This document shows positions 1 to 37,492 of a stretch of 37,492 nt of DNA, in pieces. The stretch is taken from assembly GCA_039196715.1 (NCBI GenBank), contig JBCCUP010000044.1:1-37492 (forward strand), given 5' to 3'. The translations under genes were made by a program, and so were the position numbers. Within the stretch, counting starts at the first letter, position 1. Every line of letters begins with the position of its first letter. The notes under the pieces are model-generated. The model saw only the letters and a list, made by a program, of their open reading frames with translations, did not search any database and was not told where the DNA came from. Source of the stretch: Pseudomonadota bacterium. Lineage in GTDB: Bacteria; Pseudomonadota; Gammaproteobacteria; CALCKW01.

Positions 1-132
1 ACGGCGGCCGGACCGCCCAGCTCAGCTTGCCCTGAGTGGGTTGACGGACGTTGAACCAAATGGGTCTTGCGCCGCTGCCCCCGCACGGGTGGACTGACAC
101 GGTTGCGGCAACGAGGACAGGAGGTCCATCCG

Positions 133-1122
133 GTGAAATCGTTGAGCGTTGTGCTGTTGTTGCTCGTCGTGTGGCAGGGCACGGCCCACGCCGCTTCCGA
201 CGGCGTCGCCTGCGTGCAGCGTCAACTCGCGCTGCTCGACCACGACCCGGGCGCTGATTCGGGTGCACTGACTCCGGCCACCGGGCGTGCCTACGCGGCC
301 TTCGCCACTGCTGACGTTGACGGTGTGCTGCCGCCGACCTTGTCTGCGCGCCAGGCCTTGGCCGTGTGTCGCGCGCTCGGCGCGCGGTCGTATGAGCTCC
401 GAGCAGCCTGGCCCGCACACCGTGCGCCGCTGCGCATCGACGCGGCGCCGGGCGTGGCGCCGCACACGCTTGAGGGGTTGCGTGCCGCGCTGAACCGCGG
501 GCTGCCAGCGCTCAGTCGTGGCGGGGTCGTCGGGCTAGCAGGTCCGGTCGTGGTCACCGTCGGCGTCGAACGCGCTGATTTTCTCTTGCGTGCGCCGTCT
601 AGAGATCGCGATGCCGTTGCAGCGGGCCTCCTCAGGCACTGCGGTTCCGAGCAGGACGTCGGGGTGTTTCGCGTCGGTGACCGCCTCCACGTGTGCCTCG
701 CCTACCGCGACATTCGCCTGGGGCGAGCGCACCTGCGGCAACCCGACCCGGAGGCAGACGCGCGCTTCGCACGGGTGATGCACCTGTTGCACATTTACCT
801 CATGGAAGTTGCCCTCTGGCAGCTTGTGTCGCCCGCAGAGGGGGCGTCGCTCAGCGACACCGTACCCGAGACCTTCGTCTTCGCCGCCGCCGCATGGCTG
901 GCCTGGCAGCACGGTGGCGTGCTGCCGGTGGCCGACCGGCTCGCTGCCTGCCGTGCAGCATCGAGCCAATGGCAACGTGTGACCTGGTTGGCAGAGGACG
1001 GTCAATTTATGGACGTGGCCAGCAAAGTGGGCCTGGGCGCCGCCTGGCGTGACGCGTTTCGTGACGTCTTTGGCGGCGACTGGGCAGCGCTGTCGTGCAA
1101 GCTGCCGCTCACCGTAGAATGA
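133..1122 (+). CDS. secreted protein with peptidoglycan-binding-like N-terminus, function unknown
   Basis: A 329-residue protein starting at GTG 133, chosen because a perfect AGGAGG (119-124) sits 8 bases upstream; the open frame reaches back to 67 but lacks such a site. Residues 1-20 form a Sec signal peptide (hydrophobic core LSVVLLLLVVW, cleavage near AHA). Residues 24-60 resemble a degenerate PG_binding_1 repeat (pattern VQRQL...DPG...G.LTPAT..AYAAF). The mature part has six cysteines (27, 79, 170, 188, 273, 322), which would allow three disulfides in the periplasm. The rest matches no family I recognise. It is followed by the OYE gene on the same strand after 40 bases, so co-transcription is possible. 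Export is well supported; the cell-wall role is inference from the weak N-terminal pattern. Confidence 0.7.
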   Translation: MKSLSVVLLLLVVWQGTAHAASDGVACVQRQLALLDHDPGADSGALTPATGRAYAAFATADVDGVLPPTLSARQALAVCRALGARSYELRAAWPAHRAPLRIDAAPGVAPHTLEGLRAALNRGLPALSRGGVVGLAGPVVVTVGVERADFLLRAPSRDRDAVAAGLLRHCGSEQDVGVFRVGDRLHVCLAYRDIRLGRAHLRQPDPEADARFARVMHLLHIYLMEVALWQLVSPAEGASLSDTVPETFVFAAAAWLAWQHGGVLPVADRLAACRAASSQWQRVTWLAEDGQFMDVASKVGLGAAWRDAFRDVFGGDWAALSCKLPLTVE

Positions 1123-1162
1123 CCAGAGGGCCGCTGTCCCGCGGTCGTCACAGAGAACCGTC

Positions 1163-2275
1163 TTGAGCACTGCGAGCCTCGACTCCTTGCTGTCCCCCGT
1201 GCAACTGGGGGCGCTGTCGCTGAACAATCGGGTTGTCATGGCACCGATGACCCGCACGATGTCGCCCGGCAACGTGCCCGGCGATGCCTCGGTTGCCTAC
1301 TACCGCAAGCGCGCGGCCGGCGGCGTCGGCCTGATCATCACCGAGGGCACCTGCGTTGGCCACGTCGCGGCCAACGGCTACCCGCGCGTGCCGTTTTTTC
1401 ACGGTGACGAGGCTCTGGCGGCCTGGGGCCGCGTCCGCGAAGCCGTGCACGCCGCCGGCGGTCGCATCATGCCGCAGCTCTGGCACGTGGGCTCCGTACG
1501 CCGGCCTGGCACCGAGCCCGATCCCGAGGTGCCCGGGTTCGGGCCGTCCGGCATGGCGCGACCCGGCAAGGTCACGGGTCACGCGATGACCGAGTCCGAC
1601 ATCGCCGACGTGATTGCCGCGTTCGCGACGGCGGCGCGTGATGCCGAGCGCCTTGGCTTTGACGGCGTCGAGGTGCACGGCGCGCACGGCTACCTGATTG
1701 ACCAGTTTTTCTGGGGTGGCACAAACCACCGGGACGATGGCTGGGGCGGCGACGCCGTGGCGCGCACGCGGTTTGCCTCCGAGATCATCCGGGCCATCCG
1801 TGCCGAGGTGCGCGCGGATTTCCCGGTGCTGTTGCGGTGGTCTCAGTGGAAGCAGCAGGACTACGGTGCGCGGCTCGCCGACACACCGGACGCGCTCGAA
1901 CGGTTTCTCGCGCCCTTGACGGACGCCGGCGTGGATGTGTTTCACTGCAGCCAGCGGCGGTTCTGGGAGCCTGAGTTCCAGGGCAGTGACCTCAACCTCG
2001 CGGGATGGGTGAAGAAGCTCAGCGGCAAGCCGACGGTGACGGTTGGCAGCGTCGGTCTGGACGGCGATTTCATCGTCGAGGGCAGCGCAGAGTTTCGCGA
2101 GGCGCAGCCGGCCAGCATCGACGGGCTGCTTGAACGGTTGGCGGCGGCAGAGTTCGATCTCGTGGCTGTGGGGCGTGCGTTGATCGCCAACCCGGATTGG
2201 CCAACGCGGTTGCGTCAGGGCCAGGCGGCTGCGCTGAAGCCCTACACCAAATCCCTGCTGCAGACACTGGACTAG
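1163..2275 (+). CDS. Old Yellow Enzyme family NADH:flavin oxidoreductase / alkene reductase
   Basis: A 370-residue FMN-dependent oxidoreductase of the OYE family, expected to reduce activated C=C bonds with NAD(P)H in the cytoplasm. Visible family marks are the N-terminal strand NRVVMAPMTR (22-31), QLWHVG (105-110), the substrate-binding pair in HGAH (His172 and His175), the loop YLIDQFFWGGTNHRDDGWGG, LLRWSQWKQQDY (223-234) and the phosphate-binding end GRALIANPDW (about 337-346). The length is normal for a single-domain OYE. The start is a TTG at 1163 with only a weak AGAGAA upstream. It is kept because the protein then begins just before the usual LLSPVQLG segment; the next in-frame ATG would remove the first beta strand. 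The physiological substrate cannot be told from sequence. Confidence 0.92.
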   Translation: MSTASLDSLLSPVQLGALSLNNRVVMAPMTRTMSPGNVPGDASVAYYRKRAAGGVGLIITEGTCVGHVAANGYPRVPFFHGDEALAAWGRVREAVHAAGGRIMPQLWHVGSVRRPGTEPDPEVPGFGPSGMARPGKVTGHAMTESDIADVIAAFATAARDAERLGFDGVEVHGAHGYLIDQFFWGGTNHRDDGWGGDAVARTRFASEIIRAIRAEVRADFPVLLRWSQWKQQDYGARLADTPDALERFLAPLTDAGVDVFHCSQRRFWEPEFQGSDLNLAGWVKKLSGKPTVTVGSVGLDGDFIVEGSAEFREAQPASIDGLLERLAAAEFDLVAVGRALIANPDWPTRLRQGQAAALKPYTKSLLQTLD

Positions 2276-2312
2276 TCGGGGTGGCCGCGGGTGGACAGCA
2301 AGGAGGCAAACG

Positions 2313-2714
2313 ATGCTGACGTGTAATTGGCGGGCCGTCGGGGTGTCAGTGCTGCTGTTTGCATTCCCCTACGCGCTGATCGTGTTGTCGACCGGGCTCA
2401 TTGCGCATTCGGAGGCCACACACCTTGCCTTTGCGGTCGTCGCCTACGCGACGCCTCTGGTGGTGGTGGCGTTGATCGGCGTCGGCTACCTCGCGGCACG
2501 GTTTGCGGGTGACTCGGGCGTGGCGAACGGTGCCGCGTCCGGCCTTGCGGTGACAGCCGTGCTGTTGATCGGCCCCTACGTTGCCCTGAATTTCGACCTG
2601 GTGTTCAGCGACTACCTGCGTGTCTACGGCCCGCACGCGCTGGTCATGGGCGTGTTCTGTTGCAGCCTCGGCGGCCTGATTCGCGAACTCATCACCGGCT
2701 TTCGCACCGCCTGA
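2313..2714 (+). CDS. small four-helix integral membrane protein, function unknown
   Basis: A 133-residue hydrophobic protein with four probable membrane helices (about 9-31, 38-62, 75-95 and 107-124). The ATG is preceded by AAGGAGG (2300-2306) six bases away, so translation is credible. It follows the OYE gene by 37 bases on the same strand and may be its operon partner. A cysteine pair, FCCS, lies in the last helix. I recognise no family and propose no function. Confidence 0.7.
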   Translation: MLTCNWRAVGVSVLLFAFPYALIVLSTGLIAHSEATHLAFAVVAYATPLVVVALIGVGYLAARFAGDSGVANGAASGLAVTAVLLIGPYVALNFDLVFSDYLRVYGPHALVMGVFCCSLGGLIRELITGFRTA

Positions 2715-2828
2715 GCCTGCGGGCCACGGTGCTATCTCGTGCCTCGACGTCGGTCGCGCCCCGTGCACGCGGCCTAGCCACGTGGCCTGTCCATGCAATC
2801 GCGACCACAGCGCGCGCCACCGCCGACC

Positions 2829-2849
2829 GGGCGGCCCGATTGGCCGCCC
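2829..2849 (+). terminator. GC hairpin after the membrane-protein gene
   Basis: A perfect 8-bp stem (GGGCGGCC / GGCCGCCC) closes a 5-base loop (CGATT) about 115 bases after the stop at 2714 and just before the end of the convergent gene at 2877. The following plus-strand bases (TGTCTCTGT) are only mildly T-rich, so this may be a weak or bidirectional transcript end rather than a classical intrinsic terminator. Confidence 0.4.
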
Positions 2850-2876
2850 TGTCTCTGTGCTCATGTGTGAACACCC

Positions 2877-3110
2877 TCACGCGGTTTTGGCGCTCTGGAT
2901 GCCATCACAGTCAGTGTCGGCCAGCGCAGTCGGCTCAGTGGCCGGCGCCGGGCGCGGTGCCGGGATCTCCGGCCGGTCACTGACGACGCGGTCGCCCTCC
3001 ATCCGCAGCCCCATGTCCCGCAACAGGTAGTCGGGGTAGTGCTCCAGGTGGCACCGCAGGCGACGCTGGCGGTAGCGGCCGTAACAAAGCAATGTCCATT
3101 CAATCAACAC
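2877..3110 (-). CDS. DUF1127-like small protein
   Basis: A 77-residue minus-strand ORF starting at GTG 3110, with GGAGG eight bases upstream, which is strong evidence that it is translated. The segment LEHYPDYLLRDMGLR matches the core of DUF1127 proteins, where a short helical pair ends in a L.RDIGL-type motif. The N-terminal half is rich in Arg and Cys (CYGRYRQRRLRCH), and the C-terminal half is a Pro/Ala-rich tail not usual for the family. DUF1127 proteins are small cytoplasmic proteins; some have been linked to phosphate or RNA metabolism. The role here is unknown. Confidence 0.6.
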   Translation of the reverse strand: MLIEWTLLCYGRYRQRRLRCHLEHYPDYLLRDMGLRMEGDRVVSDRPEIPAPRPAPATEPTALADTDCDGIQSAKTA

Positions 3111-3501
3111 AGTCTGGTCCTCCGTTCAACGTGGTTGCCGGAGCTCAGAAGGCGGTGTGTTGTCAGGAGAATCCCGCCGTTCGGAGCTGCCGGCGGGGAG
3201 CGAGGTGTGGGGTCCCTCAGTGCATCCCAGCCCAGTGGCTGTACGCGTTCGCGTGGGTCAGCGGCACGAGATCGGCGACGCCGAGCATGCGCACGTCCGC
3301 GACGACCGATCGCACGCGTGGCTGCGCGGCCGCCTGCGAGGCGCTCGCGTTGCGTTGCGTGTTTTGCAGGACCGACGTGTTCACGAACTTGGCTCTGGGG
3401 GTGGGATGCAGTACAAGAGTAGGTTCTGTCTCCGGCCGTTGTCAACGTGGCGCGGGATTTTCTCTCTTATCGGGGGCAAGGTTGTATTTAAATGGAGTGT
3501 T
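3111..3501. other. divergent intergenic region (391 bases)
   Basis: A non-coding stretch between the DUF1127-like gene (minus) and the FAD oxidase gene (plus). The oxidase frame stays open back to 3157, but the extension has no family similarity and no start as good as 3502. The last 40 bases (about 3460-3500) are clearly AT-richer than the surroundings, as expected for a promoter or leader. I could not pair convincing -35 and -10 boxes, and I see no RNA gene. Confidence 0.5.
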
Positions 3502-4620
3502 ATGAAACAGTGTGACGTGGTTGTTATCGGCGCTGGCATCGCGGGTGCGTCGATGGCCAGTGCGTTGGCGGTTGACCACAGTGTAGTGCTGCTCGAGCGT
3601 GAAGACACGCCGGGCTACCACACCACGGGCCGATCGGCGGCGTTGTTCACGCCCACGTACGGGCCACCTCAGATCCGGGCGCTGACGCGCGCCTCACAGG
3701 CGTTTTTCGATGCGCCGTCGCCCGACTTCACGTCGGTCCCGCTGGTGCGCCAGCGGGACGTCCTGTTGCTGGCGCGCACCGATCAGCGTGCGTCTCTCGA
3801 AGCGGCTGCTGACCCCCTGAGCAACGAGACGTCGATCGAATGGGTCGAGGGCGATCGTTTGCAGGCGCTGCACCCGTTGCTGCGCCCCGGCTACGCCGAC
3901 TGTGGCGTACTCAACCGCGACAGCGCCGACATCGACGTCGATGCGGTGCTCGCCGCCTGGTTGCGCCGTTTCCGCGCGCGCGGTGGCGAGTTGCAGGTGC
4001 ACGCCGAGGTCACCGGCCTCCGACGGGTGGGCGAGCGATGGCAGCTGCGCACGCCGAATGGCACCCTGTCCGCGACCTGGGTGGTCAACGCGGCTGGTGC
4101 CTGGGCCGATGCCGTGGCCCGGTTGGCCGGTGCAGAGGGGGTCGGGGTCGTGCCGAAACGGCGCACCGTGGCCGTGATCGCGTCACCGCTAGAACTCGGT
4201 GATGCGCGGGCGCTGCCAGTGGCCATCGATGTCGACGAGCAGTTTTTCCTCAAGCCCGAAGCGGGCCGGCTGCTGGTGTCTCCGGCGGACGCGACGCCGT
4301 CGTCGCCCACGGACGCGCGACCGGAAGAGTGGGATATTGCCGTCGGCATCGAGCGGGTCCAGCGCGCCTTCGCGCTTGACGTCACGCGGGTCGAGTCTGC
4401 GTGGGCGGGTCTGCGCTGCTTCGTGCCGGACGGTCTGCCGGTCGTCGGACCAGACCCCACGGTACCGGGGTTTTTTTGGTTGTGCGGGCAGGGCGGCTAC
4501 GGCATCCAGACCGCGCTCGCGATGGCGGCACTCGGCGCCGCGCTGTTACGCCGAGACCCCCTGCCAGAGCACCTCGTGGCCGAGGGGGTGGACGCGGCCG
4601 CGCTCCGGCCGGGTCGATGA
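3502..4620 (+). CDS. DAO-family FAD-dependent amino acid / amine oxidase
   Basis: A 372-residue single-domain flavoprotein of the D-amino acid oxidase (DAO) fold, which includes glycine oxidase, sarcosine oxidase and DadA. The ADP-binding glycine motif is at the N-terminus (VVIGAGIAGASMASAL, residues 6-21), followed by an acidic strand end (VVLLERED). A C-terminal motif GLRCFVPDGLPVVGPDP, then GFFWLCGQGGYGIQ, closes the FAD site. It would oxidise a primary or N-methyl amino acid to an imine, passing electrons to O2 or a quinone. Start: ATG 3502 with GGAG four bases upstream (tight spacing); upstream in-frame sequence is not protein-like. It ends 5 bases before the convergent LysR gene. The setting, next to methylamine-type genes, suggests an N-methylated amino acid substrate, but this is inference. 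Confidence 0.85.
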   Translation: MKQCDVVVIGAGIAGASMASALAVDHSVVLLEREDTPGYHTTGRSAALFTPTYGPPQIRALTRASQAFFDAPSPDFTSVPLVRQRDVLLLARTDQRASLEAAADPLSNETSIEWVEGDRLQALHPLLRPGYADCGVLNRDSADIDVDAVLAAWLRRFRARGGELQVHAEVTGLRRVGERWQLRTPNGTLSATWVVNAAGAWADAVARLAGAEGVGVVPKRRTVAVIASPLELGDARALPVAIDVDEQFFLKPEAGRLLVSPADATPSSPTDARPEEWDIAVGIERVQRAFALDVTRVESAWAGLRCFVPDGLPVVGPDPTVPGFFWLCGQGGYGIQTALAMAALGAALLRRDPLPEHLVAEGVDAAALRPGR

Positions 4621-4625
4621 CCACG

Positions 4626-5507
4626 CTACTCGGCGCAGAGGAACACGGCCAGCTCGCGCGCCGCGGTGTGGCGCGCGGTGTGGGACTGCAGCAACTGGTA
4701 GCCGTAGCCCTCCAGAGTGTGGGGAATCGGCGTCACCAGCAGCCCGCTTTGCAACTCCGGCATCATCAGGTCGTCGGCGAGGATCCAGCCGTGACCGTCG
4801 ATCGCGGCCTGCACGCGCACGTTCGCGTCGCTGATCACACGCTGTGTGTGCGGCAGCGGTGCGCCGGCCCAGAGCTGCCAGAGGTCCTCGCGGCGGTCTT
4901 CCGCGAGCAGCAGGGTCTCAGACCAGGGGGGGGACCTGAATGCCTCAAGGCTCACTTCGTCTGATGTCGCAGCACCGCAGCGTGCCAGCAGCGCCGGACT
5001 GACCGCGGGCATCAACGGCATCGGCAGGCTGCGCAGTGTGTGGTTGTCGGTCGTCGCCGGACACGGACCCCAGCGCAACGCAATGTCGCACGCCCCGAGC
5101 GAGAACCCACGGTCGTTGACGCCGTGCTGGAAACGCAGCTCCACATCCGGCCTGGCGGCCGAGAATCGCGCCAGGCGGGCGGACAGCCAGCGTGCGGTGA
5201 CGTAGGTCGTCGCGGCGATCACCACCTCCGTGCGTCGCTGGTTCGCCAACGTGGCCAGGGTGCCGGCGAGGTCGTCGAAGCACTGCCGCGTCTGTTTCTG
5301 CAGCAACTGACCGGCGTCGGTCAGCAGCACCTGGCGAACCTCGCGCCGGAACAGCTCGATGCCGAGGTCGTCCTCGAGTTTGCGGATCTGATAGCTGATG
5401 GCGCCCTTGCTCACGCACAGCTCGTCAGCCGCGGCACTGAAACTCAGGTTGCGGGCGGCGGCCTCGAAAGCCTTGAGGCGGTCGAGCGGGGGCAGGGCGT
5501 GGCGCAT
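4626..5507 (-). CDS. LysR family regulator, GcvA-like
   Basis: A 293-residue LysR-type transcriptional regulator. The winged helix-turn-helix lies at about residues 6-65 (LDRLKAFEAAARNLSFSAAADELCVSKGAISYQIRKLE), followed by a PBP2-type effector domain (about 92-290). The opening LPPLDRLKAFEAAARNLSF is characteristic of the GcvA/AmpR branch, whose members often control glycine or amine catabolism. It is transcribed divergently from the FAD-GcvT/MttB operon (start 5613). Together with the inverted repeat between them, this makes it the likely regulator of that operon, and perhaps of the oxidase gene it converges with. No good Shine-Dalgarno site precedes ATG 5507, but the family N-terminus fits this start. 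Confidence 0.88.
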   Translation of the reverse strand: MRHALPPLDRLKAFEAAARNLSFSAAADELCVSKGAISYQIRKLEDDLGIELFRREVRQVLLTDAGQLLQKQTRQCFDDLAGTLATLANQRRTEVVIAATTYVTARWLSARLARFSAARPDVELRFQHGVNDRGFSLGACDIALRWGPCPATTDNHTLRSLPMPLMPAVSPALLARCGAATSDEVSLEAFRSPPWSETLLLAEDRREDLWQLWAGAPLPHTQRVISDANVRVQAAIDGHGWILADDLMMPELQSGLLVTPIPHTLEGYGYQLLQSHTARHTAARELAVFLCAE

Positions 5508-5538
5508 CGGCGTATATGGTTTAATTCAACTGAACTAT

Positions 5539-5557
5539 AACCCTGGAATTTAGGGTT
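5539..5557. promoter_or_regulatory. inverted repeat, candidate LysR operator
   Basis: AACCCT-N7-AGGGTT, a perfect 6-bp inverted repeat, lies in the 105-base divergent gap between the LysR gene and the flavoprotein gene. The region around it (5515-5552) is AT-rich against a very GC-rich background and holds TATAAC-like and TTCAACTGAA (near-palindromic) elements. LysR proteins typically bind such dyads between divergent promoters. The exact promoters are not resolved. Confidence 0.45.
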
Positions 5558-5612
5558 GTCATGGCAGCGGCTTCGACCCACGATTCAGGCTGAAAAACCG
5601 GAGCGAACAGCC

Positions 5613-8051
5613 ATGGCAGAGACACTCGAGAGCCCACCGCCCCCGGGGCAAGCGCGCGCCGTCGTGATCGGCGGTGGCATTGCCGGCGCGTCGGTGCTGT
5701 ATCACCTGGCTGAACTCGGGTGGACGGACAGCGTGCTGGTCGAGCGCGACGAACTGACCTCCGGCTCCACCTGGCACGCCGCGGCGCAAGTGACCCAGTT
5801 CGGTGGCAACCAGACCATGGTGGCGCTCAAGCAGCACAGCATTGGCTTGTACCGTCGGCTCGCCGCGGACCCCGCGCACCCGATCTCCTACCACATCACC
5901 GGCGGGATGCGGACCGCCTACACGCAGGACCAGCTCGACACCTACCACCACTACGTGTCCCAGGCGCGCAGCATGGGCGTGGAGATGGAAGTCATCGACG
6001 CGGCGGAGGCCGGCAAACGGCACCCACTGCTCGACACCACGGGCATGCTGGGCGCCTGGTGGGACCCGCTTGACGGCGACATCGACCCGGCCGGCATCAC
6101 CTTTGCGCTGGCACGCAAGGCGCGCGAGGCCGGCTGCAGCGTGTCGCGCTTCAACGCCGTTGTGGCGATCACCCAACACGGCCCGCGCGATTTCACCGTG
6201 CACACCCAGCGCGGCGACATCCGCACCGAGAACGTCGTCAACGCGGGCGGCTACCGCTGCAACGAAGTGGGCGCCATGCTCGGCGTCACCCACCCGGTGG
6301 TCTCGATGGAACACATGTATTTCCTGACGGAGGCAATCCCGGCGATCGCGGCGCTCGACCACCGCGTGCCGATCATCCGCGACCCCGGCGACGACTTCTA
6401 CAGCCGCCAGGAAAAGGACGGCCTGCTCGTTGGGGTCTACGAACAGGGCTGTGTGCCCTTCGGCCTCGACGGCATCGACCCCGATTTCACCAAAGCGCTG
6501 TGTCCGTCCGACCTCGACCGCTGCCTCGACAACATGGAACGCATCTTCGTGCGCATGCCGACGTTGCAGGAGACCGGTATCCACACGGTGGTCAACGGGC
6601 CGATCACCTACACCATCGATGGCCTGCCACTGGTCGGGCCGGTGCCGGGCGTACCGGGCTACTTCGCCTGCACCGGGCTGCGCGCGGGCATCGGCGAGGG
6701 CGGTGGCCACGGCAAGGTGCTGGCCGAGATCATGGTGCACGGCGAGTGCGAGTGGGACGCCTGGAGCCTCGACCCGCGCCGCTTCACGGCCTGGGGCAAC
6801 CTCGAACACACCCGGCAGAAGGCCATCGAGGACTACCAGCGCGAGTTTCACTACCACCTGCCACACGAGCACCGGCCGGCGGCCCGGCAGGCCCGCACCA
6901 CGCCGCTCTACGACACCCTCTCGCGGGCCGGTGCCGTCTGGGGCGTGGTCAACGGCTGGGAACGCGCCTTGTATTTTGATCCGGCCAGGGAGACCGCGCA
7001 CGGCACCGGCTACCGTTGGCATCCGCAGGACGTGCGGGTGCGCGCCGAGGTCGAGGCCCTTCACCGCGGTGTGGGGTTGATGGAGGTGTCGGGGTTCAAC
7101 CGCATGGCGGTCAGCGGCGCCGGCGCCGCCGCGCTGCTCGACCGCGTGGTGTGCGGCCGCATTCCGCAGCAGGTCGGGCGCGTGAGCCTGTCGTACCTGC
7201 TGAACGAGCACGGCCACATGGTTGGCGAAGCCACCCTCGCCAAGGTCGCCGAGGACACCTTCTGGTATGGCTCGGCGGCCGCCGCCGAGTGGCACGACCG
7301 CGATGGCCTGCAACGCCACGCCGGTGACGACGTCACCCTGACACCGTTGACCGACAGCCACACCACGCTGGTGCTGGCCGGGCCGCGAGCGCGCGACCTG
7401 CTTGCTGCCGTCAGCCCGCGCGAGGACTGGTCGGATTTCCGCATGATGTCGACGCGGCGCGCGTTGCTCGGCATGGCGGATGTGACGGTCATGCGCATCA
7501 GCTTCTCGGGCGAGCTCGCGTACGAGCTGCACGTCGCGAACGCCGAGCTTCGGCGGCTGTGGGACACCCTGGTCGACGCGGGTGAGGCCTTCGGGCTTTC
7601 GCTGTTCGGCCTCGAGGCCACCGAGTCGATGCGCCTGGAGAAGGGCTACCTGCACTGGAAGGCCGAGATCATCACCGAGCGCACACCGATGGAGGCGGGC
7701 CTCGCGCGTTTTGTCACGCTCGACAAGCCCGACTTTGTCGGCCGCACGGCGCTGCAGGACGCGGTCGCACGCGGGCCGGCGAAATGCCTGGTCACGCTCC
7801 GGCTCGACGGCGCGGGCGCGGCGCCTGCGCACGGCGGGGCCAGCGTGTGGTCCGGCGACCAGCTGGTCGGGTCGATCACGTCAGGCGGTTACGGCTACCG
7901 CGTCGACGAGTCCCTCGCGATGGCCTACGTCGAGCCGGCCGCAGCGGCTGAAGGCACGGTGCTCACCGTGGACGTGATCAGCGAAAAACGCGAGGCGAGC
8001 GTCGTCCCGAGCTGCCGTTTCGACCCGGACAACCAGCGGGTGCGCGCCTGA
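5613..8051 (+). CDS. dimethylglycine/sarcosine dehydrogenase-like FAD protein with GcvT folate domain
   Basis: An 812-residue fusion: an N-terminal DAO-type FAD domain (GGGIAGASVLYHLAE from residue 20), a central FAO_M-like linker (about 380-440) and a C-terminal aminomethyltransferase (GcvT) domain with its barrel-like C-terminus (about 450-805). STWHAA (His55) is at the position where dimethylglycine and sarcosine dehydrogenases attach FAD covalently. This family oxidatively removes an N-methyl group, passes electrons to an ETF-type acceptor and captures formaldehyde as methylene-tetrahydrofolate. The length is typical. ATG 5613 is preceded by GGAG nine bases away. It shares one base with the MttB-family gene (TGATG at 8049-8053), so the two are translationally coupled. 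The actual substrate (dimethylglycine, sarcosine, or another betaine product) is not determined. Confidence 0.9.
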   Translation: MAETLESPPPPGQARAVVIGGGIAGASVLYHLAELGWTDSVLVERDELTSGSTWHAAAQVTQFGGNQTMVALKQHSIGLYRRLAADPAHPISYHITGGMRTAYTQDQLDTYHHYVSQARSMGVEMEVIDAAEAGKRHPLLDTTGMLGAWWDPLDGDIDPAGITFALARKAREAGCSVSRFNAVVAITQHGPRDFTVHTQRGDIRTENVVNAGGYRCNEVGAMLGVTHPVVSMEHMYFLTEAIPAIAALDHRVPIIRDPGDDFYSRQEKDGLLVGVYEQGCVPFGLDGIDPDFTKALCPSDLDRCLDNMERIFVRMPTLQETGIHTVVNGPITYTIDGLPLVGPVPGVPGYFACTGLRAGIGEGGGHGKVLAEIMVHGECEWDAWSLDPRRFTAWGNLEHTRQKAIEDYQREFHYHLPHEHRPAARQARTTPLYDTLSRAGAVWGVVNGWERALYFDPARETAHGTGYRWHPQDVRVRAEVEALHRGVGLMEVSGFNRMAVSGAGAAALLDRVVCGRIPQQVGRVSLSYLLNEHGHMVGEATLAKVAEDTFWYGSAAAAEWHDRDGLQRHAGDDVTLTPLTDSHTTLVLAGPRARDLLAAVSPREDWSDFRMMSTRRALLGMADVTVMRISFSGELAYELHVANAELRRLWDTLVDAGEAFGLSLFGLEATESMRLEKGYLHWKAEIITERTPMEAGLARFVTLDKPDFVGRTALQDAVARGPAKCLVTLRLDGAGAAPAHGGASVWSGDQLVGSITSGGYGYRVDESLAMAYVEPAAAAEGTVLTVDVISEKREASVVPSCRFDPDNQRVRA

Positions 8052-9583
8052 TGGCACGGCGCCGCCGCGGTGGGCTCTCGGCACGCGAAGCGATGCACGC
8101 GAAGCGCGCGGCGCCGCTCGAGGTCGACCCGGCACCGCCCGGCCCGGTGGGCGGCCACTACCGGCCGCTATCCGACGCCGACGTCGCCCGCATTCTGGAC
8201 GCCGCACTCGAGATCCTCGCCACGATCGGCATGGGCGAAGCCCCGCGCGTGCTGGTCGAGCAGGCGTGCAGCGTCGGTGCCGAGTACGGCGACGACGGGC
8301 GCCTGCGGTTTCCTCGCAGCCTGATCGAGGACACGGTCGCCGGGGCCGCCCGGCGCTTCGTGTTTCCCGGGCGTGATCCGTCGACCGACATCGAAGTCGG
8401 CGGTGACCGTGTGTATTTCGGCACCGGCGGCGCCGCAGTGCAGACGCTCGACCTCGACACCCAGCTCTACCGGGCTTCGACGCTCGCCGACCTGCACGAC
8501 TTCACGCGCCTGATCGATGCGTTGCCGAATGTCAGTTGGTTCACGCGCTGTTGCGTCGCGACGGACGTCGAGGACACGCTCGCGTTGGACCGGCACACGG
8601 CGTTCGCGTTGTTGTGCAACACCGGCAAACCTGTCGGCACCAGTTTCACACTGGCCGAACACGTCGACCCGATTGTGGACATGTTCGACTACGCGCTCGG
8701 TGGTGAGGGCGCGTTTCGGCGTCGTCCGTTTTGCAAGGCACACATCAGCCCGGTGATCTCACCCTTGCGCTTTGGCGAGGACGCGGTCGATGTCGCCATC
8801 GCGTGCATGCGGCGCGGTGTGATCATCAACAACATCGTCGCCGCGCAGTCCGGCGCGACCAGCCCCGCAACCCTCGCCGGCATGCTGGCGACCACCCTGG
8901 CCGAGACGCTGGCGGCACTCGCGATGGTCAACGTGTTCGAGCCCGGCTACCCGATGGTGTTTTCGAATTGGCCGCTGGTGATCGACTTGCGCACGGGTGC
9001 CTTTGCCGGCGGGGGCGGGGAGATTGCCTTGCTCAATGCGGCCTCGGCGCAGCTCTCCAACCACCTTGGCCTGCCCTCCGGCGCGGCGTGCAGCATGTCG
9101 GACGCCAAGGCGATCGACGCTCAGATGGGTATGGAAAAGGCGCTCTCGGCGACGGCCGTCGGGCTCGCCGGCTGCAACATGGTGTACGAATCGAGCGGCA
9201 TGACCGCGAGCCTGCTCGGCGCGTCGTTCGAGGCCTTCGTGCTCGACAACGACATGCTCGGCAACGTTTACCGGGTGATGCGCGGTGTCGAAGTCAACGC
9301 GGACACACTGAACCTCGACGCGATTCGCGAGGCGGTGTTCGGCGAGGGGCATTTTCTCGGCGGCCAGCAAACGCTGGACGCCATGCAGCGAGACTATTTC
9401 TACCCCAAGCTCGCCGACCGGGACGAGCCGCGCACCTGGGCGCAGAACGGCGCACAGGATGCCTGGCACCGCGCGCGTGACGAGGCGAGGCGCATCCTGG
9501 CGGAGCACCAGCCGCCGCCGCTACCCGCACCCGTCGAGCGGGCGTTGCGTCGCGACCTGGGTTTGCCCGAACGGGGCGGCTGA
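8051..9583 (+). CDS. MttB-superfamily (trimethylamine/betaine) methyltransferase, non-pyrrolysine
   Basis: A 510-residue member of the MttB (COG5598) superfamily. Founding MttB transfers a methyl group from trimethylamine to a corrinoid protein and needs pyrrolysine. Non-Pyl relatives such as MtgB (glycine betaine), MtpB (proline betaine), MtcB (carnitine) and MtyB (gamma-butyrobetaine) act on quaternary amines. Here the frame is uninterrupted, with no TAG codon, so it belongs to the non-Pyl group. Family marks are the basic start RRRRGG..AREA, GGHYRPLSDADVARI, the glycine stretch GAFAGGGGEIAL and LPSGAACSMSDAKAID. The ATG overlaps the preceding stop (TGATG), giving strong coupling to the FAD-GcvT gene. 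No corrinoid-binding (MtbC-like) protein, corrinoid:THF methyltransferase or reactivator lies in the window. It ends 16 bases from the convergent kinase gene. Confidence 0.9.
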   Translation: MARRRRGGLSAREAMHAKRAAPLEVDPAPPGPVGGHYRPLSDADVARILDAALEILATIGMGEAPRVLVEQACSVGAEYGDDGRLRFPRSLIEDTVAGAARRFVFPGRDPSTDIEVGGDRVYFGTGGAAVQTLDLDTQLYRASTLADLHDFTRLIDALPNVSWFTRCCVATDVEDTLALDRHTAFALLCNTGKPVGTSFTLAEHVDPIVDMFDYALGGEGAFRRRPFCKAHISPVISPLRFGEDAVDVAIACMRRGVIINNIVAAQSGATSPATLAGMLATTLAETLAALAMVNVFEPGYPMVFSNWPLVIDLRTGAFAGGGGEIALLNAASAQLSNHLGLPSGAACSMSDAKAIDAQMGMEKALSATAVGLAGCNMVYESSGMTASLLGASFEAFVLDNDMLGNVYRVMRGVEVNADTLNLDAIREAVFGEGHFLGGQQTLDAMQRDYFYPKLADRDEPRTWAQNGAQDAWHRARDEARRILAEHQPPPLPAPVERALRRDLGLPERGG

Positions 9584-9599
9584 GGCGCCGCCGGCATCC

Positions 9600-10868
9600 T
9601 CAGGCCTCGATCAGAAGCGCGAACTCGCTGCCCTGGCCGAGGGTGCTGCGCATCTGCAGCTGCCAATTGCAGAGGTCGCAGAGGCGTTTGACGATCGACA
9701 AGCCAATACCGACACCAGATCGCCGCTGTCCGGCCAGCGACACCCAGGGTTCGGTGATCTTCTCGATCTGTTCGTCGGTCAAGCCCGGCCCCGTGTCGCG
9801 CACGGCAATTTCGCTCTCCCGTACGTAGAGCGTGATACGGCCGCTGTCGGTGTAGTCGATGGCGTTGCGCAGCAGGTTGCCGAGCACGATCGTCAGCACG
9901 TGGCGCGGCACACGGAAGTCCGGTTCCTGCTCGATCACCACGGTCAGGTCCAGCCCTTTCTTGCGCGCCAGCAGCTCGTAGTGTGCGCATTGCTCCTGGA
10001 TCAGCGGGATCGGGTCTTCCTGTGCCTCGGGCCGGTCGGTCTCCCGGGCGAGGGTCAGCAACGCCGTGGTGAGCTCGCCCATGTCGGCGTTGGCGCGGCC
10101 GATGCGGTCCGCGGCGCCGCGCGCGCGCTCGGAGAGTTCCTCTTCGGCCAACACCGACAGTGCCATGCCGATCACGGTGATCGGCGTGCGCAGCTCGTGG
10201 CTGGCCTCGCGGGAGAAGTTGCGCTCGCGCTCAAGCGAGCGGTTGCTGCGCTCGATGTACGCCGTCAACGCGTTGGAAAGGGCCAGCACATCCGTGTCGG
10301 CGTTGGCGGGCAGCGCCTGTGGCATCACCGTGCTGGCGTCGGGTTCGCTCGGATCGAGCTTCGAGACCGCGCGGGCGAGGTAGACGGTGGGCGACAGGGT
10401 GCTGTGAACATAGCGGTAGGTCAGCCAGGCGACAATGTACAGCGCGATCAGCACGGCAGCCAGTGGCGCGATACCGTAGAGCGCAATCAAGCCCTCGACA
10501 CCCGCTCGATTGAACATCAGCACCAGGCGTCGGTTGCCGCGCGAATCCACGTAGACGGCGCTGAACTCCTCGCCCTCGAGCGTCTGATGGCCGTGTTTGA
10601 GCGTGCTCGGGTCGATCGGCAAACTGTCTCGATCGCGCGGCAGCACGTAGCCGCGCAGGTTCAGCGAATTGGCGAGCGGGGCGTCGCGGTCGGCGTCGAG
10701 CAGGCGCCAGTAGTGCTCGCTTTCTTCCTCGAGCGCGTGCGTGATCAACACGCGGCCCAGCAGTTGATGCACTGACACCAGTCCGATCACGGCGGCCACG
10801 GCAATGACGGCACTCTGCACGACAAAAGCGTGCAGCATGCGGCGTCGGAGGTCAGTCTGCCGTTTCAT
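9600..10868 (-). CDS. two-component sensor histidine kinase
   Basis: A 422-residue membrane sensor kinase. Two transmembrane helices (about 12-37 and 127-152) flank a periplasmic sensor loop of about 90 residues. A linker follows, then the HisKA domain with the phospho-acceptor His224 (SREASHELRTPI) and an HATPase domain: N box NLLRNAIDY (Asn335), G1 DTGPG (358-362) and G2 GVGIGLSIV (385-393). The long open frame upstream of 10868 overlaps the regulator gene and is not kinase-like; ATG 10868 gives the usual short basic N-terminus MKRQTDLRRR. It overlaps the 3' end of the response-regulator gene by 17 bases, so the pair forms one transcript with the regulator first. The sensed signal is unknown. 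Confidence 0.92.
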   Translation of the reverse strand: MKRQTDLRRRMLHAFVVQSAVIAVAAVIGLVSVHQLLGRVLITHALEEESEHYWRLLDADRDAPLANSLNLRGYVLPRDRDSLPIDPSTLKHGHQTLEGEEFSAVYVDSRGNRRLVLMFNRAGVEGLIALYGIAPLAAVLIALYIVAWLTYRYVHSTLSPTVYLARAVSKLDPSEPDASTVMPQALPANADTDVLALSNALTAYIERSNRSLERERNFSREASHELRTPITVIGMALSVLAEEELSERARGAADRIGRANADMGELTTALLTLARETDRPEAQEDPIPLIQEQCAHYELLARKKGLDLTVVIEQEPDFRVPRHVLTIVLGNLLRNAIDYTDSGRITLYVRESEIAVRDTGPGLTDEQIEKITEPWVSLAGQRRSGVGIGLSIVKRLCDLCNWQLQMRSTLGQGSEFALLIEA

Positions 10869-11544
10869 CGAAGATGCGGTATCCGGCCCCCGCGGCGCTG
10901 TGCAGCAACGCGGTGGCATAAGGTTTGTCCAGCGCCTTGCGTACGGTGTAGACGTGGGTGCGCAGGCTGTCGCTCTCGGCGAGCTCGCGACCCCACACGC
11001 GTTTCTCGAGCACGCTGCGCGAGACGTAGGCCGGAGAGGCACGCATCAGGGTCTCAACGATACGGTAGCCGATCGGTGTCAGGCGAATCGGCTCACCGTC
11101 TCGCGTCAGCAGGCGTTGCGCCGGGTCCAGCACCAGGCGGCCGACCGTGACAGTGCCGCTACTGGCATAGTGAAGGTGGCGGCGCAACATCGCTTCGACC
11201 CGTGCCAGCAACTCTTCGGGTGCGAAAGGTTTGACAAGGTAGTCGTCGGCACCGGCACGCAGACCGCTGACGCGGTCTTCGATGGTGTCGCGCGCGGTCA
11301 GCATCAGAATCGGGGTGGTGTCACCCGCGTCTTCGCGCAACCGCCTGCACACTTCGAGGCCGTCTAGGCCGGGCAGCGACAGGTCGAGCACGATCAAGTC
11401 GTAGTTGTTGCCCAACGCAAGCTCCAGCCCGGTGTCGCCGCGTCGGCTGAAATCCACGGCGTAACCGCCGGAGGTGAGCCGCTCGCTCAGCATCTCGGCG
11501 AGATCGAGGTGGTCTTCGACAAGGAGTATGGTGGCTGCACTCAC
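10852..11544 (-). CDS. OmpR-family response regulator
   Basis: A 230-residue regulator: a receiver domain (residues 5-118) with phospho-acceptor Asp54 (IVLDLSLPGLDG), Thr83 in LTARD and Lys105 in VKPF, then an OmpR/PhoB winged helix (about 130-227, ending HVYTVRKALD...AGAGYRIF). The open frame extends to 11673, but receiver domains begin with ILLVEDH, so GTG 11544 is the best start; no clear Shine-Dalgarno site precedes it. It is cotranscribed with the kinase downstream. About 80-100 bases upstream are two 9-bp direct repeats one helical turn apart, the usual geometry of OmpR-family sites, which suggests autoregulation. Confidence 0.92.
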   Translation of the reverse strand: MSAATILLVEDHLDLAEMLSERLTSGGYAVDFSRRGDTGLELALGNNYDLIVLDLSLPGLDGLEVCRRLREDAGDTTPILMLTARDTIEDRVSGLRAGADDYLVKPFAPEELLARVEAMLRRHLHYASSGTVTVGRLVLDPAQRLLTRDGEPIRLTPIGYRIVETLMRASPAYVSRSVLEKRVWGRELAESDSLRTHVYTVRKALDKPYATALLHSAAGAGYRIFDETAD

Positions 11545-11621
11545 GCGGGTGTCGTCTGTGTCAGGGGGCGACGGTGTCGTGTCGTCCCGTGGAGCTGTTG
11601 CAATCTGAACGGTACACCGCC

Positions 11622-11641
11622 GTGCGTGAAGGGTGCGTGAA
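11622..11641 (-). promoter_or_regulatory. tandem direct repeat, candidate response-regulator site
   Basis: GTGCGTGAA occurs twice (11622-11630 and 11633-11641) with an 11-base period, upstream of the response-regulator start at 11544. OmpR/PhoB proteins bind as head-to-tail dimers to direct repeats spaced 10-11 bp. The 10-mer GCGTGAAGGG at 11624-11633 is repeated exactly at 13231-13240 upstream of the DUF4397 lipoprotein gene. Confidence 0.55.
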
Positions 11642-11671
11642 CGCCGCCAGTGTAGCGCAGTATCGGCGTGC

Positions 11672-11704
11672 AAAACGGCGCTGCCCGTCGCCGGACAGCG
11701 CCGT
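11672..11704 (-). terminator. intrinsic terminator after the DUF4397 lipoprotein gene
   Basis: Read on the minus strand, ACGGCGCTG, a 12-base loop and CAGCGCCGT form a perfect 9-bp GC-rich stem followed by TTTT. It starts 15 bases after the lipoprotein stop and precedes the regulator promoter, so the lipoprotein and the two-component system are separate transcripts. Confidence 0.75.
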
Positions 11705-11718
11705 GTCCCGTCGGGTGA

Positions 11719-13188
11719 TCAGCGGCTGAGCAGGATCAGGCCGAAGTCCTGCGGTGCGACGTGCACACCTTCGATCGGGCCGCGTGCAATGGCCGTGGAG
11801 ACCGAGCCTGCCGCGAGCTGAACACCTTCGGCGTTGATCGCGACGGCACCGCCTGCCACCACACGGACGTCGTAGCTGCCCGGGGTCAGTGCGAGGGCGT
11901 CGGTCACGTCGCCGAACGCGAAGCCGGAGAGCACCGGGTCGATCGTGTCGAGCGCGTGCGCGTTGACCTCGCCCGCGGCCGAGACGTACACGTCAACCGT
12001 GCCCGCAGCCGGCGCCCCGTGGACCACACGCAGGCTGGCCTGGGTCGCGACCGGGCGGTTCTCGTCCTCGAACGCGATCAGTCGGAACGCGTTGGCCGGG
12101 TCGGTGTTGGTCACGCGACCGACCGCCAGCACCGAGTAGTCCGACCCCGCAGCGAGATCGAGGTCACCGGAAGTGAAGACGCTGTCGCCGATCGTGTCCG
12201 TGTCGGGGGCGACGTCGAAGCGGTAGCCGCCGGCGGGCACGGTGACGTAGCTGTCAACCGAGGGCACCACGTCGGTGTAGCTGAAGGCATCGATCAACTC
12301 GATCGGGTGGCTGTCGGGCAGCGGCGTGGCCCACACCTCCACCGGGCCATGAGCTGCGACCCGCGCGTCCGGAGACACGTGGACCACGCGGGCGGCGGCC
12401 GGTGACATCGTGTTGCGCAGGGTTACCGTGGCCGATCCGGTGCCGACCAGCAGCTTGATCGGTGAACCGGTCTGCTCGGCGAACGAATCGCTTTCGATTG
12501 CAAACACCGACAGCGCGTTGCCGGCGAAGGGCGCGAGGTCGACGGTGCCCGAATCGAAGGCGACGGCGCCGCCCGCAGCGGCGATGATGCGCACCTCACC
12601 GGCGGGCAGTGCGCCGAGGTCGAGCGTCTGTTGGAAGGCCACTTCCGCACCAGGTGCGTTGAGGTCCAGCGGCGCGTTGGGTGCGAGCAGGTAGAGTTGG
12701 ACCGTTGGCGCGGCTGGCGCGGCGTGTGTGACGGTCAGGGTGATTTCGGAGGCGGCCGGCGTGGAGGCCGAGTTCGGCACCACCAGCGGGGCGATCTCGG
12801 CGACGTCACCGACGGCAACCACGGTGGTCTTGCTGCCGGCGGGCAGGGTCAGGCCGTCGACGCTGATCACGGTCGCGGTGCCGGCCGGCAGGATGCCGTC
12901 GACCGCGACGTCATAAGCGCCGGCGGGCACGGTCGCAAACCCGGAGCTCTCGCCGTAGTCGAGTGCCTCGATCGCGGTGGCGCCGTTCAGTGCGACATTG
13001 ACCGCAGGTGCGTCTGGTGATGCGTGCACAACGCGGATGGATGCGTTGGTGCCGATGTCGGCGCTGCTGCCGCTCGATCCGGTGACGGCGGCATTGTTCG
13101 TTGTGCCCACCGTGGCGCTGTCGTCGCAGGCAGCCAGCAGCAGCGCGCAACTTGCGACGGCGGCGTAGAGGGGTTTGATCTGAAACAT
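11719..13188 (-). CDS. DUF4397 repeat lipoprotein
   Basis: A 489-residue cell-envelope lipoprotein. The signal peptide ends in a lipobox (LLAAC, Cys21), followed by an acidic then Ser/Gly/Asn-rich linker, as in outer-membrane or surface lipoproteins. The rest is four beta-rich DUF4397 units, each opening with a variant of RVVHASPDAP (near residues 52, 153, 268 and 386) and continuing into V.VYV/VEVWA strands and a VPAG.Y.F/DV segment. DUF4397 domains are common in secreted proteins of unknown function and resemble Ig-like repeats. GGAGG eight bases before ATG 13188 confirms the start. An upstream array of GTGAA/GTCAA boxes links it to the neighbouring two-component system. A terminator follows the gene. 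Confidence 0.88.
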   Translation of the reverse strand: MFQIKPLYAAVASCALLLAACDDSATVGTTNNAAVTGSSGSSADIGTNASIRVVHASPDAPAVNVALNGATAIEALDYGESSGFATVPAGAYDVAVDGILPAGTATVISVDGLTLPAGSKTTVVAVGDVAEIAPLVVPNSASTPAASEITLTVTHAAPAAPTVQLYLLAPNAPLDLNAPGAEVAFQQTLDLGALPAGEVRIIAAAGGAVAFDSGTVDLAPFAGNALSVFAIESDSFAEQTGSPIKLLVGTGSATVTLRNTMSPAAARVVHVSPDARVAAHGPVEVWATPLPDSHPIELIDAFSYTDVVPSVDSYVTVPAGGYRFDVAPDTDTIGDSVFTSGDLDLAAGSDYSVLAVGRVTNTDPANAFRLIAFEDENRPVATQASLRVVHGAPAAGTVDVYVSAAGEVNAHALDTIDPVLSGFAFGDVTDALALTPGSYDVRVVAGGAVAINAEGVQLAAGSVSTAIARGPIEGVHVAPQDFGLILLSR

Positions 13189-13230
13189 GAATGGGTCCTC
13201 CGTTCTGGGAGGTGCCAGTCTGGCAATGTG

Positions 13231-13271
13231 GCGTGAAGGGACCTGTCAACGCCGTGTCAAGATGCCGTGAA
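13231..13271 (-). promoter_or_regulatory. array of 11-bp-spaced boxes upstream of the DUF4397 gene
   Basis: On the plus strand, GTGAA (13233-13237), GTCAA (13245-13249), GTCAA (13256-13260) and GTGAA (13267-13271) recur every 11-12 bases. The first box carries GCGTGAAGGG, identical to the box before the response-regulator gene. On the minus strand, two TTGACA hexamers fall inside the array; the one at 13249-13244 could be a -35 element, but I found no good -10. Confidence 0.5.
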
Positions 13272-13328
13272 GATTTGTGTGCGGCGGAACTGTTTCACAC
13301 TTTGCACGCCGGTCGCAGTTGCGGCGAT

Positions 13329-14252
13329 TCAGTCGCGGCGTGCCCGGGGTTGTGAATCACGCTCTGTCTTGACGCGTTCGAATTCCGCCCGCTTCTCGGC
13401 GAGTTCCGCTGCTGTCAGGCGATCGGGGTTCGCGTAGTCCAGTCGCCAGTCTGCTGCGCCTGGCCAGCGCACCGCCGTGCGCCACGTCGTGCGTGGCGCC
13501 GTGGCGGCCGCGAGCAGCTCGAGACCGGTCAGGGCGATGGTGTCTTGCGAGGCCGTGTCGTGCGGCGGGCCACTGGCGTTGCCGAGCGGCAAATCGCTGA
13601 AAAGCAAGCGTGGCACACCGACGTGTTCGACGATGTCGAGCGCACAACCCAGGATAACCGTGGCCACGCCCGCGGCCTCCAGCGCGTGAGCCGTCAACGC
13701 CACCGATTGGTGACAGACCGGGCAATTCGGCACGAGCACCGCCACATCGATCCGGTCGGCGCGGCAGAGTTCGACCAGTTTCGGCGCGTGCGTCTGCGTC
13801 GTCGTGCGCACTGAACGGTCGGTCGGCAAGCCGTAGAACCGGTCGGCGACAGCACCGATCGCACCGCGCGCCGCCGCGCGCCGGTAGGCGGCAAGCGGAA
13901 AGTAGCTCGCCGGGTCTTCCGCTGTGGTGTGGGCGCGGTCGATGGCGACGTGGGCGATGCCGAGGGCGGGCGGTCGTGTGGTGGGTGCGGCGTACACCTC
14001 GAAGAACTTGGCCTTGCCGTTGTACGGCGCCCGCGGGCCTTGGTCGCCCGCGTCGGGCCGCACCGGTGCGGCGGTGGTGACCAGGCCGAGGCGGCAGGCA
14101 CTGAGAGGTTTCTGCAGCGGCTGAAAGGGCACCGACGCCAGTGACGCCCAGCGGTAGGGCTCCGGGTAGCCGAGCGCAAGGTACCAGGCGCGTGTGCGGG
14201 CCATGTAGGCAATCGGCACCTCGGCCGGGTCTCGGTGCGTGTCGGTGCTCAC
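13329..14252 (-). CDS. GrdB-like (glycine/sarcosine/betaine reductase selenoprotein B family) protein, Cys form
   Basis: A 307-residue protein resembling the proteobacterial proteins annotated as glycine/sarcosine/betaine reductase selenoprotein B family. The key segment is VLVPNCPVCHQSVAL (Cys177 and Cys180), followed by AAGVATVILGCALDIVEHVGVPRLLFSDLPLGN, which matches the family's conserved C-terminal half. Clostridial GrdB is a selenoprotein of a reductive amino-acid pathway with GrdA, GrdC and GrdD partners. None of these is present, and no UGA-Sec is needed, so this is a stand-alone Cys homologue with unknown chemistry, possibly thiol-based. The GTG start overlaps the EamA gene stop by 4 bases (GTGA), placing it third in a GNAT-EamA-GrdB-like operon. 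Confidence 0.7.
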   Translation of the reverse strand: MSTDTHRDPAEVPIAYMARTRAWYLALGYPEPYRWASLASVPFQPLQKPLSACRLGLVTTAAPVRPDAGDQGPRAPYNGKAKFFEVYAAPTTRPPALGIAHVAIDRAHTTAEDPASYFPLAAYRRAAARGAIGAVADRFYGLPTDRSVRTTTQTHAPKLVELCRADRIDVAVLVPNCPVCHQSVALTAHALEAAGVATVILGCALDIVEHVGVPRLLFSDLPLGNASGPPHDTASQDTIALTGLELLAAATAPRTTWRTAVRWPGAADWRLDYANPDRLTAAELAEKRAEFERVKTERDSQPRARRD

Positions 14253-15112
14253 GGAGGCGTGTCCCCCTCGGGTTCACGTTGAATCGTTGCGACGGCGGCG
14301 AGGACCAGCGCGCCACCGGCGAGCGTGTGCAGGCTGAGCTGCTCACCGAGGAACGCGACCCCGCCGAGCAGTGCAAACACCGGCAGCAACAACAGAAACG
14401 GTGCGACACGACCCACCGGGTAGCGGCGAATCAGGCTATTCCACAAGCCGTAGCCGAGCGCGGTCATGACCAACCCGAGATAGAGCACAGCGGCCCAGAC
14501 GACCGGTGTGGCCTCGACCAACGCGACGACATGATTCTGCTCGAACAACAGCGACATCACAACGAGCTGACCGCCGGCGAAGACCGCCATCCAGGCTGTC
14601 AGGGTCAGGCCGTCGATCGCCTCGAGGCGACGAATCAGGACCTGACCGACTGCCCAGCAGAACGCGCCACCCACCACCAGAGCGAGCGACTGCCAGGCGC
14701 CGTCGAGGCGCGGTTGGCCCGCGATGACGGCGACGCCGACGAACGCGACCGCGATGCCCATCCACTTTCGCCGCGAGGCCCGTTCGCGCAGGAAGACGGC
14801 GCCGAGCAGCACGAGGAAGGGCACTTCCAACTGCACGACGAGCGCCGTGATCGAGGCGTCGAGCCCGGCGAGGCCGCTGAAGGTCAGGCTGTACTGTACT
14901 GCGGAGGCGACGACCGTGATGCCGAACAGCGCGCGGTACTGGCCGACCGGTCGGGGCACGAACCACACCAGTACAAGGGCGGTCACGGCGAATCGCAAGG
15001 CCATCAACAGGATCGGTGGGAAGTGCTCGATGGCGGCCTTGGCAAACACCAGACCCATGCCCCAGGTCGCCGCCACCGCGACGCCCATGAGCGTGTGCTG
15101 CCACGGCAGCAT
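14249..15112 (-). CDS. EamA/DMT-family transporter
   Basis: A 287-residue inner-membrane protein with two EamA repeats (about 5-137 and 147-279), together ten hydrophobic helices. The family pattern is clear: GMGLVFAKAAIEHFPPILLMALRF early, FLRERASRRKWMGIAVAFVGV at the end of repeat 1, and FLGEQLSLHTLAGGALVL at the end of repeat 2. These proteins usually export metabolites or amino acids. The ATG overlaps the GNAT stop by one base (TGATG), and the stop overlaps the GrdB-like start, so translation of all three is coupled. The operon suggests export of a compound that the two enzymes modify, but the substrate is unknown. Confidence 0.88.
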   Translation of the reverse strand: MLPWQHTLMGVAVAATWGMGLVFAKAAIEHFPPILLMALRFAVTALVLVWFVPRPVGQYRALFGITVVASAVQYSLTFSGLAGLDASITALVVQLEVPFLVLLGAVFLRERASRRKWMGIAVAFVGVAVIAGQPRLDGAWQSLALVVGGAFCWAVGQVLIRRLEAIDGLTLTAWMAVFAGGQLVVMSLLFEQNHVVALVEATPVVWAAVLYLGLVMTALGYGLWNSLIRRYPVGRVAPFLLLLPVFALLGGVAFLGEQLSLHTLAGGALVLAAVATIQREPEGDTPP

Positions 15113-15720
15113 CAGAGCGTGCCCTCAACCAGCAGGATCGACGACGGTTCACGGATGGCCGCGAAAGGGTGCCTACCGGCGTGCGTGAACGCGGCGTAGG
15201 CAACGGCGCCCAGCACGCGGTGGCCGAGGTGCTCGACGCACACGTGCTGGGTGGCCGCGCTGCTGAGCTCGCCGCGGACCGTGCGGTAACCGGCGGTCCG
15301 CGCGCGGGTGTGCACGGCGGCGCGCATCGCGGTGTAGGTGCCCTGGCCGGCGTGCGAGGGCGCTACCACGCCCATGTCGACGAGCAGGCAAGCGCCCGGC
15401 GCGGGCGCGGGCGCGGTCGCCCGCAGGGCGCGCAGCAGTGCTGCAATGGCGTCGGTCGGCGAACGCGTTTCGGCCGAAGCGTACTCTGCCGCGGTATCGA
15501 CTGCGAGGGCGCAGCCGACGATCGATTGCTCGGCGGTGGCCACCACCGACAGCCCGGCGTCGGCCGCGTCGGCCACGTTGCCGGCGGCGGTGCGCTGCCA
15601 CTGTGCCGCGTCGATGCCGAGCGCGGCGTGCAACGGGCTCCCGGCGACGAAAGCGCGCGCCAGCAGCGCGGTCACGGCATCGCAGTCGGCGTGTTGCAAG
15701 GTGCGAACAAGGGTGGGCAC
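15112..15720 (-). CDS. GNAT family N-acetyltransferase
   Basis: A 202-residue acetyltransferase-fold protein, first gene of the GNAT-EamA-GrdB-like operon. The N-terminus TLVRTLQHADCDAVTALLARAF is a typical GNAT opening. The acetyl-CoA motif is somewhat degenerate (MGVVAPSHAGQGTYTAMRAAVH, in place of R/Q-x-x-G-x-G/A). The C-terminal segment EHLGHRVLGAVAYAAF fits strands 6-7. The open frame runs to 16326 but is antisense to the nuclease gene there; GTG 15720 gives a family-like N-terminus, although without a strong Shine-Dalgarno site. Divergent from the thermonuclease gene with 63 bases between. Confidence 0.75.
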   Translation of the reverse strand: MPTLVRTLQHADCDAVTALLARAFVAGSPLHAALGIDAAQWQRTAAGNVADAADAGLSVVATAEQSIVGCALAVDTAAEYASAETRSPTDAIAALLRALRATAPAPAPGACLLVDMGVVAPSHAGQGTYTAMRAAVHTRARTAGYRTVRGELSSAATQHVCVEHLGHRVLGAVAYAAFTHAGRHPFAAIREPSSILLVEGTL

Positions 15721-15783
15721 GGTGTCCGGTTTCAGTCGCCGCGCGGTTGGCGGCCGCCCGATTCTGCCCCACACTGGGCCGGT

Positions 15784-16308
15784 ATGTCTGACTTTCTCCC
15801 TGTGCACTCGGGCCTGGTGTTGTTGGCCGCTGTGCTGGTGTCCTGCACACCGGGCGAATCGCGGCGCGCGACGCACGCGGTTCCGTCTGAGACCCTGTGT
15901 CGGGTCGAGCAGGTCTATGACGGAGACAGCTTGCGCGTGCGGTGCGAGGGGCGCGCTGAAACCGTGCGCGTGCACTGCATCGACGCCCCGGAGCGGGATC
16001 AGACGCCGTGGGGCGACCGCGCCCACCACCGGGTGCGGCAGGTGCTCGGTGGGCGGACCGTCACGCTCCACCCGGTGGAGCGCGACAGTTACGGTCGACT
16101 GGTCGCGGCGGTGCGGGTCGATGGACTCGATCTCGGCGAGCGCCTGGTGCGCGACGGGCTCGCGGTGGTGTACACCCGGTATTGCCCGCCCGATGCGCCG
16201 CACCACGGGGCGGAGTCCGCCGCCCGGTCGGCGCAGCGGGGCGTCTGGCAGACACCTGGCCTGCACCAGACGCCCTGGCGCTGGCGGCACGCCGCCGGAA
16301 CGCGCTGA
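15784..16308 (+). CDS. thermonuclease (SNase-like) lipoprotein
   Basis: A 174-residue staphylococcal-nuclease-like protein. The N-terminus has a short lipoprotein signal with lipobox LVSC (Cys21), so it is probably periplasmic and membrane-anchored. The SNase fold is visible in QVYDGDSLRVRC, VRVHCIDAPERDQ (metal and catalytic Asp/Arg region), ERDSYGRLVAAV (catalytic Arg in the GRLVA turn) and LVRDGLAVVYTRY. The length is normal for single-domain secreted nucleases. Start ATG 15784; the frame upstream overlaps the GNAT gene antisense and is not real. Likely role: non-specific Ca2+-dependent cleavage of extracellular DNA/RNA. Confidence 0.85.
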   Translation: MSDFLPVHSGLVLLAAVLVSCTPGESRRATHAVPSETLCRVEQVYDGDSLRVRCEGRAETVRVHCIDAPERDQTPWGDRAHHRVRQVLGGRTVTLHPVERDSYGRLVAAVRVDGLDLGERLVRDGLAVVYTRYCPPDAPHHGAESAARSAQRGVWQTPGLHQTPWRWRHAAGTR

Positions 16309-16461
16309 TGGCGCTCTGTCATTCAATGCAAGGCCGGAACAGGTCTGGCGTTGCCGGCAGGGCGTCGCTCAGACGGTGATGTCGACACCGGTGTCGTGGT
16401 CGCCGTCCACCGATCTCAATCGCATCGAGACGGCCGCAACCTGCTCCGCAGACAGCCGCCG

Positions 16462-16977
16462 TTACAGGCCGTCGCGGGCGTTGTCAGGGTGGTCGGCGAG
16501 GTAGAACTGCGTGGTCAGCAGCTCGCGTTGACCGGCGAGCACCTTGACGTGGATGTGGGGCGTTCGGCCAGGGTAGGCGACGGGCACCAGTGTGCGAAAC
16601 CGGTAGCGGCCCTCGCCGTCGGTCCGGTCGAAACCGAATCCCTGAAAATCGGGGTCGCGCGCGCGGCCGCCGCGGTCGCCGGTGTGCAGGTAGCGCCCGT
16701 TGACGTCACACTGCCAGATCTCGACGCGCGCGCCGCTGAGCGGCCGGCCGTCGCGGTCGGCGACCGTGCCGTGCAGGTGCAACACCTCGCCACCGGCCTC
16801 GCGCACGCGGTCACGGCGGCGCACGAGGTCGTTGTCCCGGTCGCTGTAGCGCATCGATTCGGTCGGATAGAAGGGGCCCTCGGCGGCGCGCGGGGTCCGC
16901 GTCGACCTCGCGGCAGCCACTGTGCCCGCAGTAGACGCGAGCAACAGGCCCAGAGTGTGTCGGCGGTGTTTGTCCAT
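16462..16977 (-). CDS. intradiol ring-cleavage dioxygenase family protein, ended early by an in-frame TAA
   Basis: A 171-residue protein of the intradiol (protocatechuate 3,4-dioxygenase-like) family, in the short exported subtype. The Tat-like or Sec signal (KHRRHTLGLLLASTAGTVAAA) starts at ATG 16977 with GAGG nine bases upstream. The core has EGPFYPTE, GRPLSGARVEIWQCDVNGRY, and the four expected Fe(III) ligands: Tyr96, Tyr135, His141 and His143 (AYPGRTPHIH). Translation stops at TAA 16464-16462 after DNARDGL, but the same frame continues with RRLSAEQVAAVSMRLRSVD and ends at TGA 16371-16369, giving a normal-length C-terminus of about 31 more residues. It is therefore either a recent nonsense allele, an artefact, or a genuinely truncated enzyme. 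All metal ligands are retained. Confidence 0.75.
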   Translation of the reverse strand: MDKHRRHTLGLLLASTAGTVAAARSTRTPRAAEGPFYPTESMRYSDRDNDLVRRRDRVREAGGEVLHLHGTVADRDGRPLSGARVEIWQCDVNGRYLHTGDRGGRARDPDFQGFGFDRTDGEGRYRFRTLVPVAYPGRTPHIHVKVLAGQRELLTTQFYLADHPDNARDGL

Positions 16978-17093
16978 GGTCGCAGTCCTCATCCGGTCTT
17001 GGCCGGTGGCCAAGCCGACCAGCGCAGGGTGTTGTGGTCGAGGGTGTTGACCACATCGCGGTTGCCGCGGTTCAGCGGTACAATGTCAAAAAA

Positions 17094-17159
17094 CCCACGC
17101 TGTGGACGTTGTACGCCGGCCGAATCCTCGCCATCGGGCGCTGGTGTGCACAGCGTGGG
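17094..17159 (+). repeat. 11-bp inverted repeat upstream of the ohr-like gene
   Basis: CCCACGCTGTG (17094-17104) and CACAGCGTGGG (17149-17159) are perfect reverse complements separated by 44 bases, in the 244-base region between the dioxygenase start and the Ohr start at 17222. A run of six A's precedes the left arm. It could be a leader hairpin or paired protein-binding half-sites. Confidence 0.5.
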
Positions 17160-17221
17160 AAGACACGGTTGCGTGTCGGCTGTGCTCTCGTTCTCTCGCA
17201 CCTGGCGACCGGAGCCCGTTG

Positions 17222-17671
17222 ATGTCGGTTAATGTCATTTACAGTACACAGGCCATCTCGAAGGGTGGGCGCAACCGCTCGGTTGAAACCGTGGACGGTA
17301 GCTTTTTCTCGGCGGTGTCCGTGCCGCGGGAAATCGGCGGCGATGACGCCCCGGGGGTGAACGCCGAGCAGCTCTTCGCCAGCGGCTACGCCGCGTGCTT
17401 CCACGGCACCATGAAGTTCATCACCACCCAGTTCGCCCACCTCACGGTGTCGGACGCGGCGTCGGTCACGGCCACGGTCGGGGTCGGGCCACGCGAACAG
17501 GGCGGCTTCGGCCTGCAAGTGGACTTGCGCGTCGCGCTGCCGGACCTCGACGCGTCGTCGGCCGACGAACTGGTGCGGCGCACCCACGAGGTGTGCCCCT
17601 ACTCGAATGCTATCCGCGACAACGTCGAGGTCAACGTCATCGTCGACGCCGGCGCCGCGTTGATCGCGTAG
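17222..17671 (+). CDS. ohr: organic hydroperoxide resistance protein Ohr (OsmC family)
   Basis: A 149-residue Ohr-type thiol peroxidase that reduces organic hydroperoxides using lipoyl or other dithiol reductants in the cytoplasm. The two reactive cysteines are present, Cys59 in ASGYAACFHGT and Cys125 in HEVCPYSNA, with the conserved Arg and Glu (GGRNRSVE, NAEQLFA) that build the Ohr active site rather than that of OsmC. The length and the motif NAEQLFASGYAACF are typical of the family. Start ATG 17222 has GGAG seven bases upstream. No OhrR (MarR-type) gene is adjacent, so its regulation is not visible. Confidence 0.93.
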   Translation: MSVNVIYSTQAISKGGRNRSVETVDGSFFSAVSVPREIGGDDAPGVNAEQLFASGYAACFHGTMKFITTQFAHLTVSDAASVTATVGVGPREQGGFGLQVDLRVALPDLDASSADELVRRTHEVCPYSNAIRDNVEVNVIVDAGAALIA

Positions 17672-17773
17672 GAGGTCGCTGGCAGGCAGCCACCGGGATA
17701 CGGCCGACGCGCTGCAACCCAGTTGACTCGGTACGGGCGGCTGCGTCGGACCGGCTCGGACAGCGTTGTCTGG

Positions 17774-19963
17774 TCAGCCAGTCCCCATCCGCAGGCGCTT
17801 GCCCATGGCGCTCGCGAGTGGCGTGTCGAACAGCGCGTCGATGGCGCAGGGCAGGCGCTGACGCCAATTCGGGTGCTGATCAATCGTGCCGGGCAGGTTG
17901 ACCTGCTCGGTCATGCCCAACAGGTCCTCGAGCGGAATCACCATCAGCGAGCCCGTGCTCGCGGTCAGGTAGCCCTGCACCGCACACAGCAACTGCGGTG
18001 TCGCCACCGGGTCATCCGGGTCAATGCTGTGGTCGTGTGGCAGCGTGCCGGCGTCGATCAGCGCGTCCAGCAGCCGGTGGCGGTCAGCCTGCCGCTGCGC
18101 GCGGGCACGCTCGGCGTCGTCTGCACCGGGAAACAGGCCCGTGGCCGCCATCCAGTCGATTTCACGGCCCTGCCACCAGCCCGCAACTGTTGGCAGGTCA
18201 TGGGTTGACGCGGTGACCAGCGCGCGCCCGGGGTAGGCGTCGGGCCGCTTGAACAGGCCGCTCGGCCAGCGTTCGAAGTAGAGCACGCGGTAGGCGAGCA
18301 GACCGGCGTCGTCGAGACGGGCCTCGAAGCCCTCCGGCACCGTGCCGAGCGCTTCACCGACGATCACGCAGCGGGCGCGGCGCGACTCCAGGGCGACCAG
18401 GCGCAACAGGTCCTCGAGCGGTTGCCGCACATAGCAGCCGGCGGTCGCCGGCTCGCCATCGAGCACCCAGAACTGCCGCATCAGGCCGAGCACGTGGTCG
18501 ATCCGCAGCGTGCCCGCGAGGTGCGCGTTCTCGCGCAGCGCGCGCACGAACGGCTCGTAGGCACGTTCGACCAGGGTCACCGGGTTGAGGGGTGTCAGGC
18601 CCCAGGACTGGCCGGCCGGGCTCAGTTGGTCCGGCGGTGCACCGACCGACACGCCCGCGGTGAAGGCCGCGCGGTCTGCCCAGACTTCAGCGCCGCCGGC
18701 GTCGCAGCCGACGGCGAGGTCAAGGTACAAGCCCATCGACAGGCCCACCCGACTGCACACGTTGGTCGCCTCGCGCAGCTGCTCCTCGGCTACCCAGTGC
18801 AGGTAGCACTGAAACTGCACGGCGTCTGCCCGGTCGCGGGCGAAGCCCTGGCTGCCGGGGGCCTCGGGCGTTTCGAATCCCGCCGGCCAGCTCTGCCAGC
18901 CGCAGCGGTTCGGGTCGTCGCGGTAGAAGTGGTCGAACAGCGCATCGAACAGCGCCTGGTGCGCCAGCGCCTGGCCGCGCTCGTCGCAGAAGGCGGAAAA
19001 CGCCTGTGCGCGCGGGCTGTCGACAGCGAGGTCGTGGTCGACGAAGTGCGCGAACAGTTGCGTGAGCACCCGGTGCTTCAACGCCCACACCGCGTGGTAC
19101 TCGATGTGTTCGGTGGCGCGGGCAGACGCCAGTTGGGCCTGAAACGCGGGTGAGGCGACCGTGTCCTGGGCCGCCACGCAGGCGTCGAAATCCGGCACGG
19201 CCGTGACATCGATGTAGCTGAGGTTCAAAAAGCCCCGGTTGCTCGGCGAGTAGGGACTGATGTGGTGTGCGTGGCCCGTGTAGGTGGCGTGCAACGGGTT
19301 GAGCCCGAGCGTGGTCGCGCCCTGGCGTGCCGCGGCTTGCGCCAGTTCGATCAGGTCGCTGAAATCCCCCATGCCCCAGTTTCGCGCGCTTTGCAGGGCG
19401 TAGAGCTGGGCGGCGAAACCGAAGTGCCGCTTGCCAAGCGGGTGGTCGGACACCGGGTGGCAGGTGGCCGGGGCCACGATCAGACGGCAGGCCGCGGCGG
19501 TGGTGTCCTGGCCGATTTGCGTGACGCGCAGGTCGTGGTAGCCCTGTGGCAGGTAGGCGGGCAGCGGCAGGCGGTAACGTGCAAGCGCGGCCCCATCGAC
19601 CGTGCACCGCTCACCCACCGCCAGCTGAGCAAGGCGCAGTTCACCGCGTTGGCGCAAACTGTCTTCCTGCTCGATCCGCCAGTGCACGACCGTGTCGGGC
19701 GCGTCGCTCGGGGCCACGAGGTCGATCGCGTGGTCGCGCTGTTCCTCGGGCAACACCGCGACGGGCGGCAGGGCGCGACGCCAGTTGCGCAAGCTGTGGG
19801 CGTCCAGGCTGCGTGCGACGGCGTCGTCGTCGTCGACGTCGAATCCCATGCACCCGAGCAGGCGCCTGCAGGTGTCCTCGCTGACGGCGTGGTGGTTGCC
19901 GTAGATGTCGAAGTACCCGCGCTCGATACCGACGGCGTCGCTGAGGGTCCAGAGGGCCGTCAT
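17774..19963 (-). CDS. malQ: 4-alpha-glucanotransferase (amylomaltase)
   Basis: A 729-residue GH77 enzyme that transfers glucan segments between maltodextrins, working on the products of glycogen breakdown. Catalytic groups are visible: nucleophile Asp489 in GTLRIDHVLG, acid/base Glu537 in VGEALGTVP, and Asp589 in STHDLPT. The N-terminal extension of about 180 residues before RHFGFAAQLYALQSARNWGMGDFSDL is the usual beta-rich MalQ domain of proteobacteria. Start ATG 19963 overlaps the glgX stop by 4 bases (ATGA); the longer open frame runs into glgX and is rejected. Last gene of the glgP-glgB-glgX-malQ block. Confidence 0.95.
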   Translation of the reverse strand: MTALWTLSDAVGIERGYFDIYGNHHAVSEDTCRRLLGCMGFDVDDDDAVARSLDAHSLRNWRRALPPVAVLPEEQRDHAIDLVAPSDAPDTVVHWRIEQEDSLRQRGELRLAQLAVGERCTVDGAALARYRLPLPAYLPQGYHDLRVTQIGQDTTAAACRLIVAPATCHPVSDHPLGKRHFGFAAQLYALQSARNWGMGDFSDLIELAQAAARQGATTLGLNPLHATYTGHAHHISPYSPSNRGFLNLSYIDVTAVPDFDACVAAQDTVASPAFQAQLASARATEHIEYHAVWALKHRVLTQLFAHFVDHDLAVDSPRAQAFSAFCDERGQALAHQALFDALFDHFYRDDPNRCGWQSWPAGFETPEAPGSQGFARDRADAVQFQCYLHWVAEEQLREATNVCSRVGLSMGLYLDLAVGCDAGGAEVWADRAAFTAGVSVGAPPDQLSPAGQSWGLTPLNPVTLVERAYEPFVRALRENAHLAGTLRIDHVLGLMRQFWVLDGEPATAGCYVRQPLEDLLRLVALESRRARCVIVGEALGTVPEGFEARLDDAGLLAYRVLYFERWPSGLFKRPDAYPGRALVTASTHDLPTVAGWWQGREIDWMAATGLFPGADDAERARAQRQADRHRLLDALIDAGTLPHDHSIDPDDPVATPQLLCAVQGYLTASTGSLMVIPLEDLLGMTEQVNLPGTIDQHPNWRQRLPCAIDALFDTPLASAMGKRLRMGTG

Positions 19964-22116
19964 CGGGTGGTGTCGCCGTGCAGACGGTAGACGGCCACCG
20001 ACCGGCCGGGCAGCGGTACCGCGCCGTCGGTGACCGCGGCGCTCGCCGGCTCGCGCCAGTGCGCCGAATCGGTGTGCAGCACGCAGAGCCACCGACCGGT
20101 GTGCACCGGCAAGTGCCAGCGGGTCGTGGCGTCACCGCCGTTGATCAGCACCAGCAGCGGCTGTGGTGCGCGCTGGCCAGTCGCGTCAGCGTCCGCGTCG
20201 CCTGCCAGCAAGAGGCCCACGGCGACCCCCTCGTGCCAGGCGTCGGGCGCCATGGCCTCGCCGTTCGGTGCGAACCAGCTCACATCGGGCAACGCCGCGT
20301 CCGGGTGTGTCTCGCCGTGCAGGAACCGCCGTTGAGACAAACTCGGGTGCGCCCGACGCAACGCGATCAGGCGGCGGGTGAACGAGAGCATGTCGGTGTC
20401 TTCGCTGTGCCAGTTGCGCCAGGTGACACCGTTGTCCTGGCAGTACGCGTTGTTGTTGCCGCTCTGGCTGTGCCCGACCTCGTCACCGGCGAGCAGCATC
20501 GGCGTGCCCTGCGCCAGGAACACCGTCGCCAACAGGTTGCGGCGGTGCTGCGCGCGCGCGGCGAGGATCATCGGGTCGTCTGTCGGCCCTTCACAGCCGT
20601 GGTTGATGCTGTAGTTCGCGTCGTGGCCGTCGCGGTTCTCTTCGCCGTTCGCATCGTTGTGCTTGTGGTGATAGCTGACGAGGTCGGTGAGCGTGAACCC
20701 GTCGTGCGCCGCGACGAAATTGATGCTGGCGGAGGGCAACCGGCGGCCGTGGTCGAAATTGCCGGCCGAGCCGAGCAAGCGGTCGGCGAGCTCGCGCATG
20801 ACCGTCCGGTCGCCACTCCAGTAGCGTCGAGCGCAGTCGCGAAAGCGGTCGTTCCACTCGGCAAACGGGGGCGGGTAATGGCCGAGCTGGTAGCCGCCCG
20901 GGCCGATGTCCCACGGCTCGGCGATGAGTTTGCGGGTCGAGAGCACCGGGTCCTGTCGAATGGCGTCGAAGAAACCGCCGTTCGGGTCGAACCCGTTTGC
21001 CTCGCGGCCGAGCACGGTGGCGAGGTCGAACCGGAAACCGTCCACCTGCATGTCCTCGGCCCAGTAGCGCAGGCTGTCCAGGATCAAGCGGAGCACGTGC
21101 GGGTTGGCCGTGTTCAGGGTGTTGCCGCAACCGGTGTCGTTGATGTAATACCGCGGGTTGTCCGGCAGCAGGCGATAGTAGCTCGCGTTGTCGACGCCGC
21201 GGAAACTCAGCGTCGGTCCGAGTTCGTTGCCCTCGCAGGTGTGGTTGTAGACCACGTCCAGGATCACCTCGATGCCGGCGTCGTGCAGGCGCGCGACAGC
21301 GCGCTTGACGTCGTGCAAACCGTGGGTGCCGAGGTAGCGTTGGGCCGGCGCGAAGAAATTCAGCGTGCTGTAACCCCAGTAGTTCACCAGGCCCTTCTGC
21401 ACGAGGAAGCGGTCGTCGACGAAGGCGTGCACCGGCAACAACTCGACCGCGGTGACGCCAAGTGAGGTCAAGTAGTCGATCACCTGGCGGTCCGCGAGGC
21501 CGGCGAAGCGTCCGCGGTCGGTCTCCGAGATCGCCGGGTGGCACATGGTGAACCCGCGCAGGTGCATCTCGTAGATGCTGGTGTCCTGCCAGGGCGTGTC
21601 GGGCCTGCGGTGTGCGCCCCAGTGGTAGCTCGGGTCGATGACGACGCCCTTCGGCACACCGGCCTGCGAATCCTGGCGATCGAAGCTGAGGTCGGCCTGC
21701 GCGCTGTTGGCGCGGTAGCCGAGTTGCGTATTCGACCAGCGCACGTCGCCGAACAGCTGTTTGGCGTATGGGTCGACGAGCAGCTTGTGCGGGTTGAATC
21801 GGTGACCCTGCTCGGGCGCGTAGGGGCCGTGCACGCGGTAGCCGTAGAGCAGCCCCGGCTGGGCGTCGGGCAGGTAGCCGTGCCAGACGTGGCCGTCGTT
21901 GTCGGGCAATGTCAGGCGGGCGATTTCGCGGCGGCCTCGGTCATCGAAAAGACACAGTTCGACCCGGTCGGCGTGCGCCGAGAACAGAGCGAAGTTCACA
22001 CCCGTGCCGTCCCAGCTCGCGCCGAGCGGCCACGGTCGCCCACGCAGCAGCCGCGGCTGCGACAGAGCGCGGGCCGCGCCGAAGTGGGCGCGCGCGAGGT
22101 CGGGTACGCGGGACAC
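19960..22116 (-). CDS. glgX: glycogen debranching enzyme GlgX (GH13_11)
   Basis: A 718-residue debranching enzyme that hydrolyses the alpha-1,6 branches left after phosphorylase has shortened outer chains. A CBM48 domain (about 28-125) precedes the GH13 barrel (about 170-580) with nucleophile Asp364 (DGFRFDLATVLGR), acid/base Glu400 (LIAEPWDIG) and the transition-state Asp472 (VAAHDGFTL). The C-terminal beta domain ends near RSVAVYRL. The start is GTG 22116 with GAGG ten bases upstream. It is coupled to malQ by an ATGA overlap and separated from glgB by an 89-base gap holding a possible 26-residue ORF. Confidence 0.95.
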   Translation of the reverse strand: MSRVPDLARAHFGAARALSQPRLLRGRPWPLGASWDGTGVNFALFSAHADRVELCLFDDRGRREIARLTLPDNDGHVWHGYLPDAQPGLLYGYRVHGPYAPEQGHRFNPHKLLVDPYAKQLFGDVRWSNTQLGYRANSAQADLSFDRQDSQAGVPKGVVIDPSYHWGAHRRPDTPWQDTSIYEMHLRGFTMCHPAISETDRGRFAGLADRQVIDYLTSLGVTAVELLPVHAFVDDRFLVQKGLVNYWGYSTLNFFAPAQRYLGTHGLHDVKRAVARLHDAGIEVILDVVYNHTCEGNELGPTLSFRGVDNASYYRLLPDNPRYYINDTGCGNTLNTANPHVLRLILDSLRYWAEDMQVDGFRFDLATVLGREANGFDPNGGFFDAIRQDPVLSTRKLIAEPWDIGPGGYQLGHYPPPFAEWNDRFRDCARRYWSGDRTVMRELADRLLGSAGNFDHGRRLPSASINFVAAHDGFTLTDLVSYHHKHNDANGEENRDGHDANYSINHGCEGPTDDPMILAARAQHRRNLLATVFLAQGTPMLLAGDEVGHSQSGNNNAYCQDNGVTWRNWHSEDTDMLSFTRRLIALRRAHPSLSQRRFLHGETHPDAALPDVSWFAPNGEAMAPDAWHEGVAVGLLLAGDADADATGQRAPQPLLVLINGGDATTRWHLPVHTGRWLCVLHTDSAHWREPASAAVTDGAVPLPGRSVAVYRLHGDTTR

Positions 22117-22128
22117 GCGGGCGTCGCC

Positions 22129-22209
22129 TCAGTGCGGTACGGGGTCGCCCCAGCGCCGAAAACGGGCCTGGGGGGCCCGCGGGGGCTTGGGTGTGTTCGA
22201 AGGGGTCAT
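22129..22209 (-). CDS. possible 26-residue ORF between glgB and glgX
   Basis: An ATG at 22209 overlaps the glgB stop as ATGA and opens a frame of 26 residues, basic and proline-rich (KPPRAPQARFRRWGDPVPH at the end), stopping at TGA 22131-22129, twelve bases before the glgX GTG. Tight coupling on both sides fits either a small protein or a translated spacer keeping ribosomes on the message between glgB and glgX. It matches nothing I know and could be chance. Confidence 0.3.
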   Translation of the reverse strand: MTPSNTPKPPRAPQARFRRWGDPVPH

Positions 22210-24407
22210 CGCGTCGTTTCGGGCGTCAGCACGACCGTGGCCAGGGGAGGCAAGGTGAGTTGCAAGGAGTACGCCCGGCCGTGGGCGCCGACGGCGTCGG
22301 CCTCGCAGGCGCCGGCGTTGCCCATGTCGCTGCCGCCATAGCATGCCGCGTCTGTGTTCACCCGTTCCGTCCAGCGGCCGCCGACCGGCACGCCGAGCCG
22401 GTAGCCGTGGCGCGGTGTCGGCGTGAAGTTGCAGGCCACGAGTGCCCACCCCCCCTCGCCGTCGTGGCGCAGGTAGCTCAGGGTCGAGTGCGCCGCGTCG
22501 TCGGCGTCCAGCCAGTGAAAGGCGTCGTGGCCGCGGTCGTCGCGGTGCAGGGCCGGCGTCGAGCGGTACAGGTGGTTGAGGTCGGTGATCAGGCGGTGCA
22601 CACCTTGGTGGTCGCCGTGCTCGAGCAGGTGCCAGTCGAGGCTGGCGTCGTGGTTCCATTCGGCCTGCTGGGCAAATTCGCCGCCCATGAACAGCAGCTT
22701 CTTGCCGGGTTGGGTCCACATGAAGCCGAAATACGCGCGCAGGTTGGCGAACTGTTGCCAGCGGTCTCCGGGCATCTTGCCGAGCAGCGAGCCCTTGCCG
22801 TGCACGACTTCGTCGTGCGACAGCGGCAGGATGAAATTCTCGCTGAACGCGTACACCAGCCCGAAGGTCAGCTCGTTGTGGTGGTGCGCGCGGTGGATCG
22901 GGTCGCGCGCGATGTAGCGCAGCGTGTCGTTCATCCACCCCATGTTCCACTTGTAGCCGAAACCGAGTCCGCCGTCGTGGGCTGCTCGGGTCACGCCGGG
23001 CCAACTGGTCGATTCCTCTGCGACCGTCATGACGCCAGCGTGTGCGCCGTAGACCTCGCGGTTGACCCGCTGGAGAAAGCCCACCGCCTCAAGGTTCTCG
23101 CGGCCCCCGTGCGCGTTCGGTTGCCACTCACCGGGTTCGCGTGAGTAGTCGAGGTAGAGCATCGACGCCACGGCGTCCACGCGCAGGCCGTCGAGGTGGT
23201 AGTGCTCGAGCCAGTGGTTGGCGTTGGCGGCGAGGAAGTTGGCGACCTCGGTTCGGCCGTAGTTGTAAATCAGGGTGTTCCAATCCGGGTGGAAGCCGCG
23301 CTGCGGGTCGGCGTGCTCGTAGAGTGCGGTGCCGTCGAACTGGCCCAGGCCATGCGGGTCGGTCGGGAAGTGGCCCGGCACCCAGTCGAGCAGTACGCCG
23401 ATGTCGGCGGCGTGGCAACGGTCGACGAAGTAGCAGAAGTCCGCGGGGGTGCCGAAGCGGCTGCTGACCGCGAACAAACCGGTAGGCTGGTAGCCCCAGG
23501 AACCGTCGAAGGGGTACTCACTGACGGGCATGAGCTGCACGTGCGTGAAGCCCATGGCCTGCACGTAGGGGACGAGCTGGTCGGCGAGTTCGCGGAAATT
23601 CAGAGGGCGGTTGCCGTCCTCGGGCACACGGCGCCAGGAGCCGGGGTGTATCTCGTAGACGCTGATCGCCGCGCCCGTCGCCTGGGCGGCGCCGCGGTCG
23701 GCGAGCCAGGCGGCGTCGCGCCAGTGAAACGGCGTCGGGTCGGCCACCACCGACGCGGTGGCGGGCCGAAATTCCGCCTGGCGCGCACACGGGTCGGCCT
23801 TGGCGGGCAGGGTGCGGCCGTCCGCCGCGGTGAGCTGGAACTTGTAGCGCGCGCCCACGGTGGCCTGCGGCACGAACAACTCCCAGACGCCACTGGCGCC
23901 GCGGTGGCGCATGGGATGCGCCGTCGCACTCCAGCCGTTGAAGTCGCCGACCACCGCTGCGTGGCGGGCGTTTGGTGCCCAGACGGCAAAGCGCACGCCG
24001 TCGACACCGTCCATGGCCGTCGGGTGGGCGCCCAACACATCGCCGAGTGCACCGTGGGTGCCCTCGGACAGCAGATGCAGGTCGAGTTCACCGAGGCCGG
24101 GTCTGAAACGCCACGGGTCGGTGATGTGTTGCGGCGCACTGTGTGGCCAGTGCACGCGCCAGCTGTATTGCAAGCCTGGTGGAGCACTGCTGAGCGCAGC
24201 TTCGAACAGGCCGCTGTCGTGCAGTCGGGTGGCCTGGGCCAACGGCTGCGTGTGTGCACTGCCGAGCAACTCGACACGCTCGGCGCCCGGCATCAGGGTG
24301 CGGATCGCCCAGCCTGCCTCGGTCGCGTGGCAGCCGAGCCAACTGAACGGGTCGGCGTGGCGCCCCTGCGCCAGGGCGTCGATGTCTGACTGGTCAGCGC
24401 GGTTCAC
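22206..24407 (-). CDS. glgB: 1,4-alpha-glucan branching enzyme GlgB (GH13_9)
   Basis: A 733-residue branching enzyme that forms alpha-1,6 branches in glycogen. Two N-terminal beta domains (N1 about 15-110, CBM48 about 130-230) precede the GH13 barrel, with nucleophile Asp411 (LDGLRVDAVASMLY), acid/base Glu464 (MTVAEESTSWPGV) and Asp532 (LSHDEVVHGKGSLL). The length matches the long two-domain form seen in E. coli. The start is GTG 24407 with only a weak AGGAC upstream. The stop overlaps the ATG of a small ORF. It lies 86 bases downstream of glgP and is presumably co-transcribed. Confidence 0.96.
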   Translation of the reverse strand: MNRADQSDIDALAQGRHADPFSWLGCHATEAGWAIRTLMPGAERVELLGSAHTQPLAQATRLHDSGLFEAALSSAPPGLQYSWRVHWPHSAPQHITDPWRFRPGLGELDLHLLSEGTHGALGDVLGAHPTAMDGVDGVRFAVWAPNARHAAVVGDFNGWSATAHPMRHRGASGVWELFVPQATVGARYKFQLTAADGRTLPAKADPCARQAEFRPATASVVADPTPFHWRDAAWLADRGAAQATGAAISVYEIHPGSWRRVPEDGNRPLNFRELADQLVPYVQAMGFTHVQLMPVSEYPFDGSWGYQPTGLFAVSSRFGTPADFCYFVDRCHAADIGVLLDWVPGHFPTDPHGLGQFDGTALYEHADPQRGFHPDWNTLIYNYGRTEVANFLAANANHWLEHYHLDGLRVDAVASMLYLDYSREPGEWQPNAHGGRENLEAVGFLQRVNREVYGAHAGVMTVAEESTSWPGVTRAAHDGGLGFGYKWNMGWMNDTLRYIARDPIHRAHHHNELTFGLVYAFSENFILPLSHDEVVHGKGSLLGKMPGDRWQQFANLRAYFGFMWTQPGKKLLFMGGEFAQQAEWNHDASLDWHLLEHGDHQGVHRLITDLNHLYRSTPALHRDDRGHDAFHWLDADDAAHSTLSYLRHDGEGGWALVACNFTPTPRHGYRLGVPVGGRWTERVNTDAACYGGSDMGNAGACEADAVGAHGRAYSLQLTLPPLATVVLTPETTR

Positions 24408-24493
24408 GGCGGCGAGAGTCCTGTCCGGATCGGTGGACTCTAGTGTACTTCACGGCTTCGGCGGTCGCGGCCAGACGGCCGCCACGCCCGGCC

Positions 24494-26992
24494 TCAGCTC
24501 GCGATGCGGTCGGGCAGTGCGCTGCGGGCGTCGACCCGGTCGAGGTGCCAGATACCGCGCACGTAGTCCTCGATCGAGCGGTCCGAGTTGAACTTTCCGG
24601 TCAGTGCGGTGTTGAGGATCGCCATGCGCGCCCAGCGTTTGCGGTCTCTGAAGGCGGTGTCGACGGCTTCGTGCGCCTTCACGTAGCTCTCGTAGTCCGC
24701 GAGGCAGAGGTAGGGGTCACCGGCATCGAGTAGGCTGTGTCGGATCGACGCAAGCGCGCCGGGGTTGTCAGGACAGAAGAAATCGCCGCCGAGCCAGTCG
24801 AGCACCGCGCGCAACTCCGCGTTGGCATGGTAGTGGTGCCAGGGGTTGTACCCCTTGGCATTCAGGGCCTTCACCTCGTTGACCGTCAGGCCGAAGATGA
24901 AGATGTTGTCAGCGCTGACTTCCTCTGCGATCTCGATGTTTGCGCCGTCGAGCGTGCCGACGGTCACGGCGCCGTTCATCGCCAGCTTCATGTTGCCGGT
25001 GCCCGAAGCCTCCTTGCCGGCTGTCGAGATCTGCTCGGACACGTCGGCAGCCGGGATCATCTTCTCGGCGAGGCTGACCCGGTAGTTCGGCAGGAACACC
25101 ACTTTCAATTTGTCGCCCACACGCTCGTCCTGGTTGATGCGTTCGGCAACCCGGTTGATGGCGTAGATGATGTCTTTGGCCAGGCGGTAGCCCGGCGCGG
25201 CCTTGGCGCCGAACAGGAACACCCGCGGGTGGATGTCGTGGTCCGGGTTCGCGAGGATCCGGTGGTAGAGCGTGAGGATGTGCAGCAGGTTCAGGTGCTG
25301 GCGCTTGTACTCGTGCAGCCGCTTGATCTGGACGTCGAAGAGTGCCGTCGGGTTCACCTCCACGCCGGTGCTCTCGCGAATCACGTCGCACAAAGCGCGC
25401 TTGTTCTGCTGCTTGATCTCGAGAAAGCGGCGCTGAAACAGCGGGTCGTCGGCGTGGTCCTCGAGCGTGCGCAGCAGGCCGAGGTCGGTTGGCCAGCCGT
25501 CTCCGACGGTCTGGTCGAGCAGGTCGGCCAGTTGCGGATTGCAGGCCTTCAGCCAGCGTCGCGGCGTAACCCCGTTGGTGACGTTGGTCAGCTTTTCCGG
25601 CCAGAGCGCGTGAAACTCCGGGAACAGGTCGCTCTTGATCAATTCCGAGTGAATCGCCGCAACCCCGTTGACCTTGAACGCGGAAATCACGCAGAGGTTA
25701 CCCATGCGCACCTTGCGTTCGTGGCCTTCTTCGATCACCGACAACTTGCGCTTCATGCTGTCGTCGCCCGGCCAACGCGCGTCGACGTCGCGGCTGAGGA
25801 ACGCCTCGTTGATCTGGTAGAGCAGCTGCAGGTGGCGCGGCATGACGCGCTCGAACAGACGCACCGGCCAGGTCTCGAGGGCCTCGGGCAGCAGCGTGTG
25901 GTTGGTGTAGGCAAACACGCGGCGCACGATCGAAAAGGCGTGGTCGAAGTCGAGCGACTCGTCGTCGACCAGAATACGCAGCAGCTCGAGGATCGCGACG
26001 GTCGGGTGTGTGTCGTTGAGTTGGATGACGGCTTGCTCGGGCAGCTCGTCCCAGTCATCGTGTGTGCGCCGGAACCGCCGAAGGATGTCCTTGACCGAGC
26101 AGGCGCTGAAGAAGTACTGCTGAATCAGTCGCAGTTCCTTGCCGGCCTCGGTTTCGTCGTTCGGGTAGAGCACCTTGGACACCGTGCTCGCGCGGGTCTG
26201 CTCAGCCTGGGCGTCGGCGTATGCGCCGGCGTTGAAGGCGTCCCAATCGAAGTGCTGCGACGCGCGGCTCTCCCAGAGGCGCAACACGTTCACGGTCTTG
26301 CCGCCGTAACCTACCACCGGGACGTCCCAGGGCACGCCGCGAATCACGAGGCCGGGGTGCCACACCTTGTGCGGGCGACCGAGGTCGTCGTGTTCGATGG
26401 CCACGTGGCCGTAGAGCGGGATCTCCTGTACCGACTCCGGGCGACAGACCTCCCACGGGTTGCCGTACTCGCGCCACTCGTCCGGGCGCTCGATCTGGAC
26501 GCCGCGGTGGAACTCCTGGCGAAACAGGCCGTGCTCGTAATGGATGCCGTAGCCGATCGCCGGGTAGTCGAGCGTCGCGAGCGAATCGAGGTAGCACGCG
26601 GCGAGCCGGCCCAGGCCGCCGTTGCCCAAGGCCATGTCCGGCTCCTCTTCGAGGATCGCGTCGAGGTCGTGACCGCAGGCCGCCAGTGCGTCGCGCGCGG
26701 TGTCGAAGAGGTGCAGGTTGTGCAGGTTGTTCGACAACAGTCGACCCATGAGGAATTCGAGCGAGAGGTAGTTGACCGCCCGCGTGTCGAGGGTGCGGTG
26801 CCGTTGGTGGGTGGCACGCAGACCGTCGAACACCAGCTCGTTGACGGCCATGCAGGTCGCGGTCCACCAGGCACGGTAGTTCGCCGTGTCGGCGTCGGCG
26901 CCGAGGGTGTGGTCGAGGTGTCGCTGGATACGCTGTTTGAGTGCGTCGACTGTGGGTGCGTCTTGCTCTTGGTGTTGGCCTGTGGACACCAT
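24494..26992 (-). CDS. glgP: glycogen phosphorylase
   Basis: An 832-residue GT35 enzyme that releases glucose-1-phosphate from glycogen ends. The pyridoxal-phosphate lysine is in EASGTGNMKLAMNG (about Lys669). Other family blocks are NYLSLEFLMGR, EEEPDMALGNGGLGRLAACYLDS, QLNDTHPTVAI, NGVTPRRWL and RLHEYKRQHLNLLH. The length is normal for bacterial phosphorylases. Three codons could start it (TTG 26995, ATG 26992, GTG 26989); AGGA at 27000-26997 fits ATG or GTG best, and ATG is used. First gene of the glgP-glgB-glgX-malQ block, which reads as a mobilisation and remodelling set. Confidence 0.96.
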   Translation of the reverse strand: MVSTGQHQEQDAPTVDALKQRIQRHLDHTLGADADTANYRAWWTATCMAVNELVFDGLRATHQRHRTLDTRAVNYLSLEFLMGRLLSNNLHNLHLFDTARDALAACGHDLDAILEEEPDMALGNGGLGRLAACYLDSLATLDYPAIGYGIHYEHGLFRQEFHRGVQIERPDEWREYGNPWEVCRPESVQEIPLYGHVAIEHDDLGRPHKVWHPGLVIRGVPWDVPVVGYGGKTVNVLRLWESRASQHFDWDAFNAGAYADAQAEQTRASTVSKVLYPNDETEAGKELRLIQQYFFSACSVKDILRRFRRTHDDWDELPEQAVIQLNDTHPTVAILELLRILVDDESLDFDHAFSIVRRVFAYTNHTLLPEALETWPVRLFERVMPRHLQLLYQINEAFLSRDVDARWPGDDSMKRKLSVIEEGHERKVRMGNLCVISAFKVNGVAAIHSELIKSDLFPEFHALWPEKLTNVTNGVTPRRWLKACNPQLADLLDQTVGDGWPTDLGLLRTLEDHADDPLFQRRFLEIKQQNKRALCDVIRESTGVEVNPTALFDVQIKRLHEYKRQHLNLLHILTLYHRILANPDHDIHPRVFLFGAKAAPGYRLAKDIIYAINRVAERINQDERVGDKLKVVFLPNYRVSLAEKMIPAADVSEQISTAGKEASGTGNMKLAMNGAVTVGTLDGANIEIAEEVSADNIFIFGLTVNEVKALNAKGYNPWHHYHANAELRAVLDWLGGDFFCPDNPGALASIRHSLLDAGDPYLCLADYESYVKAHEAVDTAFRDRKRWARMAILNTALTGKFNSDRSIEDYVRGIWHLDRVDARSALPDRIAS

Positions 26993-27150
26993 CAATTCCT
27001 ACGTGTGAAACAGGAGTAGCGTCAGCCGCTGGGGAAGGCTGGGTTGCACGGGGAGTTGCAAGAGCCGAGCCGCCCGACCGGTGCCTGCCACGCGGGCGCG
27101 CGTGACGACTCCGAGAGTTTAGTTGGCCTCCGTGGACCCGGCGCCGCTCC

Positions 27151-27546
27151 TCAGCGCGACTCGGCGGTTTTCAGCCGGGTGAGGCAGCGGCTTTCGATGT
27201 CGGTCAGTTCGCTTTCGGCGCGGTCGATGTCGAGGCGCTGCTGCTGAAGTAGCACCCGGGTATCCGAAAGCCGCCCCAACATGGCGCGCAGCTGCGCGGC
27301 TTCGCCCTCTTCGGAGTCGTACAGGCTGATCAACTCCCAGGTGTCCTCGAGCGACCAACCGAGGCGGCGTCCGCGCAACAACAAGCGCAGGTGGGTGCGG
27401 TCGCGGCGGGAGTAGACGCGCTTCCTGCCGTCTCGGCTCGGGTTGAGGTAGCCCTTCTCCTCGTAGAACCGGATGGTCCGGGTGGTCACATCGAATTCGC
27501 GCGCCAGCTCGGAGATGGAATGGGTGGGTTCGGTGGTGTTGGTCAT
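27151..27546 (-). CDS. MerR-family transcriptional regulator
   Basis: A 131-residue MerR regulator. The winged helix-turn-helix occupies residues 8-75 (SISELAREFDVTTRTIRFYEEKGYL, then RKRVYSRRDRTHLRLLLRGRRLGWSLEDTWELI), followed by a dimerisation coiled coil (about 85-125). It has no C-terminal metal-binding cysteine pair or large effector domain; one cysteine lies near the end. This short form resembles the LiuR-type branch, which controls branched-chain acyl-CoA breakdown, but no liu genes are nearby. A readable promoter and overlapping dyad upstream suggest autoregulation. It lies upstream of glgP on the same strand with about 150 bases between. Confidence 0.88.
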   Translation of the reverse strand: MTNTTEPTHSISELAREFDVTTRTIRFYEEKGYLNPSRDGRKRVYSRRDRTHLRLLLRGRRLGWSLEDTWELISLYDSEEGEAAQLRAMLGRLSDTRVLLQQQRLDIDRAESELTDIESRCLTRLKTAESR

Positions 27547-27575
27547 TCGGGAGCACAGCCTCGCACGTCCGGCCC

Positions 27576-27604
27576 ACTATACGGCTTGATTGACGTTACG
27601 TAAA
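27576..27604 (-). promoter_or_regulatory. merR promoter with overlapping operator dyad
   Basis: On the minus strand, TTTACG (27604-27599), a 17-base spacer and TATAGT (27581-27576) form a good sigma-70 promoter about 30 bases before the MerR start at 27546. The -35 box overlaps TTGACGTTACGTAAA (27590-27604), a 7-1-7 inverted repeat with one mismatch that reaches into the spacer, the usual placement of MerR-family operators. Confidence 0.6.
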
Positions 27605-27754
27605 CGGAAGTTGTTGGCGCGTCTGGTGCGTGTCACAGGGTGCGGTTTGACTGCGCTCGGGTGCTGATTCCCTGCGGCTGTGTCCGGTTTGGCTCAACCT
27701 GCAGCGGGGGGTGGCCGATACCCATCTCACCACAGTGTCAGTTGGAGTGCCGTC

Positions 27755-28123
27755 ATGGGTGCACCGAGTGCGCGCGCCACCAAACGCGTTCGCCCCAAGA
27801 TCCCGGCCGCGACCTTTCGTCCCGGTATCAGCAAGCTGTACGAAGAGCGGGAACACCCCGAGGACAACCCCGAGGCGGCACTTGACCGCTGGTCGAAGGT
27901 CGGTGGCGGCGCGCAAACCACGTTCAAGCCGCACATCGGTGAGGTCTACCGGGAGCTCGAAGAGTCCGGTGCCTTGCGTGTGGACAGCATCGAGTCGCGC
28001 GTGCGCTGGGAACAGATCGAGGGCAACAACGCCAAGAACGGCGCCGACAAAGGCGGTGAGAGCGGGTCCGTCATCGCGTCGGTCGTCTCGGCGGTCAAAG
28101 CCTGGGCCAACAAGAAAAGCTAG
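27755..28123 (+). CDS. hypothetical protein, 122 residues
   Basis: A small soluble protein with no signal peptide, divergent from the MerR gene. ATG 27755 is preceded by GGAG (27744-27747) seven bases away; the frame further upstream has no better start. The N-terminus is very basic (SARATKRVRPKIP), followed by ISKLYEEREHPEDNPEAALDRWSKVGGG, a Glu/Arg-rich helix (YRELEESGALRVDSIESRVRWEQIEG) and a Gly/Ser/Lys tail. I recognise no domain. The shared, AT-richer intergenic region with the MerR operator makes it a candidate MerR target. It ends 11 bases before the convergent P450 gene. Confidence 0.6.
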   Translation: MGAPSARATKRVRPKIPAATFRPGISKLYEEREHPEDNPEAALDRWSKVGGGAQTTFKPHIGEVYRELEESGALRVDSIESRVRWEQIEGNNAKNGADKGGESGSVIASVVSAVKAWANKKS

Positions 28124-28134
28124 GCCGCCAGTTT

Positions 28135-29301
28135 CTAGCCCGCGGCGTCCCAGCACACGGGCACCGACAACGGTCCGCGGAACGCCCAGCCACCGAACGG
28201 GGTGGCGGCGTCGGGCTGCACCCGCAGGTTCGGGAGCCGGGCGAACACGCGCGGCAACACCACCTCCGCGATCAAGCACCGTGACACCCACGCGCCCGCG
28301 CAGAAATGCGGGCCGGCACCGAAACTCACCGTGTTGCGGTGGTTTCGGGTTACATCGAAGGTGTCCGCCGCCTCGAACACGGCTTCGTCGCGGTTGGCCG
28401 ACCCGAACATGAAGAACACGAGGCCGTCCGGGTTCAGGTCGACCCCGCGCAGCGTGCACGGCTGCGCCAGCCGCCGGGGAGACATGCCGATCGGCGACAC
28501 CCAGCGGGCGTACTCCTCAAACGCATTCAGCCAGCTGGCGGCGCCGTCGCGCACCGCAGCGAGCTGCTCCGGGTGCCGCAGCAACGCCCAGACGGTGCCT
28601 GCAATGGCGTCCCGCGGTTCGTTCTGCCCGCCGGAGATCGCAAGTTTGATGTTGGCGTCGATCTGTGCGTCGCTGAGGCCGGCCTGCAGTTGCATCGAGA
28701 GCATCGAGTGGTCGGGCGCATCCTGTAGCGCCTGTTGCCGTTCGGCGATGTGCTCGGTGATGGACGCGGTGCAGTCGTGGCAGTGCGCTTCGACGTCGGG
28801 GTCGTTGCTGTAGTTTGCGCAGCCGTCGATCATGCCCTGGCTGACGCGGTCCATTTCGGCGGCGGACATGTTGGCGAGGCCGGTGACGGCCTTGAGTGCC
28901 TCGGCTGACACCGGCATCGCGAGGTCCTGAACGAGCTCACACGCGCCGCACGGCACGAGCGCGTCGAGGATCGCGTCGGTCAGGGCCGCGAATTGGGCGC
29001 GCCAGACGGTCCTCACGGCCTTGACACTCAAGGCCGGCATGATGGCGCGGCGTTCGCTGAAGTGCGCGTCGCCGTCCTTGCGCATGAGGTTCTCGCCCAT
29101 GAGCCGGGTCATGAGGCCATTCGGCATGCTCGAGGAAAACACCTCGACGCGCTTTTCGTTCTCGACCACGTCGGCGTGTCGGGTCAGCAGCGTCGCCCGC
29201 AACTGTGGCACCCAGGCAACAGGCGCGTCGTGTCGCAACGCGGCGAGTTGCGGGTAGGGGTCGTGCCAGAAGGCGTCGACGTCGATGTCCACGGTTGTCA
29301 T
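28135..29301 (-). CDS. cytochrome P450
   Basis: A 388-residue soluble bacterial P450. Diagnostic features are the ExxR motif (Glu263-Arg266 in EEYARW) and the heme-thiolate loop FGAGPHFCAGAW with Cys334. The I-helix reads ISGGQNEPRDAI (222-233): the usual acid-Thr pair used for oxygen activation is replaced by Glu-Pro-Arg-Asp, a variant I recall from some proteobacterial P450 groups. ATG 29301 is preferred over an upstream extension because the N-terminus DIDVDAFWHDPYPQLAALR is family-like. No ferredoxin or reductase gene is adjacent, so its redox partner must lie elsewhere. It lies downstream of the hydrolase-OsmC gene on the same strand. Confidence 0.93.
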   Translation of the reverse strand: MTTVDIDVDAFWHDPYPQLAALRHDAPVAWVPQLRATLLTRHADVVENEKRVEVFSSSMPNGLMTRLMGENLMRKDGDAHFSERRAIMPALSVKAVRTVWRAQFAALTDAILDALVPCGACELVQDLAMPVSAEALKAVTGLANMSAAEMDRVSQGMIDGCANYSNDPDVEAHCHDCTASITEHIAERQQALQDAPDHSMLSMQLQAGLSDAQIDANIKLAISGGQNEPRDAIAGTVWALLRHPEQLAAVRDGAASWLNAFEEYARWVSPIGMSPRRLAQPCTLRGVDLNPDGLVFFMFGSANRDEAVFEAADTFDVTRNHRNTVSFGAGPHFCAGAWVSRCLIAEVVLPRVFARLPNLRVQPDAATPFGGWAFRGPLSVPVCWDAAG

Positions 29302-29423
29302 GCTGCGCGCTCCGCGTCCGGAAGACTCAGCCACCGGTCAGCGCAGGCCGCCGTGGTGGTGCGGCACCAGTCTACCGAGTTGCGCGCACCGGGTTAAGGC
29401 GGTGTTGCCACCGGAATTCGCGC

Positions 29424-30659
29424 TCAGTCGGTCAGCACTGTGGTGATTACCGGGTGGTTCTCGAGCGTGCGGTGGACCGGGCAACGATCGGCGATCTCGA
29501 GTAAACGGGTGCGTTGCGCGGCGCTGAGGGGGCCCTGCAGCGTGATGCGCCGTTCGAGGCGATCGAGCTTGGCGCTGTCTGCCCGGTCGCCGAGGTCACC
29601 GCAGTCTGCACAATCGGCGGCGTGCACGCGCGCGTGCGTCAGCACAACGTCCACGTCCTCGAGCGGGATTGCCTTGCGTTCGGCGTACATGCGGAGCGTC
29701 ATCGAGGTGCACGCACCGAGTGACATCAACAGCAGGTCATACGGTGCGGGTCCGGTGTCTCCGCCGCCGTATGCGGCCGGTTCGTCTGCGACGAGTCGGT
29801 GTTTGCCGGCGCGCATCGCACGCTTGAACGTGTGGTCGAGCTCACCCACCCAGACCTCGCCCGGGGCGAGGGCCGGAGCAGATTCGTCTTCGGCCGGTCG
29901 GGGCACGTAGCGGCTGGCCCAGGCCGCGAGGGTGTCGGCCACGTAGTCCGCATCGGCCTGCGCGGTCAGCAGGTGGTCGGCCCCGTCGAGCGACACGAAG
30001 CTCTTGGGGTGGCGTGCCGCGGTGTAGATCTTGGCGGCTTCATCGATGGATACGATCGTGTCCTGGGGTGAGTGGAACACCAGCAAGGCGGCGTCGAGCT
30101 CGGCGAGTGGGGCGAGGCTGTTGTGGTTCTGCAGGTCTTCGACGAAGGCGCTGTCGAGGCGGAAGCGCCGCCCGCCGAGGTCGACTTCGGCCTCGCCGGA
30201 TTGCAAGATCGCGTCGCGTTGCCCGGCAAAAAGGTGTTGGACGTGGTCGGCGGTTGCCGGCGCACCGACGGTGGCCACCGCGTGCACCGAAGGCAGTTGT
30301 GCGCTGGCGTGCAGCACGGCGGCCCCGCCGAGGCTGTGGCCGATCAACAGCGACGGGGCGCTGTGGGCCGCCTCGAGCGCCCCCGCGGCGGCGATCAGGT
30401 CGCTGACGTTGGCGCTGAAGTGCGAATTGGCGAACTCGCCCTCACTGTTACCCAGGCCTGTGAAGTCGAAGCGCAGCACCGCGAAACCGTGCCGTGTCAA
30501 CGCCTGGCTGATGCGCGTCGACGCTCGGCTCGCCTTGCCGCAAGTGAAACAGTGCGCGAACACGGCCGTTGCGTGCGGCGTGCCGGTTTCGGGCGTCTCG
30601 AGCAGGCCAGACAAGGTCAAGCCATTCGCGTTCTTGAAGTCGAATCGACTGCGCGCCAT
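29424..30659 (-). CDS. alpha/beta hydrolase-OsmC fusion protein
   Basis: A 411-residue two-domain protein. Residues 1-255 form an alpha/beta hydrolase with nucleophile Ser109 (IGHSLGGAA), Asp200 (HSPQDTIV) and His229 (GADHLL), plus an oxyanion-region motif FAHCFTCGKAS. Residues 265-411 form an OsmC-like domain with Cys317 (MSLGACTSMTL) and Cys393 (DRCPVHRTL), the peroxide-reactive pair. An extra cysteine pair (HAADCADCGD, 347-356) sits in a loop of the OsmC part. This fusion is known in bacteria and annotated as bifunctional; its substrate is unknown. Start ATG 30659 with GGAG eight bases upstream; the longer frame is rejected. Confidence 0.9.
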   Translation of the reverse strand: MARSRFDFKNANGLTLSGLLETPETGTPHATAVFAHCFTCGKASRASTRISQALTRHGFAVLRFDFTGLGNSEGEFANSHFSANVSDLIAAAGALEAAHSAPSLLIGHSLGGAAVLHASAQLPSVHAVATVGAPATADHVQHLFAGQRDAILQSGEAEVDLGGRRFRLDSAFVEDLQNHNSLAPLAELDAALLVFHSPQDTIVSIDEAAKIYTAARHPKSFVSLDGADHLLTAQADADYVADTLAAWASRYVPRPAEDESAPALAPGEVWVGELDHTFKRAMRAGKHRLVADEPAAYGGGDTGPAPYDLLLMSLGACTSMTLRMYAERKAIPLEDVDVVLTHARVHAADCADCGDLGDRADSAKLDRLERRITLQGPLSAAQRTRLLEIADRCPVHRTLENHPVITTVLTD

Positions 30660-30753
30660 GACCGGATCTCCACGAAGGTATGAGCGTAAGTGTAGCCTTG
30701 GGCCGCACACGCCCGCTGCCCATCGGGGGAACTGCGTACGCGCGTGAATTGCG

Positions 30754-30782
30754 TTGGACCCGTGCGTCGGCGCTGCAATAAT
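30754..30782 (+). promoter_or_regulatory. possible promoter of the EamA gene
   Basis: TTGGAC (30754-30759) and AATAAT (30777-30782) are separated by 17 bases in the divergent region. If used, transcription would start near 30789, past the ATG at 30781, which supports the ATG at 30814. Both boxes are imperfect. Confidence 0.3.
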
Positions 30783-30813
30783 GCGGCTTCACGTGGTGTA
30801 TACGGACGCAGAC

Positions 30814-31689
30814 ATGGCAGCTCGGGTGACGGTGCTGACGCTGTTGGCGATGGTGGCGTTCGCGGCCAACTCGCTGTTGGCGCGTGTGGCGATCCGCGAC
30901 GGGCTGATTGATGCCAGCAGTTTCACGGTGATCCGGCTCGTCAGTGGCGCGCTTGCACTGTGGTTGCTGGTCCGGTTGCGCTCAGGCAACCGGGCCGCTG
31001 CGGAGGGCACCCTGGCCGGTGCGGCGGCGCTGTTCGTGTACGCAGCTGCGTTCTCGTTTGCCTACCTGGAGTTGTCGGCGGCGATGGGTGCACTGATCCT
31101 CTTTGGTGCCGTGCAAGTCACGATGATCGGCGTCGGGCTTGTGCGCGGCGACCGCCTGTCGGCAGCGCAGTGGGGTGGCCTTGCGGCGGCGTTGATCGGG
31201 TTGGTGGGGCTGCTCTCGCCCGGTCTCCGTGCGCCACCGGTCGGGGCGGCCGCGCTGATGCTCGTCTCCGGCGTGGCCTGGGGCGTCTACTCGTTGCTCG
31301 GTCGGGGGGTGCGGGACCCGCTGGCGGCCACCGCCGGCAATTTCGTGCGGGCGGCGCCGGCGTCGCTCGGCCTGTTGCTCGTGAGTGCCTCGGCCTTGCA
31401 CGGCTCGACCCTCGGAGCGCTGTACGCGGTGGCGTCGGGGGTGGTGGCCTCGGGGGCGGGGTACGCCGTCTGGTACAGCGCGATGCCGGCAATGAGCGCG
31501 CCGGTGGCGGGGTCGGTACAGTTGAGTGTGCCGGTCATTGCGGCGGTCGGTGGTGTGCTCTTTCTGGCCGAACCGGTGTCGACCCGACTGGCGGTCGGCG
31601 CGGTTGCCGTGCTCGGTGGCGTGGCGGTGGTGATCGTCGCGCCCGTCTTGTCGGAACGCCGACGCAGTCGGCCAGGGGTGTCACGGTGA
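30814..31689 (+). CDS. EamA/DMT-family transporter
   Basis: A 291-residue membrane protein with ten hydrophobic segments in two EamA repeats. It shows FAANSLLARVAIRDGLIDASSFTVIRL at the start, FLAEPVSTRLAVGAVAVLGGVAVVI at the end and the usual W-G-x-Y turn (GVAWGVYSLLGRG). Similar length to, but not a close copy of, the EamA protein at 14249-15112. ATG 30781 is an alternative start adding 11 residues; 30814 is chosen because the first helix follows it directly. It overlaps the next gene by four bases (GTGA). Likely a metabolite exporter of unknown substrate. Confidence 0.85.
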   Translation: MAARVTVLTLLAMVAFAANSLLARVAIRDGLIDASSFTVIRLVSGALALWLLVRLRSGNRAAAEGTLAGAAALFVYAAAFSFAYLELSAAMGALILFGAVQVTMIGVGLVRGDRLSAAQWGGLAAALIGLVGLLSPGLRAPPVGAAALMLVSGVAWGVYSLLGRGVRDPLAATAGNFVRAAPASLGLLLVSASALHGSTLGALYAVASGVVASGAGYAVWYSAMPAMSAPVAGSVQLSVPVIAAVGGVLFLAEPVSTRLAVGAVAVLGGVAVVIVAPVLSERRRSRPGVSR

Positions 31690-32033
31690 CGTTGAAACGC
31701 ATTTGTTGGTGGGCAGTGGGCCTGCTGCTGGTCGGGTCAGCGCACGCCACCGACTGGCGCACGCTGGACGGTGACGGCATCTCAGTCGCCCTGACTGACA
31801 AGACGCTGCGTTACGCCGCCGCAACCCAGACCTTCTACGCTTCGGGTCGCACGCTCTACGACGCGGGCCGGCCAAGTTGGGGGCGCTGGCGGGTCGAAGG
31901 CGACCGGTATTGCTCTGTGTGGCCGCCGGCTGGCGACTGGGCCTGCTACGACGTGGCGATACACTCGGACGGCACGCGCGTGCGGTTCAGCGGGGCGGGC
32001 GGCAACGTGTCCACCGGGGCCTACGTCGACTGA
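31686..32033 (+). CDS. small secreted protein, DUF995-like
   Basis: A 115-residue protein whose GTG start overlaps the EamA stop (GTGA), so it is translationally coupled. Residues 1-22 are a Sec signal peptide (KRICWWAVGLLLVGSAHA). The mature part, with GRWRVEGDRYCSVWPP and GDWACYDV, resembles the small periplasmic DUF995-type proteins and carries two cysteines that may form a disulfide. Its function is unknown. The assignment to DUF995 is from memory of the W-x-V-x-G-D-x-Y-C-S-x-W-P-P pattern and should be treated as tentative. Confidence 0.65.
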   Translation: MTLKRICWWAVGLLLVGSAHATDWRTLDGDGISVALTDKTLRYAAATQTFYASGRTLYDAGRPSWGRWRVEGDRYCSVWPPAGDWACYDVAIHSDGTRVRFSGAGGNVSTGAYVD

Positions 32034-32078
32034 GCCGCGAAACTGCGTGTCGGGCGACAAAACGGGGTCGCACGACCT

Positions 32079-32091
32079 CGTACACTGTACG
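32079..32091. promoter_or_regulatory. 13-bp palindrome upstream of the thioredoxin-like gene
   Basis: CGTACA-C-TGTACG is a perfect 6-1-6 palindrome, 91 bases before the GTG at 32183 and 46 bases after the stop of the previous gene. Its position suits an operator or promoter element; no regulator is identified. Confidence 0.4.
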
Positions 32092-32182
32092 TAGTAACAC
32101 GCATGGTCGGTGAAACCGGGTGCATCCGTCGTGCCGCGCGTGAACTGTTGCACGAAGCAGGGCTCTACACAGCAGGAAAACC

Positions 32183-32788
32183 GTGGGCGGAACAATGCGC
32201 GAACAGGTCTCACTCACACGCCGCCGTGCACTGAAGGGCGGACTGGCCGCTGCAGCCGCCGCCTCGGCTGGGTTGGCACTGGCCGCGCCAGAGCGTGGCA
32301 TTGTCGGGTCCATCGCACCTGAGCTCGACGTCAGTTACTGGCTCGACGCCGACGGTAACCCCGGCGGTGACTTCAAGGTCGAGCCGCAACGCAACAAGCT
32401 CATCGTGCTGAAGTTCTGGCAGAACTGGTGCCCAGGCTGCCATCGCCACGGCCTCCCGGCCTTGAAGACCATGAGCCACGCGCTCGCCGACAACCCGAAC
32501 ATCGCGTTTGCGGCTGTCCAAACGGCGTTTGAGGGCCTGAACACCAATTCGGTCGACAAGCTCGAAAAAATCCAGAAGCAGTACGAGCTCGCGATGCCAG
32601 TGGGACACGCTGACGCTGCCACTGACGGCTCCCACCTGCCGGCCGTCATGGCCAAGTACCGCTCGGGTGGGACGCCCTGGTTCGTCGTCATCGCACCGGG
32701 CGGCGAGGTGCTCTACGACGGCTTTCAGCTCGAGGCCGGTCGTTTTCTCGCCTGGTTCGCCAAGACCCCGCTGGCCAACGTCGGTTGA
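32183..32788 (+). CDS. Tat-exported thioredoxin-like (TlpA/ResA-type) protein
   Basis: A 201-residue protein with a twin-arginine signal (TRRRALKGG followed by an Ala-rich hydrophobic stretch, residues 12-35) and a periplasmic thioredoxin fold. The redox motif is FWQNWCPGCHRHG with Cys83 and Cys86, and the cis-proline strand GGTPWFVVIAPGGEVLYDG comes later. TlpA/ResA proteins reduce disulfides, for example in cytochrome maturation or copper-site assembly. The Tat signal is notable because most TlpA proteins use Sec; it implies folding or cofactor loading before export. Start GTG 32183 has AGGA five bases upstream; ATG 32195 is an alternative. Ends 16 bases before a convergent gene. Confidence 0.85.
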   Translation: MGGTMREQVSLTRRRALKGGLAAAAAASAGLALAAPERGIVGSIAPELDVSYWLDADGNPGGDFKVEPQRNKLIVLKFWQNWCPGCHRHGLPALKTMSHALADNPNIAFAAVQTAFEGLNTNSVDKLEKIQKQYELAMPVGHADAATDGSHLPAVMAKYRSGGTPWFVVIAPGGEVLYDGFQLEAGRFLAWFAKTPLANVG

Positions 32789-32804
32789 CCGACGGACCGG
32801 TCCC

Positions 32805-33812
32805 TCAGGCTCTGTGACGCACGGCCCGCCGGCGCTCGAGGAAACGCTCGTGCGATGCGTCGGTACCGTCGTGAAACGAACCGAAAGCCTTGTCCCACGG
32901 CACCTCCAGGTTGCCGTAGTTGCACTCGAAATAGCGGTGGTGCATCTGGTGATGAAAATTGCCGAGCGACAGTGCGTGTGCGTCTTTCACCAGCAGGTCA
33001 TCGAAGCCGGCGTGTGAGGTGACCGCGGTCAGCGCCTGGTGTTGCATGTGAAACAGGATGTGCACCGGGTGCGAGGCGACCACCCAGTGAATCAGGATCG
33101 AGCTGAAGAAGAGCAGGTGCTCGATCGGGTGCATCGAGAGGCCGGACCAGGGCCCAACGTTGGTGTTGCGGTGGTGGAGCGCGTGCGCCACTTTGTAGAG
33201 CGGTGGCCAGTGCAGCAGCCGGTGAACCCAGTAGAAGTGGAATGAGATCCACACCGGTGTGAGCACGAAGAGGGCGACAAACCACACCGGGTTGTCGCGC
33301 CACGCAAGCACCGGCACGACGCCGTTCGCCATGCCCCAGAACATCAGCACCTCGAAGCCCGTCCAGAACGCGACGCCGCTGGTGAGCGTCCAGAACTGGT
33401 TGTCGCGCAACTGGCTGCCGAAGCTGTAGGCGGAACCGGTTGCATTGAGCTCACGCGGGTCGAATTTCAGCTTGTCGCCTTGCGTCTTGCGCTGGTGCAG
33501 GCAGAGGTGCAGGCCCCCGGCCACCAGCGCAATCAGCACGACGTTGCGCACCCAGAGCTGGGCCACCCAGCCCAGCGACAACTCGGCCATGTCCTCAAGC
33601 GGCGGCTGCAAAGCAGTCCAGCACAGAAAGGCCAGCACCGCGATGATCAGGTTCTCGCCGAACACCAGCCAGCGCGCCGCGACCCAGCGCCACACCCCCA
33701 CCGGTGACGGTGGCCACTGAAAGAGCGGCGAGGTCCGGATCGGCACGTCGGGGCGGTAGTGCCATTGCTTCTCGAAGCGGCTGGGGCCGGCACGGGTAGC
33801 GGAGTCTGCCAT
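32805..33812 (-). CDS. sterol desaturase / fatty acid hydroxylase family membrane protein
   Basis: A 335-residue integral membrane di-iron enzyme. Several hydrophobic helices surround the histidine clusters of the family: HFYWVHRLLHW (His192, 197, 201), HALHH (His210, 213, 214) and NFHHQMHHRYFECNYG (His287, 288, 291, 292). These bind two irons and hydroxylate or desaturate lipids. Start ATG 33812, since the frame beyond it is not conserved-looking and overlaps the LysR promoter region. It is divergent from the LysR gene (33923), so it may be under that regulator's control. The lipid substrate is not predictable. Confidence 0.9.
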   Translation of the reverse strand: MADSATRAGPSRFEKQWHYRPDVPIRTSPLFQWPPSPVGVWRWVAARWLVFGENLIIAVLAFLCWTALQPPLEDMAELSLGWVAQLWVRNVVLIALVAGGLHLCLHQRKTQGDKLKFDPRELNATGSAYSFGSQLRDNQFWTLTSGVAFWTGFEVLMFWGMANGVVPVLAWRDNPVWFVALFVLTPVWISFHFYWVHRLLHWPPLYKVAHALHHRNTNVGPWSGLSMHPIEHLLFFSSILIHWVVASHPVHILFHMQHQALTAVTSHAGFDDLLVKDAHALSLGNFHHQMHHRYFECNYGNLEVPWDKAFGSFHDGTDASHERFLERRRAVRHRA

Positions 33813-33897
33813 GAGGGGTGCACCGAGACTGAATGAGGTTTGGTCAGTGTGGCATGGCGCTCTATCATGGGAAAAGACGATTATTCTTGCCATATAG

Positions 33898-33912
33898 CTC
33901 TGAAATTCAGAG
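33898..33912. promoter_or_regulatory. 15-bp palindrome next to the LysR ribosome binding site
   Basis: CTCTGAA-A-TTCAGAG is a perfect 7-1-7 palindrome ending one base before GGAG (33913-33916) and 11 bases before the LysR ATG. It could be an autoregulatory operator in the desaturase/LysR divergent region or an RNA hairpin affecting ribosome access. Confidence 0.5.
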
Positions 33913-33922
33913 GGAGAGTTCC

Positions 33923-34882
33923 ATGCGCAGCACGCCGTCCTTGCGCTCACTTGTGTACTTCCTCGCCGCGACCGACACCGGCTCGCTGACCCGGGCGGGC
34001 GCGCAGGTCCACGTCGCACCGTCCGCAATCGCGGCGGCCATCGACACCGTGGAAGCGGCGTTCGACCTCAGACTCGTGCAGCGTTACCCGGCCAAAGGGC
34101 TCGCACTGACCGCGGCCGGGGTGGCGCTGGTCCCGCGCATCCGGCACCTGATCGAGGAATACGATCACTTGCTGGCGAGTGGCACGGAGCTGCGCGAGGC
34201 ACTGTCCGGGGAGCTCTCGATCGGCTACTACGCCCCCGTTGCACCAGCGTTCCTGCCGCGCGTGCTCAAGCCGCTGCTGGCCGAGAACCCGGGTGTGCGT
34301 GTGCGCTTCACCGAGTGCGACAACGAGCGCGCGCAGGCCGGCTTGCTCTCTGGGGCGTTCGATACAATCGTGTTTGTCTCGGACGGCGCCAAACCGGGCA
34401 TTGACGTCACGGCACTGATCGACGCGCCGCCCTACGTGCTGTTTGCCGACAGCCACGCGCTTGCCTCGCGGCGCAGCCTGCGCCTGCAGCAAATCGCCGA
34501 CGAACCGGTGGTGCTGCTGGACCTGCCGTTTACCGCGCAATACCTGCGCGGGCTCTTTGATGCAGCCGGTGTCGGGCCTCGCATCGTCGCCCACGCCACG
34601 AGCACCGAGATGGTCCGCAGCCTGGTGGGTGCCGGGGTGGGCTGTTCGGTGCTGAACATGCGCCCGCGCAGCGCGACGAGCTACGCCGGGGACGCACTGA
34701 CCGCCGTGCCGCTGCGCGACACGCCCGCTGCCTTGCGCCTCGCACTCGGCACACTCAGCGGCCAGCCGCGGCGCCTGGTCAGCGCGTTCGTGGCGGCCTG
34801 CCAGGCGCACTTCGCGTTGGCGGATGCGCGTGACATGATTGCGCCTGCGGTGCGCGCGCGTGGCAACACCGCGTCACGCTGA
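33923..34882 (+). CDS. LysR family transcriptional regulator
   Basis: A 319-residue LysR-type regulator. The N-terminal helix-turn-helix (about 5-62) contains LVYFLAATDTGSLTRAGAQVHVAPSAIAAAIDTVEAAF, followed by a PBP2 effector domain (about 90-295; ELSIGYYAPVAPAFLPRVLKPLLAENPGVRVRF). Start ATG 33923 has GGAG six bases upstream; the frame upstream is rejected. It is divergent from the hydroxylase gene and followed after 19 bases by the 2-oxoglutarate oxygenase gene, which is probably co-transcribed. Either neighbour may be its target. Confidence 0.9.
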   Translation: MRSTPSLRSLVYFLAATDTGSLTRAGAQVHVAPSAIAAAIDTVEAAFDLRLVQRYPAKGLALTAAGVALVPRIRHLIEEYDHLLASGTELREALSGELSIGYYAPVAPAFLPRVLKPLLAENPGVRVRFTECDNERAQAGLLSGAFDTIVFVSDGAKPGIDVTALIDAPPYVLFADSHALASRRSLRLQQIADEPVVLLDLPFTAQYLRGLFDAAGVGPRIVAHATSTEMVRSLVGAGVGCSVLNMRPRSATSYAGDALTAVPLRDTPAALRLALGTLSGQPRRLVSAFVAACQAHFALADARDMIAPAVRARGNTASR

Positions 34883-34901
34883 CAGCAAGGAGGACGTATT
34901 G

Positions 34902-35912
34902 GTGGGGGAGTTTTCAGAGGTCCCGGAGATTGATGTCTCTGCGCTGAACCGCGACGGCGACACGGCTGCGCTCGCGCAGCGTTTTGTCGCCGTCTACCGC
35001 GACACCGGGTTCGCCTACATCACCGGCCACGGCGTGGACCCGGCGCTGCGTGCGGCGGTGTTCGATGCGTCGAGGCGCTTCCACGCCCTGCCGCTCGAGG
35101 ACAAGCTCGCGCTGGCGCTCGACGCGAACCACCGCGGCTACATCGCAATCAACACCTCGACTGATGTCACATCTGACTTGGCCGAGGTCACCAGGCCCAA
35201 CCAGTCCGCGTCCTTCATGCTGATGCGCGAAGACGCGACCGCCGACCCGGCCGTCTACCTCTCCGGACCCAACCGGTGGCCGGCGCTCGACGGATTCCGC
35301 GCGGCGTGCGAAGCCTACGTGGCCGCGATGACGGCACTCTCGCGTCGGTTGCTGTCGCTGGCGTTCGAAGGGCTCGGCGTCGCCGACGCCACCGCGCTGC
35401 GCGCCTTCGACACCCCGACGACCTGGCTGCGCCTGCTGCACTACCCGCCGCAACCGCCCCAGGCCCCGGACGACCTCTACGGGTCGGCGCCGCACCGGGA
35501 CTTCGGCTGCCTGACGCTGCTCGCACAGGACGATGTCGGCGGCCTGCAGGTGCAGACGCCCGCAGGCGCGTGGGTGGAGGCACCGCCGGTGCCGGACGCG
35601 TTCATTGTCAACGTCGGCGACATGCTGCACCGGCTGTCGAACGGGGTGCTGCGCTCAACTCCGCACCGGGTAATCAACACCTCGGGCCGGGAGCGCTACT
35701 CGGTGCCGTTCTTTTACGACCCGCACGTCAGCACCGTCGTGGCGCCCCTGGCGGGCTTGGGCGCGCCGCGGTTCGAGCCCATCCGATTCGGGGCGTTTCT
35801 GCGCGGAGAACTCGAGGCGAGTTACGACCGGCATGCCAAGCCGGATGCCGAACCCGCGCCCGACGGCTACAAAAAAGGCCACCCCGTTGGGGGTGGCCCT
35901 GCAACACGTTGA
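34902..35912 (+). CDS. 2-oxoglutarate/Fe(II) oxygenase, isopenicillin N synthase family
   Basis: A 336-residue oxygenase with the DIOX_N domain (about 6-110) and the 2OG-FeII_Oxy barrel (about 172-275). The metal triad is His198, Asp200 (APHRDFG) and His255 (STPHRVIN). Arg265-x-Ser267 (RYSVPFF) would bind the 2-oxoglutarate carboxylate, so it is a 2OG-dependent enzyme rather than a true isopenicillin synthase. GTG 34902 is set by a perfect AAGGAGG (34887-34893) eight bases upstream. The last dozen residues (KKGHPVGGGPATR) are encoded by a terminator hairpin belonging to the convergent gene, so the C-terminus looks like added, non-conserved sequence. Substrate unknown. Confidence 0.9.
   Translation: MGEFSEVPEIDVSALNRDGDTAALAQRFVAVYRDTGFAYITGHGVDPALRAAVFDASRRFHALPLEDKLALALDANHRGYIAINTSTDVTSDLAEVTRPNQSASFMLMREDATADPAVYLSGPNRWPALDGFRAACEAYVAAMTALSRRLLSLAFEGLGVADATALRAFDTPTTWLRLLHYPPQPPQAPDDLYGSAPHRDFGCLTLLAQDDVGGLQVQTPAGAWVEAPPVPDAFIVNVGDMLHRLSNGVLRSTPHRVINTSGRERYSVPFFYDPHVSTVVAPLAGLGAPRFEPIRFGAFLRGELEASYDRHAKPDAEPAPDGYKKGHPVGGGPATR
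35871..35898 (-). terminator. intrinsic terminator of the BMP-family gene
   Basis: On the minus strand a perfect 9-bp stem GGCCACCCC / GGGGTGGCC with a 4-base loop is followed directly by six T's. It begins 30 bases after the BMP stop (35928) and lies wholly inside the 3' end of the convergent oxygenase gene. On the plus strand there is no T-run, so it is directional. Confidence 0.85.
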
Positions 35913-35927
35913 TCGCGTGTTGGTTGG

Positions 35928-36992
35928 TTACTGCGGCAACGCGCCTTCCACGCCTTCGATGTAGAAGTTCATACCGAGCAGCGGGCCGTCTTCGGCCACT
36001 TCACCTTCGGCCAACCAGGGCGTACCGTCCTGCTTGTTGATCGGGCCGGTGAAGGGGTGCAGCTCGCCTGCGATGATCGCGGCCTCGGTGGCTTCTGCCA
36101 TGGCGGCGACGTCTTCGGGCATGTTGGTGTAGTCGGCCATGGTCAGGATGCCGTCAACGAGGCCGTCCCAACTGGATTCGGTCTCCCAGGTGCCGTCCAT
36201 CGCGGCCTGGGTGCGCTTGATGTAGTAGGGGCCCCAGGAATCGATGATGGCGGTGAGTTGGGTCTCGGGACCGGCCGCGATCATGTCCGATGCCTGGCCA
36301 AACGCCATGCCGCCGCGCTCGGCGGCCACTTGCATGGGTGCGGTGGAGTCGGTGTGCTGGGTGATCACGTCGACGCCCTGGTCGAAGAGGGCCTTGGCGG
36401 CGTCGGCTTCCTTACCGGCGTCGAACCAGGTGTTGACCCAGACCACCTTCAGCTGAAAGTCGGGGTTCATCTCGCGCGCGCCTTTGGCGAAGATGTTGAT
36501 GCCGCGCACGACTTCCGGGATCGGGAAGGAGGCGATGTAACCCGCGGTGCCGGTCTTGGACATGGCGCCGGCGATCTTGCCTTGAATGTAGCGGCCTTCG
36601 TAGAAGCGTGAGCCGTAGCTGGTGACGTTGTCGGCGGTCTTGTAGCCGGTCGCGTGCTCGAACTTCACCTTGGGGAAGCGCTTGGCGACTTTCAGCGTCG
36701 GGTCCATGAAGCCGAACGACGTGGTGAAGATGATGCCGCAGCCGGAGCGGGCGAAACGCTCGATGGCGCGCTCGGAGTCAGGGCCTTCGCCTACGTTCTC
36801 GACATATGCGGTTTCGACCTTCCCACCGAAGTGCTTGTCGATTTCCAGGCGGCCGATGTCGTGGGCCTGGGTCCAGCCGCCGTCGGTCTTGGAGCCGACG
36901 TAGACAAAACAGGCCTTGAAGTCCGCCGCAGCGGCGTTGCCTGTGATAGCCATGCCGGCAAGGGCCGCCAGGCTGAGCAGGGTGCGTTTCAT
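35928..36992 (-). CDS. BMP-family (PnrA/BmpA-like) ABC transporter substrate-binding protein
   Basis: A 354-residue periplasmic binding protein of the BMP/Med family, usually the nucleoside or related-solute receptor of an ABC importer. The Sec signal is residues 1-23 (KRTLLSLAALAGMAITGNAAAA) with no lipobox cysteine, so it is soluble. Family blocks are YVGSKTDGGWTQAHDIG, IIFTTSFGFMDP, YEGRYIQGKIAGAMSKTGTAGYIASFPIPEVVRGINIFAKGA and VDVITQHTDSTAP. Start ATG 36992 has GGAGG eight bases upstream; the long open frame beyond is low-complexity and non-coding. No permease or ATPase genes are adjacent, and a terminator follows directly, so the gene is monocistronic. Confidence 0.93.
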   Translation of the reverse strand: MKRTLLSLAALAGMAITGNAAAADFKACFVYVGSKTDGGWTQAHDIGRLEIDKHFGGKVETAYVENVGEGPDSERAIERFARSGCGIIFTTSFGFMDPTLKVAKRFPKVKFEHATGYKTADNVTSYGSRFYEGRYIQGKIAGAMSKTGTAGYIASFPIPEVVRGINIFAKGAREMNPDFQLKVVWVNTWFDAGKEADAAKALFDQGVDVITQHTDSTAPMQVAAERGGMAFGQASDMIAAGPETQLTAIIDSWGPYYIKRTQAAMDGTWETESSWDGLVDGILTMADYTNMPEDVAAMAEATEAAIIAGELHPFTGPINKQDGTPWLAEGEVAEDGPLLGMNFYIEGVEGALPQ

Positions 36993-37492
36993 GGGAAGAG
37001 CCTCCAGAAGGGTGTGTGGTGCTCGGCCGGGCCGAACGGGAACCGGGGCATTGTACGGTATTCCGGCGGTGGCTTGACGGACGGCTTTGGGGCGGTGGGT
37101 GCACTGCGCTGGTGCGGGTGTCGGGTGTTTCGGGGATGGGACGGGTTGGGGGCTCTGGGTGTTGTGTTGATAGTGAGTTTGGTGGTCTTGTTTGGCATTG
37201 CTTTCACCGCGTGTTGCTGAGCAACGACGCGGCTCCCACGGGGTAGGCGATATCCTGATGGACAGGTGCGCCGATGACGACGCTGCCCTCACAGCTGTGA
37301 CGTCGCTCTGTGGGAGCGTGTATGGACTCCTCCCCGTTTGCAAGACAAGGTTTGGATGTATCAACACGAAGTCGATTGCGAGCGTGTATTCGGTCTCTGT
37401 GTGATGTTGCCGTCCAACATCGGACCCCGATGGGCTATCCGCACGCCAGCACCCTATCGACGTCACGAGTTGACTGCACTAAGGAACCTGCC
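36993..37492. other. 500-base region upstream of the BMP-family gene
   Basis: No credible gene. A TACAAT box (37055-37050, minus) may be the -10 of the BMP promoter, without a good -35. From about 37063 to 37200 the minus strand is strikingly C/A-rich and G-poor, and beyond it lie several dyads: GTTGC-TGA-GCAAC (37213-37225), TCACAGCTGTGA (37289-37300), and the pair listed separately. The window ends inside this region, so a further gene may start past it. Confidence 0.5.
37228..37320. repeat. REP-like inverted pair (GCTCCCAC / GTGGGAGC)
   Basis: GCTCCCAC (37232-37239) and GTGGGAGC (37310-37317) are perfect reverse complements about 70 bases apart; allowing one bulged base and a G-T pair extends pairing to about 11 bp. 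The GTGGGAGCG core resembles REP elements of Pseudomonas-like genomes. The 12-bp palindrome TCACAGCTGTGA sits between the arms. Copy number in the genome is unknown. Confidence 0.4.

Follow-up and report, generated by a model that had tools for sequence, protein, structure and literature searches.

Analysis of a 37,492-nucleotide stretch of gammaproteobacterial DNA (assembly GCA_039196715.1, contig JBCCUP010000044.1; hereafter "the window") points to a putative regulatory link in which a ColR-like response regulator quite probably binds an array of phased repeats and switches on the neighbouring gene for a DUF4397-domain lipoprotein. The genome carrying the window (G000, 4.95 Mb) was compared with three others of the same genus (G001, G002 and G003; four genomes in all). 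On the minus strand of the window, the lipoprotein gene (13188-11719, 489 aa) is followed by a response regulator gene (11544-10852, start codon taken as the GTG at 11544) and a sensor histidine kinase gene (10868-9600) whose start overlaps the end of the regulator gene. Three stretches of the lipoprotein pass in Pfam as DUF4397, and its score of 184.8 bits against a PF14344 cut-off of 30.6 places it in this family; its N-terminus carries a lipobox-like LAAC followed by Asp, and a single-sequence AlphaFold2 model (mean pLDDT 32.5) was useless as a structure. The regulator combines a receiver (Response_reg, PF00072, 100.6 bits) with a winged-helix Trans_reg_C domain (PF00486, 52.6 bits), as do members of the OmpR/PhoB family, and the kinase combines HisKA with HATPase_c. 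The immediate neighbours, named by reading the translations of the open reading frames, are a trimethylamine-methyltransferase-like gene, the DUF4397 lipoprotein gene and an EamA-like gene. A 307-aa neighbour (13329-14252, minus strand) is also found in G001 and G003, and its product has no Pfam match at E 0.001.

The repeat with an 11-bp period that a preliminary description had placed upstream of the regulator gene can be read directly as GTGCGTGAA at 11622-11630 and 11633-11641; on the coding (minus) strand it becomes a two-box repeat, TTCACGCACCCTTCAC (11626-11641, boxes 11637-11641 and 11626-11630), of the form TTCAC-N6-TTCAC. The four boxes reported upstream of the lipoprotein gene are likewise all present, as GTGAA (13233-13237), GTCAA (13245-13249), GTCAA (13256-13260) and GTGAA (13267-13271), with spacings of 12, 11 and 11 bp. 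Read on the coding strand, this candidate operator array (13233-13271) is TTCAC-N6-TTGAC-N6-TTGAC-N7-TTCAC, in which the three boxes at 13267-13271, 13256-13260 and 13245-13249 are in 11-bp phase, are kept in the congeners and sit 57-83 bp upstream of the start codon of the lipoprotein gene; the box at 13233-13237, 12 bp further, is not kept. The same description drew its link between the two sites from an exact 10-mer, GCGTGAAGGG, which does occur in both (11624-11633 and 13231-13240) but proved neither rare nor conserved in relatives. We rejected it as evidence: G000 holds 14 copies (8 forward and 6 reverse, against 5 and 0 for the pattern read backwards), and its box has another sequence in G001 and G003.

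Three of the four genomes of the genus hold both the lipoprotein and a close relative of the regulator, G002 holding neither (best identity to the regulator, 44%). In G001 and G003 the lipoprotein and regulator genes follow each other in the same order as in the window, with identities of 89 and 82% for the regulator and 78 and 67% for the lipoprotein. The regions upstream of the three lipoprotein genes align poorly except for a core, AATCTTCACGnnATCTTGACA, and a third box 11 bp on; in the three-genome alignment, pairwise identity is 25/33, 25/33 and 29/33 over the 33 columns of the core and 43/90, 36/100 and 42/115 outside it. The fourth box is kept in neither congener; the conserved element is made up of the three upstream boxes rather than the 10-mer. 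G003 also has, before its regulator gene, a pair of boxes with the same geometry and other flanks (TTCACGCCACGTTCACA); no pair stands directly before the regulator gene of G001. In this last genome an additional lipoprotein-like gene (locus L045, 1350-2138, minus strand), preceded by its own TTCACGGAATCTTCACG, lies between the DUF4397 and regulator genes; its product resembles one DUF4397 segment, and Pfam finds nothing in it.

The 11-bp-spaced motif is not common in the genome. The three-box form TTNACN6TTNACN6TTNAC matches G000 once in 4.95 Mb, at the lipoprotein promoter, and G001 once, at its lipoprotein gene, while one of its two matches in G003 is at the lipoprotein gene of that genome; the backwards control gave 0 in each. 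Among the seven genomes searched, G002 has three matches (control, 0) and G013, from another family, has one (control, 1), all of them away from DUF4397 genes; G015 and G039 have no matches. The pattern is, in other words, rare without being exclusive to DUF4397 promoters. When the region upstream of the lipoprotein gene of G000 was dinucleotide-shuffled 3000 times, the exact three-box run never arose, nor did it for G001 and G003 (3000 shuffles each); the two-box run upstream of the regulator gene arose in 14 of 3000 shuffles of its own region. For the two-box form TTBACRNNNNNTTBACR, G000 yields 17 matches, compared with 3 when the pattern is read backwards. Three of these 17 are in the locus, and the remainder (10 within predicted genes, 4 intergenic) give us no ground to claim a wider regulon. 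The corresponding figures are 16 in G003 (3 in the locus, 10 within genes, 3 intergenic), 15 in G001 (3, 10 and 2) and 25 in G002, against 29 in controls. The division into genic and intergenic matches comes from a simple codon-usage script rather than a gene finder, and the lipoprotein arrays of G001 and G003 were counted as upstream of the aligned start, though over-long script ORFs cover them. The best-looking of the off-locus sites in G000, TTTACGCGTTCTTCACG (contig C15; L089, 2518-2534), lies directly upstream of a gene for a bacterioferritin-like protein; no match to this gene occurs in G001-G003. Another, TTCACGTTGCGTTGACA, is identical in three genomes (G000 C21 18915, G001 C109 1024 and G003 C171 23794) within a predicted gene near a paralogous regulator, which is probably due to coding conservation.

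Boxes of this kind recur at the same period among relatives of the regulator. In 34 upstream regions of related regulators (L014, L149, L161 and L171 being left out), TTBAC-N6-TTBAC occurs seven times at period 11 and zero to two times at any other period between 6 and 22; the shuffle mean is 0.14, and seven was reached in none of 500 shuffles. Removal of four near-duplicates (30 regions) leaves five matches at period 11, again reached in none of 500 shuffles, and the looser word TTNAV occurs 23 times at period 11 in the 34 regions against 1-9 at other periods. Four Pseudomonas loci account for six of the seven strict matches, and in these six the regulator gene is on the other strand; the boxes at L123 and L126 point to a divergent PAP2-like gene. 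We also re-analysed the seven published footprinted sites of P. putida ColR (PMC2689224, Table 1), at which the authors describe two repeats. All seven hold three YYNAS boxes 11 bp apart, the third lying exactly 11 bp from the known pair (before it at five sites, after it at two); other steps from 6 to 15 yield two such third boxes in all, and none of 20000 shuffles of the flanks gave more than five of seven sites with a third box. Of the four TTBAC boxes in the footprinted PP0900 site, three are in 11-bp phase. Since every footprinted ColR site holds a third box at 11 bp, the three-box array of the window has the look of known ColR sites.

The same arrangement appears in more distant bacteria. 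In G013, DUF4397, regulator and kinase genes lie on one strand in the order seen in the window, and the DUF4397 gene is preceded by four boxes (TTCAC/TTGAG/TTGAA/TTCAC) in exact 11-bp phase, a run absent from all of 3000 shuffles with the looser box TTSAV. As controls we took 16 upstream regions of DUF4397 genes without a known adjacent ColR-like system, 15 of which have no pair. The exception, from G095, reads TTGAC/ATCAC/TTCAC/TTGAC, four boxes in 11-bp phase, and this genome holds a strong relative of the window regulator (317 bits on the family model, the next best reaching 209); it was moved from the control to the supporting set after the fact. Its DUF4397 and regulator genes are each at a contig end, with no DUF4397 end within 215 bases before the regulator. 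In G095 (L265), as in L117, a ColR-like regulator-kinase pair is followed by a cyclopropane-synthase-like gene (named by reading translations), a type of cluster tied to photo-oxidative stress. The pairing of such a regulator with DUF4397 is rare: no DUF4397 gene was found in the flanks of 80 regulator relatives in named genomes (flanks of up to 4.5 kb, some shorter). A kinase and a regulator lie nearby in one of seven class-level DUF4397 loci (L215-L221), a DUF4397 gene of G169 (L216) being divergent from an EnvZ/OmpR-like pair without an array, and in the phylum-level loci L249 and L250 the regulator is matched more weakly and the kinase not at all. A single origin of the pairing, with the window, G001, G003, G013 and L137 in one clade, was neither rejected nor favoured (p-AU 0.081). 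In G584 (L236, 31-2880) a DUF4397 gene directly precedes genes for an ECF sigma factor and a ChrR-cupin protein and is itself preceded by a chalcone-isomerase-like gene; the ColR-like pair of G013 occupies the position of this ECF/ChrR pair, beside a chalcone-isomerase-like gene and a photolyase.

Phylogeny places the window regulator with ColR. In a tree with E. coli QseB, BasR, CreB and ArcA outside, it groups with Pseudomonas ColR in a clade of 38 rows (support 95/91), and a second tree, from a set without CreB, recovers a 28-row clade with Pseudomonas ColR against E. coli QseB and BasR (support 100/100). The three regulators of the genus form a long branch with no resolved place inside the ColR clade. 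No NCBIfam model was matched above its cut-off among the 25 matches listed for the window regulator. L123 and L127 were identified as ColR by their neighbouring genes (PAP2 or groEL, a methyltransferase and a kinase-like gene), a context that we take to be that of colRS in PP0900-0905 and PA4381. The window system shares with Pseudomonas ColR-ColS (PMC2689224; PMC4074579) its regulator clade, TTNAC half-sites in direct repeat, the 11-bp period and a target that encodes an envelope protein, whereas identity to Pseudomonas ColR is 48-49%. The 16-bp ColR consensus, given as (T/C)(T/C)NA(C/G)NN(T/C)TTTTT(C/G)AC in PMC2689224, is matched at 12, 14 and 12 of 16 positions by the window sites, every miss falling at positions 8-11; there, Pseudomonas ColR sites have a T-tract between the half-sites and the window sites do not. 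The ExxE metal motif of ColS (FExRE/ExxE) was not found before the second membrane helix of the window kinase, which reads NRAGVEGL where L123 has DFEERERVL, so that by eye the second Glu at most is kept; replacements of the first Glu of this motif are also described for RaxH in PMC8306577. Pseudomonas colRS genes adjoin lpxE/PAP2 or other lipid A genes, a methyltransferase gene and a kinase-like (WaaP/InaA) gene, none of which is beside the window pair. The signals that activate Pseudomonas ColRS are the metal ions Zn2+, Fe3+, Mn2+ and Cd2+. VgrR-VgrS and RaxR-RaxH of Xanthomonas, called ColRS-like in PMC8306577 and compared here by description only, resemble the window system in having a periplasmic loop between two membrane helices. 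They differ from it in their neighbours eptA/lpxE/arnT, absent beside the window pair, and in the EPQE of VgrS, at residues 43-46 according to PMC5231390, the ExxE-like strings of the window kinase not being kept in G003. Given that T-tract, ExxE motif and neighbours are all missing, the window pair is probably a ColR-like two-component system with a different dedicated target rather than ColRS proper.

Between the two units, where a terminator had been proposed, there is indeed a strong hairpin (11675-11704, minus strand; -32 kcal/mol, z -2.45), but the four U that follow make for a weak terminator-like tail, and a terminator scan requiring five T listed none. Hairpins occupy the corresponding place in G001 and G013, with none clear in G003; that of G013 is no lower in energy than shuffled sequence but has a T-rich tail. 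Given these hairpins after the lipoprotein gene in G000, G001 and G013, at least three genomes accord better with separate promoters than with read-through.

From these arrangements we infer a course of events in which an envelope signal would trigger the kinase and the phosphorylated regulator would bind as dimers, cooperatively, to the TTNAC boxes that the coding strand carries in 11-bp phase. A regulator bound at the position of the three-box array would be expected to overlap the -35 region and to activate transcription, and the DUF4397 lipoprotein would be a target dedicated to the adjacent two-component system and probably under its positive control. Positive control is suggested by this position and by analogy with P. 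putida ColR, which activates most of the targets examined, including PP0900 (PMC2689224). Feedback on the system itself may in addition come from the two-box site upstream of the regulator gene; such autoregulation is plausible in G000 and G003, though less certain, and P. putida ColR is reported in the same paper not to autoregulate. As for the idea of an operator of OmpR-family type shared by both units, conservation, near-uniqueness and the family-wide 11-bp TTNAC repeats speak for it, while the regulator's own pair is weaker and is absent directly before the G001 regulator gene.

Another regulator might bind these sites and leave the neighbouring two-component system uninvolved. The further response regulators of G000 number in the dozens (one CreB model gives 46 matches), and one of them, on contig C112, exceeds the NCBIfam cut-off for CreB (313.6 bits). 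Its tag also fits: the site before the regulator gene is exactly the cre/blr tag TTCACN6TTCAC of CreB-CreC and BlrA-BlrB given in PMC4689548. We nonetheless consider this explanation improbable and keep CreB as a rival only, not as the sole binder. G001 and G003 retain arrays and tags with no CreB above the cut-off of 273 bits (best scores 193.3 and 191.7, G001 being only 79% complete), CreD is absent from all five of five genomes, and the main array, TTCAC/TTGAC/TTGAC, is not the cre/blr tag. Nor is the window regulator itself a CreB, its 142.6-143.9 bits on NF008296 falling short of the same cut-off; it lies inside the ColR-like clade and E. coli CreB outside.

There is an equally small chance that the ColR-like regulator acts on the array in the opposite sense, the repeats being negative sites through which it keeps the lipoprotein gene repressed in the absence of a signal. 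A protein bound within the likely promoter region, where the array falls, could also repress, and the related VgrR represses tdvA (PMC5231390). The mostly activating role of P. putida ColR argues against repression here, as does the orientation of the L123 and L126 boxes toward their PAP2-like gene, matching that of the window boxes toward the lipoprotein gene. That the repeats reflect chance or a core promoter, with TTGACA serving as a -35 element and the spacing coincidental, we regard as highly improbable: two boxes do read TTGACA, GTGAA words are plentiful in GC-rich genomes and the 10-mer has 14 copies in G000, yet all three boxes are kept in 11-bp phase, occur about once per genome, are never reproduced by shuffling and recur in distant genomes.

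The preferred reading, activation of the lipoprotein gene by the adjacent ColR-like regulator, leads to a bolder joint proposal that we put forward as rather doubtful. ColR-family operators might generally consist of at least three 11-bp-phased TTNAC boxes rather than a pair, and DUF4397 lipoproteins might be dedicated envelope-stress lipoproteins encoded beside their regulators (ColR-like in four genomes, ECF sigma/ChrR-like in another). Asp at position +2 of a lipoprotein leads to inner-membrane retention, and such proteins could possibly be tethered there as co-sensors feeding back on the kinase. No report of two-component control of a DUF4397 gene was found in the literature searched, most subscription journals lying outside it; three papers there mention DUF4397, and the one among them that also contains "response regulator" concerns an archaellum. 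The putative link would give DUF4397, a domain family of unknown function, a regulatory home and would recast ColR-type binding as a clear three-box rule; if it is true, induction of the lipoprotein should follow any stimulus that triggers the kinase.
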